The translations under genes and the position numbers were made by a program. This document shows positions 1-64,000 of a stretch of DNA of 64,000 bases, piece by piece. Source of the stretch: an uncultured Bacteroidota bacterium (GTDB taxonomy: Bacteria; Bacteroidota; Bacteroidia; Flavobacteriales; Flavobacteriaceae); contig CABYIO010000001.1 of assembly GCA_902519075.1 (NCBI GenBank), positions 51,856 through 115,855 on the forward strand, read 5' to 3'. The notes beneath the pieces are model-generated. The model ran no database searches. It worked only from the letters and a program-made list of their open reading frames with translations, and was not told the DNA's origin. How positions within the stretch are numbered: the first letter of the stretch is position 1; each line of letters begins with the position of its first letter.

Positions 1-511
1 TAAGTCTAGTCTTAGATATTTCTAAGTTGCCCTTGTATATGTTTTGTTCTTCAATTAATCGGCACGCTTCAAAATAGACGGTATATAATTGGAAAATGGT
101 ATTTTCTATAACTTCTTTAACCTCTAGTTTGGATTTATTTAATAATTCTTTAGATTTTCTATAATTAAATTTCCTTCCCGCACCATCTAATATTGTGAAA
201 TTTAATGAGATATTGGCAGAATTAGAATCACTTTCGATATTATCAAGAGATCCCTCAAGACCTGATGGGGTTTTAATTTCAACGTTTTGATTGGATTTGA
301 TTAAACCAGCTCCAGCATTAATTTGAGGCAGATATCCACTGTTTAAGATACTAGCATTGTTATCACTTATTTTTTCAAAGTTTTCAAAAATTTTAATATT
401 TAAATTATTTTCTAGTGTAATGATTGTAGCTTCTTTAAGATTTAATACCTCCTGGGCATTAAACTGTATGGATATTAAGGAAGTAACAATAATTAAAATT
501 TTATAATTCAT
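1..511 (-). CDS. TolC-family outer membrane efflux protein (partial, runs off left edge)
   Basis: Manual translation from the ATG at 511 on the minus strand: MNYKILIIVTSLISIQFNAQEVLNLKEATIITLENNLNIKIFENFEKISDNNAS...; signal peptide plus TolC-like N-terminus; start overlaps the RND stop (ATGA). Confidence 0.8.
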   Translation of the reverse strand, partial: MNYKILIIVTSLISIQFNAQEVLNLKEATIITLENNLNIKIFENFEKISDNNASILNSGYLPQINAGAGLIKSNQNVEIKTPSGLEGSLDNIESDSNSANISLNFTILDGAGRKFNYRKSKELLNKSKLEVKEVIENTIFQLYTVYFEACRLIEEQNIYKGNLEISKTRL

Positions 512-3500
512 TCTTCAATGTTTTGTTCAATTACTGGGGCTTCAATATCTATTTTTGCTATTTTTTCTCCGTGATACAACCAGTGTAGACTAACCTTAAT
601 TGAATTTGTAACTGATAGTAGTATAGGTAATAAAATTAAGGTTAAAAGGGTTGCATAGCCAATTCCATATGCAATAGAAATTGCCATTGGTTTTAATAAT
701 TGAGCCTGAAAACTTTTTTCTAAAATAATAGGAGCAAGACCTGCAATGGTAGTTACGGATGTCAAGAATATTGCTCTAAATCTTTCCCTTCCTGCTATAA
801 AAAGAGATTCGTCAAAACCCATTCCTTCTTTTAAATTTGAGTTAAACTTTGAGATAAAAACTAGCCCATCATTTACCAATATACCGATAAGTGCTATTAT
901 TCCCAGAAGAGATATTACATTCACAGGAAAATTATGAAATAAATGTCCCCATGCAACTGTTGTTAAACTAAACGGAATTAGCATTAAAAGTAAAAATGGT
1001 TGGCTATATGTCCTAAAAGTGAAACCGATAACAGTAAAAATTAAAAATAAAGCTAAAGGAAATACAGTGTAGGCTGATTTAATTGTTTTGTTAGCCTCTC
1101 TATATTGACCTTCAAAGGAAACATCTATTGAAGAAAATTTATTTTTGATTTTAGGAATTAAATTACTTTGTAATTCAAAAACAATATCAGCAGCACTAAT
1201 ATTTGGGTCACTTAAATTAGCATTAATTTGAATTTCTCTTTTACCGTCAAGATGGTTAATTGCAATATCACCTCTTTTAATATCATAACTTGCAATTTCT
1301 CTTAGTGGAATTCTACTTCCTGATGGAGTAATTATCTTCATGTCATCAAGTGTCTGAATGGATGATCTGGAAATTTTATCAAATCTTATCCAAATCTTTA
1401 CCTCATCCTCTCCTCTTTGAAGTCTCTGAACCTCACTTCCAAAAAAAGCAGATCTAACTTGACCCATTACATTAACCAAGTTTAAACCAACTTGATTTGC
1501 ATCCTCCTTGAGTTTAATATTAATCTCCTGAGTTCCTTCTGGGTCATTATGAGAAACATCGGTTAGGCTCGGGTTACTTTTAAGGTTCTCAACAAGTTCA
1601 ACTTTTGCGCTTTTAAGTTCGGAGACATTGTTACTCATAATAGATACTGAGACTGGGCTTCCTCCAAAATTAGCAGCATCATTAACAATGAACTTTTCAG
1701 CACCTACAATTTCTCCTGTTTTTTCTCTTATTAATTTTGCTAGTAATGATGCTCTTAGTGATTGCGGTCTTTCCTCACTATCTAACATATAAATTTCTAA
1801 AGATGCGGTTGAAGAACCACCAACATCCCCAAAGCCTACTATCATGGACATGTTATCAGCAGATAAACCTATATTTTTATTTATATATTCAATAAGATTT
1901 CTTTCGTCATCCTTCATGTAAATATCTTCGAGTTCTTTACCTGCTTCAATTACTTTGCTTTCAACATAAGAAATTATTGAATCAGTCTTTTTTTCATTTG
2001 TTCCATAAGGCATTTTTAAGTCAACTGTGACAATATCGCTTGCAATTGTTGGAAAAAAATCAAGTCCTATAATTCCACCCTGTACAGAACTTATAGTAAG
2101 CATTAATGCAACTATAAATCCTGATAAACTAAAGAATCTATACTTTAGGGAGAATTTCAATAAAGGAGTATAGACAACGTCCCTAAGCCAATTCATTATT
2201 TTATAACCTCTTTGATTTATATTTCTCATAAATGCAAAGAAATCAAATGCGTTAGATTTTTTATTTTTCTTATCGTCTTTCAAAGCTTTTGAATTTGCTA
2301 AGTGAGCTGGTAATAATAGAAGTGCCTCTATTAATGAAACTAGAAGAGTTAATATAACAATCATAGCAACTTCACCAAAATAATTGCCAACATCACCATC
2401 CAGAAGAAGTAATGTTGAAAATGCAATAATTGTAGTTACAATTGCAGAAACAATTGCAGGTAATACTTCTAATGTTCCATCTACAGCTGCTTGTTTTGGT
2501 GTTTTGCCTTTTTCGTAATGTCTATATATATTTTCTGCAATTACAATTCCGTCGTCAACTAAAATTCCAATAACTACTATCATCCCAAACAGAGACATTA
2601 AATTTATTGTTATGTCAAACTGTTCAGCAAATATTAACATTCCTAAAAATGAAATGGGTATACTGAATGCTACCCAAAAAGCAAGTCTAATATTTAAAAA
2701 AATTGATAGTAATATTAATACCAGTAAAATTCCTATACCTCCATTCTCCAGCAGCAAATTAGTTCGTTGCTTTAAAACAATTGAATAATCTCTTAGAAGA
2801 GTAAGTTTTAGTTCATTATTTTTCAAATTAAAATCATCTATGTAGAGATTTATTTTTTTTGCAGAATCTAATAAGTCTTCACTGTTTGTACTTGATACGG
2901 ATATAATAACAGCAGATTTTAGATCTACAAAACTAGAATTTGATGTTTCAGAAAATTGATCTCTAATTACTGCAACATCGCCAAGCCTGATAATTCCTCC
3001 CTCATTATCATTCTTTATAACTATTTCATTTAGTTCATTTGCATAGTAATTTTTGTTATTAGATCTGATTAAATATTCCTCATCACTTGTTTTAATGTTA
3101 CCACCACTAATTAGAATATTGGAGCTTTTTACTGCTTTTGAGATGTCAGTAAATGTCAATTCATATTCTATTAGTTTTTTGTCATTTACAGCAATTTCAA
3201 TTTCTTCGTCAGGAAATCCAGATACTTTTATTTGTGATATTCCTTCAATATCTCTTAAATCATTTTCTATTTTTTTTGAAATATTTTTTAAGGATAATAA
3301 GTCAATATTATTACCTGTCAGCGAAAATATAACTGTCGCTTCCTGCTCTTCAATTTTTGAGACGATAACTGGTTCAAGGTCAATTGGAAAAGAAGAAACT
3401 TTGTCAACTGCGTTTTTTACTTCTAATATTATTGCATCAATTTCGTAATCGGAGTTAGTTTCGATTAATATGCTTCCTGAATTTTCTCTCGATGTAGATG

Positions 3501-3744
3501 TAACTCGTTCAATTCCAGCAATACCCTCAAGGTTATCTTCAATTTTTAAAACTACTCCTTCTTCAATCTCACTAGGTGAACCACCAGGAAGTGCAAAATT
3601 TATAGAAACGTATTTTGGTTTAATTAGGGGAAAAAATGATGATTTTAATGCTAGAGTACCAGCAATACCAAAGACTATAAAAAAAATGATTAAAATATTA
3701 ACGGGAATTTTGTGATTCACAAAATATTTGATAATTCCTCTCAC
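508..3744 (-). CDS. RND-family efflux transporter permease (AcrB/MMPL-like)
   Basis: 1078 aa; two TM bundles, motif GMIVVIGILVDDGIVIAENIYRHYEKGKTPKQAAVDG and its C-terminal counterpart GIIALIGILVNDGLVFISKFN. Confidence 0.95.
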   Translation of the reverse strand: MRGIIKYFVNHKIPVNILIIFFIVFGIAGTLALKSSFFPLIKPKYVSINFALPGGSPSEIEEGVVLKIEDNLEGIAGIERVTSTSRENSGSILIETNSDYEIDAIILEVKNAVDKVSSFPIDLEPVIVSKIEEQEATVIFSLTGNNIDLLSLKNISKKIENDLRDIEGISQIKVSGFPDEEIEIAVNDKKLIEYELTFTDISKAVKSSNILISGGNIKTSDEEYLIRSNNKNYYANELNEIVIKNDNEGGIIRLGDVAVIRDQFSETSNSSFVDLKSAVIISVSSTNSEDLLDSAKKINLYIDDFNLKNNELKLTLLRDYSIVLKQRTNLLLENGGIGILLVLILLSIFLNIRLAFWVAFSIPISFLGMLIFAEQFDITINLMSLFGMIVVIGILVDDGIVIAENIYRHYEKGKTPKQAAVDGTLEVLPAIVSAIVTTIIAFSTLLLLDGDVGNYFGEVAMIVILTLLVSLIEALLLLPAHLANSKALKDDKKNKKSNAFDFFAFMRNINQRGYKIMNWLRDVVYTPLLKFSLKYRFFSLSGFIVALMLTISSVQGGIIGLDFFPTIASDIVTVDLKMPYGTNEKKTDSIISYVESKVIEAGKELEDIYMKDDERNLIEYINKNIGLSADNMSMIVGFGDVGGSSTASLEIYMLDSEERPQSLRASLLAKLIREKTGEIVGAEKFIVNDAANFGGSPVSVSIMSNNVSELKSAKVELVENLKSNPSLTDVSHNDPEGTQEINIKLKEDANQVGLNLVNVMGQVRSAFFGSEVQRLQRGEDEVKIWIRFDKISRSSIQTLDDMKIITPSGSRIPLREIASYDIKRGDIAINHLDGKREIQINANLSDPNISAADIVFELQSNLIPKIKNKFSSIDVSFEGQYREANKTIKSAYTVFPLALFLIFTVIGFTFRTYSQPFLLLMLIPFSLTTVAWGHLFHNFPVNVISLLGIIALIGILVNDGLVFISKFNSNLKEGMGFDESLFIAGRERFRAIFLTSVTTIAGLAPIILEKSFQAQLLKPMAISIAYGIGYATLLTLILLPILLSVTNSIKVSLHWLYHGEKIAKIDIEAPVIEQNIEE

Positions 3745-4860
3745 CTTTGAACAACTTTAATTTTCATTCCTTCATAGATATCACTAACATTGGATGTAAT
3801 CAATCTAGTACCATCATCAAGACCTGTAACTATAACATTTTCTTTATTGTAGAACAATGGTTTAACATTAATTTTTGATATTTTATCGTCTTCATTTGCA
3901 ATAAAAACATAGTTGTCATTTATCAGTAATGATCTAGAAATAATTTGACTATTAGGGATTATTCCCATCGGAATTTTAACCTCAACGAATTTACCTTCAA
4001 ACAAGTTCTTATTATTGAACTCTATAAATATTTTAATTGTTTGAGTCATTTCATCAACTTTTCGGTTGATTCTTTTGATGTTACCCGTTATGGTGTTTTT
4101 GTTGTCATTATAGATAATTGAAACACTTTGATTTAATTTAATTTTTTCTATGAGATTTACAGGAATATTAACACTAACTTCAAAGTTGTTTGGGTCAATA
4201 AATTCACCCAACATCTGATTCGGAACAATGTATGCTCCTTCAGAAATATTACCTTTTACTAGAATCCCATCAAAAGGAGCTTTAATCTTGTATTTTGACA
4301 ACCTTTCTTCTAAATTTTTTACTTTGTAATAAGCTGATTCTATACCTCTGCCTACCAAAAATAAATTTTCCTTTTCACTGGAAGACTCGGGCGTTTTTGA
4401 AATTGGATTTTCAACTGTCAAATTATCAAAATAGCTTTTCCATTTATCGAAATTTTCAGCATAATCTATTTTGATATCTGGTAAAACAGATGCAATCAAG
4501 TTTTTTAATTCGCTTCTTGATTGTTTAACTGTCGAATTAAATTCAGCAGAATTAATTTCAATTAAAGTTTCATCTTTTTTAAAGCTTACTCCTTCCTTAA
4601 AGCTTTTATCTCTGTTTTTTTTTCTTTGTTCCTTGTACTTCACTTATTATGCTTATTCTATTTGAAGACTTTAATTTACCGTTTCTTTCTATTTCTATTT
4701 TATTTGAAACATTTTTAACCGCTTCAACATATACGGATGTAAGTGAATTATTATTGTAGGTGGGCTCAGTTTTATTTAAATCAATTATTAAATTAGAAAC
4801 ATAAATTCCTACAATTAATAATAACAAACCAAATCCTATTGAAACTAAAGATTTTCTCAT
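3741..4860 (-). CDS. HlyD/AcrA-type periplasmic adaptor, split by a frameshift (ORFs 4606-4860 and 3741-4643)
   Basis: N-terminal TM anchor (MRKSLVSIGFGLLLLIVGIYV...SNRISIISEVQGT) in one frame; KEGVSFKKDETLIEINSAEF... with barrel-sandwich (KIKAPFDGILVKGNISEGAYIVPNQMLGEF) in the next; frames meet at a run of 9 T (4615-4623, A9 on coding strand). Confidence 0.85.
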
Positions 4861-4950
4861 AAATACGGATGTGCAAATTTAATACCAAATGGTTTGTATT
4901 TTCTTATTCTTATTGTTAATTATTACTTAAATTTTGGTTTATTTAGCAAT

Positions 4951-5358
4951 ATGACTTTTCAAAGAGAAATTATTATTGGTCCTTACAAAAGAGGTTTTCA
5001 CATCATAACTAATAAAATTGTCAACGAATTACCTGTAATGTCAGGAATTGTGAATGTATTTATTAAACATACATCGGCAAGCCTAACAATAAATGAAAAT
5101 GCTGATCCATCTGTTAGAGATGATTTTGAAACGCATTTTAACATAATGGTTCCAGATGATGGAGATTATTTTAAACATACACTGGAGGGACCCGATGATA
5201 TGACTTCACATATAAAAAGTAGTTTACTTGGCTCATCAGTAAATTTCCCTGTGAAAAATGGCATACCTCAACTTGGTACCTGGCAGGGGGTATATCTATG
5301 TGAACATAGAAATAATGCTTCAAAAAGAAAACTAATTATTACCCTAATTGGTAATTAG
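4951..5358 (+). CDS. yjbQ: YjbQ family protein (UPF0047, secondary thiamine-phosphate synthase type)
   Basis: FIKHTSASLTINENADPSVRDDFETHFN...HIKSSLLGSSVNFPVKNGIPQLGTWQGVYLCEHR matches the family; ATG at 4951 preferred over the upstream ORF start at 4894. Confidence 0.9.
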   Translation: MTFQREIIIGPYKRGFHIITNKIVNELPVMSGIVNVFIKHTSASLTINENADPSVRDDFETHFNIMVPDDGDYFKHTLEGPDDMTSHIKSSLLGSSVNFPVKNGIPQLGTWQGVYLCEHRNNASKRKLIITLIGN

Positions 5359-6642
5359 TTAATCGATGAAATCAACAATTTTTTCAAGCTGCATTCCTCT
5401 TGAACCCTTTATCAGTAAATTTGAATTTATAATACTTTTGAAGTCTTTATTATCCAGTAATTCTTTATAATTTTTACAGCTTATAAATTTTTCTGTAAAA
5501 CTTGTTTTAGAAAAAATTTCTCCAATTAAAAAAACCCTATCTACTACTAAGCTTTCACAATAATCTACAATCTCTTGATGAAATTTATCTTCTTCTTTAC
5601 CAAGTTCATACATGTCTCCCAAAATTAGAATCTTATTTTTCAAATCAGATTTATTAAATGATTGAATAGCTAAAGTCATGCTCGTAGGGTTTGCATTATA
5701 AGCATCAAGAACTATTTTATTGCTATTTTTCTTGACTATTTGCGATCTGTTATTAGATGAAATATAGTTTGATATGCCTTCATTAATTTTTTCTATACTA
5801 ATTCCAAAATAAGAACCAATCGAAATTGCTGAAATAATATTTTGTATGTTATAATTCCCAAAAAGTGTACTTTCGATGGTCGTATTTTTTACATTCAAAA
5901 TTATATTTGGGTTGTCTGAAATTACAGTGTAGTTAAAATCAGATTCTTTTTGACTAAACCCAAATTTATTTGTGTATTTAGATAAAATCTTATTTTGTTT
6001 TTCATCATCCGAATTATAAAAAATAAAACCGGAACTACTAATTAGAAAATCATATAATTCACTTTTTCCTTTTATTACCCCCTCTTCACTTCCAAATCCT
6101 TCCAAATGTGCTTTTCCAAAATTTGTAATATATCCATAGTTGGGTTCAGCTATTTTTGAAAGTAATTTAATTTCACCTATGTGATTGGCCCCCATTTCAA
6201 TTATTCCGAATTCTGTTTCATTTGAAATTTCTAACAATGACAGTGGGACTCCAATGTGGTTGTTAAGATTTCCCTTAGTACAATAGGTTAAAAATTCTGT
6301 TTTTAGTACAGAATTTATCAGCTCTTTACTAGTTGTTTTTCCGTTACTTCCTGTGATCCCAATTATTTTAGTATTTATTTTATTTCTATGAAAATTTGCA
6401 AGTTTTTGTAAAGTATCTAGACAGTCTTCTACATAGATATAGTTCTTTTTATCATGAAAATATTTTTTTTCATCTACTATTGCACACATGGCGCCATTAT
6501 TAATCGCAGATTTTGCAAATTCATTACCGTTAAAATTTGCTCCCTTAAGAGAAAAAAATATGTAGTTATTATTTATCTTTCTAGAGTCAGTAATAACTCC
6601 ACTTGATTTTGTGAATATTTTATATAAATCTTCGATAGACAT
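5359..6642 (-). CDS. murF: UDP-N-acetylmuramoyl-tripeptide--D-alanyl-D-alanine ligase
   Basis: Mur ligase fold: GITGSNGKTTSKELINSVL, LEIMGANHIGEI-like EMGANHIGEIKLLSKIAEPNYGYITNFGKAHLEGFGS, VLDAYNANPTSM. Confidence 0.93.
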   Translation of the reverse strand: MSIEDLYKIFTKSSGVITDSRKINNNYIFFSLKGANFNGNEFAKSAINNGAMCAIVDEKKYFHDKKNYIYVEDCLDTLQKLANFHRNKINTKIIGITGSNGKTTSKELINSVLKTEFLTYCTKGNLNNHIGVPLSLLEISNETEFGIIEMGANHIGEIKLLSKIAEPNYGYITNFGKAHLEGFGSEEGVIKGKSELYDFLISSSGFIFYNSDDEKQNKILSKYTNKFGFSQKESDFNYTVISDNPNIILNVKNTTIESTLFGNYNIQNIISAISIGSYFGISIEKINEGISNYISSNNRSQIVKKNSNKIVLDAYNANPTSMTLAIQSFNKSDLKNKILILGDMYELGKEEDKFHQEIVDYCESLVVDRVFLIGEIFSKTSFTEKFISCKNYKELLDNKDFKSIINSNLLIKGSRGMQLEKIVDFID

Positions 6643-6655
6643 ACAATAAATGTAT

Positions 6656-6690
6656 AAAAAAAAGCCCTAATTAATAATTGAGGGCTTTTT
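6656..6690 (-). terminator. Rho-independent terminator downstream of gldJ
   Basis: Inverted repeat AAAAAGCCCT...AGGGCTTTTT between gldJ and murF, with a U-tract on the minus strand. Confidence 0.7.
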
Positions 6691-6710
6691 AGAGGATTAA
6701 ATATTTTGAT

Positions 6711-8387
6711 TTAATTTCTTGATCTTTTTTTCATGTCTAATGATTTTCCACCTAATCTAGACATTACACATCTGAATCCAATAAAGTCAGTTGCCTGATC
6801 CTGGTGATAAAACCTTCTTTGTGCCGGATCAAGCCAATATGCTCTATCTTTCCATGATCCACCTTTGTATACTCTTACCTGATCACTAATTAGTGTAGTT
6901 TCTCCAGAATCTGAAATAGCATTCAAGTCAGGTGATTTATACATTGTTTGAGTTTCACCCTCTTCATTATAAGCTCTTGTTGATCTTACATCTCCATCTC
7001 TATAGTCAACATTATAACTCTTATAAAATTGAGTTCTATTTTTTAGGTCTTGATCTTCTAAATCCATTGTCATAATTTCACCTTCTCTTACAACGGCTAC
7101 TCTCTTACCATTAGAAAGCGTTTTATATTGTGTTTCTTCAGCTAATACCACTTCATTATTTCCGCCATCAATAACAAACTTTTTATAATCATTTCCTCTG
7201 TAGTAATTGAAGTCATTAAATTCATCATCTACGATTGGTCTATAAACATCAGCTACCCATTCAGCAACATTACCTGCCATATCATATAGTCCAAATGCAT
7301 TAGCGTTATAAGATGCAACTCTGTTGGTGATATCAGCTCCATCATCAGACCATCCAGCAATTCCACCATAGTCACCATCACTATTTTTGAAGTTTGCTAA
7401 CTGATCACCTAAATTTCTTCTTGCACCTGTTCTTGTATATTGTCCTTGCCAAGGATATTTTTTTCTTGCCTGATATACATTAAACTCTCTTACTTCTTTA
7501 AGACCTAGAGCGGCATATTCCCATTCAGATTCGGTTGGAAGTCTAAATTTAGGACTAATCAAACCCGTTTCCCTATTGGCTGAGGCAGGAGCCATCGAAT
7601 CTGCAGACACACCAGCAATATTAGCCATTCTGTTGGATTCTTTTCTGCTTGAATTTCCTTTAAGTAATTCAGACCATCCCTCAATATTATCATCTCCACC
7701 AAAACTTTTGTTAGGAATTTGAACATAGGCATCTTGATTAAAATTACCAGATTTTATTAGACTATCATTATTGGCAATTTTACCACCTTTGTCAGTAAGA
7801 GTTGCTCCTTTCGAAAGCCATCCAGTATTTTCTAAAATTAATTCTTGATATCTATCAGTTCTCCACTCAGCATATTCATAAGCTTGAATCCAACTAACAC
7901 CTACTACAGGATAATCCGAAAAAGCAGGATGTCTTAGATAACTGTTTACCATTTCTTCGGCATAACCAAGTTTATTTCTCCAAACAAGAGTATCAGGAAG
8001 CGCACCTAAATAAATATTGTAGTTTTCGTTTCTTTTCAACCAATCCAAATATTCTAGATACATTACATTAGTAACTTCGGTTTGATCCATGTAAAAGGAT
8101 TGAACATGTTGTTGATTTGGTGAATTATTCCAATCTCTCATCGGATCATCTTGAACACGACCCTTTGTATATGTTCCACCCTCAACTAAAACCATGTTGG
8201 GAGGAGTCTGTTGTCCTTTATAATTTGTATTGTATTGAAATCCACCTTTCTTGTTGTTAATTGCCCAACCAGTAGCAGATGAAACATTTCTATTATTTGA
8301 AAATTGAGATTTGTTACAACTTTCGAATGAAAAAAGCATAACAAAGCTGAATAAAATTGCAACGTAAAATTTAAATTTTCTTTTCAT
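6711..8387 (-). CDS. gldJ: Gliding motility lipoprotein GldJ (formylglycine-generating-enzyme-like fold)
   Basis: Lipobox-like SFESCNKS; FGE/SUMF motifs (NMVLVEGGTYTKGR, DQTEVTNVMYLEYLDW, FRLPTESEWEYAALG, YDMAGNVAEWVADVY, KGGSWKDRAYWLDPAQRRFYHQDQATDFIGFRCV); gldJ next to murF and divergent from porU is typical flavobacterial synteny. Confidence 0.92.
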   Translation of the reverse strand: MKRKFKFYVAILFSFVMLFSFESCNKSQFSNNRNVSSATGWAINNKKGGFQYNTNYKGQQTPPNMVLVEGGTYTKGRVQDDPMRDWNNSPNQQHVQSFYMDQTEVTNVMYLEYLDWLKRNENYNIYLGALPDTLVWRNKLGYAEEMVNSYLRHPAFSDYPVVGVSWIQAYEYAEWRTDRYQELILENTGWLSKGATLTDKGGKIANNDSLIKSGNFNQDAYVQIPNKSFGGDDNIEGWSELLKGNSSRKESNRMANIAGVSADSMAPASANRETGLISPKFRLPTESEWEYAALGLKEVREFNVYQARKKYPWQGQYTRTGARRNLGDQLANFKNSDGDYGGIAGWSDDGADITNRVASYNANAFGLYDMAGNVAEWVADVYRPIVDDEFNDFNYYRGNDYKKFVIDGGNNEVVLAEETQYKTLSNGKRVAVVREGEIMTMDLEDQDLKNRTQFYKSYNVDYRDGDVRSTRAYNEEGETQTMYKSPDLNAISDSGETTLISDQVRVYKGGSWKDRAYWLDPAQRRFYHQDQATDFIGFRCVMSRLGGKSLDMKKRSRN

Positions 8388-8504
8388 AGTAAACCTTTTT
8401 ACTCAGATAGAGCTTCCAAATATAATAATTAATACTCATATCACAATAAATTTTAATCATATTGATTTCTTTAAATTAACGGATAAGCTATGATTATATT
8501 ATGT

Positions 8505-8512
8505 TATTTTTG
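8505..8512 (+). promoter_or_regulatory. Possible -7 element (TANNTTTG) upstream of porU
   Basis: TATTTTTG about 43 bp upstream of the porU ORF start; no clear -33 TTG seen. Confidence 0.4.
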
Positions 8513-8554
8513 CTTTTTCTAACACTTTAATAATATTTAATAGACTATAGCGTT

Positions 8555-11500
8555 TTGCAATTTATGAGAATTATTACTTTTCTTAGTCTCATTTTAATTT
8601 CTTCCAACTTCTTCAGTCAATCCTCACAAATTGACATAGATTGGTTTGGAGAGGGGCAATATAATATTGGAAATATATCTCTGATTGTCCCCAATTCTAA
8701 AAATTTTAAAAATAATTATAGTTATGGCGATTATTACAGAGTTGTTAAACAATGGGAAAGTGACAGGATCATTGATGAATCATCAGTAGAAATTTCAAAT
8801 ATTATTTATTCGGATATTGATATTAGCGAATATAATGGACTAGAAAAGATAAATTTTTCTAATGAAGCCAACTTTAGATTTAATTCATCAATTTCAAAGA
8901 ACAAAATATTCTCTTTTCTTGAGTTAGACCCAATAATTTTTGACAATGGTAAATATAAGATAGTACAGAGTTTTATTATTAATTACAGATTTTCAGAAAT
9001 ATCCAAAAACAATAAAAACTCAATTCAGTCATCTGTGATGAGAAACGGGGATTGGTACCAGTTTTTTATACAAGAGTCTGGTATTCATAAAATTGACAGA
9101 AATTTCTTAGAAAATTTAGGTGTAAACACCCAATCAATTGATCCTAGAAAGATTAAAATCTTTGGTCATGGTGGAGAAATGTTAACAATGCAAAACACAG
9201 AAAATTTTTTGATTGATCCCTTAGAAAATTCTATCAAAATTATTGGAGAAGAAGATGGGAGCTTTGATTCTAACGACTATATTCTTTTTTATGCTTCTGG
9301 TCCTAATTCTTATAATTCAGAAAACAACACAAATCTTAACCTATATGAAGATAGAATATCATACTTTTTATCTATAGGATCTGAAGACGGTTTAAGAATT
9401 AGTGATTTGGTCGAACCAGATGGAGAAACATCCTCTTTAATCAATTATTACTCAAATTATCAATTTCATGAGAGTGATGACTATAATCTTGCAAAAATTG
9501 GAAGAAGATGGTTTGGCGATAGATTTGATTATGAAAATGTAAAAACATTCAGTTTTGATATTGACAACTTAATTGCTGATCAACCAGTAAATTTGAAAAT
9601 TAGTGCTGCAGCTACTTCGGAAATTGTTACATCAATGTCTGTAGAATTAAATGGAACACAATTATCAACAATGGTTTTTGGTTCAATCGGAGATCCGATT
9701 TTAGCCACAGGAGATAGTTTTTCGTCAAATATTAATTTGAATTCATCAGAAGCAAACATTACATTAACCTATAATAACAACGGAAATCCTGCTTCATCTG
9801 CATACTTAGATTACATATCAATTGAGGCTATTTCTAGTTTGAATTTTAATGGTGGACAATTAACCTTTTACAATGATGATTTAGATTTTGAGTCTGAAAT
9901 TGTAAGTTATCAAATTTCAAATAGCAATAACATATTAAGTGTTTGGGATATTTCAGATTTGTCAAATATTTTAGAAATAACTCACAATCAAGAGAGCAGC
10001 TTAGTATTTAAATCAGTTTATTCATCATTAAATAAGTTTATCGCATATGACGGAGTAGATTTTTACACTCCAACAATTGATAATAACTCTCAAATTTCTA
10101 ATCAAAACATTAAAGAAGATATTTTCCTTAATTCTCTCAATGAAATTGAACCTGTTGATTACATAATTATTGCCAGATCCGATATGCTGTTTGAGGCAGA
10201 AAGATTGGGTAATATAAATAGAGATGTAAATGGGCTAAATGTAAAAGTCGTTGAATTGCAAAAGATTTATAATGAGTTTAGCTCAGGTAACCAAGATATT
10301 TCAGCAATTAGAAATTTTATAAGATATGTTTATAATAATTCTAACAATAATAATTCCTTAAAATATTTATGCCTTTTTGGGGATGCATCCTATGATTACA
10401 AGAATAGAATTCCAAATAATACTAATATAATCCCTTCTTGGAATTCTTTGAATAGTTTTAGTCTATCTAGCTCGTATGTGTCTGATGATTTTTTTGGAAT
10501 GATGGATCTGGGTGAGGGAATGATGACAAACTCTAATAAACTTGATATCGCAGTTGGAAGAATTTTAGCTGATTCAAATAGCAGAGCTAGGGATCTGGTT
10601 GATAAAATTGAAATCTATTACAGTCAAAATTCATTCAGTGATTGGAGGAATAAAATTATTGTTGTCTCAGATGATGTTGACGAACCGTGGGAAAATATAA
10701 TTCAATCAACATCAAATGATATTGCAGATTTAATCACTGAAAACAAACCTTTTTTTAATGCAAAAAAAATATTATCTGATGCATTCAATCAAGAAACATC
10801 ATCTGGTGGAGAAAGATATCCAGAGGTAAAAAGTCAGCTAATTAATGGTATGAAACAGGGTGCACTTGTTGTAAACTATTTTGGTCATGGAGGAGAAGAC
10901 GGCTTGGCTAGAGAAAGAATATTCGATAAAATCGATGCGGTCGATATTACTAATGATAAATTTAATTGTTTTGTTTCGGTCACTTGTGAGTTTACAAAGT
11001 TTGATAATCCAAATCGTGAAACCGCTGGTGAATATTTGTACTGGAATAAAAATGGGGGATCAATAGCATTGATAACAACTACACGTCAAATTTTTGTCTC
11101 GGTTGGGGTTAATTTTAATTTAACTCTTGAAGATTACTTATTTTCATTAGACTCAGATTCCTACACAACAATGGCAGAGGCTTTAAGATTGACTAAAATT
11201 GATCCTTCAATATCAAATTCTGATCAAAGAAGACTTGTGTTTTTTATTGGAGATCCTGCGATGAAACTATCAATTCCCGAACCTCAAATAATAATCACAA
11301 AGATTAACGACATCCCTATAAGTGAATTTGAATCTAATATTCGTGGTCTTGATTTAGTTAATATAAAAGGAAATGTACTTGATTCAAATGGTCAAATAAT
11401 TGACAATTATCAGGGTGAATTAACCGCGACTGTATACGATAAAGAAATAGAAAGATCTACTTTAGGAAATGATGGTACAACAGATAATTCTGGCAATCCA

Positions 11501-12388
11501 ATTTTATTAGATTTTAAAACTTTAGGCGAGACTTTATTTAGAGGAAAATCAAGTATTAGCAATGGTGAATTTCAATTTAATTTTGTAGTACCTAAAGATG
11601 TTGGAATGCAATTAGATTTCGGAAAATTTAGTTTCTATTCAAAGGAAAATAATAGTTTACAGGACAAGAATGGATATGATCTTTCTGTGTTAATAGGGGG
11701 TATTAATGAAAATGCAGATGAAGATAATCTAGGTCCTGAAATTGAATTATTTATGAATGATGAATCGTTTATTAATGGAGGTATTACAAATGAAAATCCA
11801 AATTTGATTGTAAAGCTTTTTGATGAGAATGGAATAAATACCTCAAGCGGTGTTGGTCACGATATAATAGCAACAATAGATTCTAATCAAGAAAATTCTT
11901 ATGTGTTAAATGAGTATTATGAAGCTAATATTGATGATTTTCAAAATGGTACAATAAATTTTCCTTTAAGTGATATTAGCCCAGGAATCCATACTCTTAA
12001 CCTAAAGGCATGGGATGTTTATAATAATTCATCAGATTCTGAAATTGAATTCACAGTATTTGATGAGGATCAAGACTTAGTAATTGAAAATGTGCTTAAT
12101 TATCCAAATCCCTTCATTAATTATACGGAATTTTGGTTTAACCACAATAGTTCAACTCCTTTATACGTTACAATACAAGTATTTACTGTTTCTGGTAAAC
12201 TTGTAAAAACAATTTTAGGTACAACTCAAACATTTGGAAACAATAGTTTTTCAAGGGATTTCTATTGGGATGGTAGAGATGATTTTGGTGATAAGGTAGC
12301 AAAAGGAGTTTACATTTATAAATTAAACGTTAGATCAGAATCATTAAACAAAAGTGTGTCAAAAATTGAGAAACTAGTAATTCTTTAA
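8555..12388 (+). CDS. porU: Type IX secretion system sortase PorU (C25 peptidase fold)
   Basis: 1277 aa with signal peptide; LCLFGDASYDYKNRIPN, VVNYFGHGGEDGLARERIF (His), FNCFVSVTCEFTKFDNP (Cys), C-terminal NYPNPFINYTEFWF domain; followed by porV. Confidence 0.93.
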   Translation: MQFMRIITFLSLILISSNFFSQSSQIDIDWFGEGQYNIGNISLIVPNSKNFKNNYSYGDYYRVVKQWESDRIIDESSVEISNIIYSDIDISEYNGLEKINFSNEANFRFNSSISKNKIFSFLELDPIIFDNGKYKIVQSFIINYRFSEISKNNKNSIQSSVMRNGDWYQFFIQESGIHKIDRNFLENLGVNTQSIDPRKIKIFGHGGEMLTMQNTENFLIDPLENSIKIIGEEDGSFDSNDYILFYASGPNSYNSENNTNLNLYEDRISYFLSIGSEDGLRISDLVEPDGETSSLINYYSNYQFHESDDYNLAKIGRRWFGDRFDYENVKTFSFDIDNLIADQPVNLKISAAATSEIVTSMSVELNGTQLSTMVFGSIGDPILATGDSFSSNINLNSSEANITLTYNNNGNPASSAYLDYISIEAISSLNFNGGQLTFYNDDLDFESEIVSYQISNSNNILSVWDISDLSNILEITHNQESSLVFKSVYSSLNKFIAYDGVDFYTPTIDNNSQISNQNIKEDIFLNSLNEIEPVDYIIIARSDMLFEAERLGNINRDVNGLNVKVVELQKIYNEFSSGNQDISAIRNFIRYVYNNSNNNNSLKYLCLFGDASYDYKNRIPNNTNIIPSWNSLNSFSLSSSYVSDDFFGMMDLGEGMMTNSNKLDIAVGRILADSNSRARDLVDKIEIYYSQNSFSDWRNKIIVVSDDVDEPWENIIQSTSNDIADLITENKPFFNAKKILSDAFNQETSSGGERYPEVKSQLINGMKQGALVVNYFGHGGEDGLARERIFDKIDAVDITNDKFNCFVSVTCEFTKFDNPNRETAGEYLYWNKNGGSIALITTTRQIFVSVGVNFNLTLEDYLFSLDSDSYTTMAEALRLTKIDPSISNSDQRRLVFFIGDPAMKLSIPEPQIIITKINDIPISEFESNIRGLDLVNIKGNVLDSNGQIIDNYQGELTATVYDKEIERSTLGNDGTTDNSGNPILLDFKTLGETLFRGKSSISNGEFQFNFVVPKDVGMQLDFGKFSFYSKENNSLQDKNGYDLSVLIGGINENADEDNLGPEIELFMNDESFINGGITNENPNLIVKLFDENGINTSSGVGHDIIATIDSNQENSYVLNEYYEANIDDFQNGTINFPLSDISPGIHTLNLKAWDVYNNSSDSEIEFTVFDEDQDLVIENVLNYPNPFINYTEFWFNHNSSTPLYVTIQVFTVSGKLVKTILGTTQTFGNNSFSRDFYWDGRDDFGDKVAKGVYIYKLNVRSESLNKSVSKIEKLVIL

Positions 12389-12409
12389 AACAGTATATTT
12401 GCTAACAAT

Positions 12410-13663
12410 ATGAAAATGAAAAAAAATATTTTATCACTAACTATAGCTTTTATTGCTTTCAACATTAATTCCCAAACATCTACTGAAATTATTCCAACCC
12501 CCAATGATAGTAGGGTAATTACAACTGGTGTCCCATTTCTGTTGATTGCATCTGATGCAAGAGCTGCAAGTATGGGTGATATGGGTGTAGCTACGTCTGT
12601 TGATACATATTCTCAGTTTTGGAACCCGTCAAAATATGTTTTTTCTGAGACTAAATCGGGCTTTGGTTTAAGCTACACACCTTACCTAAGCAAGTTGGTT
12701 AATGATATATCACTTGGAAATTTGACCTATTTTAACAGAATTAATGAAAGAAGTGCTTTTGCGGTAAGTTTACGTTATTTTTCTTTGGGAGAAATTGAAA
12801 TTATCCAAGATGAATTTTCACAAGCATTAATTGAAAAGCCAAATGAGATGACAATGGATATTTCTTATTCTTTGAGATTGGCTGATCAGTTTTCAATGGG
12901 TGTTGCCCTTAGATACTTAAGGTCTGACCTTAGGATTCAGGCTGTTGATGAAACTGCTAAAGCTGCTAGCTCATATGCAGTAGATATTTCAGCTTATTAT
13001 CAGGGTGAAGAACAAAGTTATGGAGATGTTGACGGAAGATGGAGAGCAGGTATGATTATTCAAAATCTTGGTCCTAAAATCAAGTATGATGAATCTGGAA
13101 GAGAAACTTTTTTACCTACTAATTTAAGATTAGGTGCGGGATTTGACTTTCTGTTAGATCAGTATAATAAAGTTTCTGTAACGGCAGAGTTTGCAAAGTT
13201 GTTGGTTCCAACTCCGCCAGTTCTTGGATATGAGTATAATTTTACTGATAATAATGAAAATGGAGTTTATGATGAGGGTATTGATGAATTAGGTGATCAG
13301 ACCACAGGCGATCTTGTTGTATATAATGGTCAGACTACTGATGTCGATTTCCTTTCCGGTGTTTTTCAATCTTTTTCTGACGCACCAGGTGGATTCAGTG
13401 AAGAATTGAAAGAATTTACTTGGGCACTTGGTGCTGAATATGTGTACGATGATTCTTTTGCTTTAAGAGCTGGATATTTTAACGAAAGTGAAGATAAAGG
13501 TGCAAGAAAATTTTTAGCACTTGGCGCAGGTTTTAAATTTTCTGGAACTAGAGTGGATTTATCATATCTTTTTTCAGCTTCTAGAGTTCCTAGTCCTTTA
13601 GAAAATACATTGAGATTTTCTCTTACTTTTGACTTTGGTTCTAATAGCTACTTAGAATACTAG
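12410..13663 (+). CDS. porV: Type IX secretion system outer membrane protein PorV (LptO)
   Basis: GVPFLLIASDARAASMGDMGVATSVDTYSQFWNPSKYVF with beta-barrel repeats and terminal RFSLTFDFGSNSY; directly after porU. Confidence 0.93.
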   Translation: MKMKKNILSLTIAFIAFNINSQTSTEIIPTPNDSRVITTGVPFLLIASDARAASMGDMGVATSVDTYSQFWNPSKYVFSETKSGFGLSYTPYLSKLVNDISLGNLTYFNRINERSAFAVSLRYFSLGEIEIIQDEFSQALIEKPNEMTMDISYSLRLADQFSMGVALRYLRSDLRIQAVDETAKAASSYAVDISAYYQGEEQSYGDVDGRWRAGMIIQNLGPKIKYDESGRETFLPTNLRLGAGFDFLLDQYNKVSVTAEFAKLLVPTPPVLGYEYNFTDNNENGVYDEGIDELGDQTTGDLVVYNGQTTDVDFLSGVFQSFSDAPGGFSEELKEFTWALGAEYVYDDSFALRAGYFNESEDKGARKFLALGAGFKFSGTRVDLSYLFSASRVPSPLENTLRFSLTFDFGSNSYLEY

Positions 13664-13694
13664 TTTTTCTTTTAAAAATATATTATTTTGCCTT

Positions 13695-13724
13695 TTGCAA
13701 TGGACATTCTATGTCTTATTTTTG
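13695..13724 (+). promoter_or_regulatory. Bacteroidota-type promoter for pdhA
   Basis: TTG (13695-13697), 19-bp spacer, TATTTTTG (13717-13724); matches the TTG / TANNTTTG consensus and lies upstream of the ATG at 13743. Confidence 0.6.
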
Positions 13725-13742
13725 TGTATTCAACACTATCCT

Positions 13743-14741
13743 ATGAAAAAGATTACGAAAGACACATATTTATCTTGGTATGAAGACATGCTATTTTGGA
13801 GAAAGTTTGAGGATAAGCTAGCCGCTGTTTATATTCAGCAAAAAGTTAGGGGTTTTCTTCATTTATATAATGGTCAAGAGGCTGTCCTAGCTGGATCATT
13901 ACACGCAATGGATTTATCTAAGGACAAGATGATAACGGCTTACAGAAATCATGTTCAGCCTATAGGTATGGGTGTTGATCCAAAAAAAGTTATGGCTGAG
14001 CTATATGGCAAAGCTACTGGAACATCCCAAGGCTTGGGAGGTTCAATGCATATTTTTTCTAAAGAGCACAGGTTTTATGGAGGTCATGGAATTGTTGGAG
14101 GACAAATTCCATTAGGTGCTGGTATTGCCTTTGGTGATAAATATCATGGAAGTGATGCAGCAACTCTTTGTTATTTTGGTGATGGAGCTGCGAGACAAGG
14201 TTCATTACATGAAACATTTAATTTAGCAATGCTTTGGAAATTACCTGTTGTTTTTATTTGTGAAAACAATGGGTATGCTATGGGAACATCTGTTGAAAGA
14301 ACTTCTAACACAACCGATATATGGAAATTAGGCTTAGGCTATGAGATGCCTTGTGGACCTGTTGATGGTATGGACCCAGTCAAGGTTGCTAAGGCTGTAG
14401 ATGAAGCTATAATAAGAGCAAGAAACGGAGATGGTCCAACATTTTTGGAAATGAAGACTTACAGGTATAGAGGTCACTCAATGAGTGATGCTCAACATTA
14501 CAGAACAAAGGATGAAGTCGCTGAGTATAAAAAGATTGATCCAATTACAAAGGTTAAGGAGATAATTCTAAAAAAGAAATATGCATCTCAAAAACAACTA
14601 GATGAAATTGATTCAAGGGTAAAAGATTTGGTTAAGGAATGTGAAAAATTTGCCGAAGAATCCTCTTACCCAGATAAGAACCTTATGTATGATGCGGTTT
14701 ACGAACAAAAAAATTATCCATTTTTAAAACATAAAATTTAA
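13743..14741 (+). CDS. pdhA: Pyruvate dehydrogenase E1 component alpha subunit
   Basis: GFLHLYNGQEAVLAGS, GGSMHIFSKEHRFYGGHGIVGGQIPLGAGIAFG, GDGAARQGSLHETFNLAMLWKLPVVFICENNGYAMGTS, YRYRGHSMSD. Confidence 0.96.
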   Translation: MKKITKDTYLSWYEDMLFWRKFEDKLAAVYIQQKVRGFLHLYNGQEAVLAGSLHAMDLSKDKMITAYRNHVQPIGMGVDPKKVMAELYGKATGTSQGLGGSMHIFSKEHRFYGGHGIVGGQIPLGAGIAFGDKYHGSDAATLCYFGDGAARQGSLHETFNLAMLWKLPVVFICENNGYAMGTSVERTSNTTDIWKLGLGYEMPCGPVDGMDPVKVAKAVDEAIIRARNGDGPTFLEMKTYRYRGHSMSDAQHYRTKDEVAEYKKIDPITKVKEIILKKKYASQKQLDEIDSRVKDLVKECEKFAEESSYPDKNLMYDAVYEQKNYPFLKHKI

Positions 14742-14743
14742 TT

Positions 14744-16357
14744 ATGGCTGAGTTGATTAAAATGCCTCGTTTAAGTGATACCATGGAGGAAGGTACTGTC
14801 GCTGCCTGGTTCAAAAAGGTTGGTGACAAAGTTCAAGAAGGGGAGATTTTGGCTGAAATCGAAACCGACAAGGCAACCATGGAATTCGAGTCATTTTATG
14901 AGGGAACTCTTTTGTATATCGGTATACAAGAAAATGAAACTGCAAAAGTAGATGCACCACTTGCTATCATAGGTGATCCAGGAGAAGACATAGATTCTAT
15001 TTTAGGAAATCAAACAAATAAAACAGAAAAACCTATTGAGGTTAAAGATTCTGAGCCTTTCAAAAAGTCTTCACAGGATTCTAAAAAAACAGTTGAAAAA
15101 CCGATGAATGATAATGTTCATGTTATCACAATGCCAAGGTTAAGTGATACCATGGAAGAGGGTACGGTTGCTTCGTGGTTTAAGAAAGTTGGTGAGGAAG
15201 TAGAAGAAGGTGAAATTTTAGCTGAAATTGAAACTGATAAGGCTACCATGGAATTCGAATCTTTCTATTCTGGCACTCTTCTTCATATAGGCTTATCTGA
15301 AGGTGATTCTGCAAAAGTAGATTCTTTGTTAGCCATTATAGGCCCCAGTGGAATGGATATATCACAATATTTAAATGGTTCTGTAAAAATTGAGGCAGAG
15401 GATAGTGAAAAAGAAGAGTTAAAAATAGAACAAAAGGCTGATAGTAAAACTATCGTAGAGAAAGAAGACACATTACTAAAAAGTGTAAAGACTAACAAAT
15501 CCGAAAGAATTTTTATTTCACCTCTTGCTAAGAAATTAGCTAATGATAAAAATATTGATATTTCAACTATTCAAGGGTCAGGTGAAAATGGAAGAATTAT
15601 AAAATCTGATATTGAAAACTATAAAGAAGCAGTAGTTCAAACTATGGCTCAAAAAACAATGCCTCCTTCAGATAGCCAAGAATATTCAGAGGTTAGTCAC
15701 TCTCAGATGAGAAAGGTAATCGCGAAAAGATTATCGGAATCTAAATTTTCAGCACCTCATTATTACTTGAATGTTGAGCTTGATATGTCGGAAACGATTG
15801 CATTTAGAAAACAATGTAACTCAATTCCTAACACAAAAATCTCATTTAACGATATTATTATCAAAGCCTGTGCTGTAGCACTAAGAAATAATCCAAGTGT
15901 AAATTCTCAATGGTTTGACGACCGAATCAGATACAACAATTTTGTTAATATTGGAGTAGCTGTTGGTGTTGATGATGGTTTAATTGTTCCAGTATTAAAA
16001 AATGCTGATAAAATGAGTGTTGCAGAGATCAGTACAACGGTGAAGGAGTTGGCTGGGTTAGCTAGAGATAAGAAGCTAACTCCTGAAATGATGCAGGGCA
16101 GTACATTTACTATTTCAAATTTAGGAATGTTTGGAATCGAAAGTTTTACATCAATTATTAATCCTCCAAACTCTGTTATTCTTTCTGTAGGCGCTATAAT
16201 ACAAAAGCCGGTTGTAAAAGATGGTGAAATTGTTGTTGGTAATACTATGAAATTAACTTTAGCATGTGACCATAGAGTTGTTGATGGGCTAACAGGATCT
16301 AAGTTTTTACAAGCATTGAAGCCACTTATTGAAAACCCACTATCAATGCTAATTTAG
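14744..16357 (+). CDS. pdhC: Dihydrolipoamide acetyltransferase (PDH E2) with two lipoyl domains
   Basis: Two ETDKATMEFESF lipoyl motifs, E3-binding domain (ISPLAKKLANDKNIDISTIQGSGENGRIIKSDI), catalytic CDHRVVDGLTGSKFLQAL. Confidence 0.96.
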   Translation: MAELIKMPRLSDTMEEGTVAAWFKKVGDKVQEGEILAEIETDKATMEFESFYEGTLLYIGIQENETAKVDAPLAIIGDPGEDIDSILGNQTNKTEKPIEVKDSEPFKKSSQDSKKTVEKPMNDNVHVITMPRLSDTMEEGTVASWFKKVGEEVEEGEILAEIETDKATMEFESFYSGTLLHIGLSEGDSAKVDSLLAIIGPSGMDISQYLNGSVKIEAEDSEKEELKIEQKADSKTIVEKEDTLLKSVKTNKSERIFISPLAKKLANDKNIDISTIQGSGENGRIIKSDIENYKEAVVQTMAQKTMPPSDSQEYSEVSHSQMRKVIAKRLSESKFSAPHYYLNVELDMSETIAFRKQCNSIPNTKISFNDIIIKACAVALRNNPSVNSQWFDDRIRYNNFVNIGVAVGVDDGLIVPVLKNADKMSVAEISTTVKELAGLARDKKLTPEMMQGSTFTISNLGMFGIESFTSIINPPNSVILSVGAIIQKPVVKDGEIVVGNTMKLTLACDHRVVDGLTGSKFLQALKPLIENPLSMLI

Positions 16358-16367
16358 CAATATCAAA

Positions 16368-17045
16368 ATGTCTAAGAATATTATAATTACTGGTACAAGT
16401 TCTGGAATTGGCTTTGAGCTGGTAAAGATATTTTCAAAAGATAATAATAGAGTACTAGCATTGTCAAGAAATAACTCCAAATTAAGAGATTTGAAATTGG
16501 ATGGAGTTGATGCAATAGATTTTGATATTAATAATCCTGATGAGGTTAAGCTTACTGAATTTTTAAATTCTGTAAATAGAATAGATGTATTAATAAATAA
16601 TGCAGGTTACCTTGTAAATAAATCTTTTGAAGATACTACACTAGATGATTTTCAAAATATTTATTCAACAAATGTTTTTTCAGTAGCAATGTTAATTAAA
16701 AGAGTCATTAAATATATGCACGAAGGTTCAAATGTTATAAACATAAGTTCAATTGGTGGTGTGCAAGGTAGTGTAAAGTTTCCAGGTTTATCAGCTTATA
16801 GCTCAAGCAAAGGAGCACTTAATATTCTAACTGAAATGTTGGCTGAGGAATACAAATACAAAAAGGTACATTTTAACTCCTTAGCCTTAGGATCTGTTCA
16901 AACCAAAATGTTAGAAAAAGCATTTCCAGGATTTAAGGCTTCCACATCGTCTGAAAACATGGCAAAATACATATATAATTTTGCAACAGAGGGTTATAAA
17001 TTAATGAATGGTAAAGTAGTTTCTATTTCTTCAACAACACCATAG
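16368..17045 (+). CDS. Short-chain dehydrogenase/reductase
   Basis: IIITGTSSGIGFELVK, NNAGYLVNKSF, YSSSKGALNILTEMLAEEY (YxxxK). Confidence 0.92.
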   Translation: MSKNIIITGTSSGIGFELVKIFSKDNNRVLALSRNNSKLRDLKLDGVDAIDFDINNPDEVKLTEFLNSVNRIDVLINNAGYLVNKSFEDTTLDDFQNIYSTNVFSVAMLIKRVIKYMHEGSNVINISSIGGVQGSVKFPGLSAYSSSKGALNILTEMLAEEYKYKKVHFNSLALGSVQTKMLEKAFPGFKASTSSENMAKYIYNFATEGYKLMNGKVVSISSTTP

Positions 17046-17645
17046 ATGTATAAAATCTTTGAAAAAATTCCAGAAGCTTCCTTAGAATACGTAAAAAGTC
17101 TTATTCTTTCTGAAAACATTACAATAAAACTAAAGAAATCAAGAAAAACCAAGCATGGTGATTTTTCTGTAAAGAAAAATGGACTGTGCATGATTACTAT
17201 TAACGATGATCTAAATCAGTATAGGTTTTTAATTACCCTTATTCACGAAATATCTCACTACAAAGCATATAAGAACTATGGGCCATATATAAAGCCTCAC
17301 GGAGTTGAGTGGAAAAATATATTCAAGAATTTGTTACTTCCAATAATTAATTCTGAAGTTTTCCCAAATGATATATTGAGAACCCTTGCTATATATGCGA
17401 AAAATCCAAAAGCATCATCAGATACAGACTTAAATTTAAGTTTAGCTTTAAATAAATACAATATGAATCAATATGATTATGTATTTGGCCTTTCAAATGG
17501 CTCTGTTTTTAAAGCCTCAAATGATAGGGTTTATGTAATGATTAAGAAATTGAAAAAAAGATATGAGTGTATGGATGTATTAACAAAAAAATTATATTTG
17601 TTTAGTCCAAATGTAAAGATAAAGGAGATAATTAATGAGTGCTAA
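17046..17645 (+). CDS. SprT-like zinc metalloprotease domain protein
   Basis: LITLIHEISHYKAYKNYG (HExxH) followed by KPHGVEWKNIFKNLL. Confidence 0.85.
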   Translation: MYKIFEKIPEASLEYVKSLILSENITIKLKKSRKTKHGDFSVKKNGLCMITINDDLNQYRFLITLIHEISHYKAYKNYGPYIKPHGVEWKNIFKNLLLPIINSEVFPNDILRTLAIYAKNPKASSDTDLNLSLALNKYNMNQYDYVFGLSNGSVFKASNDRVYVMIKKLKKRYECMDVLTKKLYLFSPNVKIKEIINEC

Positions 17646-18057
17646 AAATAAAATTAGAGTCGCAGTAAGTGGTTATTTTGACCCTATTCATATTGGACAT
17701 TTAGAGTATCTAAGAATGGCAAAAGAATTAGGTGATTCTTTAGTTGTAATTGTTAATAATAATTACCAGTGTAAGCTAAAAAAAGGAAAGCATTTTATGG
17801 ATGAAAATGACAGAGTTGAGATAGTTAAAGAATTGAGATTTGTTGATGAAGTTTTTCTGTCAGTTGATAATGATAGAACTGTTTGTAAATCTCTTGAAGA
17901 AATAAAGCCTGATATTTTTGCTAACGGAGGTGATAGGGCAACAAGTGAAGTACCAGAAACTCCTGTTTGTAAAAAATTCAATATAAAAATGGTTGATGGA
18001 CTTGGAGATAAGATTAGAAGTTCATCATCTCTTACAGGTTTAAGCGAAATAAGCTAA
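17635..18057 (+). CDS. Cytidylyl/adenylyltransferase-like protein (HxGH superfamily)
   Basis: VAVSGYFDPIHIGHLEYLRMAKELGDSLVVIVNN (HIGH) and DKIRSSSSL. Confidence 0.88.
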   Translation: MSAKNKIRVAVSGYFDPIHIGHLEYLRMAKELGDSLVVIVNNNYQCKLKKGKHFMDENDRVEIVKELRFVDEVFLSVDNDRTVCKSLEEIKPDIFANGGDRATSEVPETPVCKKFNIKMVDGLGDKIRSSSSLTGLSEIS

Positions 18058-18819
18058 CTATTGCTCTAGGTACATTTTTCTAACCTTCTTGTATAGATTA
18101 GATGAATAAACAAAATCAGTAACCGCCTGATTATCGGTTTTGAAAATATTACTTTTACTTCCATTCCATTCCAGTACTCCATTTTTTAGAAAAATAATTT
18201 TTTCCCCAATCTCCATAACTGAATTCATATCATGGGAATTTATTATTGTGGTAATGTTTAATTCTTCAGTGATTTCCTTAATCAAGTTGTCTATTACAAT
18301 TGCTGTTTTTGGATCTAATCCAGAATTTGGCTCATCACAGAATAAATAACTAGGGTTATTTACAATAGCTCTGGCTATTGCCACCCTTTTTTGCATTCCT
18401 CCAGATGCTTCACTTGGCATTTTTTTATTACTGTTTTCTAACTCTACTCTTTTTAGTACTAAATTTACTCTGTCAAGCATTTCATCTAAGGGCATATTTT
18501 TGAACATTCTTAAAGGAAACATTACATTTTCTTCAATTGTCATTGAATCAAATAACGCGCTACCTTGAAAAACAGTGCCTATGCTAGATTTTAACTCCAT
18601 TTTTTGATTCTCATTCATTTGTTGAATATTACTTTTATTAAAGATGATTTGACCTTCATCATGTGTGTGTAGACCAAGTAAGCACTTTAAAAAAACGGTT
18701 TTTCCAGATCCAGTTTGTCCAATAATTAAACTTGTTTTGCCTTTTTCAAATTCACAAGAGATCCCTTTTAGAATAGGTTTATTATTAAATGATTTTTTCA
18801 GATTTATAACTTTTATCAT
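18058..18819 (-). CDS. ABC transporter ATP-binding protein (MlaF-like)
   Basis: Walker A GQTGSGKTVF, signature ASGGMQKRVAIARAI, Walker B YLFCDEPNSGLDP; start at MIKVINLKKSF preferred over the longer ORF; paired with an MlaE permease. Confidence 0.92.
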   Translation of the reverse strand: MIKVINLKKSFNNKPILKGISCEFEKGKTSLIIGQTGSGKTVFLKCLLGLHTHDEGQIIFNKSNIQQMNENQKMELKSSIGTVFQGSALFDSMTIEENVMFPLRMFKNMPLDEMLDRVNLVLKRVELENSNKKMPSEASGGMQKRVAIARAIVNNPSYLFCDEPNSGLDPKTAIVIDNLIKEITEELNITTIINSHDMNSVMEIGEKIIFLKNGVLEWNGSKSNIFKTDNQAVTDFVYSSNLYKKVRKMYLEQ

Positions 18820-19556
18820 TATCCTAGTAGCATTTGTGTTATTAAAAAATTGAATACAACAATCGAAACACTTGTCCAAATAAATGATTTAGTACTTGCC
18901 TTACCAACTTCTAGTGCTCCTCCTTTCATGTAGTAACCATGAAATGACGGAACTGTTGCTAAAATAAATGCAAAAACAAAACTCTTAATAAAGGCATATG
19001 TCATATGAAATGGAATAAAATCAGTTTGAATACCCTCAATAAATGCACTCATGGTGCTATAACCGCCATAAACACAAGCAACCATTCCGCCCAGCATTCC
19101 TAAAAACATTGCAATTGAAATCAAAAATGGGTAAAGTAGTAATGCAATGACTTTAGGAAACACCAAATAATTGATTGAATTTATACCCATCACCTCAAGA
19201 GCGTCAATCTGTTCTGTAACTCTCATCGATCCAATACTCGATGTGATAAATGAACCTACTTTTCCCGCCATTATGATTGAAATGATAGTTGGGGCAAATT
19301 CAAGAATTATAGTTTCCCTGGTTGCATATCCAACTAAGTAGTCAGGGTAGAAAGAACCCGTTGTGCTTAGAGCTAGTTGTATAGTTATTACACCTCCAAT
19401 AAAAAAAGAAACAAATGAAATAATACCCAATGAATTTACAACAGTGTCCTCGGTATCTTTCAAGATCAGATCTTTCATAACCCTCCATTTGGTGGGTTTT
19501 TGAAACATCTTTTGTAACATTAAGATATATAGTCCTATATTGTGTAAAAGAGTCAT
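18819..19556 (-). CDS. MlaE-family ABC transporter permease
   Basis: APTIISIIMAGKVGSFITSSIGSMRVTEQIDALEVMGINSINYLVFPKVIA is the MlaE family signature. Confidence 0.93.
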   Translation of the reverse strand: MTLLHNIGLYILMLQKMFQKPTKWRVMKDLILKDTEDTVVNSLGIISFVSFFIGGVITIQLALSTTGSFYPDYLVGYATRETIILEFAPTIISIIMAGKVGSFITSSIGSMRVTEQIDALEVMGINSINYLVFPKVIALLLYPFLISIAMFLGMLGGMVACVYGGYSTMSAFIEGIQTDFIPFHMTYAFIKSFVFAFILATVPSFHGYYMKGGALEVGKASTKSFIWTSVSIVVFNFLITQMLLG

Positions 19557-19674
19557 TTTTCTTCTTTATATACTATAATATAATTTACAATAAATATTAA
19601 TAAAATTTATCATAATTCATTATTTTTGACTGTATTAAAATCAATATAAAATTAGAATATTTAGATAATAACTT

Positions 19675-21027
19675 ATGATTAAACGTTTTTGCACTTATGT
19701 TTTTTTATTGATTTTTTGCTTTCAGACAAATGCTCAATTCCATTCACATAGTCATAATCACAATCACGATGGTTTACACCATTGGGAAATTCCAAGTAAA
19801 GACCCAGATAGAATTATTTTAACATTTAATGGTGATCCTGCAACTAAAAGAGCTGTTACTTGGAGAACTGATTCATCTGTTAATAAAGCTAAAGCCCAGA
19901 TAGCAGTTGCTGCCGTAAATTCAAGTTTTGTTAAAGAAGCCACAACTTATTTTGCAACTACTGAAGAATTTGATTTAGGCATTTATAAATCAAATAAATC
20001 TTTGATTGTCAACTATCACAGCGTAGTATTTGAAAACTTAAATCCAAATACGCTCTATGCATACAGAGTTGGAAATGACGAAAATTGGTCTGAGTGGATT
20101 CATTTCAAAACAGCCAATGATACTTATAGCCCTACTCAATTTGTATACTTTGGAGATGCACAAAATGATATTTTAAATCACTGGTCAAGAGTTATCAGAA
20201 TGGCTTATCAAACTGCTCCAAATGCATCATTTGTAATTCATGCCGGAGACTTGGTAGATTCTGCACACAAAGACAATGAGTGGGCACAATGGTTTAAAGC
20301 TGGTGGGTTCATTCACAGCCAATGGACAGCAATTCCGGTTGTCGGGAATCATGAATTTCAAAGATTTGACGGATACGAAGGATCATTACCCAGAAGATTA
20401 TCGATCCAGTGGAGGCCGCAATTCACACTTCCAGTTGAAGATAATTTAGACAGTAGGCTTCATGAAACTGTATATACAGTTGAATATCAAGATATACTTA
20501 TTCTAGTGCTCAATTCAACGGGTTATCTTGAAAAGCAAACTGAATATATCAAACAAAAGTTGAGTAATACAGACGCAAAATGGAAGATAGTTACTAATCA
20601 CCATTCTGTTTTTTCACCTGCAAAAGGTAGAGATTTCGAATATGCAAGGAAAGTGTGGAAGCCATTATTTGATAAGTACGGAGTTGATCTTGTTCTGAAT
20701 GGTCATGACCATACATATGCTAGAGGACATGTGCCTGTAAAATCTCAAAATATTGATCAATCCGGAAGTTTTAAAACTTTATATGTTACATCTGTAAGTG
20801 GTCCTAAACAATACAAAGTGGATAAAGAGAATATTAAAAATTATGTTACTGATGGATATAAATCCGATAAAATCGGAGAACAAACTCAGTTTTTTCAAGT
20901 TATTAGTGTAGAAAACAATAAATTAATTTATAGTGCATATACCACTCTTGGAAACCTGTATGATAAAGCAATTATTACAAAAGACTTTTCAACTGGAGAA
21001 AAAACCATTTCAAATTCGATTAAATAA
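19675..21027 (+). CDS. Secreted purple acid phosphatase-like metallophosphoesterase with His-rich N-terminus
   Basis: Signal peptide; HSHSHNHNHDGLHHW; FNGDPATKRAVTWRTDS fibronectin-like domain; FGDAQND, HAGDLVDSA, VVGNHEF, NHHSVF, NGHDHTYARG. Confidence 0.9.
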   Translation: MIKRFCTYVFLLIFCFQTNAQFHSHSHNHNHDGLHHWEIPSKDPDRIILTFNGDPATKRAVTWRTDSSVNKAKAQIAVAAVNSSFVKEATTYFATTEEFDLGIYKSNKSLIVNYHSVVFENLNPNTLYAYRVGNDENWSEWIHFKTANDTYSPTQFVYFGDAQNDILNHWSRVIRMAYQTAPNASFVIHAGDLVDSAHKDNEWAQWFKAGGFIHSQWTAIPVVGNHEFQRFDGYEGSLPRRLSIQWRPQFTLPVEDNLDSRLHETVYTVEYQDILILVLNSTGYLEKQTEYIKQKLSNTDAKWKIVTNHHSVFSPAKGRDFEYARKVWKPLFDKYGVDLVLNGHDHTYARGHVPVKSQNIDQSGSFKTLYVTSVSGPKQYKVDKENIKNYVTDGYKSDKIGEQTQFFQVISVENNKLIYSAYTTLGNLYDKAIITKDFSTGEKTISNSIK

Positions 21028-21044
21028 ACAGAAAAAGTAAAGGT

Positions 21045-21665
21045 TTAATTTTGATTAATATCGGAGTTAAGTTTATTTATGTAATACAATATGTTTTCTT
21101 TTCCAAGATGTTTTGTGCTTGAGGTAAGAAATATTTCAGGTAGAAACTCCCAGTTTTCAAGAATTACTTTCTTGTAATTATTTACCTTATTTTCAACACC
21201 ATCTTTCGGGTTGCCATCCTGTTTTAATTTATCGATTTTAGTAAAAACAATTGAGAAAGCAATATTATTTAATGTCAACCATCGCATAAATTCAATATCG
21301 ATCTTTTGTGCTTCGTGTCTTACATCAACTAAAATAAATGCAGAAACTAGTTGGCTTCTGTTTAAAAAATAATCTGTAATTAGTTTTTGAAAAATTTTCT
21401 TTTCTGATTTAGAAGCTTTAGCATATCCATAGCCAGGAAGATCTACAAGGTGCCAAGAGGAATCAATTAAGAAGTGATTAATTAATCTTGTTTTACCTGG
21501 TTTTGAAGAAGTTTTTGCCAGTTTTTTATTATTAGTCAACATATTTATCAATGATGACTTACCTACATTACTTCGACCAATAAAAACATACTCTGGTAAA
21601 TTACTTTTTGGGCAATCTTTTGCATTTTGATTGCTTATAACAAATTTCGCACTTTTAATATTCAT
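21045..21665 (-). CDS. engB: Ribosome biogenesis GTP-binding protein EngB/YsxC
   Basis: EYVFIGRSNVGKSSLINMLTNNKKLAKTSSKPGKTRLINHFLIDSSWHLVDLPGYGYAKASKSEK. Confidence 0.95.
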   Translation of the reverse strand: MNIKSAKFVISNQNAKDCPKSNLPEYVFIGRSNVGKSSLINMLTNNKKLAKTSSKPGKTRLINHFLIDSSWHLVDLPGYGYAKASKSEKKIFQKLITDYFLNRSQLVSAFILVDVRHEAQKIDIEFMRWLTLNNIAFSIVFTKIDKLKQDGNPKDGVENKVNNYKKVILENWEFLPEIFLTSSTKHLGKENILYYINKLNSDINQN

Positions 21666-22432
21666 TATTTTAGGACAATTTTTGAAGAAAGCCAATCTAT
21701 AAGTAATGCATTAAATTGATCTGGGTGCTCCATCATTGGTGCATGTCCACATTTGTCAATCCAAAAAAGATCTGAGTCAGGAAGGAGTTTGTGAAATTCG
21801 TCAGCAACTTCAGGTGGTGTTACATTATCATTTTTTCCCCAAATTATACATGTTGGAAGCTTCATTTTTGGTAAATCATCAGCCATATTATGTCTAATTG
21901 CACTTTTAGCCATTGCCAATATTTTAATCAGCTTATTTCTGTCATTAACAGTTTCAAAAACTTCATCAACAAGTTCTTTGGTTGCTGTTTTTGGACTATA
22001 AAATACTTCTTCAACTTTTTTCTTAATTACATTGTAATCACCTCTTTTTGTATATCCGCTTCCCATACCTTTTTCGTAAAGTCCTGAGCTTCCTGTTAAA
22101 ATTAAGCCCCTGGCTTTATTAAAAAGCTTGGTGTAATAAAGTCCAATATGACCACCTAGGGAATTACCCATTAAAACAAATTCTTTAAGTTTTTTATGGA
22201 TTATAAACCTGTCTAAAAACTTTGCTAATTCTTTTACAGAAGTCTTAAGTATAGGTAGATCGTAAATCGGCAATACAGGCATTATAACTTTAAAATCCCT
22301 TTGTTTAAAAAAATCTGTAACATAATTAAAATTACTCAAGTTGCCCATGAGACCGTGAAGGATAATAATTGGGAAGCCTTCACCTTCTTCAATGTATTTA
22401 TAGCCGTTTTCTTCTATAAGATTGAAATCCAT
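21665..22432 (-). CDS. Alpha/beta hydrolase
   Basis: IILHGLMGNLSNF, LMGNSLGGHIGLYY (GNSLG nucleophile), IWGKNDNVTPP, CGHAPMMEHPDQF. Confidence 0.9.
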   Translation of the reverse strand: MDFNLIEENGYKYIEEGEGFPIIILHGLMGNLSNFNYVTDFFKQRDFKVIMPVLPIYDLPILKTSVKELAKFLDRFIIHKKLKEFVLMGNSLGGHIGLYYTKLFNKARGLILTGSSGLYEKGMGSGYTKRGDYNVIKKKVEEVFYSPKTATKELVDEVFETVNDRNKLIKILAMAKSAIRHNMADDLPKMKLPTCIIWGKNDNVTPPEVADEFHKLLPDSDLFWIDKCGHAPMMEHPDQFNALLIDWLSSKIVLK

Positions 22433-22470
22433 ATCCAGATTTTTAATCAAAATTAATCAAATTTATTCAG

Positions 22471-22495
22471 AATCACTCAATTAAGAGTGCTGATT
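22471..22495. promoter_or_regulatory. Imperfect inverted repeat in the hydrolase/mraZ divergent intergenic region
   Basis: AATCACTC-aattaa-GAGTG-c-TGATT. Confidence 0.4.
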
Positions 22496-22623
22496 AACAA
22501 TTAATGAACAATGTGTGTTGATTAATTATAGTTTATTTGTAACCACCTGTATATCAGTTATTTATACAATTATTTTCTATTATTTAAATCATAAAAATCG
22601 GAGAATCTTTAATTTTATTAACA

Positions 22624-22650
22624 ATGTGGTAAAATGTGGTAAAATGTGGT
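22624..22650 (+). promoter_or_regulatory. Three tandem MraZ-box-like repeats upstream of mraZ
   Basis: ATGTGGTAAA ATGTGGTAAA ATGTGGT: GTGG core with exact 10-bp period, 43-69 bp upstream of the mraZ start. Confidence 0.8.
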
Positions 22651-22661
22651 AATTTTTTTAT

Positions 22662-22669
22662 TAAATTTG
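22662..22669 (+). promoter_or_regulatory. Possible -7 element of the dcw promoter
   Basis: TAAATTTG (TANNTTTG), 12 bp downstream of the last MraZ-box-like repeat. Confidence 0.5.
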
Positions 22670-22692
22670 AGATTACATAACTGAGAAGGATT

Positions 22693-23148
22693 TTGAATTA
22701 TTTAATTGGAACATACGAGTGTAAAATTGATGTTAAGGGAAGGCTTTTAATTCCCTCTGCATTTAAAAAACAGCTTGCACCTGTTATTCCCAAAGGTTTT
22801 GTTTTAAAAAGAGCTGTGTTTCAAAATTGCCTAGAGTTGTATCCTTTGGAACAATGGGAAGAGTTAATAAAAAAGGTCAATTCACTTAACAGGTTTAAGA
22901 AGAAGAATAATGATTTTATCAGAAGGTTTACTGCAGGTGTAAAATTTATTGAACTAGACAGTAACGGAAGGTTGTTGATCCCTAGAGATTTGATAGAATT
23001 TTCAAATATTAAAAGGGAGGTTACACTCTCCACCTCTGTTAACATAATCGAAATATGGGATAAATCAAGTTATGAAAAAGCAATTGCAGATTCTAGAGAT
23101 GATTTTGCTCAACTGGCTGAAGAAGTAATGGGTGGCGATGAAGAGTGA
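22693..23148 (+). CDS. mraZ: Transcriptional regulator MraZ (TTG start)
   Basis: MNYLIGTYECKIDVKGRLLIPSAFK...RRFTAGVKFIELDSNGRLLIPRDLIEFSNI; AGAAGGA RBS; first gene of the dcw cluster. Confidence 0.95.
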   Translation: MNYLIGTYECKIDVKGRLLIPSAFKKQLAPVIPKGFVLKRAVFQNCLELYPLEQWEELIKKVNSLNRFKKKNNDFIRRFTAGVKFIELDSNGRLLIPRDLIEFSNIKREVTLSTSVNIIEIWDKSSYEKAIADSRDDFAQLAEEVMGGDEE

Positions 23149-24040
23149 TTATCATTTACCTGTATTGCTAAAAGAGTCGATTAATGGTTTAAAAATAGAT
23201 GATGAAGGAATATATGTTGATGCAACTTTTGGAGGAGGCGGTCATAGTTTAGAAATATTAAGGAGCCTATCTAAAAAGGGAAGATTAGTTTCTTTTGATC
23301 AGGATCTAGATTCAAAAAATAATTCTTATGAAGAAAGTAATTTTTATTTCGTTAATGAAAATTTTAAATACATGAAGAGGTTTTTAAAAAATTTAGGTTT
23401 TTCAAAAGTTAATGGAATACTAGCTGACCTTGGAGTTTCTTCTTTTCAAATTAATACTCCTGCTAGAGGGTTTTCTTACCGGTATGATGCAGCTCTAGAT
23501 ATGAGAATGAATAAAAACAACAAACTTGATGCGATGAAAGTCATAAACAGCTATAACCATGAAAATCTTAGTAAAATTTTATTCGAATATGGAGACATAA
23601 AGAATTCAAAAAAAATATCAGAAGAAATTATTAAAGCTAGAACGGCAAATAAAATAAATACAACATTTGATTTTAATAAGATACTTAAGCCACTTTACCC
23701 TGAGAGGTATTTAAATAAAAATCTTTCTAGAATTTATCAAGCTATTAGAATTGAAGTTAATAAAGAATTAGATGTCCTAAAGTCATTTTTAGAGCAGACA
23801 AGCGAATTATTATTGCCTGGCGGTAGATTATGTGTTATTTCTTATCACTCTTTAGAGGACAGAATGGTAAAAAGATATATAACTAATGGAAATTTTTCGA
23901 CAACTGCTGAAAAAGATCTATACGGAAACTTTTCTGTACCCTTTAAAAAAATTGGAAAAATGATTCAACCATCAGCTGTAGAGCTAAAAGAAAATATAAG
24001 GTCTAGAAGCGCAAAATTGAGAATAGCCGAGAAAATTTAA
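23138..24040 (+). CDS. rsmH: 16S rRNA (cytosine(1402)-N(4))-methyltransferase
   Basis: HLPVLLKESINGL, DATFGGGGHSLEIL, GILADLGVSSFQINTPARGFSYRYDAALDMRMN, YHSLEDRMVKRYI. Confidence 0.96.
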   Translation: MKSDYHLPVLLKESINGLKIDDEGIYVDATFGGGGHSLEILRSLSKKGRLVSFDQDLDSKNNSYEESNFYFVNENFKYMKRFLKNLGFSKVNGILADLGVSSFQINTPARGFSYRYDAALDMRMNKNNKLDAMKVINSYNHENLSKILFEYGDIKNSKKISEEIIKARTANKINTTFDFNKILKPLYPERYLNKNLSRIYQAIRIEVNKELDVLKSFLEQTSELLLPGGRLCVISYHSLEDRMVKRYITNGNFSTTAEKDLYGNFSVPFKKIGKMIQPSAVELKENIRSRSAKLRIAEKI

Positions 24041-24044
24041 CTAA

Positions 24045-24362
24045 ATGAAGAATAAGTTATTTAATATCATGAGAGGATCTTTTTTAGTTGATGAAAAATC
24101 AACTTCAAATTGGATTTATATTTTCCTTTTTCTAATTCTATCCTTGGTTATGATATCATCCTCTCATTCCGTTGACCAAAAGGTCTATAAAATAGCATCA
24201 TTAAATGAAGAAATTAAATCTCTGAGATCTGAATTCGTAGATACAAGAACAAGACTGATGATTTACAAAATGGAATCATCTGTAAAAAATAGATTATCCC
24301 AGCAGGGAATAAAATCATTAAAAACTCCTCCAGTTAAAATTGTTATAAATGTCAATAACTAA
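24045..24362 (+). CDS. FtsL-like cell division protein
   Basis: Short single-TM protein with coiled-coil-like stretch between rsmH and ftsI, the usual ftsL position. Confidence 0.75.
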   Translation: MKNKLFNIMRGSFLVDEKSTSNWIYIFLFLILSLVMISSSHSVDQKVYKIASLNEEIKSLRSEFVDTRTRLMIYKMESSVKNRLSQQGIKSLKTPPVKIVINVNN

Positions 24363-26343
24363 GAAAAAAATAACGAACAGACTTTATTTAATCAGCTTGC
24401 TTCTGATCGTTATTATTTTTTCTATTGTTTTTAAAATTATTGACTTACAGTTTTTTAAAGGTGACTATTACATTGACATTTCTGAAAAAAGAGAATTTAA
24501 AAATATAGAAATCCCTGCAAACAGAGGTAATATTTATTCTGACACTGGAAAACTTCTGGCAAGCTCAGTACCTAAATATGATATTAGATTTGATGCCCTG
24601 GCGCCAAGCGACTCGAACTTTAATAAATATGTTGATGAATTGGCATTAGAACTCGCTTCATATTTTGGAGAATCATCAGAGATGTATTCTAACAAACTAA
24701 GGCAAGCAAGAAAAGATAAAAACAGATATTTATTAATTGCTAGAAACCTGGGTTATCTAGATTGTAAGAAATTTAAAAATTTCCCATTATTTAATCTTGG
24801 CGGATTTAGAGGTGGATTTATAACCGAACAATATACCAAAAGGGATTATCCTATTGGTGGAATAGCTCAAAGAACTGTAGGATACGAAAGGTATGATGAT
24901 TTTGGCAATGCTATGAGACCAGGGCTTGATGGAGCATTTGGGCCAAAATATCTAAAAGGTGAAAACGGAATTAGGTTCTCTCAAAAAATAGGACTTGGTC
25001 AGTGGAAGCCCGTCTTAGATTATAATGAAAAAGAACCTAGAGATGGTTACGATTTACACACTACACTAAATATAGAAATTCAAGATTTAGCTCATCACGC
25101 ACTATTACGTCAATTAGAATTTTATGAAGCAGAACATGGTAGTGTAGTGGTAATGGAAACTAAAACAGGTGAAATTAAAGCTATTTCAAATTTAGGAAGA
25201 ACCTCTGAGGGTAAATATTATGAGAAGTTGAATTATGCAGTTGGTGAATCTCATGAGCCTGGGTCAACATTTAAGCTAATGGCAATGGTTAGGGCTCTAG
25301 AAGACAAGGTAATTGACACCTCAGACATCGTTGATACCAAAAACGGAATCTTAAGTTTTTATGGAAGAAAGGTAAGGGATTCTAAAAAGGGTGGTTACGG
25401 AAAAATATCAGCTGCAAAAGCATTTGAAGTCTCTTCAAATACTGGAATAGTCCAAATCATTAATGATAATTATAATGAAAAACCCGAACAATTTGTTGAC
25501 GGGTTATTTGATATGAAAATCAATGAACCCCTTGGCCTACCAATACTTGGAGAAGGTGAGCCAAAATTTACACATCCAAGAGATAAAGTTAATTGGGATG
25601 GACTTGACCTGCCATGGATGGCTTTTGGATATGGAATATCATTGACCCCTTTACAAACCCTTACTTTTTATAACGCAATTGCTAATGATGGGGTAATGGT
25701 AAAGCCAAGATTCATAAAAGAAGTAAAGCAATTTGACCAAGTAATAGAAAAATTTGATACTGAAATTATTTCGAATTCAATTTGCAGTAAAGAAACCATT
25801 GACAAGGTTAAAAATATGATGAAAAATGTTGTAGAAAAAGAACATGGTACTGCACATAATATTTATTCTGAAGATTTTTCAATGGCAGGAAAAACTGGTA
25901 CGTGTCAAACTGAATATTGGAAGTCAACGGGTTTATATATTTCATCATTTGCTGGTTACTTTCCAGCTGAAAATCCTAAATATTCATGCATTGTCGTAAT
26001 TCACAAACCAGATAAGAAAAAAGGCTACTATGGAAATATAGTTGCGGCTCCTGTATTTAAAGAAATTGCACAAAAGATATATTCAAATATACCAGAAGTT
26101 GAAAGCTATGATGAAATAAAATTTGAGTCTATTGAAGCAATAAGTAATCAGGAATTTGTATCAAAGCTAGAAAATATGATAATGCCTGATATTTCTAAAT
26201 ATGAGTTAATGGATATCATTCCGATGATTGAAAACAACGGCTATAAGTTGTCAATTGAGGGGAATGGAAATAAAGTTAGACAGATAACAAAGTCTGGAAC
26301 AAAATTAAAAAAGGGTCAAACAATAAAAATAAATTTGATTTGA
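24349..26343 (+). CDS. ftsI: Peptidoglycan D,D-transpeptidase FtsI/PBP with C-terminal PASTA-like domain
   Basis: IPANRGNIYSDTGKLLASS, EPGSTFKLMAM (SxxK), SSNTGIVQI (SxN), AGKTGTCQT (KTG). Confidence 0.95.
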   Translation: MSITKKKITNRLYLISLLLIVIIFSIVFKIIDLQFFKGDYYIDISEKREFKNIEIPANRGNIYSDTGKLLASSVPKYDIRFDALAPSDSNFNKYVDELALELASYFGESSEMYSNKLRQARKDKNRYLLIARNLGYLDCKKFKNFPLFNLGGFRGGFITEQYTKRDYPIGGIAQRTVGYERYDDFGNAMRPGLDGAFGPKYLKGENGIRFSQKIGLGQWKPVLDYNEKEPRDGYDLHTTLNIEIQDLAHHALLRQLEFYEAEHGSVVVMETKTGEIKAISNLGRTSEGKYYEKLNYAVGESHEPGSTFKLMAMVRALEDKVIDTSDIVDTKNGILSFYGRKVRDSKKGGYGKISAAKAFEVSSNTGIVQIINDNYNEKPEQFVDGLFDMKINEPLGLPILGEGEPKFTHPRDKVNWDGLDLPWMAFGYGISLTPLQTLTFYNAIANDGVMVKPRFIKEVKQFDQVIEKFDTEIISNSICSKETIDKVKNMMKNVVEKEHGTAHNIYSEDFSMAGKTGTCQTEYWKSTGLYISSFAGYFPAENPKYSCIVVIHKPDKKKGYYGNIVAAPVFKEIAQKIYSNIPEVESYDEIKFESIEAISNQEFVSKLENMIMPDISKYELMDIIPMIENNGYKLSIEGNGNKVRQITKSGTKLKKGQTIKINLI

Positions 26344-27797
26344 AACTGATAAGGGAAATATTATATAAAGTTGAAATTAATTCTGTAATAGGAAATACCT
26401 CTCTAACTATAAATAAGATTGAATTTGATTCAAGGTTAATAAAAGAAGGAGATATGTATGTTGCTATAAAGGGTGTTAATGTTGATGGCCATGATTTTAT
26501 TCCACAAGCAATTCAAAACGGCGCAAATTGTATTATATGCGAAAAAACACCCGACCAAAAAGTTGATGATGTAGTATATGTTAACGTTTCTTCATCTAGA
26601 AAAGCCCTTGCTATAATCTCATCTAACTATTATGATAATCCCTCTTCAAGATTAAATTTGATCGGCGTAACAGGAACAAACGGAAAAACAACCATCACCA
26701 CATTACTATTTAACTTATATATGAGTTTGGGAATTAAGTCAGGTTTAATTTCAACAGTGAAGATTTCATTTGATGACAAAACTATTCAATCTAGTCAGAC
26801 TACTCCAGATTCACTTTCAATAAATCGTTACTTATCTGAAATGGTAAATTCAGATGTGCGCTATTGTTTTATGGAGGTAAGCTCACATGGGATTGATCAA
26901 TGTAGAATTGAAGGATTGGTTTTTAAGGGAGGGGTTTTTACAAATCTAACTCATGATCACTTAGATTACCACGAAAGTTTTGAGAATTACAGGGACACAA
27001 AAAAACAATTTTTCGATTCCCTAGGCTCTGATTCATTTGCTTTAACCAATAATGATGATAGAAATGGATTGATAATGACTCAAAATACATTAGCAGATAC
27101 ATATACATATTCTTTAAATTCCATCTCAGATTTTAAAGCAAAAATTTTAGAATCCTCTTTTGACGGAATGTTGTTGAAAACTAATAATTCAGAATTTTGG
27201 TCGAAGCTAGTTGGAAAGTTTAATGCATACAATATTTTATCTGTATACGCAATTGCTTCAATTTTAGGATTACCAAAAGATGAGTTGCTTGAGGCCTTAA
27301 GTTCCTTGGAGGCTGTTGCAGGAAGATTTCAATTTTATAAGAAAAATAAAATAACAGCAATTGTTGATTATGCCCATACTCCAGATGCACTTAAAAACAT
27401 CTTGAAATCTATAAATGAAATTAAGACTCCTAAAAATAATTTAATAACAGTTGTTGGATGCGGAGGTAATAGGGATAAAACTAAAAGACCAGTAATGGGA
27501 GATATTGCAAGTAATCTTAGTTCTAAGGTAATTTTTACTAGTGACAATCCAAGATATGAAGATCCTGACTCAATAATTGAAGAGATGTTAAAAGGTGTAA
27601 AGTCTACAAATACGAACAAGACTATATCAATAACAAATAGAAAAGAAGCAATAAAAACAGCATGTCAATTTGCTCAGTCTAATGATATTATTCTTGTAGC
27701 TGGAAAAGGCCATGAATCATATCAAGAGGTCAAAGGTATTAAAAGTGATTTTGATGACTTTAAGATTATTAAAGAATTATTAAACCAAAAAAATTAA
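26340..27797 (+). CDS. murE: UDP-N-acetylmuramoyl-L-alanyl-D-glutamate--2,6-diaminopimelate ligase
   Basis: GVTGTNGKTTITTLLFNLY, FTNLTHDHLDYHESFENYRDTKKQFF, VDYAHTPDALKNIL, TSDNPRYEDPDSII (DNPR mDAP motif). Confidence 0.95.
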   Translation: MKLIREILYKVEINSVIGNTSLTINKIEFDSRLIKEGDMYVAIKGVNVDGHDFIPQAIQNGANCIICEKTPDQKVDDVVYVNVSSSRKALAIISSNYYDNPSSRLNLIGVTGTNGKTTITTLLFNLYMSLGIKSGLISTVKISFDDKTIQSSQTTPDSLSINRYLSEMVNSDVRYCFMEVSSHGIDQCRIEGLVFKGGVFTNLTHDHLDYHESFENYRDTKKQFFDSLGSDSFALTNNDDRNGLIMTQNTLADTYTYSLNSISDFKAKILESSFDGMLLKTNNSEFWSKLVGKFNAYNILSVYAIASILGLPKDELLEALSSLEAVAGRFQFYKKNKITAIVDYAHTPDALKNILKSINEIKTPKNNLITVVGCGGNRDKTKRPVMGDIASNLSSKVIFTSDNPRYEDPDSIIEEMLKGVKSTNTNKTISITNRKEAIKTACQFAQSNDIILVAGKGHESYQEVKGIKSDFDDFKIIKELLNQKN

Positions 27798-27800
27798 TTT

Positions 27801-29012
27801 ATGCTCTACTACTTTTTCGAATTTCTAGAAAATCAATATCAAATCCCAGGTGCATCATTATTCACGTATATTTCATTTAGAGCTGCAGCTGCAATTATTA
27901 CTTCATTACTTATTTCAACAATTTTTGGTAAAAGAATAATTGATTTTTTAAGAAAAAAACAAATTGGAGAATCAGTTAGAGACCTAGGTTTAGATGGTCA
28001 AATTGAAAAAACTGGCACTCCGACAATGGGAGGGTTGATAATCATTATTTCAACAATTATCCCAGTACTCCTTTTTGCTAATCTCAAGAATATATACATC
28101 ATTTTATTAATTGTGACTTTGGTGTGGATGGGAATTATAGGTTTTGTTGATGATTATATTAAACTTTACAAAAAAGACAAAGACGGTTTAAGAGGTAAGT
28201 ATAAAATTATCGGTCAAATAATTTTAGGATTGTTTGTTGGTTTCACTTTGTTTTTTCACCCTGAGGTTACAGTCAAAGATCAGAGCCCGTTTGGGATAGA
28301 ATTACAGTCAGCTGATAATTTGACTGAATATAAATCTACAGAGACTACAATTCCTTTTGTTAAGGACAATGTTTTTAATTATTCAGATTTAATAACATGG
28401 ATTGATCCAAGTTTGGAATCATATACATGGATTGTGTTTATATTTTTTGTTGTACTAATTATTGCAGCTGTTTCAAATGGAGCCAACTTAACCGATGGTT
28501 TAGACGGGCTTGCAGCTGGTTCATCTGCAATAATTATCCTAACACTAGGTGTATTTACGTGGGTTTCAGGTAATATTATTTTCTCCGATTATTTAAATAT
28601 AATGTATATCCCCAGGGTTGGTGAGATAACAATATTTATTGGTGCTTTTGTTGGTGCCTTAGTAGGGTTCTTGTGGTATAATACTTACCCAGCCCAAGTT
28701 TTTATGGGTGATACTGGAAGTTTGACAATTGGGGGGATAATAGCAGTGATATCAATCGCGGTTAGAAAGGAATGGTTAATACCGTTAATCTGTGGAATTT
28801 TTCTTGTAGAAAATATCTCTGTTATCATGCAGGTTTTTTATTTCAAGTATACCAGAAAAAAATATGGCGTAGGAAAAAGAATTTTTTTAATGTCCCCGTT
28901 ACACCATCATTTTCAAAAAAAGGGATATCACGAAAGTAAAATAGTAACAAGGTTTTGGATTGTAGGAATAGCTTTAGCAATTCTATCAATCATAACTCTT
29001 AAAATTAGATAA
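27801..29012 (+). CDS. mraY: Phospho-N-acetylmuramoyl-pentapeptide-transferase
   Basis: [92 protein letters not shown]. Confidence 0.97.
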
Positions 29013-30341
29013 TTGAATAATATTATAATACTTGGAGCAGGAGAAAGTGGATTAGGTAGCGCATTGCTAGCTAAGAGAAATAAATATGATGTATTTGTTT
29101 CTGATTCTTCAAGAATTTCCGAGCAAGTAAAAAATAAACTAGTTGAATCAGGTATTGATTTTGAGGAAAATTCACATCAAAAAGCCAAGACTCTAAAACC
29201 TGATTTTATAGTAAAAAGCCCAGGTATTTCTGATGCAAATGATATTGTTAAATCTTTTACATCTGCTTCTGTTAAAATAATTTCTGAAATTGAATTTGCT
29301 TCCCTCCATTGCAATTCGAAGATTATTGGAGTTACAGGAAGTAACGGAAAGACAACTACTACAACATTAGCTTATAAGTTAATTTCAGATGGTGGCTATA
29401 ATTGTACAATTTCAGGAAATATTGGTAACAGTTTTTCAAGTGTCTGTGAAAATGATACTGATTTTAGCATTGTAGAAGTAAGTAGTTTTCAATTAGATGG
29501 AATAGAAAGTTTTAAGCCACACATTGCAATATTAACTGCAATCACTCCAGACCATCTTGATCGCTACAAAAATTTTGAAGCTTATGTTGAATCAAAATTT
29601 AAAATAATTAAAAATCAATCGGAGAAAGATTATTTAATCTATGATTCTGATTGTAAGACAATAGATAGCTATATAAAATCAAACAAAATTAAGTCAAAGC
29701 TACTCCCTTTTTCAATAAAAAAAAAAGTCGATCAAGGAGCTTACTTTTTCAACAACGAAATAAATATTATAACTGAAAAAAATAAAATTAATATGCCAAC
29801 AGAAAACTTTTTAGTCAAAGGAAATCACAACATTAAGAATGCAATGGCTGCTGCAACGGTTGCAAACTTATTGAAGATCAGAAAAGAGACAATCAGAAAA
29901 AGTCTTGAACATTTTCAGGGTGTTGAACATAGGTTAGAAAATGTTTTAACCATCAACAAGGTCAAGTACATAAACGATTCAAAAGCTACAAATGTAAATG
30001 CCACATATTATGCGCTTGAGTCTATGGAAGCCCCAACCGTTTGGATTGTTGGAGGTGTTGATAAAGGTAATGATTACTCAGATTTAAAAAAGGTTGTAGG
30101 TAAGAGAGTGAAGGCGATTATTTGTCTTGGTTTAAATAATATGAAAATAATGGACCAATTTGAAAACATGGTTGAGTATATAATTGACACAAAATCAATG
30201 GATGAAGCCGTTAGTGCAGCTTATAAAATTTCATCATCAGGAGATTGTGTATTACTTTCTCCAGCATGTGCAAGTTTTGATCTATTTGACGATTTTGAGG
30301 ATAGGGGTAGACAATTTAAAGCAGCAGTAAGAAAATTATAA
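29013..30341 (+). CDS. murD: UDP-N-acetylmuramoylalanine--D-glutamate ligase
   Basis: IILGAGESGLGSALLAKR, SPGISDAND, GVTGSNGKTTTTTLAYKL, FQGVEHRLENVLTINKVKYINDSKATNVNATYYALES. Confidence 0.96.
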   Translation: MNNIIILGAGESGLGSALLAKRNKYDVFVSDSSRISEQVKNKLVESGIDFEENSHQKAKTLKPDFIVKSPGISDANDIVKSFTSASVKIISEIEFASLHCNSKIIGVTGSNGKTTTTTLAYKLISDGGYNCTISGNIGNSFSSVCENDTDFSIVEVSSFQLDGIESFKPHIAILTAITPDHLDRYKNFEAYVESKFKIIKNQSEKDYLIYDSDCKTIDSYIKSNKIKSKLLPFSIKKKVDQGAYFFNNEINIITEKNKINMPTENFLVKGNHNIKNAMAAATVANLLKIRKETIRKSLEHFQGVEHRLENVLTINKVKYINDSKATNVNATYYALESMEAPTVWIVGGVDKGNDYSDLKKVVGKRVKAIICLGLNNMKIMDQFENMVEYIIDTKSMDEAVSAAYKISSSGDCVLLSPACASFDLFDDFEDRGRQFKAAVRKL

Positions 30342-31534
30342 TGAATAATATTTTAGAAAATATACAAGGAGATAAAACACTGTGGGCAGTTTTAATATTG
30401 CTTGCTGGTTTTTCATTCTTGCCTGTATATAGTGCGGCAAGTAATCTTGCATATGTTTCAGCATCAGGAAATACTTTTAATTTTTTATTTAAGCATTTTA
30501 TTCACTTATCCCTAGGATTTACGTTCATGTATTTTATGCAAAAGATACCATATCATTACTTCAGGGGAATATCAATTCTTATGATTCCTGTAGTAATTGT
30601 TTTACTGTTATACACCCTTTTCCAACCAACTATCACAGATTCATTAACTAATACTAACAGATGGATTAAAATACCTTTTGTAGGTTTTACTTTTCAACCA
30701 TCAACTTTGGCCGGGGTCATTTTAATGATTTATGTTTCAAGGTATTTAGCTAAAATTAAAGACATCGAAATTCGTTTTAGTAAGACTATTTTACCGCTTT
30801 GGATTCCAATATTATTAATTTTATTATTAATTCTTCCAGCTAACTTTTCAACTACAGCAATAATATTTTGTATGGTGGTTTTATTATGTTTTGTTGGAGG
30901 TTATCCGATAAAACATTTACTAGGGATCATTTTTTCTGGAATTTTAGTTTTATCAATTTTTATTTTAACTATAAGAGCATATCCCGGAATTTTTCCAAAT
31001 CGAGTTGATACATGGAAAAGCAGGATTGAAAATTTTATAAATAAAGAAAATACTACAGAAAACTATCAAATTGAAAAGGCTAAAATAGCAATTGCAACAG
31101 GCGGTGTTAGAGGCTTAGGTCCTGGAAAAAGTGTTCAAAAGAATTTCCTTCCACAATCTTCATCAGACTTTATTTTTGCAATTATTGTTGAGGAGTATGG
31201 CTTAATTGGAGGCTTATCACTTTTATTAGCCTACGCTTTATTTCTTCTAAGAGTGATAATTATTTCAAATAAAGCAGATAGTGTGTTTGGCTCATTGTTA
31301 GTAATTGGTCTCGGTATTCCAATAGTTTTTCAAGCACTGATTAACATTGGCGTTTCGGTTGAGCTATTTCCCATTACTGGTCAGCCACTACCTTTGATTA
31401 GTAGTGGTGGAACATCAATATGGATGACTTGTATCGCAATAGGAATAATACAAAGTGTTAAAAACGGATCTAATCAAAAAATTATCAATTCTGATGAGGA
31501 TAACCCATTAGAAATATTAAAAGAAACGATTTAA
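30341..31534 (+). CDS. ftsW: Peptidoglycan glycosyltransferase FtsW (SEDS)
   Basis: Polytopic; NRWIKIPFVGFTFQPSTLAGVILMIYVSRYL, GLGPGKSVQKNFLPQSSSDFIFAIIVEEYGLIGG, GQPLPLISSGGTSIW. Confidence 0.95.
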   Translation: MNNILENIQGDKTLWAVLILLAGFSFLPVYSAASNLAYVSASGNTFNFLFKHFIHLSLGFTFMYFMQKIPYHYFRGISILMIPVVIVLLLYTLFQPTITDSLTNTNRWIKIPFVGFTFQPSTLAGVILMIYVSRYLAKIKDIEIRFSKTILPLWIPILLILLLILPANFSTTAIIFCMVVLLCFVGGYPIKHLLGIIFSGILVLSIFILTIRAYPGIFPNRVDTWKSRIENFINKENTTENYQIEKAKIAIATGGVRGLGPGKSVQKNFLPQSSSDFIFAIIVEEYGLIGGLSLLLAYALFLLRVIIISNKADSVFGSLLVIGLGIPIVFQALINIGVSVELFPITGQPLPLISSGGTSIWMTCIAIGIIQSVKNGSNQKIINSDEDNPLEILKETI

Positions 31535-32623
31535 ATGGAAACAAAGAGAATAATATTATCAGGCGGAGGAACAGGGGGGCACATTTACCCTGCTATTTCT
31601 ATTGCCAATGAAATATTATTCAGGGATAAGAATACGGAAATTTTATTTGTTGGAGCAAAAAATAAAATGGAAATGAATATAGTGCCAAAGTATGGATTTA
31701 GCATATTAGGATTATGGATTTCGGGAATTAATAGAAATAATTTTTTAAAGAATATTTTAGTTCCTGTTAAATTAGTCATAAGTGTTTTTCAATCATTACT
31801 AATAATTAAAAGGTTTAGCCCAAATGTTGTCATTGGTACTGGAGGTTATGCAAGTGGTCCAATATTATATGTAGCAAATCTTTTAAAAATTCCCACCCTA
31901 ATTCAAGAACAAAATTCTTATCCCGGCATAACTAATAAATTATTATCAAAGAAAGTTAATACTGTATGTGTAGCATATAATTATTTGGACAAATATTTTC
32001 CAAAAGATAAAATTAAATTAACGGGTAACCCCGTAAGATCAAGTATCACTGAAAATTCTGATTCTTTTGAAAAGGGAATTGAATACTATGGTTTGAATCC
32101 CAATAAAAAAACTATGCTTGTAATAGGAGGTAGTTTGGGATCAAGAGAGATTAATAAAGCTATTTACTCAATTCAAGATTATCTAAAATACATTAATCTT
32201 CAAGTGATATGGCAATGTGGTAAGTTATATTTCGAGGAATACAAACAAAAAAACATTCATAGTGAAATCAGATTATATGATTATTTAGATAAAATCGATT
32301 TAGCTTATTCTGTTTCTGATTTTATTATTTCTAGGGCAGGTGCAAGTTCAGTTTCAGAATTATCTATTGTTGGAAAACCTGTAATATTTATACCATCACC
32401 AAATGTTGCGGAGGATCATCAACTAAAAAATGCAAAGTCAATAGTTGAAAATGAAGCAGCTTTGTTGGTTGAGGAAAAAAATATTGATGATTTAAAAAAG
32501 ACAATTTCAGAATTAAACTCATCATCAGATTTGAGAAATAAATTATCAAAGAATATCAAAAAATCTGCATTTAAAAATGCAACAAAAGATATAGTTGATG
32601 AAATTAAAATATTAATGAATTGA
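31535..32623 (+). CDS. murG: UDP-GlcNAc:lipid-linked-MurNAc-pentapeptide GlcNAc transferase
   Basis: ILSGGGTGGHIYPAISIANEI, IGTGGYASGPILYVA, LIQEQNSYPGITNKLLSKKV, GGSLGSREINKAI, ISRAGASSVSELS. Confidence 0.97.
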   Translation: METKRIILSGGGTGGHIYPAISIANEILFRDKNTEILFVGAKNKMEMNIVPKYGFSILGLWISGINRNNFLKNILVPVKLVISVFQSLLIIKRFSPNVVIGTGGYASGPILYVANLLKIPTLIQEQNSYPGITNKLLSKKVNTVCVAYNYLDKYFPKDKIKLTGNPVRSSITENSDSFEKGIEYYGLNPNKKTMLVIGGSLGSREINKAIYSIQDYLKYINLQVIWQCGKLYFEEYKQKNIHSEIRLYDYLDKIDLAYSVSDFIISRAGASSVSELSIVGKPVIFIPSPNVAEDHQLKNAKSIVENEAALLVEEKNIDDLKKTISELNSSSDLRNKLSKNIKKSAFKNATKDIVDEIKILMN

Positions 32624-33975
32624 TGGATTTAAGTTCAATAAATAAAGTGTATTTTATTGGTATAGGAGGTATAGGTATGAGTGCATTGGCAAACTATTTC
32701 CTTCAAAAAAATATTCAGGTCTATGGTTATGATAGAGAGGCTTCAGAAATAACTAAAAACTTAACAAGTTTAGGCTCTAACATTATATATAATTTTAATG
32801 ATTTCAATATAAATGAATTTAAGAGTGATATAGATAATACATTAGTCATTTATACTCCTGCAATTTCAAAAGAGCATCCTTTGCTTACAAAATTCAAGCA
32901 AAATGAATTTAATGTTTTTAAAAGAGCAGAAGTTTTACAAAAAATATCAGAGAATAGTAAATGTATAGCTGTTGCAGGTACACATGGAAAAACGACAACT
33001 TCAGCCATATTGGCACATATATTAAAAGTTTCTGACTTAAAATTCATTGCTTTTGTGGGTGGAATTATGGTTAATTATAATTCTAATTTTCTGTACAACG
33101 GCGAAGACTACATATTAGTGGAAGCAGATGAGTTTGACAGATCATTTTTAAAGCTAAACCCAAATTATGCCTGTATTACCTCTTTAGATTCTGATCATTT
33201 GGATATTTATGAAGATTCAAATTCTCTGATTGAGGCATTTGAACAATTTAAAAACAACATAGTAGAGGATGGTTTTTTAATTTCAAATGAAGATGTGAAA
33301 ATCAACTCTAAAAAATATGGAATAATTGAATCTTCTGATTACTTAGCTAAAAATATTTTAAATAATAAAAGTTTCTCCCAGTTTGACCTCTGTTTTAATG
33401 GCGGTGTTGTAGAAAATTTAAAAATTCATCTACAAGGCCTACATAATGTAATGAATTCGGTTGCCGCGGTTTCTATCGCAATTGAGTTAGGCATTTCAGA
33501 TAAAAAAATCCTAGAGGCTTTAAGTTCTTTTAAAGGTATTGAAAGAAGATTTTCTTATAAAATTGACAATGAAACCATGGTTCTTATTGACGATTATGCT
33601 CACCATCCTGAAGAAATAAAACAGGTTTATAAAACTTTAAAGTTAATTTATCCGAATGATAATTTATTAGTTGTATTCCAGCCTCATTTATATTCTAGAA
33701 CCAGAGATATGTTAGACGAATTTGCTGAGGAGCTTTCAAAGTTTGATGCTGTGATTTTACTAGAAATATATGCTGCAAGGGAGAATCCAATCGAAGGAAT
33801 TAGTTCAGATGTTTTGCTTAAAAGAATTAAATCAAAATATAAATTTTTATCTGAAAAATCTGAATTATCTAGCCTAATAAAAGATATCGGTTTTAAAGTA
33901 AATATAACATTAGGTGCCGGAGATATAGCAAATGAAGTTGAACAAATAAAAAGTGAATTAGAATATGCGATTTAA
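32620..33975 (+). CDS. murC: UDP-N-acetylmuramate--L-alanine ligase
   Basis: YFIGIGGIGMSALANYF, AVAGTHGKTTTSAILAHIL, VEADEFDRSFLKLNPNYACITSLDSDHLDIY, LIDDYAHHPEEIKQVY. Confidence 0.97.
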   Translation: MMDLSSINKVYFIGIGGIGMSALANYFLQKNIQVYGYDREASEITKNLTSLGSNIIYNFNDFNINEFKSDIDNTLVIYTPAISKEHPLLTKFKQNEFNVFKRAEVLQKISENSKCIAVAGTHGKTTTSAILAHILKVSDLKFIAFVGGIMVNYNSNFLYNGEDYILVEADEFDRSFLKLNPNYACITSLDSDHLDIYEDSNSLIEAFEQFKNNIVEDGFLISNEDVKINSKKYGIIESSDYLAKNILNNKSFSQFDLCFNGGVVENLKIHLQGLHNVMNSVAAVSIAIELGISDKKILEALSSFKGIERRFSYKIDNETMVLIDDYAHHPEEIKQVYKTLKLIYPNDNLLVVFQPHLYSRTRDMLDEFAEELSKFDAVILLEIYAARENPIEGISSDVLLKRIKSKYKFLSEKSELSSLIKDIGFKVNITLGAGDIANEVEQIKSELEYAI

Positions 33976-34675
33976 TTGGGGTAAAATATTCTTGGTGCTT
34001 AGTTTAATTTTTTCAATAGGTGTTTTTTATGCTTCCAATATAAAAAACAACAGTAGAATTATTAATAAAATTCATGTGAAAATCATACCAAACTCGTCAT
34101 ATTTTATCTCAGCAGATTCTATTCAAAATAGTATAAATAAATACATTCTAACATCCAAAGATTCTATTTCATTATCTAAAATCGAACAAGAAATTGATAA
34201 AAATACATATGTCGAAAAGTCTCAGGTTTATATGAAGATTGGACAAGAGTTAAATGTAGACATAAAGCAAAAAGAGCCTATTGCAAGAGTAATTACATCT
34301 GATAGTATTTTCTATTTAGATAAAAATTCAAATTTTATGAGTCTATCAAAATTAAAATCATCAAATGTTCCATTGATTTTTGGTTTTTCAGAAAACTCGG
34401 ATTTAAAATATTTAACAGAGATTTCACTAATGATAAAAAATGACGAGTTTTTAAATAAAAACATATCTCAGATTTTCATCAAAGATGATCAGAAAATTGA
34501 TTTGAAAATGAGAGGAAATAATACAATAATTGAATTTGGCAATAACAATAGGTTGAAAAATAAAATTCAAAATTTAAAAGCATTTTATAATAGAGCTATT
34601 TCAAAAAATGAAATTGACAAATACAAAAAAATAAATCTACGATTTGAAAATCAGGTTGTGGTGGTAAAAAAATAA
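33965..34675 (+). CDS. ftsQ: FtsQ-like cell division protein (POTRA)
   Basis: Single N-terminal TM, extracytoplasmic domain, position between murC and ftsA. Confidence 0.82.
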   Translation: MRFNWGKIFLVLSLIFSIGVFYASNIKNNSRIINKIHVKIIPNSSYFISADSIQNSINKYILTSKDSISLSKIEQEIDKNTYVEKSQVYMKIGQELNVDIKQKEPIARVITSDSIFYLDKNSNFMSLSKLKSSNVPLIFGFSENSDLKYLTEISLMIKNDEFLNKNISQIFIKDDQKIDLKMRGNNTIIEFGNNNRLKNKIQNLKAFYNRAISKNEIDKYKKINLRFENQVVVVKK

Positions 34676-34680
34676 AGCTT

Positions 34681-36024
34681 ATGAAAGAAAATATGATTTC
34701 AATTGGATTAGACATAGGAACAACAAAGATAGTTGCTATGATTGGGCAAACGAATGAATATAATAAAATGAAAATTTTAGGGGTTGGAAAATCAATTAGT
34801 TTGGGAGTTCATCGAGGTGTTGTTAATAATATTACTCAAACAATTCAATCCATTCAACAAGCTGTATCTGAAGCTGAGGGACTTTCGGGAATTAAAGTAG
34901 GCGGTGTAACAGTTGGAATTGCTGGACAGCATATAAGGAGTTTGCAGCATAGTGACTATATCACAAGAGAAAATTCAGAGCAGGTAATAGACGAAAATGA
35001 TATAGAAAAATTAATTAATCAAGTACATAAACTAGTAATGCTTCCGGGGGAGGAAATTATTCATGTTTTACCACAAGAATATAAGGTCGATGGTCAAGCT
35101 GAAATTAAAGAGCCAATTGGAATGTATGGAGGCAGATTAGAGGCTAACTTTCATGTCGTTGTGGGTCAAGTTTCATCGATAAGAAATATTGGTAGATGCA
35201 TAAAAAGTGCTGGTTTAGATTTGGACGGAATCACCCTTGAACCATTAGCATCAGCGAATGCGGTTTTAAGTCACGAGGAAAAAGAAGCTGGAGTTGCTTT
35301 AATCGATATTGGTGGAGGTACTACCGATTTAGCAATATTCAAAGACGGAATTATAAGACACACTGCAGTTATTCCTTTTGGTGGAAATGTAATCACCGAG
35401 GATATTAAAGAGGGGTGCTCAATTATTGAAAAGCAAGCAGAATTATTAAAGGTAAAATTTGGATCTGCATGGCCAGGAGAAAATAAAGAGAATGAAATAG
35501 TTTCCATTCCAGGTTTGAGAGGCAGAGACCCTAAAGAAATATCCTTAAAAAATCTCTCCAAAATTATTAACGCAAGAACTGTTGAAATTATTGAGCAGGT
35601 CTATTTGGAGATAAAGAATTATGGACATGAAGAGCAAAAGAAAAAATTAATAGCAGGAATCGTATTAACAGGGGGAGGAAGTCAATTAAAACATTTAAAA
35701 CAATTAGTTGAGTTCGTAACCGGTATGGATACAAGAGTTGGTTATCCAAATGAACATTTAGCTGGCGATACTGATAAAAATGTAACCAGTCCACTATATG
35801 CTACAGCCGTAGGATTGGTGATGGATGGTCTTTCAAAAATTGAAAAAAATAATATAGAAAATACCGAATTTGAAAATTCTGTTGATGAATCAGAAGTTTC
35901 TGAAACTACTTTTGAAAATAATTCGGAAGAAATTGAGAAAAAACCTGAAAAAAAGATAAAAAGAGAGTCTTTTTTAGATAAACTAACTAAGAATCTTCAA
36001 GATTTTTTAGATAATGCTGAATAA
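34681..36024 (+). CDS. ftsA: Cell division protein FtsA
   Basis: ISIGLDIGTTKIVAMIGQ, VTVGIAGQHIRS, ALIDIGGGTTDLAIFKDG, GIVLTGGGSQLKHLKQLVE; C-terminal amphipathic tail ESFLDKLTKNLQDFLDNAE. Confidence 0.96.
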   Translation: MKENMISIGLDIGTTKIVAMIGQTNEYNKMKILGVGKSISLGVHRGVVNNITQTIQSIQQAVSEAEGLSGIKVGGVTVGIAGQHIRSLQHSDYITRENSEQVIDENDIEKLINQVHKLVMLPGEEIIHVLPQEYKVDGQAEIKEPIGMYGGRLEANFHVVVGQVSSIRNIGRCIKSAGLDLDGITLEPLASANAVLSHEEKEAGVALIDIGGGTTDLAIFKDGIIRHTAVIPFGGNVITEDIKEGCSIIEKQAELLKVKFGSAWPGENKENEIVSIPGLRGRDPKEISLKNLSKIINARTVEIIEQVYLEIKNYGHEEQKKKLIAGIVLTGGGSQLKHLKQLVEFVTGMDTRVGYPNEHLAGDTDKNVTSPLYATAVGLVMDGLSKIEKNNIENTEFENSVDESEVSETTFENNSEEIEKKPEKKIKRESFLDKLTKNLQDFLDNAE

Positions 36025-36042
36025 TAATATAAATACTGTACC

Positions 36043-37962
36043 ATGGATGAAAATTTAGATTTAGGAATTAGCTTTGATTTACCAAAAAATCAATCAAATG
36101 TAATTAAAGCTATTGGTGTTGGTGGAGGAGGTAGCAATGCTATCAACCACATGTACCGTCAAGGAATTAAAGGAGTTGATTTCGTTATTTGTAACACAGA
36201 TGCTCAAGCACTAAATAACAGTGGAGTACCTAATAAAATACAATTGGGTGTTAATTTAACTGAAGGATTAGGGGCTGGAGCAAATCCTGAAATTGGTGAA
36301 AAAGCTGCATTGGAAAGTGCAGAGGATATAATGGCTATGCTTAATGTGAATACAAAAATGGTATTTATAACTGCTGGAATGGGTGGAGGAACTGGAACTG
36401 GAGCTGCCCCGATTATTGCACAGATGGCAAGGGAGATGAATATTTTAACTGTTGGTATTGTTACAACTCCATTTAGTTTTGAAGGCAAATTGAGGAATGA
36501 CCAAGCCCAAGCAGGTATTGAAAAATTAAGAAATCATGTAGATTCATTAATTATCATTAATAATAATAAATTAAGAGAAGTCTACGGGAATTTAGGATTC
36601 AAAGCTGGTTTTTCAAAAGCAGATGAAGTATTATCAACTGCATCTAAGGGAATTGCTGAGGTTATCACGCATCATTACACTCAGAATATTGATTTGAAGG
36701 ATGCAAAAACAGTACTTAGTAATAGTGGTACAGCTATTATGGGTGCTGCTTCATCGTCTGGTAGTAATCGTGCTAATGATGCAATCACAAAAGCTTTAGA
36801 TTCTCCGCTTTTAAATGATAATCGAATAACAGGTGCAAAAAATGTATTATTATTAATTGTTTCTGGAAATGAGGAAATAACCATTGATGAAATAGGTGAA
36901 ATAAATGATTACATACAAGAACAAGCCGGATATGGAGCTAATATTATTATGGGTGTTGGCGAAGACCCTGAACTCTTTGATTCGATTTCGGTAACGGTAA
37001 TCGCAACAGGATTTAATGTTGATCAGCAAAATGAAATTTCAAATACAGAACCAGAAAAAATAGTTCATGAGTTAGAGGGTGATAATTTATTCTCTCACGT
37101 TTCTGAAATTAATGAAACAAATGACACCATTGATAAAGAAACTGAAATTGAAAATAGCGATAGGATTATACATATATTAGAGGAAGAAACTGAAATCGAG
37201 ACTCAAAATGAAATTAATCCTGAAGAAGATTTTAAAAACAAACTTGAGTTAGAAAGTGAAGAAGAAGTTTCAGAAGAAAAAATAGTTCACATTCTTGATG
37301 AGGTGGAAGAAGTTGAGGAAGATATTAACTTCGATATTGAAGATGAGATTTCTGCATTGAATACCTCAGAAACCAATCAAATTGATATTAATTCATTTGA
37401 GGATGATACTAAAGAAGAAATTGAGAAATTTGATAATGATTATGAAACTGAATCTTCTTCAATCGAATGGTCATTATTTGATGAAAAGGAAAAAAATAAT
37501 ATTTCTGAAGTTGAATCTCAAGAATCTGAATTGGAGGAAAATGACATAATTGATAACGACAATAATTTTAATAATGAAAATGAAGATAATCATTTATTTG
37601 AATCTGTAATTGAGATAGAAAGTAAAATGAATTCGTCTGAAATTGATACTACAACAATAGAAGCTATTGACGAATCCCAAAAAGAAGAGTTGCAAGATCC
37701 TTTTAATTCATCACTTTCAGATTTTCAAAAGCAAAGATCTGCAGAAAGAAGGTTACGCATGAAGGAATTTAATTACAAGTTCAACAAGTCAAAGATTGAT
37801 GATATTGAAAATGAACCTGCTTACAAAAGAAGGGGTGTAGAATTGGAAAATAAAAATTACTCAGAGGAAAATGAAATTTCTAGGACATCAATTACATTAG
37901 ACGAGAATGATGACATGAAAATTAGAAAAAACAATTCATTTCTTCATGATAACGTTGATTAA
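36043..37962 (+). CDS. ftsZ: Cell division protein FtsZ with long acidic C-terminal linker
   Basis: IKAIGVGGGGSNAINHMYRQGIKGVDFVICNTDAQAL, FITAGMGGGTGTGAAPIIAQMAREMNILTVGIVTTPFSFEG; about 300 aa Glu/Asp-rich linker; KNNSFLHDNVD C-terminus. Confidence 0.97.
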   Translation: MDENLDLGISFDLPKNQSNVIKAIGVGGGGSNAINHMYRQGIKGVDFVICNTDAQALNNSGVPNKIQLGVNLTEGLGAGANPEIGEKAALESAEDIMAMLNVNTKMVFITAGMGGGTGTGAAPIIAQMAREMNILTVGIVTTPFSFEGKLRNDQAQAGIEKLRNHVDSLIIINNNKLREVYGNLGFKAGFSKADEVLSTASKGIAEVITHHYTQNIDLKDAKTVLSNSGTAIMGAASSSGSNRANDAITKALDSPLLNDNRITGAKNVLLLIVSGNEEITIDEIGEINDYIQEQAGYGANIIMGVGEDPELFDSISVTVIATGFNVDQQNEISNTEPEKIVHELEGDNLFSHVSEINETNDTIDKETEIENSDRIIHILEEETEIETQNEINPEEDFKNKLELESEEEVSEEKIVHILDEVEEVEEDINFDIEDEISALNTSETNQIDINSFEDDTKEEIEKFDNDYETESSSIEWSLFDEKEKNNISEVESQESELEENDIIDNDNNFNNENEDNHLFESVIEIESKMNSSEIDTTTIEAIDESQKEELQDPFNSSLSDFQKQRSAERRLRMKEFNYKFNKSKIDDIENEPAYKRRGVELENKNYSEENEISRTSITLDENDDMKIRKNNSFLHDNVD

Positions 37963-37995
37963 GATAAGTGAAGATTCAAAATTGAATTATTATTC

Positions 37996-39000
37996 ATGAA
38001 TAAAAAAAATATTTTAGTTACTGGGGGTGCCGGATATATCGGTTCACATACTTTGGTTGAGTTATATAATTCTGGTTTCAATCCAGTTGTGGTTGATAAT
38101 TTGTCAAACAGCTCCTTAAATAACATAACAGGTGCTGAGCAAATAATAAAAAGTAAGATTGATTTTTATAAAGTTGATTGCACAGATTTTAAGCAAATGG
38201 ATAAGGTATTCAAGGAGCAAAAAAATATTGATGCAGTTATACATTTTGCTGCTTTCAAATCCGTTGAGGAATCTGTGAGACAACCAGATAAATATTTCTC
38301 TAATAACATTGGTTCACTAGAAACATTGATAGATTTAATGAATAGCCATAATGTTAATAACATTATTTTTTCATCTTCTTGTACCGTATATGGAACTCCA
38401 GAATTTTTACCTGTAAATGAATTTGCACCTTTTGGAAAAGCTGAATCCCCCTATGGTGAAACAAAACAATTGTGCGAAAAAATAATTGAAAATTCTAAAA
38501 TTAACAGTATATCATTAAGATATTTTAACCCGGTTGGCTCTCATTCTTCTAGTTTGATTGGTGATTGCTCAGCTGATAAACCAAATAATCTAGTCCCGAT
38601 TATTTGTGAGGTAGCAAGTGGTAAAAGAAAGTCTATGCAAATATTTGGTAACGATTATAATACTACTGATGGTACATGTGTAAGAGATTACATACATGTA
38701 GTTGATTTAGCAAAGGCACATGTTATGGCTGTAAATAATATTTTAAATAATACTAAAATAAAAACCGCTTATAATCTGGGTGTAGGAAAAGGAGTAAGTG
38801 TTCAAGAGGTTATTGACTTATTTCAAAAAGTTAATAATTTAGAAATTTCATATGAATTAGGTCCAAGAAGGGCTGGTGATGTTGAAAAAATTTACTCTGA
38901 TAACACCAAAATTAATGATGAATTAGGGTGGTTTCCAGTTATGAGTTTTGAGTCAGCGCTAGAAAGTGCATGGAATTGGGAAAAATTAAAAAATTTATAA
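37996..39000 (+). CDS. galE: UDP-glucose 4-epimerase
   Basis: ILVTGGAGYIGSHTLVELYNSGFNPVVVDNLSNS, SSSCTVYGTPEFLPVNE, SPYGETKQLCEKI, GDCSADKPNNLVPIICEVASG. Confidence 0.95.
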   Translation: MNKKNILVTGGAGYIGSHTLVELYNSGFNPVVVDNLSNSSLNNITGAEQIIKSKIDFYKVDCTDFKQMDKVFKEQKNIDAVIHFAAFKSVEESVRQPDKYFSNNIGSLETLIDLMNSHNVNNIIFSSSCTVYGTPEFLPVNEFAPFGKAESPYGETKQLCEKIIENSKINSISLRYFNPVGSHSSSLIGDCSADKPNNLVPIICEVASGKRKSMQIFGNDYNTTDGTCVRDYIHVVDLAKAHVMAVNNILNNTKIKTAYNLGVGKGVSVQEVIDLFQKVNNLEISYELGPRRAGDVEKIYSDNTKINDELGWFPVMSFESALESAWNWEKLKNL

Positions 39001-39030
39001 TGATTATATTTAAAGTTTAAGCATATTTAT

Positions 39031-39480
39031 ATGGGTTTAGAATTAAAAATTACAACTGCCATAAAAGAGGCAATGAAAAGTAAAAATCAAACAGCATTAA
39101 CAGCGCTTAGAGCTGTTAAGTCAGCTATTTTATTACATAAAACACAGAAATCATCTAGCGCAGAATTATCCCAGGAAGACGAAATGAAAATACTGCAAAA
39201 GTTGGTAAAACAAAGAAAAGACAGCGCTGATATTTATAAATGCCAAGCTAGAAATGATTTAGCTGATCCTGAGTTAAAAGAGGCAGAGTTAATACAGCAA
39301 TTCTTACCTAAAGCACTTTCTGAAGAAGAGGTTAAAGAGGTTATAAAATCTATCATTAAGGAAATAGGAGCGGAAGGAATGAAAGATATGGGTAAAGTTA
39401 TGGGTATATCAACAAAGAAACTAATGGGTAAGGCTGATGGAAAGATGATATCTACAATAGTCAAAGAATTTTTATCTTGA
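39031..39480 (+). CDS. GatB/YqeY domain-containing protein
   Basis: ALRAVKSAILLHKTQK, LQKLVKQRKDSADIY, EGMKDMGKVMGISTKKLMGKADGKMISTIVKEFL. Confidence 0.93.
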   Translation: MGLELKITTAIKEAMKSKNQTALTALRAVKSAILLHKTQKSSSAELSQEDEMKILQKLVKQRKDSADIYKCQARNDLADPELKEAELIQQFLPKALSEEEVKEVIKSIIKEIGAEGMKDMGKVMGISTKKLMGKADGKMISTIVKEFLS

Positions 39481-39488
39481 AAAAAAAA

Positions 39489-39562
39489 GGCTCAGTAGTT
39501 CAACTGGATAGAATATCAGATTTCGGCTCTGAGGGTTGGGGGTTCGAATCCTCCCTGGGCCA
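39489..39562 (+). tRNA. tRNA-Arg, anticodon TCG, no encoded CCA
   Basis: Cloverleaf by hand: acceptor GGCTCAG/CTGGGCC (one G-U), D-arm GTTC/GAAT, anticodon stem TCAGA-TTTCGGC-TCTGA, T-arm GGGGG-TTCGAAT-CCTCC, discriminator A. Confidence 0.93.
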
Positions 39563-40382
39563 CTTTCTACTATTCTTTTTTTTATTAGTTAACAATATAG
39601 GAGCACAGGATATTATTTCTAGAATTGAGTTACCGCGCTACATAAATGAAACTTCGGGTCTAGAATTTTATAATGATTATTTGGTTACACATAATGATTC
39701 TGGAAATGACCCTATCTTATATTACCTAGATAAGAAAGGTAATATTTTATTTAAAAGAAGTTTTGACTCTTTAATTAATAACGACTGGGAGGACCTAACT
39801 ACTGATAAAGATTTTCTTTATATAGCTGATATGGGGAATAATTTTGACACAAGAAAAAATCTACAAATAGTTAAAGTACCAATAGATCCAACAATAAAGA
39901 AAATTGAATTTATTAATTTTTATTATCCAGAGCAATCTGAATTTGAATTTAGACTATTATCAATGTATGATGCAGAAGGATTAATTTCAATTGATGATTA
40001 CCTTTTAATATTTACTAAAAACAGAGCAAAAGAAATTACAGATATTTATAAGATACCAAAGATACCAGGTAATCATATTGCAGAAAAGATTGGTAGTCTT
40101 AATTGTCAGTCCATAGTAACCGGTGCAGATTACGATAAAGAGTTAAATCTTTTAGTACTGACATCAACGTTTAAATTTGAAGTATACTATATATTGAAAA
40201 TAGAAGACTTTGACCTCAAAAATATTGTTAAAAATAAAATTGACATGTACGAAATCCCATTAGAGAAAACTCAAGTTGAGTCTATCAAAATAATTGATAA
40301 AAATACCTTTTGGGTTACATCTGAAGCAGAAACTTTTGGAAGTCCAATGATGTATAGAATAAAAATAAATAGTGTACATTAA
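39555..40382 (+). CDS. Secreted protein of unknown function (possibly beta-propeller); start codon uncertain, frame overlaps the tRNA-Arg
   Basis: Signal-peptide-like HFLLFFFLLVNNIGAQ directly follows the tRNA; no ATG/GTG/TTG in frame between tRNA and signal peptide; CTG at 39555 lies in the tRNA acceptor strand; the ORF track uses TTG 39477 and translates through the tRNA. Body contains ETSGLEFYNDYLVTHNDSGNDP, NDWEDLTTDKDFLYIADMGNN, MYDAEGLIS. Confidence 0.6.
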   Translation: MGHFLLFFFLLVNNIGAQDIISRIELPRYINETSGLEFYNDYLVTHNDSGNDPILYYLDKKGNILFKRSFDSLINNDWEDLTTDKDFLYIADMGNNFDTRKNLQIVKVPIDPTIKKIEFINFYYPEQSEFEFRLLSMYDAEGLISIDDYLLIFTKNRAKEITDIYKIPKIPGNHIAEKIGSLNCQSIVTGADYDKELNLLVLTSTFKFEVYYILKIEDFDLKNIVKNKIDMYEIPLEKTQVESIKIIDKNTFWVTSEAETFGSPMMYRIKINSVH

Positions 40383-40457
40383 TATATCTTGTTTATTATT
40401 TGTAATGGCCTAATCCTTTGTTTATATTTAGCGCCTGCTAATGAAATAAATTTAAAA

Positions 40458-41027
40458 ATGTCAACAAATTTAACAAAACATAATTTTACTGTTACCAGAG
40501 AAAGAAGAGAGGAAGTTAATGGTCAAAAGGGAATGGTACTATGGTTCACTGGACTTTCTGGCTCTGGAAAATCTACTATTGCCAATGCCTTGGACGACGA
40601 GTTAAATAAACTTGGAAAGAAAACTTATATCCTAGATGGCGATAATATAAGAATGGGATTAAACAAGGATTTATCTTTTTCAGCTGAGGATAGAAAAGAA
40701 AATATCAGAAGAATAAGTGAAGTAGCTAAGCTTTTTGCAGACTCAGGTACTATTGTTTTGACAGCATTTATATCTCCATATATATCAGATAGACAAGCTG
40801 CAAGGGATTTAATCGGGGATGACTTTAGTGAGGTATTTGTTGATGCAGATATTGAAGAATGTATTAAGAGAGATCCTAAAGGTTTATATAAAAAAGCTTT
40901 AGCAGGTGAGATAAAAGGCTTCACAGGAATTGACGCACCGTATGAAAAACCTACTCAAGCTGAAATAATAATTAAGGATCTTTCAATTTCTGAATCTGTA
41001 GAATCTTTACTTAAATATATAAATTGA
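40458..41027 (+). CDS. cysC: Adenylylsulfate (APS) kinase
   Basis: [96 protein letters not shown] start preferred. Confidence 0.96.
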
Positions 41028-41030
41028 TAT

Positions 41031-41429
41031 ATGATAAGAGGCTTTACAGCTGGAAATTTTGATGTAATACACCCAGGATATATCAAATTATTCAAGGAAT
41101 GTTTTGAAAATTGTGATCATTTCACAATTTTTCTTCATTCCGACCCCTCTATTGAAAGACCAAACAAACTTAAACCTATTTTAGAACTCGATGAAAGAAT
41201 CGAATTGCTTGAATCCATCAAGTATATTTCTGAAATTAAGACTTACACATACGAATCTGAATTATATGAATTAATCAAGAGTGGAAATTTCAATATTAGA
41301 TTTCTTGGAGATGACTACAAAAATAAAAAATATACTGGTGATGATTTGGATATAAAAATTCACTTTATCAACAGAGACCACGGATGGTCAACTACTAAAT
41401 TCAAAACTTTAATTTCTAAATCAATATAA
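41031..41429 (+). CDS. TagD-like cytidylyltransferase family protein with altered HxGH motif (HPGY)
   Basis: GFTAGNFDVIHPGYIKLFKECFENCDHFTIFLHSD, LDERIELLESIKYISEIKTY, FLGDDYKNKKYTGDDL, GWSTTKFKTLI. Confidence 0.82.
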   Translation: MIRGFTAGNFDVIHPGYIKLFKECFENCDHFTIFLHSDPSIERPNKLKPILELDERIELLESIKYISEIKTYTYESELYELIKSGNFNIRFLGDDYKNKKYTGDDLDIKIHFINRDHGWSTTKFKTLISKSI

Positions 41430-41432
41430 ATC

Positions 41433-41885
41433 ATGTGGAATAAAATAAATCATGGTGGTGAACCCACTAAGAATGTAGATAAAAAATATGCAATATTCGT
41501 TGGTAGATACCAACCATATCATTTTGGACATATTGAATTAATTAAACAAAAATTAAACGAGGGAATTCCAGCACTTATCATGGTTAGAAATATCGAGCCT
41601 GATCAAAGAAATCCTTTCACAACTGAACAAACAGTTAGTATGATAAGAAAATATCACGCTGCACACGGAGATGATGTAGAGGTTATGATAATTCCTGATA
41701 TTGAGTCAGTGAATTACGGCAGGGGAGTTGGATATGAAATAAACGAGTTTCAACCTCCAGCTGACAGTGGCGCTATGTTTATTTCAGCAACAAAAATAAG
41801 GGAATCTATTAAAAATGGTGATAATACTTGGAAAACCATGGTTGATGATTCACTACACAGCGATATCGAAGGATATTTAGGATAA
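41433..41885 (+). CDS. Adenylyltransferase/nucleotidyltransferase-like protein (HxGH superfamily)
   Basis: [23 protein letters not shown] (HFGH), [37 protein letters not shown]. Confidence 0.82.
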
Positions 41886-41938
41886 ATTTTATCGTTTTAT
41901 ATTTTTTTTTCATTTGTTATGGGGTATTTTTGCCTCTT

Positions 41939-43192
41939 ATGAGTTATCTATTTACTTCTGAATCGGTTAGTGAGGGTCATCCAGATAAAATTGCTGATCA
42001 AATCAGTGATGCAATACTAGATAATTTTCTAGCCTTTGATCCAGACTCAAAAGTTGCTTGTGAGACACTTGTAACTACGGGTCAGGTTATTCTTTCAGGT
42101 GAGGTCAAATCTAAGACTTATGTTGATGTACAGAAAGTTGCAAGAGAGGTAATTAAGAAAATTGGATACACAAAAAGCGAATATATGTTTGATTATAAGT
42201 CATGTGGGATACTTTCAATGATTCATGAGCAGTCTGATGATATAAACCGTGGCGTAGTAAAAAAAAATAATGATGAACAAGGTGCAGGTGATCAGGGAAT
42301 AATGTTTGGTTATGCTACAAATGAAACAAAAAATTATATGCCATTAGCCTTAGATATTTCTAATAAAATATTACAAGAATTAGCTTTATTAAGAAAAGAG
42401 AACGATGAAATCAAATACCTAAGACCTGACTCTAAATCTCAGGTCACGATTGAGTATTCTGATGACAATAAGCCACTTTTAATAAAAACAATTGTCATTT
42501 CTACACAACATGATGATTTTGATTCAGAGGATGTAATGCTAAGTAAAATAAAGTTTGATATAATTAACATCCTTATTCCTAGAATATTGAACAAAAACCC
42601 TGATTTGAAAAATTTATTCAATGAAAATGTTGAATACTTAATTAACCCTACAGGCAAGTTTGTTATCGGTGGACCACATGGAGATACAGGATTAACTGGA
42701 AGAAAAATTATAGTTGACACTTATGGAGGTAAGGGAGCGCATGGTGGAGGAGCCTTTTCTGGAAAAGATCCGTCTAAAGTTGATCGAAGTGGAGCATATG
42801 CAGCTAGACATATTGCAAAAAATATAGTTGCAGCAGGGATTTGTGATGAAGCTCTTGTTCAAATTAGTTATGCAATAGGTGTAGCAGAGCCGGTAGCATT
42901 ATATATCAATACATATGGAACTACAAAACTTAACTTTTCTGATGGAGATATTTCAAAGATGATTTTAAATATATTTGATTTGAGACCATATTCAATTGAG
43001 AAATCATTTGATTTAAGAAAGCCAATATATTCAGAAACAGCGGCTTATGGGCATATGGGTAGAAAGCCCCAAAAAGTGAAAAAAACTTTTGTAAATTCTG
43101 AAAAAAAAATGATTGAATTTGATTTAGAATTATTCAACTGGGAAAAATTAGATTACGTAGAAAAAATTAAAAAACTTTTTAAATTAGCATAA
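41939..43192 (+). CDS. metK: S-adenosylmethionine synthase
   Basis: [89 protein letters not shown]. Confidence 0.97.
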
Positions 43193-44508
43193 TGATTAAA
43201 AGTAATGTAAAATATACGCCTTTCAAGATTAAAGATACTAATCAGGCTAAATGGGGAAAAGAAGAGATTAAACTAGCGGAAGCTGAAATGCCAGGTTTAA
43301 TGGCCTTAAGGTCAGAATACAGAAAAAATAAACCTTTAAAAGGAGCAAGAATTGCTGGATGTCTTCACATGACTATTCAAACGGCAGTCTTAATTGAAAC
43401 TTTGATTGAGCTTGGTGCTGAAGTCACTTGGAGTTCATGTAATATATTTTCGACCCAGGATCATGCAGCAGCAGCAATTGCAGCAGCAGGAGTTCAGGTT
43501 TATGCTTGGAAAGGAATGAATGAAGAGGAATTTGACTGGTGCATTGAACAAACATTATTCTTCGGTGAAGAAAGAAAACCTCTTAATATGATTTTAGATG
43601 ATGGAGGAGATTTAACAAATATGGTTTTAGATAAATATCCAGAGCTTACTAAAAACATAAAAGGTTTGTCTGAAGAGACTACAACCGGTGTATTAAGATT
43701 ATTCGACAGAATGAGAGATGGAACATTAACTTTACCGGCAATTAATGTAAATGATTCAGTAACTAAAAGTAAGTTTGACAATAAATATGGCTGCAAGGAA
43801 AGTGCTGTAGATGCTGTCAGAAGAGCAACTGACATTATGATGGCAGGTAAGAGAGTTGTTGTATGTGGTTATGGGGATGTTGGAAAAGGAACTGCAGCAT
43901 CTTTTAAATCAGCAGGTAGTATTGTCACCGTTACAGAAATAGATCCCATTTGTGCTTTACAAGCAGCAATGGATGGATATGAGGTTAAAAAGCTTGAAAC
44001 AGTGATAGATAATTCAGATTTAATTATAACAGCTACCGGCAACAGAGATATTGTAAAGGATATCCATTTTAAATCTATGAAGGATAAAGCAATAGTTTGT
44101 AATATCGGTCATTTTGATAATGAAATAGATATGGCTTGGTTAAATAAAAATTATGGTCATACTAAAAAAGAAATAAAACCCCAGGTAGATTTATACACTG
44201 TTAACGGTAATGATATTGTGGTATTAGCAGAGGGTAGGTTGGTTAATCTTGGTTGCGCAACAGGACACCCAAGTTTTGTCATGAGCAATTCTTTTACTAA
44301 TCAAGTTTTAGCCCAAATTGAACTTTGGAACCATTCGTCAAAATATGAAAACAAGGTTTATACATTACCTAAACACTTAGATGAAAAAGTTGCAAAGTTG
44401 CATCTTGAAAAATTAGGTGTAGAGCTTACTACACTTGACGATATTCAGTCTAAATATATTGGAGTAGATAAAGAAGGTCCTTATAAGTCTGATGATTACA
44501 GATATTAG
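43192..44508 (+). CDS. ahcY: Adenosylhomocysteinase
   Basis: [91 protein letters not shown], terminal PYKSDDYRY. Confidence 0.97.
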
Positions 44509-44567
44509 ACATTGTAATTCAGATTAATTTCATTTTAAATACACGTTTTATATTTAATTTAATGTAA

Positions 44568-44609
44568 TAAGTACTTTTTGTACTTAAAAATAAGTACTTT
44601 TGTTACTTA
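44568..44609. promoter_or_regulatory. Twin palindromic operator overlapping the upstream edge of the wHTH regulator gene
   Basis: TAAGTAC-TTTTT-GTACTTA (44568-44586) and TAAGTA-CTTTTGT-TACTTA (44591-44609), each 19 bp, centres 23 bp apart, ending 5 bp before ATG 44615. Confidence 0.75.
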
Positions 44610-44614
44610 ATATT

Positions 44615-45127
44615 ATGCTAGGTTCATTAATTACATCTAAAACAAGGCTACGGATGCTTATTAAATTCTTTATTAGTGCTGCTAATAATGGATATCTAAA
44701 TGGTCTTGCCAACGAATTCAACGAATCTACCAATTCAATAAGAAAGGAATTAAATAATCTTTCCAGCGCTGGATACCTTCTTAAATCAAAAGAAAACAAC
44801 AGGATTGTTTATAATGCTAATACATCTCACCCAATGTTCGAAGTTTTACAAAAGATTGTAAGACAACATTTGGGTATAGAGGATATTGTTGAAACTGTGA
44901 TTGATAGAATTGGAGATGTAGATCAAATTGCTTTGACCGGAGAATATGCAGAGGGAATAGATAGTGGAAATATTGAGATAATTATTAATGGTCCAGATGT
45001 TAATAAAGATTATTTGAATAACATTAAACCAAAAATCAAAAAGAAAATTGGAAGAGAAGTAAGTTTCCTCTTAAATCAAAAACTAGATTTAAACGCAATT
45101 ATTCTTTACAAAAAAACAACTAAATGA
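44615..45127 (+). CDS. Winged-HTH transcriptional regulator with C-terminal degenerate nucleotidyltransferase-like domain
   Basis: LANEFNESTNSIRKELNNLSSAGYLLKSKENNRIVYNAN is wHTH-like; IALTGEYAEGIDSGNIEIIINGPDV resembles the MNT motif GSxARGxxxxxSDIDLxV with catalytic Asp lost. Confidence 0.8.
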   Translation: MLGSLITSKTRLRMLIKFFISAANNGYLNGLANEFNESTNSIRKELNNLSSAGYLLKSKENNRIVYNANTSHPMFEVLQKIVRQHLGIEDIVETVIDRIGDVDQIALTGEYAEGIDSGNIEIIINGPDVNKDYLNNIKPKIKKKIGREVSFLLNQKLDLNAIILYKKTTK

Positions 45128-45585
45128 ATTGGTATGTAATACACACAAAACCAAGAGGGGAGAAAAAAGCTGAGGAACAGTTATTGTCTTTGGGAATTAA
45201 TGCTTATTGTCCAACCCGAAAAGAAATTAGGCTTTGGAGTGATCGTAAAAAAAGAATTCAAGTTCCGGTACTGCCTTCAATGATTTTAGTAAATATTGAT
45301 GAAAAAGATGTTAACAGAGTTTTTGAATGTCCAGGAGTTGTAAGGTATATGTTTTGGCTAGGAAAAAGGGCGGTAGTTAGGCAATCAGAAGTTGATATTT
45401 TAAAAAAATATTTAAATGGAGATCATAATTTTATAAACAGTGAACTTTCAGATATTAAAGTTGGTGATAATTTTAGTTTATCATCTTTTAATAACGAAAA
45501 AGGAATTATAAATAGAATTTCAAATAATAATATTTGGATTTATTTGGAATCTATTGGATACAGTATTAAGCTAAAATTAGCTTAA
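45124..45585 (+). CDS. NusG-like antiterminator, UpxY/RfaH-type, heading the polysaccharide locus
   Basis: MNWYVIHTKPRGEKKAEEQLLSLGINAYCPTRKEIRLWSDRKKRIQVPVLPSMILVNI is a NusG N-terminal domain; KOW-like C-terminus KVGDNFSLSSFNNEKGIINRI. Confidence 0.9.
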   Translation: MNWYVIHTKPRGEKKAEEQLLSLGINAYCPTRKEIRLWSDRKKRIQVPVLPSMILVNIDEKDVNRVFECPGVVRYMFWLGKRAVVRQSEVDILKKYLNGDHNFINSELSDIKVGDNFSLSSFNNEKGIINRISNNNIWIYLESIGYSIKLKLA

Positions 45586-45644
45586 TATATACTAAACTAG
45601 TATTATTTTTGTTAGTCATAATTGTGACTGACGTCGGCGAAGCC
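45564..45644. promoter_or_regulatory. Palindrome-rich leader between the antiterminator gene and the first polysaccharide gene
   Basis: TATTAAGCTAA-AA-TTAGCTTAATA (45564-45587), TTAGTCA-taattg-TGACTGA (45612-45631), GACGTC (45630-45635), GGC-GAA-GCC (45636-45644). Confidence 0.6.
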
Positions 45645-45658
45645 ATAAAAAAAGTTGT

Positions 45659-46780
45659 ATGAAAAAAATTAATATTCAAATGGTTGATTTAATGGGTCAA
45701 TACACAAAAATCAAGAATGAAATTGATGCAAATATTATATCATCTATTGAATCTGGTCGATATGTAAATGGACCGATAGTTAAGCAGTTTTCAGAAAATC
45801 TTTCATCTTATTTAAATGTACGGAACGTTATACCATGTGCTAATGGTACTGATGCATTACAAATAGCATTTATGGCTTTAGGTTTAAAACCAGGTGACGA
45901 AATAATATGTCCATCATGGACATATATTGCAACTGCAGAGGCAGCTGCTATATTAGGAATAAAAGTTATTTTCTGCGATGTAGATTTAAATACTTTTAAC
46001 ACGCAAGCAGATTTAATTGAACCACATATTAACGACAAAACAAAAGCCATAGTTCCCGTTCATTTGTATGGGCAATCTTGTGATATGTATTCTGTTATTA
46101 AGCTTGCTGAAAAGTATAAGCTTAAAATTATTGAGGATAATGCTCAAGCAATAGGTTGTAAATATACTCTTCCAAACGGAGATGTAAAATATACTGGAAC
46201 ATTGGGTGATATAGGAACAACATCATTTTATCCTTCAAAAAACCTTGGTTGTTATGGTGATGGCGGTGCAATTTTCACAAACGATGACATCCTTGCAGAA
46301 AAAATTAAAATGATTGTAAATCATGGTGAAAAAATTAAATACCACCATGAAATTGTTGGTTGTAATTCTAGATTAGATTCTATTCAGGCTGAAATTTTAA
46401 ATGTAAAGTTAAAATATTTAGATAATTATAATTCAAGCAGAAAAATAATGGCTAATAATTATAATTTAGCATTTGAAGAAATTGATGAAATTCAAATACC
46501 AAAAATTATTTCAAGCTCTGAGCACGTATATCACCAATATACTTTAAGAGTTTTAAATGGCAGAAGAGATCACCTAAAAACTTATTTAAATGATTTAGGA
46601 ATATCATCAATGATTTATTATCCGATTCCAATTCACAAACAAAAACCATATAGAAATAATCAAGTTTTAGAAAATACTGATATTCTTTCTAATGAAGTTA
46701 TTTCTTTACCAATGCACACTGAATTAGAAAACTCTAATCAGGACTTTATTATTGATAATTTGATAAAATTTTTTAAATGA
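45659..46780 (+). CDS. DegT/DnrJ/EryC1/StrS-family PLP aminotransferase
   Basis: IPCANGTDALQIAFMALGLKPGDEIICPSWTYIATAEAAAILG, IIEDNAQAIGCKY, TTSFYPSKNLGCYGDGGAIFTND, NSRLDSIQAEIL. Confidence 0.95.
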   Translation: MKKINIQMVDLMGQYTKIKNEIDANIISSIESGRYVNGPIVKQFSENLSSYLNVRNVIPCANGTDALQIAFMALGLKPGDEIICPSWTYIATAEAAAILGIKVIFCDVDLNTFNTQADLIEPHINDKTKAIVPVHLYGQSCDMYSVIKLAEKYKLKIIEDNAQAIGCKYTLPNGDVKYTGTLGDIGTTSFYPSKNLGCYGDGGAIFTNDDILAEKIKMIVNHGEKIKYHHEIVGCNSRLDSIQAEILNVKLKYLDNYNSSRKIMANNYNLAFEEIDEIQIPKIISSSEHVYHQYTLRVLNGRRDHLKTYLNDLGISSMIYYPIPIHKQKPYRNNQVLENTDILSNEVISLPMHTELENSNQDFIIDNLIKFFK

Positions 46781-48162
46781 AAATAAAAAATATTTGTTGT
46801 ATAGGCGCAGGCTATGTTGGAGGCCCTACAATGTCGATTATTGCTCACAAAAATCCAAATATTAAAGTTAATGTTGTGGATATGAATGCCGATAAAATTT
46901 CAGCATGGAATTCTAAAGACTTAGATAATTTACCTGTCTATGAGCCAGGTTTATCAAAAGTTGTGAAAGAGGCAAGAGGTAGAAATTTATTTTTTTCTAA
47001 TGATATAAATAAATATATTGATCAGGCTGATATGATATTTATTTCGGTAAATACCCCAACAAAGACATCTGGAGAAGGGATGGGTTATGCAGCAGATTTA
47101 AAATATATTGAAGCTTGCGCAAAACAAATTGCAGAGGTTTCAAAAACAGATAAAATAATTGTAGAAAAATCGACAGTTCCTGTAAGAACATCAGAAAAAA
47201 TTAGACAAATTCTAAAATTAAATAATAGTCATGTTGATTTTCAAATTCTATCTAATCCTGAATTTCTTGCAGAAGGAACAGCTATGAGAGATTTAGAAAT
47301 TCCTGACAGAGTTCTGATAGGAGGAGATAAAACACCAGACGGTCAAAAAGCGATAGAATCTTTAGTGAAAATTTATACCTCCTGGGTTCCTAGAAAAAAT
47401 ATTCTCACAACTAACTTATGGTCTTCAGAATTATCCAAATTAACCGCCAATGCATTTTTAGCTCAAAGAATATCTTCAATTAATTCTTTATCGGAGCTTT
47501 GTGAAGAAACCGGAGCAGATATTGAAGAAGTTTCAAAGGCAATTGGAATGGATTCAAGAATAGGTAGCAGTTTCTTGAAATCATCTGTCGGGTTTGGTGG
47601 AAGTTGTTTTCAAAAGGACATATTGAATTTGGTTTACATTGCAAGAACGCTAGGGCTTGAAAAAGTTGCTGACTATTGGGAACAAATACTAATTATTAAT
47701 GAACACCAAAGAAATAGATTTTCATCAAAGATTATTGATTTTATTAAAAAAGAAAACTTGGAACCTGAAGTGTTAATGCTTGGTTGGGCTTTTAAAAAAA
47801 ACACAAATGATTCTAGAGAATCAGCATCAATATATGTGACAAATAATTTAATAAATAATAGTATTAAAGTTGATATTTATGACCCAAAGGTTAAGGAATA
47901 TCAGGTTAATTTTGATTTATCAAGTTTGAATCCTGATTATGATGCATCATTAGTGAATTATATTGATAATCCCTTTATAAATATTTCAAGCTATAATACT
48001 GTAGTGATAACTACGGAGTGGGATGAATTTAAAGATTTTGACTGGAAGACTGTTTATAATAACATAAAAAAACCAGCCTATATTTTTGATGGTAGAAACA
48101 TCTTAAAAAGTGAAATAATAAAAAAAATTGGATTTAATTATTTAGGGCTTGGAAGAAATTAA
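46777..48162 (+). CDS. ugd: UDP-glucose 6-dehydrogenase
   Basis: ICCIGAGYVGGPTMSIIAHKNPNIKVNVVDMN, NLPVYEPGLSKVVKEARGRNLFFS, LSNPEFLAEGTAMRDLEIPDRVLIGG, KSSVGFGGSCFQKDILNLVYI; followed by a UDP-glucuronate decarboxylase-like gene. Confidence 0.92.
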   Translation: MKIKNICCIGAGYVGGPTMSIIAHKNPNIKVNVVDMNADKISAWNSKDLDNLPVYEPGLSKVVKEARGRNLFFSNDINKYIDQADMIFISVNTPTKTSGEGMGYAADLKYIEACAKQIAEVSKTDKIIVEKSTVPVRTSEKIRQILKLNNSHVDFQILSNPEFLAEGTAMRDLEIPDRVLIGGDKTPDGQKAIESLVKIYTSWVPRKNILTTNLWSSELSKLTANAFLAQRISSINSLSELCEETGADIEEVSKAIGMDSRIGSSFLKSSVGFGGSCFQKDILNLVYIARTLGLEKVADYWEQILIINEHQRNRFSSKIIDFIKKENLEPEVLMLGWAFKKNTNDSRESASIYVTNNLINNSIKVDIYDPKVKEYQVNFDLSSLNPDYDASLVNYIDNPFINISSYNTVVITTEWDEFKDFDWKTVYNNIKKPAYIFDGRNILKSEIIKKIGFNYLGLGRN

Positions 48163-49108
48163 GAAAAAAAATATACTGGTTACTGGAGGTGCAGGTTTTA
48201 TTGGATCTCACTTATGTAAGGTCTTAGTTAACTTAGGTAATTATGTAATTTGTTTAGATAATTTATTTACAGGCTCAATAAATAATATTTCAGATTTAAG
48301 AGATAATGTAAATTTTGAATTTGTTAATCATGATATAACAGAGCCTTATTTTAGGGACAATATAGATGAAATATATAATTTAGCATGTCCTGCATCACCA
48401 AAACATTATCAATATAATCCGATTAAAACTGTTAAAACTTGTACAATTGGTGTGATTAATATGCTAGGTTTAGCAAAAAAAAATAATGCTAAAATTCTTC
48501 AGGCAAGCACCAGTGAAGTTTACGGGGATCCAAATGTACATCCACAGGATGAAAGATATAATGGCAATGTTAACCCTGTAGGATTGAGATCATGCTATGA
48601 TGAGGGAAAAAGATGTTCTGAGACTTTATTTATGGATTATCATAGAGAGCATAATCTGAAAATAAAAATTATAAGAATATTTAACACCTTCGGCCCAAAT
48701 ATGGCAAAAAACGATGGTAGAGTTATTTCAAATTTTGTAATGCAAGCTATTAGAAATGAAGAAATAACAATTTATGGGGATGGTAGTCAAACAAGAAGTT
48801 TCCTATATGTTGATGATTTGATTGATGCCATGATTAAAATGATGAATGCCAATAATAATTTCATAGGACCGATCAACATAGGTAATCCACATGAAATCTC
48901 AATGAATAAATTAGCATCTACAATTCTGAGATTGACAAATTCTAAATCTCAATTTATATACAGAGATCTTCCTGAGGATGATCCTAAAAGAAGAAATCCC
49001 GATATTAACTTAGCAAAAAACAAATTGAATTGGACCCCTTTCTGTAGTTTGGAGGTAGGTTTATCAAATACCATTAATTATTTTAAAAAAATAAATGAAA
49101 TCAATTAA
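48149..49108 (+). CDS. UDP-glucuronate decarboxylase (UXS-like SDR)
   Basis: ILVTGGAGFIGSHLCKVLVNLGNYVICLDNLFTGS, YNLACPASPKHYQYNPIKTVKTCTIGVINMLGLAKK, STSEVYGDPNVHPQDERYNGNVNPVGLRSCYDEGKRCSETLFMDYHR. Confidence 0.93.
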   Translation: MEEIKKKNILVTGGAGFIGSHLCKVLVNLGNYVICLDNLFTGSINNISDLRDNVNFEFVNHDITEPYFRDNIDEIYNLACPASPKHYQYNPIKTVKTCTIGVINMLGLAKKNNAKILQASTSEVYGDPNVHPQDERYNGNVNPVGLRSCYDEGKRCSETLFMDYHREHNLKIKIIRIFNTFGPNMAKNDGRVISNFVMQAIRNEEITIYGDGSQTRSFLYVDDLIDAMIKMMNANNNFIGPINIGNPHEISMNKLASTILRLTNSKSQFIYRDLPEDDPKRRNPDINLAKNKLNWTPFCSLEVGLSNTINYFKKINEIN

Positions 49109-49976
49109 AGGAATAATATTAGCTGGAGGTACTGGTTCAAGATTATATCCATTAACTCTTGGAACTTCAAAGCAATTATTACCAGTCTATGACAAGCCAA
49201 TGATATATTATCCTTTATCTGTTTTAATGCAAGCAGAAATTAAGGATGTTCTAATTATCTCATCTGAGCATGATTTACCAAAGTTTAAAAAATTACTTGG
49301 AGACGGCTCGAAGTTAGGAATTAAAATTTCCTATAAAGTTCAATTTGAACCAAACGGAATCGCTGAATCATTTATTATTGGTCAAGATTTTATTTGTGAT
49401 GATAATGTTTGTTTGATATTGGGGGATAATATTTTTCACGGAGACGAATTTATTTCAAATATTAACACTGCTAAAATAGACTTATCTAATGGATATTCAT
49501 CAATTTTTGGGGTTTCAGTTCCAAATCCAGAAAGCTATGGAGTCATAGAATTTGATGATAAAAACAACATTATTGATATCGCTGAAAAACCTGATTTTGC
49601 AAAAAGTAATATTATTGTTTCTGGATTATATTTTTATACTAATGATGTTGTAAAATTTGCAAAGAAGCTAAAGCCCAGTGAAAGAGGAGAAAAAGAAATC
49701 ACTGATATTAACAACCTTTATTTATCATCAAAAAAATTAAAACTAATACGATTAAAATCTAGTATATCGTGGTTTGATACCGGAACATATAGTTCTTTAA
49801 TTCAAGCCTCAAAATATTTTGAAAATTATGAGAAAAAATCAGGGCAAAAGGCAGCATGTATTGAAGAAATAGCTTATAATATGGGTTTCATTGACAACAG
49901 TCAATTAAATAAAATAGCAAATTCAATGCATAATAGTGAGTATGGAAATTATTTGTTAAAATTGACACTGAAATGA
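49095..49976 (+). CDS. rfbA: Glucose-1-phosphate thymidylyltransferase
   Basis: KGIILAGGTGSRLYPLTLGTSKQLLPVYDKPMIYYPLSVLMQAEIKDVLIIS, ILGDNIFHGDEF, WFDTGTYSSLIQAS. Confidence 0.96.
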   Translation: MKSIKGIILAGGTGSRLYPLTLGTSKQLLPVYDKPMIYYPLSVLMQAEIKDVLIISSEHDLPKFKKLLGDGSKLGIKISYKVQFEPNGIAESFIIGQDFICDDNVCLILGDNIFHGDEFISNINTAKIDLSNGYSSIFGVSVPNPESYGVIEFDDKNNIIDIAEKPDFAKSNIIVSGLYFYTNDVVKFAKKLKPSERGEKEITDINNLYLSSKKLKLIRLKSSISWFDTGTYSSLIQASKYFENYEKKSGQKAACIEEIAYNMGFIDNSQLNKIANSMHNSEYGNYLLKLTLK

Positions 49977-50509
49977 ACTTAACAAAAACAATTTTTAAAG
50001 ATTTAATTATAATAAAACATAATATTCATGTGGATAATAGAGGTTATTTTAAAGAAAGTTTTTTGAAAGAAAAGCTTGAAAATTTAATTAATTATAGTCT
50101 AGAATTTTGTCAAGAAAATAGTGTAAAATCTTATCTAAATGTATTAAGAGGATTACATTATCAAAAACAACCCTATTCTCAATCCAAGTTAGTCTCTGTA
50201 AGTTTAGGTAAAATATTAGATGTTGCAGTTGACATCAGAAAAGAGTCAGAAAATTACGGTAAATATTTTTCTTATATTTTATCTTCTGACAAACATGAGT
50301 CATTGTTTATTCCAAAAGGATTTGCTCACGGATATCTTACCCTAAGTGATTCAGCCATTATTAATTATCAGGTTGATAATTATTATAATCCTGAGGCCGA
50401 GGAAGGTATTCCTTATGATGATGATCTTTTGAAAATTGATTGGGGTGTTGAAAAGAGTAAATTAATCATTTCAAAAAAGGATCAAAATTTTAAACCTTTC
50501 AAATGGTAA
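49973..50509 (+). CDS. rfbC: dTDP-4-dehydrorhamnose 3,5-epimerase
   Basis: DNRGYFKESFLKEKL, FCQENSVKSYLNVLRGLHYQKQPYSQSKLVSVSLGKILDVAVDIRKES, FIPKGFAHGYLTLSDSA. Confidence 0.95.
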   Translation: MNLTKTIFKDLIIIKHNIHVDNRGYFKESFLKEKLENLINYSLEFCQENSVKSYLNVLRGLHYQKQPYSQSKLVSVSLGKILDVAVDIRKESENYGKYFSYILSSDKHESLFIPKGFAHGYLTLSDSAIINYQVDNYYNPEAEEGIPYDDDLLKIDWGVEKSKLIISKKDQNFKPFKW

Positions 50510-51381
50510 TTAGTAAAAAAATATTAATCACTGGTTCAAAAGGTCAACTAGGAAGCTCATTTAAAAAAATTTCAAAAGCTTACAATTATAATTTTATTTT
50601 CACGGATAAAAGTGATTTAGATATAACCAATTTTGACTTGTTAAAAGAATTCTTTAAAAATAATAAAATAGATACTTTAATAAATTGTGTTGCTTACACT
50701 GATGTAGACAGTGCAGAAATTAAAAAAAGTATTTGTAATATGGTTAACTACAAAGCTATGGATTTTTTATCCGGATTATGTGAAAAATTTAATATACAAC
50801 TAATTCACATATCCACTGATTACGTTTTTGACGGAAAGAAAGATTCGCCGTATAATGAATCTGATTTTACTCAGCCGTTAAATAATTATGGTTTATCAAA
50901 ATTACAAGGTGAAAAAGCAGTTATGAATCATAAACTAAAAAATTCCATAATTATTAGGACTTCCCTTTTGTACAATGATAATGGCGATAGTTTTGTAAGA
51001 AAAATAATTAATAAAATTATCAAAGGTGAAAGTATAGAAGTTGTAAATGATCAATTTTCATCACCAACATATGCAGACGATTTAGCGCATGCTATTTTGA
51101 AAATTATTCCATTAATTAGTAACAATATCACTGAAATATATCATTACTCAAACAAAGGCCATTGTTCTAGATATGATTTAGCGATAAAAATAAATGAATT
51201 TATAAATGGTGATTCAAAAATTAGTTCGACAAAATCAAAAAATGAAACCACAGTTAGACCTTTATATTCGGTGCTTGAAACTTCAAAAATCATTAATAAA
51301 TTTAATTTAAGACTAAGACATTGGGAGGAAGCTTTGGAAGAATTTATTTCTAATCAAAATTTTATATTAAATGAAATTTAG
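50503..51381 (+). CDS. rfbD: dTDP-4-dehydrorhamnose reductase
   Basis: ILITGSKGQLGSSFKKIS, NCVAYTDVDSAE, HISTDYVFDGKKDSPYNESDFTQPLNNYGLSKLQGEKAV, IIRTSLLY. Confidence 0.95.
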   Translation: MVISKKILITGSKGQLGSSFKKISKAYNYNFIFTDKSDLDITNFDLLKEFFKNNKIDTLINCVAYTDVDSAEIKKSICNMVNYKAMDFLSGLCEKFNIQLIHISTDYVFDGKKDSPYNESDFTQPLNNYGLSKLQGEKAVMNHKLKNSIIIRTSLLYNDNGDSFVRKIINKIIKGESIEVVNDQFSSPTYADDLAHAILKIIPLISNNITEIYHYSNKGHCSRYDLAIKINEFINGDSKISSTKSKNETTVRPLYSVLETSKIINKFNLRLRHWEEALEEFISNQNFILNEI

Positions 51382-52366
51382 ATGTAATAATCTTTTAGTA
51401 ACCGGTGGATCAGGATTTATAGGATCTAATTTTATTGAATATATTTTTAAAAAATATAAAAATATCAATATCTATAATTTAGATAATTTGACTTATGCTG
51501 GGGATGTTAACAACACTCTAATGTTTAAGGACAATAAAAATTATAAATTTATCAAGGGTAGTATTTGTGATACCGAATTAATTCACGACATTTTTAATCA
51601 ACACAAAATTGATGGTGTAATTAATTTTGCTGCAGAAAGCCACGTAGATAACTCAATAGTTAACCCAAATATTTTTATTGAAACAAATGTTAAGGGGGTT
51701 TTAGAGTTAATGAAAGTAGCATGTAGATTTTGGATGGATAAAAATTTCAATTACAAAAATGAATTTCTAAATTCTAGATTTCATCAAATATCCACAGACG
51801 AAATATATGGAAGCATAAATTTTGGAAGCTTTAAAGAGAATCATCAATACAGGCCAAACTCACCCTATTCTGCTTCTAAAGCCTCTGCAGATATGTTGGT
51901 TAGAAGTTTTAATATAACTTATGGTTTAAACACCTCTATTTCTGTTTCATCAAATAATTTCGGAAAGAATCAAAATAATGAAAAATTTATTCCAAAAATT
52001 ATAGAATGTATTCGATCTAAATCAGAAATTCCTGTCTACGGAGATGGTAAAAATGTAAGGGATTGGGTCTTTGTAAACGATAACTGCAGAGCAATTGATT
52101 TAATTTTTAATAATGGAAAATCTGGAGAACAATATAACGTAGGTGCTAATAACGAAATAACTAATTTGGATTTGATTAAAATTATTTCTGAGATTATGTC
52201 TCTTGATTTTAAAATAGGTTTTGTTGAGGACAGAAGAGGTCATGACCTAAGATATAGCTTAGATACAACAAAAATTAAGTCAAAATTGAATTGGTATCCA
52301 ATAAATGACTTTAGAACTTCTTTGGAGAAATATATTAACAACCTAATTGATCATGAGGGTATTTAA
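51371..52366 (+). CDS. rfbB: dTDP-glucose 4,6-dehydratase
   Basis: LLVTGGSGFIGSNFIEYIF, NLDNLTYAGDVNNT, INFAAESHVDNSIVNPNIFIETNVKGVLEL, QISTDEIYGSI, SPYSASKASADMLVRSFNITYGLN. Confidence 0.95.
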   Translation: MKFRCNNLLVTGGSGFIGSNFIEYIFKKYKNINIYNLDNLTYAGDVNNTLMFKDNKNYKFIKGSICDTELIHDIFNQHKIDGVINFAAESHVDNSIVNPNIFIETNVKGVLELMKVACRFWMDKNFNYKNEFLNSRFHQISTDEIYGSINFGSFKENHQYRPNSPYSASKASADMLVRSFNITYGLNTSISVSSNNFGKNQNNEKFIPKIIECIRSKSEIPVYGDGKNVRDWVFVNDNCRAIDLIFNNGKSGEQYNVGANNEITNLDLIKIISEIMSLDFKIGFVEDRRGHDLRYSLDTTKIKSKLNWYPINDFRTSLEKYINNLIDHEGI

Positions 52367-52778
52367 TTATAATTTTTCACTAAGACATTTAGCAAAAACT
52401 ATAACCTGGAGAATTGTTGCTACCTTTGATACCATAATTATTGCCTATTTTATCTCTGGAAGCTTAGAGCTTGGTATTAAGATAGGCTCAATTGAAATAC
52501 TTACAAAAATGATTTTATACTACATTCATGAAAGATTATGGTTTAAGTCAAAGTTTATAAATCATAGAACACGTCATATACTCAAAACATTTTCTTGGCG
52601 CTTAATCGGTACAATGGATACAATCATAATTTCATTATTTATTATTGGAAGTTTTTCAGCGGGTCTAAAGATTGGTTTCACAGAAACAATTACAAAAATG
52701 ATTTTATATTATTTACATGAAAAATTATGGTACAGAATTAACTTAGGGCTTGATACAAGAAAAAATTTAGTTAGATGA
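52347..52778 (+). CDS. Tandem DUF2061 membrane protein
   Basis: Two copies of a repeat: LAKTITWRIVATFDTIIIAYFISGSLELGIKIGSIEILTKMILYYIHERLWF and ILKTFSWRLIGTMDTIIISLFIIGSFSAGLKIGFTETITKMILYYLHEKLWY. Confidence 0.88.
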   Translation: MIMRVFNYNFSLRHLAKTITWRIVATFDTIIIAYFISGSLELGIKIGSIEILTKMILYYIHERLWFKSKFINHRTRHILKTFSWRLIGTMDTIIISLFIIGSFSAGLKIGFTETITKMILYYLHEKLWYRINLGLDTRKNLVR

Positions 52779-53578
52779 CTATTGATGAAAAATTAAAATT
52801 AGCGATTAGTGCAAGTTTAAAGGCTGCTATTCAGATAAAAAAAATTTATGAATCAGCTGAATTTGATATTGAATATAAAAAAGATAATTCACCATTGACA
52901 AAGGCTGATTTAGTATCAAATGAAATAATAAAAGCTGAACTTAAAAAATCAGAATTACCGATATTATCTGAAGAAGAAAAATCAATTGATTTTGATATTA
53001 GAAAAAACTGGTATGAGCTTTGGATCGTTGACCCAATTGATGGTACTAAAGAGTTTATTAAAAGAAATGGTGAGTTTACTGTGAATATAGCTTTAGTCAG
53101 GAATAAAGCTCCAATAATTGGTGTTATTTATGCACCTGCACTTAATACTCTTTATTTTTCGTCTGTTGAAATTGGATCATTTAAATTTGAAAATTTAGAT
53201 GTTAATAAATTTAACATCAATGAAATATTAAATTCTGCTTTAAAATTACCTATTGTCAGTGTAAATAAAATATACACAATTGTTGTTAGCAGATCTCATA
53301 TGTCTGAGGAAACTGACCTATATATAAAAAAAATAAAAAAATTGAAGGGTGAAATCAAGTTGATTTACTCTGGTAGTTCCTTAAAAATGTGTTTAGTTGC
53401 AGAAGGTAAAGCAGATGTTTATCCCCGTTTTGCCCCAACTATGGAATGGGATACTGCTGCCGGTCAGGCAATTTGTGAAGCTGCAAATTCCCAGTTTATA
53501 GACTTATCTACTAATGAAAGAATTACATATAATAGGAAAAATTTAACAAATAACTGGTTTATAGTTAAAAAAACTTAA
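52775..53578 (+). CDS. cysQ: 3'(2'),5'-bisphosphate nucleotidase
   Basis: NSPLTKADLVSNEII, PILSEEEKSIDFDIRKNWYELWIVDPIDGTKEFIKRNGEFTVNIALV, SGSSLKMCLVAEGKADVYPRFAPTMEWDTAAGQAI. Confidence 0.95.
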   Translation: MTIDEKLKLAISASLKAAIQIKKIYESAEFDIEYKKDNSPLTKADLVSNEIIKAELKKSELPILSEEEKSIDFDIRKNWYELWIVDPIDGTKEFIKRNGEFTVNIALVRNKAPIIGVIYAPALNTLYFSSVEIGSFKFENLDVNKFNINEILNSALKLPIVSVNKIYTIVVSRSHMSEETDLYIKKIKKLKGEIKLIYSGSSLKMCLVAEGKADVYPRFAPTMEWDTAAGQAICEAANSQFIDLSTNERITYNRKNLTNNWFIVKKT

Positions 53579-53582
53579 AAAA

Positions 53583-54707
53583 TTGAAAAGAAAAATATTG
53601 TTAATATTTGGAACTAGACCCGAAGCCATAAAAATGGCTCCATTATATAAAGAGTTTAAAAAACATAATAAGGTTTTTAATACCAAGATATGTGTTACAG
53701 CACAACATAGGGAAATGCTTGATCAGGTCTTGGATTTTTTTAATATTACTCCTGACTATGATTTAAATATTATGAAGCCAAATCAAAATTTATTTGGATT
53801 AACAGCTGATATAATTAAAAATTTAAAATGTGTTTTAGAGGAGTTTAATCCTGAATTCGTTTTTGTTCACGGAGATACGACAACAACAATGGCAAGTAGT
53901 ATCGCATCATTCTATGCTGGCGCAAAGGTCTGTCACATTGAAGCAGGGCTTAGAACAAATAATAAATTATCACCATTTCCTGAAGAAATTAATAGACAGG
54001 TAGCCTCAAGAATTTGTGATTATCATTTTGCCCCTACGGAAAAATCTAAAGAAAATTTATTAAAAGAAAATATAAAAAAGAGTTCAGTTTTGGTAACCGG
54101 TAATACTGTGATAGATGCTTTATTTAAAACTTTAGAAATTATTGATAAAAATCCTACTTCAAAAATAAAAGAATTGCATAAAATCATTAAAAATCAAAAA
54201 TTAATTTTAGTAACTGGACATCGAAGAGAAAACCATGGAAAAGGTTTTGAAAATATTTGTAAAGCATTAAATAAAATTGCGTCAAATAACAAAGACTATT
54301 TAATAATTTATCCAGTACACTTGAATCCTAAGGTTGTCAATCCGGTTAAAAGAATTTTAGGAAAAACTGAAAATATTATATTAATCGAACCACTAAAATA
54401 CCCCGATTTTATTTGGTTAATGAATAAATCAAAAATAATTATTACAGACAGCGGTGGAGTTCAAGAAGAAGCTCCCAGCCTTGGCAAACCAGTTATAGTC
54501 ATACGTGAAACAACTGAACGACCTGAAGCAGTCAGTGCTGGTACTGTTATTTTAGTTGGTACAAATACTGAATTAATTATAAATAAAGCATGTGAACTTT
54601 TAAACAATTCAAGACTTTATAAAAAAATGAGCGAATTACACAATCCATATGGAGATGGTAAAGCCTGTAAAAGAATCGTTAATTTCATAAATAATTTATC
54701 TCAATGA
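53583..54707 (+). CDS. wecB: UDP-N-acetylglucosamine 2-epimerase (non-hydrolyzing)
   Basis: LLIFGTRPEAIKMAPLYKEF, CVTAQHREMLDQVLDFF, FVHGDTTTTMASSIASFYAGAKVCHIEAGLRT, FPEEINRQ, TDSGGVQEEAPSLGKPVIVIRETTERPEAVSAG. Confidence 0.96.
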   Translation: MKRKILLIFGTRPEAIKMAPLYKEFKKHNKVFNTKICVTAQHREMLDQVLDFFNITPDYDLNIMKPNQNLFGLTADIIKNLKCVLEEFNPEFVFVHGDTTTTMASSIASFYAGAKVCHIEAGLRTNNKLSPFPEEINRQVASRICDYHFAPTEKSKENLLKENIKKSSVLVTGNTVIDALFKTLEIIDKNPTSKIKELHKIIKNQKLILVTGHRRENHGKGFENICKALNKIASNNKDYLIIYPVHLNPKVVNPVKRILGKTENIILIEPLKYPDFIWLMNKSKIIITDSGGVQEEAPSLGKPVIVIRETTERPEAVSAGTVILVGTNTELIINKACELLNNSRLYKKMSELHNPYGDGKACKRIVNFINNLSQ

Positions 54708-55897
54708 AAAAAGTAGTAACTATCGGGCTTGGTTATATTGGTTTACCAACGTCTGCATTAATCTCATCAAATGATATTCTTGTCCATGGTGTTGATATTA
54801 ACCCTGATGTTGTTGATACAATCAATAAAGGAAAAATTCATATTGATGAACCTGATCTAGAGAATTTTGTCAGGAAAAGTGTTGAAAGAGGAAAATTATC
54901 AGCATCATTAAAGCCAGTTGAAGCTGATATCTACTTAATTGTTGTTCCTACACCTTTTGATAAAAACAACAAACCTGACATTAGTTATGTAAAGGATGCC
55001 ATAAAATCAATTATTAATTTTTTGAAGGAGGGAGATTTAATAATAATAGAATCAACTTGTCCAGTCGGAACAACAGAAAAGATGAGTAATTTAATTTTTG
55101 CAAAAAGAAAACAGCTCAAGGATAAAATTTTTATCGCTTATTGTCCGGAGAGAGTTTTACCCGGAAATATTATGTATGAACTTGTTAATAATGACAGGGT
55201 CATTGGTGGAATTAATAGTAAATCAACAATAATGGCAACCAAATTTTACTCATTGTTTGTTAAGGGAAATTTACATGAAACCGATGCTAGAACAGCTGAG
55301 ATGTGTAAACTTGTTGAAAATTCGTCAAGAGATGTTCAAATTGCCTTTGCTAATGAGTTATCAATAGTTTGTGATAAGGCTGGTATTAATGTTTGGGAAC
55401 TGATTGAGTTAGCTAATAAACACCCAAGAGTTAATATTCTTAATCCAGGATGTGGTGTAGGGGGGCATTGTATTGCTGTTGATCCATATTTTATAATCTC
55501 TGATTTTAAAAAAGAGTCTAGACTGATTTCAGAAGCTAGAAAAATCAATAATTTTAAACCCGAATGGTGTTTAAAAAAAATACATGAATGTATTGAAAAA
55601 TTTCAAAGAACTAAAAACAAAAAACCTTCAATAGCCGTTCTTGGATTGACCTTTAAACCAAATATTGATGATTTAAGAGAATCTCCAGCTCTCAAAATTG
55701 CTAAATCGTTAAACACGAAAAATACTTATGAGGTTTTTTTTGTTGAACCCAACGTAAATTATGTCAAAGGTATTAAGTTAACTGAACTACAAAAAGCATG
55801 CATTAAATCTGACATTATTGTTAAATTGGTTAATCACAGAGAATTTTTAGAATTAGATCTTGAGAAAAAAGAATTCATAGATTTTTGTAGTCAATAA
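54704..55897 (+). CDS. wecC: UDP-N-acetyl-D-mannosamine dehydrogenase
   Basis: TIGLGYIGLPTSALISSNDILVHGVDINPDVVDTINKGKIHIDEPDLE, STCPVGTTEKMS, HPRVNILNPGCGVGGHCIAVDPYFI. Confidence 0.94.
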   Translation: MKKVVTIGLGYIGLPTSALISSNDILVHGVDINPDVVDTINKGKIHIDEPDLENFVRKSVERGKLSASLKPVEADIYLIVVPTPFDKNNKPDISYVKDAIKSIINFLKEGDLIIIESTCPVGTTEKMSNLIFAKRKQLKDKIFIAYCPERVLPGNIMYELVNNDRVIGGINSKSTIMATKFYSLFVKGNLHETDARTAEMCKLVENSSRDVQIAFANELSIVCDKAGINVWELIELANKHPRVNILNPGCGVGGHCIAVDPYFIISDFKKESRLISEARKINNFKPEWCLKKIHECIEKFQRTKNKKPSIAVLGLTFKPNIDDLRESPALKIAKSLNTKNTYEVFFVEPNVNYVKGIKLTELQKACIKSDIIVKLVNHREFLELDLEKKEFIDFCSQ

Positions 55898-55940
55898 TTT
55901 TTATTGTAGTTAAACATTGTTTTAAAATTTAGATTTCATT

Positions 55941-57227
55941 ATTAAACAAATAAAAAATATTAGACAAAACTATTACCAGAAACATGGTGTTATTTCAATT
56001 TTGGGTAGACTTATAAGTTTACCTTCAGTTGTAATTTTTAACATGCTACTAGCAAGAGTTTTGAGTCCAGATGAATATGGGGTAATCGGAATCATAACCC
56101 AGCTAATTTCTTTTCTTTTAATTATATCTTTATTTGGTTACAATAAAATATTATTAAAGTTTTTGCCTGATTTTTTCAGAAAAAATAAATTTAAAGAATT
56201 TTATAATTTATTATTCCAATCATTACTAATTTCTATTTCTTTAGCGTTATTTTTTGCCATAATCTTAAATACTTTCTCTTCAGATATTTCAAATTTATAC
56301 GCAAATAATAATTTTGAGATTGCAATACCAATCTTTTCAATTTGTTTGATTTTACAGGTATTCAACTTGAATTTAGTTTCGGTTTTAATTTCTATAAAGA
56401 AGGTGTGGCAGGCCAATATTTCTGAAAGGACAATTATGAATTTGTCCTATTTATTGGTTCTTTTTTTACTCATGTCAACAGGATTTGAAATTTCTTTGGT
56501 TGATGCATCATATATTTTTCTTTTTGGAAAAGTTATTTCTTCTATCTTTTTGTTAATTTCTTCAAATTCTTTTCTGAAAAAATTTAATTTAAACCTAATC
56601 AAATTTAAATTTATAAATCTCACAAAAAGCTCACTTTATTTCATGTCATCCGATATGACATTAAGAATATTAGCAGCAAGCAGCCCGTTAATAATTGGTC
56701 TATTTTTAAGTACTGATCAGGTTGCTTTCTATTACACAGGATTTATTTTAGCCAATTTAACTAGTTTTTTAATAACTATGGCGAATAATTTAGTTTCAAA
56801 TAAAATTTCAATTTTATATGCTGATAATCAATATAAATCGATATTATCATTAAATTTAAACGTTGTAAAATTTCTATTTTCCTTTTCTCTACTAGTTTTA
56901 ATAATCTATATTTTTTTCGGTGAATTTATACTCAGTTTTTGGGGAGATGAATATGTTAAATATTCATATTTGGTCTTAATTATTTTGACTATCGGAGAAT
57001 TGATAAACTCTATCGGTGGTTCTACCGGGCTCATAATCTCAATATGTGATTTGGAGAAGCAAGGGTTTTATATAACAATTATTGGTGCTTTGCTTAATAT
57101 ACTACTTCAATTTATATTAATACAAAGATACGGGCTAATTGGTGCAGCATTAGCAACATCTATTTCTGTGATTTCATACAACATTATGAAATATTATATT
57201 GTATTAAAAAAATTAAAAAAATATTAG
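55941..57227 (+). CDS. Polysaccharide flippase (Wzx/MATE-like); start uncertain
   Basis: Polytopic RLISLPSVVIFNMLLARVLSPDEYGVIGIITQLISFL; in-frame extension upstream of the TTG at 56001 reads IKQIKNIRQNYYQKHGVISILGRL and starts at an ATT. Confidence 0.88.
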   Translation: MKQIKNIRQNYYQKHGVISILGRLISLPSVVIFNMLLARVLSPDEYGVIGIITQLISFLLIISLFGYNKILLKFLPDFFRKNKFKEFYNLLFQSLLISISLALFFAIILNTFSSDISNLYANNNFEIAIPIFSICLILQVFNLNLVSVLISIKKVWQANISERTIMNLSYLLVLFLLMSTGFEISLVDASYIFLFGKVISSIFLLISSNSFLKKFNLNLIKFKFINLTKSSLYFMSSDMTLRILAASSPLIIGLFLSTDQVAFYYTGFILANLTSFLITMANNLVSNKISILYADNQYKSILSLNLNVVKFLFSFSLLVLIIYIFFGEFILSFWGDEYVKYSYLVLIILTIGELINSIGGSTGLIISICDLEKQGFYITIIGALLNILLQFILIQRYGLIGAALATSISVISYNIMKYYIVLKKLKKY

Positions 57228-58601
57228 ATGTTTAATTTAGATTTTAGCAATTTAGGTTTTCTGGAAATATCAATTGTGTTTTTTTCATTATTTACATTGT
57301 TGATTCTTGAAATACCTATATTATCAATTTTCATAATCATTTGTGTTTTAATATATAATCCAAGATTATTTATATTCTTCCTTCTTATCCTTCCATCTGT
57401 TGAAACAACTGCAGTTATATATTCAGGCGTTACAATTTCTAAAATATTATTTCTTTTTAGCATAATCTACTTTACAATCTCTGTTTTGGGGTTTAGGGTC
57501 AGAAATTTAGCTATAAAAAAATTAAATTATTTAATTATAATATTTTTTGCTCTTATAGTTGGGTCTTTTATCGCCATTTCTAATGAACCAACTCTTACCA
57601 ATCAAATATTAAATGAAATATGGATTAGTAATTTTCCAAAAGTTATATTGTTCTTTTTAATTATTAATTTTTATTTAAAAAAAGGAAGTAAATTTTTTTA
57701 TGAATCGTTTAATTATTTACTACTTAATTTAACTCTATTTTTACCGCTTTTATATTATAATTTTTCAACAAATTTTGAGGATTATAATTGGTTCAATTTA
57801 ACAACTCGTAAGTATTTTGCTGGTTCAGATCCAAATGAACTAACCATAATTTTATCTTCTTACCTTCCATTTTTAATTTTCCTATTTTATTTTCATAAAA
57901 ATTACATAATCAAATTAGGTGCTATTTTATCCTCATTACTAATTTTTTCTATAACATTACAAACTGCTTCCAGAGCCGGTTTTTTGACCTTTACTTTAGC
58001 TTTATTAATATGTATTTTAGCTTTTCAAAAATCTGAAAATAGATTATTTTTATTTTTTAAATCCTTACTTGGATTAGTTATAACTTTTGCTTTTATATCT
58101 CTCGCGCTTACATTTTTTCCCCAATTATTTGATGTTTCAGTGATACAATCTAGATTTTTTGATAGTTTGCAATATCGAGCTCTTAATATTACGGCAGGAA
58201 GAACTGATTTTTGGATCTCAAGTATTACTGCCTTTTTTAACAAACCTATATTTGGTTATGGACCTTCAATTCTATTGTCGATGAAGTTTAATTTAGAAAA
58301 CATAGGTGTTTATAATGTATTTCATAATACGATAATCCAAACATTATTTCAATTTGGACTATTTGGTCTAGTACTTTATGGTTTCTTTATTACAACTTTA
58401 TTTAAAAAATCGATTAGTCTTATTAAAAATATTTATTTTAGTCCAATTGCTGTTTCGTTTCTCTTAATTTTTATAGGAAGTATGAGTTTATCATGGCTTT
58501 GGAGAGAAATTTTTTGGATATTGGCTTCACTGATATTAGTAGCTTATAATTTTAAATTTTTAAAAAGTGAGAATACTTCAGGTAACACCCTCCTTGGCTA
58601 A
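57228..58601 (+). CDS. O-antigen polymerase/ligase-like membrane protein (Wzy)
   Basis: Polytopic; QTASRAGFLTFTLALLIC, GRTDFWISSITAFFNKPIFGYGPS, FHNTIIQTLFQFGLFGLVLYGFF. Confidence 0.88.
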   Translation: MFNLDFSNLGFLEISIVFFSLFTLLILEIPILSIFIIICVLIYNPRLFIFFLLILPSVETTAVIYSGVTISKILFLFSIIYFTISVLGFRVRNLAIKKLNYLIIIFFALIVGSFIAISNEPTLTNQILNEIWISNFPKVILFFLIINFYLKKGSKFFYESFNYLLLNLTLFLPLLYYNFSTNFEDYNWFNLTTRKYFAGSDPNELTIILSSYLPFLIFLFYFHKNYIIKLGAILSSLLIFSITLQTASRAGFLTFTLALLICILAFQKSENRLFLFFKSLLGLVITFAFISLALTFFPQLFDVSVIQSRFFDSLQYRALNITAGRTDFWISSITAFFNKPIFGYGPSILLSMKFNLENIGVYNVFHNTIIQTLFQFGLFGLVLYGFFITTLFKKSISLIKNIYFSPIAVSFLLIFIGSMSLSWLWREIFWILASLILVAYNFKFLKSENTSGNTLLG

Positions 58602-59685
58602 CGCGGGAGCTGAAAGATTTTTAGTAGATATTTCAAATGAATTACTCAAGGCCGGTAATTCCGTAACAATTATTTCTTTAGTTGGTTCGTATGATAAATT
58701 CACACTTTCAAATGAAATTGATGACAGAATTCGTTTAATTTTTCTGCAAAAGCCCAATGGATTTAGCTTTGGTGTTTTTATTAAATTAAATAATTTAATA
58801 AGAAATGGACAATATGATATTATTCACACACACACTCGGGCATTAAATTATGTTTCACCATTTAATTTATTAAATTCAAGATTTAAATTTATTCATACAA
58901 TACATAATGATGCAATTAAAGAATCAAGAAATAAGTTTATTAGATTATTCAGAAGACAGCTTTTCCGACTTGAACTTGTTTATCCAGTTTGTATCTCGCA
59001 AACTTCATACAACTCATTTAAAAAAGTATACAAACTTAATGCAAAAGTTATAAAAAATGGAACTAGGAAAATAAATAAGTCAAAAAAATACAAAAATGTT
59101 CAAAATTTTGTTGAGAGTCTTAAGTTTAACAGAAAAACCAAAGTTTTCACAAATATTGCTAGAATTTCGGATCAAAAAAATCAAGAACTTCTAATCGATG
59201 TTTTTAAAAGATTAAATGATGAATCAGTAAATGCTATATTATTAATTATAGGAGGCATAAGACATAAACATATATATAATAAAATTAAAATGAAAGCCAC
59301 TAAAAATGTTTTCTTTTTGGGTGAATTAGATAATGCTACTGATTATTTATTCGTTTCAGATTTTTTTTGTTTGTCATCTCTTTGGGAAGGTATGCCAATT
59401 TCTTTAATCGAGTCTTTTAGTATTGGTTGTATTCCAATTTGTACACCTGCGGGTGGTATAAACAATATGTTGTCAAATGATAAAAATGGATATATTACAG
59501 ATGATTTTACTATAGATTCATATTATAAGGCAGTAATTAGTTGTATTAATTTAAAAACAAAAAAGATTAGAAATTTAAAAATAAGTTGTAATCAATCTTT
59601 CGATAAAGAATATTCAATCTTAATCTGTTCAACTAGTTATCAAAAATATTTTCAAAAAATACTTAATAATGCAAATATCACTTAA
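58567..59685 (+). CDS. Glycosyltransferase family 4-like (GTG start)
   Basis: MRILQVTPSLANAGAERFLVDISNELLKAGNSVTIISL, DIIHTHTRALNYVS, FTNIARISDQKNQELLIDVF, LSSLWEGMPISLIESFSIGCIPI. Confidence 0.92.
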   Translation: MRILQVTPSLANAGAERFLVDISNELLKAGNSVTIISLVGSYDKFTLSNEIDDRIRLIFLQKPNGFSFGVFIKLNNLIRNGQYDIIHTHTRALNYVSPFNLLNSRFKFIHTIHNDAIKESRNKFIRLFRRQLFRLELVYPVCISQTSYNSFKKVYKLNAKVIKNGTRKINKSKKYKNVQNFVESLKFNRKTKVFTNIARISDQKNQELLIDVFKRLNDESVNAILLIIGGIRHKHIYNKIKMKATKNVFFLGELDNATDYLFVSDFFCLSSLWEGMPISLIESFSIGCIPICTPAGGINNMLSNDKNGYITDDFTIDSYYKAVISCINLKTKKIRNLKISCNQSFDKEYSILICSTSYQKYFQKILNNANIT

Positions 59686-60088
59686 AATACACAGATTATC
59701 CCATTTTTTTTCAACGATTGCCCCGTTGATATCAAGATTTTTTGACTTTGTGAATTTAATAATATTTAATTGTTGGATTCCCGGAAAAGCCAAAATTGGT
59801 AAAGGGACAAAATTATCTAAAGGTGGAATTGCTGTGGTTATTCACAGAAGGGCTAAAATAGGTAAAAATTGTCTAATTGGAACATGTGTTACTATCGGGG
59901 GTAGATCTAAGCTTTATGAAGTCCCCGTAATAGGAAACAATGTATATATTTCAACAGGCGCAAAATTACTTGGAAATATAACGATTGGAGATAATGTTAT
60001 AATCGGAGCAAACAGTGTAGTGCTAAATGACATTCCTAAAAATTCCATCGCTGTTGGAATCCCTGCAAGAATTATTGATAAAAAATGA
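59669..60088 (+). CDS. Left-handed beta-helix (hexapeptide) acyltransferase, serine O-acetyltransferase-like
   Basis: AKIGKGTKLSKGGIAVVIHRRAKIGKNCLIGTCVTIGG...VIGNNVYISTGAKLLGNITIGDNVIIGANSVVLNDIPKNSIAVGIPARII. Confidence 0.92.
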   Translation: MQISLKIHRLSHFFSTIAPLISRFFDFVNLIIFNCWIPGKAKIGKGTKLSKGGIAVVIHRRAKIGKNCLIGTCVTIGGRSKLYEVPVIGNNVYISTGAKLLGNITIGDNVIIGANSVVLNDIPKNSIAVGIPARIIDKK

Positions 60089-61146
60089 AAAATAAAATTT
60101 TAGTCTTTGCTCCACTTCCGCCACCACTTGGTGGTGCTAGACAAGCCTTTCAACAAATATGTAATGAATCACATTTATTTTCAGAAAAATTTAAGACAAA
60201 TTTTATAAATATTCCATTAAACAGAAAAAATAAGTTTTTAAATTTTTTTTCCAGAATTCTAGCATTGATTAAACTTTTTTATAATATTCCTTTACATAAT
60301 ATTTTAATTTTTCATTCAAGCGCAAATTTTATTTTTCATTTTGGTCCTTATATAATCACTATTGCGAAATTTTTTAAATTAAGAATACAAATAAGATTTT
60401 TTGGCAGTACTATAGATTTACTAATGAAAAAAAATCCAGAAAAAATTAAATATTTTACCGACGTAGATCAAATTTTACTGGAGACTAAGGGATTAATAAA
60501 ATATTTTAATAATCTGCAAAATAACCTGAATTTAATTTGGTTTCCCAATTCAAGGCCGATAGTTTCAAACCAAATCATTTCAAATAAAAAAATTATAAAT
60601 AGAATTTGTTATGTCGGTCAGATTAGCAACATAAAAGGTACCAATGATTTAATTGACTGCTTTGAAAATTTAATTAAACAACATAAAGACATAGAGCTAC
60701 ATTTGGTTGGTCAGTTAAGGGAAAAATCTTTCTTGAAAAGAATTAATAAATTTAAAAAAATTATTTATCATGGAATAAAATCGAACAGGGAATGTAAAAA
60801 AATAATTTCTGATTCAGATATATTTATTTACCCTTCAAAATATATTTCTGAAGGATATTCTGGAGCTATTTTAGAAGCTATGTCATTAGGAAAACCAATC
60901 ATTGCCCCAAATTGGAGATTTTTCGGAGAAATTGTAATTGATAATTTTAATGGTAAATTGTATGACATAACTTCACCTGAAGAGATTATTACCCAAATAA
61001 ATTACTATATAAAAAATCCAAAAATGATTCAAATTCATGGCAAAAATTCATTCATAAATGCTAAAAAATTTGACTCTAAATACTGGAACAAAATAGTTTA
61101 TAATAATTTATTAAATAAAATTACAAATGATATTGAGAAAAATTAA
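60085..61146 (+). CDS. Glycosyltransferase family 4-like
   Basis: FAPLPPPLGGARQAFQQI, ICYVGQISNIKGTNDLIDCFENLI, DSDIFIYPSKYISEGYSGAILEAMSLGKPIIAPNW. Confidence 0.9.
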   Translation: MKNKILVFAPLPPPLGGARQAFQQICNESHLFSEKFKTNFINIPLNRKNKFLNFFSRILALIKLFYNIPLHNILIFHSSANFIFHFGPYIITIAKFFKLRIQIRFFGSTIDLLMKKNPEKIKYFTDVDQILLETKGLIKYFNNLQNNLNLIWFPNSRPIVSNQIISNKKIINRICYVGQISNIKGTNDLIDCFENLIKQHKDIELHLVGQLREKSFLKRINKFKKIIYHGIKSNRECKKIISDSDIFIYPSKYISEGYSGAILEAMSLGKPIIAPNWRFFGEIVIDNFNGKLYDITSPEEIITQINYYIKNPKMIQIHGKNSFINAKKFDSKYWNKIVYNNLLNKITNDIEKN

Positions 61147-62092
61147 CTTTATATTATACCATTTAAGAAGGATGTCATGGGTTCTATATGTTCTTCCATC
61201 CTTTTTTTCAAGAAAAAAAATTTCAAACAAACCAGTGTTTATTGTTGGTCATCAAGGTAATGGTGCGACATTAGTGAGTAGAATTATTCGCAAATCAGGA
61301 TCTTTTATGACTGTTACTGGTGGTAAGAATTATTTAGGTGGCGCTGATGAAATGCAAAGTGTTATGGGTTTACTTCTTACGCATAAATTCACTGGGATAA
61401 TTCATAAGTACCCAAAAGTTGAATCTTTTTCAAGAAGAAATGGTTGGTTTTATGCATCAAACAAATTTATAAATTACTTCAAATTTGATGAAAATGATTA
61501 TGATGAAAATGATTCTAAAATATTTAAACTTGCATTAAAAACATGCCTTATGAGAAATTCATTTTTAAAAAATAAATTTAAGAGTAGATTTCTTGATAAA
61601 TCACAATCTTATTTATTAAAAATAGATTTGATTAAAAAAATCCTTAACGATGTAAATCCAAAATTTATAATTATCGTAAGAAACCCACTTGCAACATGTT
61701 GGAGAGCATCAAAAGAAAAAACAGGTTTATCAAACCAAAAAGTAAATTTGAGAACAAGATTGAATATGTCAATTGAGCATTGGAATAATTGTTTTAGTGA
61801 AATAAAAAAGTACCAAAACACAAACGACGTAATTATTTTTAGGATTGAGGATCTTGTTGCTGATATTGAAAACGGAATGGCTAAGATATTTAAGTTTATT
61901 GATTGTAGTTTTGAAAAGGAGTTCCTCCCTAACGGCAAAGAAAAACTCGGATATGGTTCTTTAAGAGGTGAAAGATGGTTTCCTGTTAGAAAAGAAGTTA
62001 ATAACCATAGAATTGAAGTTGTTCCTGACTGGGCAAAAAAAATAATTTTGGAAAGATGTAAAAATGGTATGAATTATTTTAATTACAATTAA
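61127..62092 (+). CDS. Sulfotransferase family protein
   Basis: PVFIVGHQGNGATLVSRIIRKSG (5'-PSB-like), FIIIVRNPLATCWRASKEK (3'-PB-like), VIIFRIEDLVADIENGMAKIFKFID. Confidence 0.85.
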   Translation: MILRKINFILYHLRRMSWVLYVLPSFFSRKKISNKPVFIVGHQGNGATLVSRIIRKSGSFMTVTGGKNYLGGADEMQSVMGLLLTHKFTGIIHKYPKVESFSRRNGWFYASNKFINYFKFDENDYDENDSKIFKLALKTCLMRNSFLKNKFKSRFLDKSQSYLLKIDLIKKILNDVNPKFIIIVRNPLATCWRASKEKTGLSNQKVNLRTRLNMSIEHWNNCFSEIKKYQNTNDVIIFRIEDLVADIENGMAKIFKFIDCSFEKEFLPNGKEKLGYGSLRGERWFPVRKEVNNHRIEVVPDWAKKIILERCKNGMNYFNYN

Positions 62093-62097
62093 TTCAA

Positions 62098-62979
62098 ATG
62101 TTTAAATCTCTTTTTATTGTAGGTATTGGAAGATCCGGAACCTCACTTATACAGTCGATACTAGACAGTCATAGTGAAATTAGATTCTTTAAAGAAAATC
62201 AATTCCTAAGATTTGTATTATATGATAAAAAAATGAATATAAATCAATTTATTAAATCTAAATACGAACGCATTGAGGAGTTAGAATTAGAAATTTCAAA
62301 AAATTACAATAAATATGCTGGGAAAAATTTTTATGATTTAATGAAGCTTAGACTAGCTAGAATCACAACAAAAAAAATAAAATTTATAGGAGATAAAGAC
62401 CCTCGATTAATTGATTTTTTATTACCGTTAAAACAAGATTTTCCTCTCAATAAAATAATAGTTATGAAGCGAAATCCTGGAGATATAATATTATCAAGGA
62501 CTAAAGCTAAATGGTCAAAAAAATGGCCATTTCTTTTTCATTTAATTTTAGTAAAAGGACAAATAAATTTTTCAAGAAAATCAATTAGAAAAATCGATGC
62601 TGGGAGTATTATAGAAGTTAGCTATGAGAACTTAATTAAATCACCCGAAATAACCGTAAAAGAAGTTGTTAATTATTTAGATTTAGATTTTGAAAATAGT
62701 ATGTTGGATTACATTAATTCATCAAAGAGGTTAACAAGTTCAGATGAACTGGACTGGAAAAAAAATATTTTCAAAAAAATCGATGCATCAAATATTGGTA
62801 AGTGGATAATTGAATTTTCTGAGTCTAAAAGATTTTTAATTTACAAAACTTTCAAAGAGTATTACAATGATGAAAAATTATACTTCAAATTAAATTTTTT
62901 TCAAATAATAATTTTAAATATTATTTCTTCAGCTGTCAATTTATTATCAAAACTTTATTTTTTAAGACTTAGAATATGA
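62098..62979 (+). CDS. Sulfotransferase family protein
   Basis: SLFIVGIGRSGTSLIQSILDSHSEIRFFKE (5'-PSB), FIGDKDPRLIDFLLPL, IIVMKRNPGDIILSRTKAKW (3'-PB), IEVSYENLIKSPEITVKEVVNYLDLDFE. Confidence 0.92.
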   Translation: MFKSLFIVGIGRSGTSLIQSILDSHSEIRFFKENQFLRFVLYDKKMNINQFIKSKYERIEELELEISKNYNKYAGKNFYDLMKLRLARITTKKIKFIGDKDPRLIDFLLPLKQDFPLNKIIVMKRNPGDIILSRTKAKWSKKWPFLFHLILVKGQINFSRKSIRKIDAGSIIEVSYENLIKSPEITVKEVVNYLDLDFENSMLDYINSSKRLTSSDELDWKKNIFKKIDASNIGKWIIEFSESKRFLIYKTFKEYYNDEKLYFKLNFFQIIILNIISSAVNLLSKLYFLRLRI

Positions 62980-64000
62980 AGTATTTTAAGTCTTATCCAG
63001 GATGGAAAGTTCAATTTTTGCATAACAAAAGTATTGTATTAAGTAAAAAAAATATAATCAAGAAATTGGATTTTTCTCTATCAGAAACTTCAGTTTTATG
63101 CTATAAAGTTAATTTAATTGAAAAAATACTTTTTTTGTCTGAATTAATTTCAAAAGTTTTGAGAATGGAAATCTTTGAATTAAAGCCATATAGATCGGGT
63201 TTCGTTGGGTTTTTTAAGGGATCTTTAATTTACATAACTGATAAAAAACAATATAACTATTATGGTTTTAGGGGAAATAGAGCTCTGAAAATGAATTTTG
63301 ACAAACATAATAAAAACCTAATTTTCGGAGAATATTTTTCTAATAACGGAAAAAATAGTACCAATAGAGAAAATGTTTCAATTTTCAAGTTTAATACAAA
63401 TGAAGGGCTATCAAAGGTATATACTTTCCCTAAAAATAAAATTAGACATATACATAATGTGATTTACAATGATTTTAATGATTCTTATATCGTTTTAACC
63501 GGAGATTATAATGGTGAAAGTAAAATTATCCAATTTAATTCTGATTTTTCACAAAAAAAGACCATAGCAAGTGGAAGTCAACTTTTTCGTTGCATTGAAA
63601 TTATTTGTAAAAATGACCACTTAATTGCTGCCTCTGATACAGAACTTGCTCAAAATAAAATATATAAAATTGACTATAGCGGTAAGGTATCTAATATGAA
63701 TCATGTAGATGGTAGCGTATTTCATTTAAAAAAATACCCAGAGTTTTATTTAGCTACTACTGGTTTGGAAAAAAGTAGAGTAAACCAACAGAATTATATT
63801 TGTATTTATGTAAGTTTGGATGGCCAAAACTGGAAAATTTTAAACAAATACAAAAAAAATAAAATACCGCTTTTTTTGTCTAAATTTTTTAGGTATCCCA
63901 CAATCGAATTAATCGATTTAAACTCCCATTCATTCAATTATATTCCAATGTTTTTCAGAAATATTGAAAATTATAAAGATGGAACATATTTTTTTGAAAA
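62976..64000 (+). CDS. Protein of unknown function, possibly beta-propeller-like (partial, runs off right edge)
   Basis: Open frame from ATG 62976 overlapping the sulfotransferase stop: MKYFKSYPGWKVQFLHNKSIVLSKKNI...; repeated beta-rich segments (SYIVLTGDYNGESKIIQFN, DHLIAASDTELAQNKIYKIDYSG, NYICIYVSLDGQNWKILNK). Not in the supplied ORF track because it lacks a stop. Confidence 0.8.
   Translation, partial: MKYFKSYPGWKVQFLHNKSIVLSKKNIIKKLDFSLSETSVLCYKVNLIEKILFLSELISKVLRMEIFELKPYRSGFVGFFKGSLIYITDKKQYNYYGFRGNRALKMNFDKHNKNLIFGEYFSNNGKNSTNRENVSIFKFNTNEGLSKVYTFPKNKIRHIHNVIYNDFNDSYIVLTGDYNGESKIIQFNSDFSQKKTIASGSQLFRCIEIICKNDHLIAASDTELAQNKIYKIDYSGKVSNMNHVDGSVFHLKKYPEFYLATTGLEKSRVNQQNYICIYVSLDGQNWKILNKYKKNKIPLFLSKFFRYPTIELIDLNSHSFNYIPMFFRNIENYKDGTYFFE

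Follow-up and report, generated by a model that had tools for sequence, protein, structure and literature searches.

Within the window, by which we mean the whole 64,000-nucleotide stretch of DNA that was analysed, a gene for a two-domain regulator is preceded by two palindromes and followed on the same strand by an antiterminator gene and a long run of nucleotide-sugar genes. The features of this locus, in window coordinates, are as follows.

44568 to 44586, no strand: upstream operator palindrome TAAGTACTTTTTGTACTTA (TAAGTAC-TTTTT-GTACTTA, arms of 7 + 7 bp, 5-bp centre)
44591 to 44609, no strand: downstream operator palindrome TAAGTACTTTTGTTACTTA (TAAGTA-CTTTTGT-TACTTA, arms of 6 + 6 bp, 7-bp centre)
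44595 to 44602, plus strand: predicted -7 box TACTTTTG, inside the downstream operator (consensus TAHHTTTG, PMC6847099)
44615 to 45127, plus strand: regulator gene, 170 aa, with a winged helix (residues ~1-75) and a degenerate MNT nucleotidyltransferase (NTase) domain (~86-170)
44726 to 44755, plus strand: codons 38-47, STNxIRxELN, the conserved wHTH helix
44939 to 44992, plus strand: codons 109-126, degenerate NTase motif GEYAEGIDSGNIEIIING, which in intact relatives reads GSxAKG...SDIDLMVIG
45124 to 45585, plus strand: UpxY-family antiterminator (a NusG paralogue; NF033644, 104.2 bits against a cut-off of 100), whose ATG overlaps the regulator TGA
45623 to 45646, plus strand: ops-like element TGTGACTGACGTCGGCGAAGCCAT, after UpxY and 12 bp before the first sugar gene, with the core GGCGAAGCCATA at 45636-45647
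45659 to 54707, plus strand: nucleotide-sugar genes expected to be under regulator/UpxY control, assigned to one operon from their tight same-strand spacing

The nucleotide-sugar genes encode a DegT aminotransferase, a UDP-sugar dehydrogenase, epimerases, an NTP_transferase, a dTDP-sugar isomerase, RmlD, a DUF2061 protein, a member of the inositol-phosphate phosphatase family and a UDP-GlcNAc 2-epimerase.

The fold of the regulator was visible only with a family profile and an isolated C-terminal model; queried alone, the protein had nothing but weak HTH matches in Pfam, NCBIfam and the PDB, sub-threshold in the first two. AlphaFold2, supplied with 27 sequences, predicted a winged helix (residues 1-75) joined by a pair of linking helices to an alpha/beta domain (pLDDT 88.8, and 83.5 for the C-terminal model). 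Foldseek matched the full-length model mainly to wHTH proteins (IclR, ArsR, MarR), which together with the sub-threshold HTH matches points to a winged-helix DNA-binding domain like that of wHTH autorepressors. The protein did not score as an ArsR/SmtB metalloregulator (NCBIfam SdpR, 21.4 of 100 bits; HTH_metalloreg, 13.6 of 55). The top Foldseek matches of the C-terminal model alone were MntA/MNT antitoxins and NTases (7bxo, E 5e-4, TM 0.66; also 2rff), and a profile of 87 family members matched the NTase 2rff in the PDB over the C-terminal domain (E 5e-4). PF01909 was matched by two family members, at best with 7e-6. Both domains proposed in the initial annotation, an N-terminal winged helix and a C-terminal nucleotidyltransferase fold, were thus recovered by structure prediction, Foldseek and profile search. 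Residues S38, N40, R43, E45, L46 and N47 of the wHTH helix are invariant in 87 relatives, and the STNxIRxELN helix is likely to be that of DNA recognition. Conservation is weaker in the MNT domain, where the four invariant residues are all glycines, than in the winged helix.

The residues TGEYAEGIDSGNIEI, quoted in the initial annotation as a degenerate NTase motif, are present in the regulator, and the degeneracy extends to its relatives. Asp1 is absent from all 87 aligned sequences, and the phosphate-binding Ser of the GS pair is kept in three and replaced by Asp, Glu, Lys or Asn in 77. At the Asp2 position 62 sequences have Asp and 18 have Glu, the window protein being one of the latter; at the presumed Asp3 position none has Asp (0/87), and Arg or Lys is usual. 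The catalytic motif, GS...DxD with a third Asp, is therefore not present, and judged by these residues the site is catalytically dead family-wide. Of the catalytic Asp pair described as apparently lost, Asp1 is indeed gone throughout, but Asp2 is still Asp in most relatives or else commonly Glu. D121 pairs with an Arg or Lys at position 150 in 56 of the 87, and a salt bridge here could stand in for the metal site. Without the phosphate-binding Ser and the metal site, the domain is unlikely to bind Mg-NTP in the canonical way, and the initial suggestion that it senses a nucleotide or nucleotide sugar finds no support.

The regulator gene was found in 77 of 395 Bacteroidia genomes, about one fifth of those sampled and nearly always as a single copy, and in a phylum-wide sample 38 of 248 genomes had it, three of these as weak matches; 27 of the relatives came from GTDB genomes. 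No phage relatives of the regulator were found.

The two palindromes upstream of the gene have the sequences and coordinates first claimed for them: both are 19 bp long, they start 23 bp apart, and the second ends 5 bp before the ATG at 44615. The AT-rich window holds 50 exact 6-N7-6 inverted repeats, so a lone palindrome has little meaning and is not significant. The twin half-site copies in register are, however, unique in the draft genome (71.6% complete) with up to two mismatches allowed. Taken with conservation in relatives, this twin, genome-unique arrangement shows the palindromes to be a real feature and a likely operator.

Conservation was counted in the 150 bp upstream of the regulator at 96 loci with at least 100 bp of upstream sequence. 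RAGTA-N7-TACTY was exact in 72 of these relatives (0.1 in shuffles) and present with at most one mismatch in 87 (3.5 in shuffles), bearing out the expectation that the palindromes would recur upstream of orthologues. With exact half-sites, every spacing other than N7 was seen at most once. The family consensus, aTTGAGTA-N7-TACTCAAt, also holds in Melioribacteraceae (L027, L028). Nine of the 96 loci had no recognisable operator within 150 bp upstream; at some of these, such as G060 and G055, it lies further upstream. A single operator is the family norm and the twin arrangement a speciality of a marine clade, with palindromes 23 bp apart at ten loci (the window and nine close marine relatives) and 25 bp apart at two (L014 and L017). 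In one Flavobacteriaceae MAG (L022:3001-3243), a frame change truncates the regulator ORF after 80 aa and an operator-like site persists.

Whole-genome scans found TGAGTA-N7-TACTCA in 26 of 35 regulator-bearing genomes; 21 of their 32 sites, assigned by coordinate comparison, lie within ~260 bp upstream of the regulator, and 35 genomes without the regulator had five sites. In the window's own draft genome the full-length motif occurs at the regulator locus only. Relaxed matches elsewhere in that genome number two, one inside a coding region and the other, TAAGTAATAAATTTACTCA (G000:C9:6153-6171, L042), ~30 bp before the probable rlmH start and divergent from a PriA-like gene; the latter may be due to chance, and with one site intragenic and the other before rlmH a genome-wide regulon in this organism was rejected. 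Another genome, G034 (L159, L160), has six identical GGGACTGACCTGGCGAAGC copies scattered genome-wide, perhaps a dispersed repeat; the two inspected do not clearly precede sugar genes. In one genus (G095, G127, G267; L153-L158), pairs of operator and ops-like element precede export and sugar operons that lack a regulator gene, with genes identified from their protein starts as UDP-sugar dehydrogenase, Wza/Wzc-like and GMD/fucose-synthase-like. Because the operator precedes such regulator-less operons, the regulator can probably act in trans.

The Bacteroidota -7 box is TAHHTTTG, with the transcription start 4-5 nt downstream (PMC6847099). The predicted start in the window is accordingly at ~44607, inside the second palindrome, which leaves a leader of 7-8 nt. 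A -7 box lies in register inside the operator at 32 of 87 family sites and 0-35 bp upstream of it at 13 more; over half of the operator sites have no overlapping exact TAnnTTTG box. The placement of the box and predicted start inside the operator argues for autorepression via promoter occlusion. Of the autoregulated repressor initially proposed, the conserved operator at the gene's own promoter stands as observed, and repression we infer from the operator covering the -7 box.

UpxY lies directly 3' of the regulator at 45 of 97 loci and within the examined stretch at 54; it is absent from that stretch at the other 43, so UpxY is a frequent but non-obligatory partner, and an obligatory neighbourhood was rejected. 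At other loci the genes that come next encode a UDP-sugar dehydrogenase, an RmlB-like protein, a cytidylyltransferase or an ABC-2 exporter. The proposal that the regulator controls the antiterminator and polysaccharide genes gains support from the ATG/TGA overlap, the adjoining UpxY at 45 loci and the trans operators before export operons.

The last 12 nt of the ops-like element (GGCGAAGCYGTG) align with ops of E. coli (GGCGGTAGCGTG); the two agree in the GG of positions 1-2, positions 11-12 read TG or TA, and the middle differs. The GG...TG ends of E. coli ops define the pause (PMC5995543). With up to four mismatches, the pattern TGKGACTGA-N3-GGCGAAGCYGTG occurs at 58 of 97 loci on the sense strand only, with none on the opposite strand of the 97; a stricter pattern occurs at 54 of 97 and in no shuffled sequence. 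A version with a 4-nt spacer is found at about ten marine-clade loci, the window included. Its place varies: it follows either the regulator or UpxY, or lies between the operator and the regulator gene. A class-wide scan at two mismatches was too permissive for counting. Because variants occur 3' of UpxY in three regulator-less genomes (L172, L173, L175) and housekeeping NusG loci give noise only, the element tracks UpxY and not the repressor. It is a candidate for the site at which UpxY loads. Some UpxY loci have no copy nearby. Its single-strand fold is weak (z -0.9), as expected of a 3-bp hairpin, and Rfam gave nothing above threshold over 44400-45800. Neither the literature searched nor Rfam yielded an earlier description of the element, although one may have been published elsewhere.

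Together these results suggest the following scheme. It builds on what was observed, namely the conservation and specificity of the operator, the fold, the missing catalytic residues and the gene order; DNA binding, repression, cooperativity, UpxY recruitment and any ligand are what we infer. A regulator dimer would bind RAGTA-N7-TACTY through its winged helix and cover the -7 box and predicted start of its own promoter. Repression would hold down the transcript of the regulator, of UpxY and, through UpxY, of the long sugar operon. The MNT domain, devoid of catalysis, would serve for dimerisation, for signal reading, or for both. Where operators come in pairs 23 bp apart, as they do in the marine clade, two dimers would be expected to bind with cooperativity. 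The ops-like element would probably load UpxY onto RNA polymerase, giving a second checkpoint at elongation. We consider it quite probable that the regulator is a dedicated autorepressor of the polysaccharide operon with such a UpxY-mediated second checkpoint.

What the dead domain does within such a repressor can be read in two ways, each of which we hold tentatively. In the model of the initial annotation it is an effector domain, and the repressor is released by an anionic precursor that the operon makes, be it a nucleotide sugar, a nucleotide or something else. The complete MNT fold is retained across the phylum, the D116/S117 loop is largely kept, position 147 is always and position 150 (Asp3 in NTases) mostly Arg or Lys, the operons make nucleotide sugars, and there is a precedent in Bacteroides AraR, whose retired Nudix domain senses a sugar (PMC4666351). 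Such a role is conceivable, but the loss of the Ser, Asp1 and Asp3 described above speaks against canonical Mg-NTP binding, and invariant residues that are glycines, with no polar pocket, lend little weight to a specific ligand. Alternatively the regulator may be a purely homeostatic autorepressor, its dead MNT domain a ligand-free dimerisation module in a circuit that keeps UpxY constantly low. This would suit autoregulation from single or twin operators, a one-promoter regulon in most genomes, the lack of a conserved polar pocket and a D121-R/K150 pairing that may structurally replace the metal site; against it, one genus has operators in trans upstream of its export operons, which suggests more than homeostasis. 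We regard this reading, too, as conceivable.

The remaining alternatives concern the nature of the protein itself. That it activates its promoter is unlikely: a palindrome does not tell activation from repression and the additional operator of the marine clade lies upstream of the -7 box, but the site kept in all clades overlaps that box or sits just downstream of it, which is the position of a repressor. Its closest folds are MNT antitoxins, distant proteobacterial homologues with an intact motif precede a small unnamed gene, and AbiEi is a wHTH autorepressor acting on inverted repeats (PMC3985639), all of which would fit the antitoxin of a toxin-antitoxin pair of the HEPN/MNT or AbiE type. 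This is nevertheless highly improbable, since the next gene is UpxY in the window and at 45 of 97 loci and elsewhere often a sugar gene, the regulator of the window has neither a HEPN gene nor another NTase gene beside it, and AMPylation is not expected without Asp1; with no adjacent toxin gene, and with UpxY or a sugar gene next where examined, the toxin-antitoxin reading was rejected.

The preferred reading is that of an autorepressor in which a wHTH is joined to a retired enzyme domain, and its family appears to be a widespread and so far undescribed type of repressor that switches itself along with polysaccharide genes. A broader version, which we think rather doubtful as a whole, is a phylum-wide two-checkpoint switch in which the dead wHTH-NTase senses a polysaccharide precursor and gates initiation at its dedicated palindrome, and UpxY from the same transcript loads at the ops-like element and licenses elongation. 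About half of Bacteroidota encode divergent paralogues of NusG, of which UpxY is one (PMC7593976). For the control of their expression and for the place where they load outside B. fragilis, we propose a repressor with an exact operator and a candidate loading element. The regulator also appears to exemplify clearly how an enzyme fold was retired to become a transcription factor, and relatives in which the motif is intact are available for comparison.

Those relatives are proteobacterial wHTH proteins annotated 'nucleotidyltransferase domain-containing protein' (for example WP_041674343 and WP_175506280), distant homologues which have the same two domains and align over their full length at ~20% identity. 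Unlike the regulator, they mostly keep the motif (GSxAxx...SD[IV]D, intact in 4/5), have a different operator (their own CCCANNNTGGG palindrome, CCCA-N3-TGGG, close upstream in 4/5) and are followed by a small gene and no UpxY. They are encoded on plasmids (L195-L199), and the small gene that follows is unnamed and has no Pfam match, which makes a possible uncharacterised two-gene system. Because these homologues retain an intact GS...SDID, the enzyme seems to have been retired in the regulator's branch, and because they have an upstream palindrome of their own, autoregulation looks ancestral; the architecture, and probably autoregulation, would then predate the loss of catalysis.

Among characterised systems, the MntA/MNT antitoxins of HEPN/MNT systems have the C-terminal fold and sequence profile in common with the regulator, which differs in its fused winged helix, dead active site, link to polysaccharide genes and lack of a visible HEPN partner. 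AbiEi, which binds inverted repeats at its own promoter (PMC3985639), is likewise a wHTH autorepressor in an NTase-linked operon, but the AbiE NTase is a separate toxin, whereas the regulator carries its NTase, dead, as part of itself. NrtR and AraR also join a wHTH to a retired enzyme sensor in Bacteroidota, although the enzyme fold is a different one (Nudix), with arabinose as the ligand of Bacteroides AraR (PMC4666351). In capsule control by UpxY and RfaH-ops (PMC7819879, PMC7593976, PMC5995543), the UpxY gene lies in its own polysaccharide operon, as it does here; B. fragilis loci pair UpxY with UpxZ, whereas in the window UpxY is preceded by a predicted DNA-binding autorepressor.
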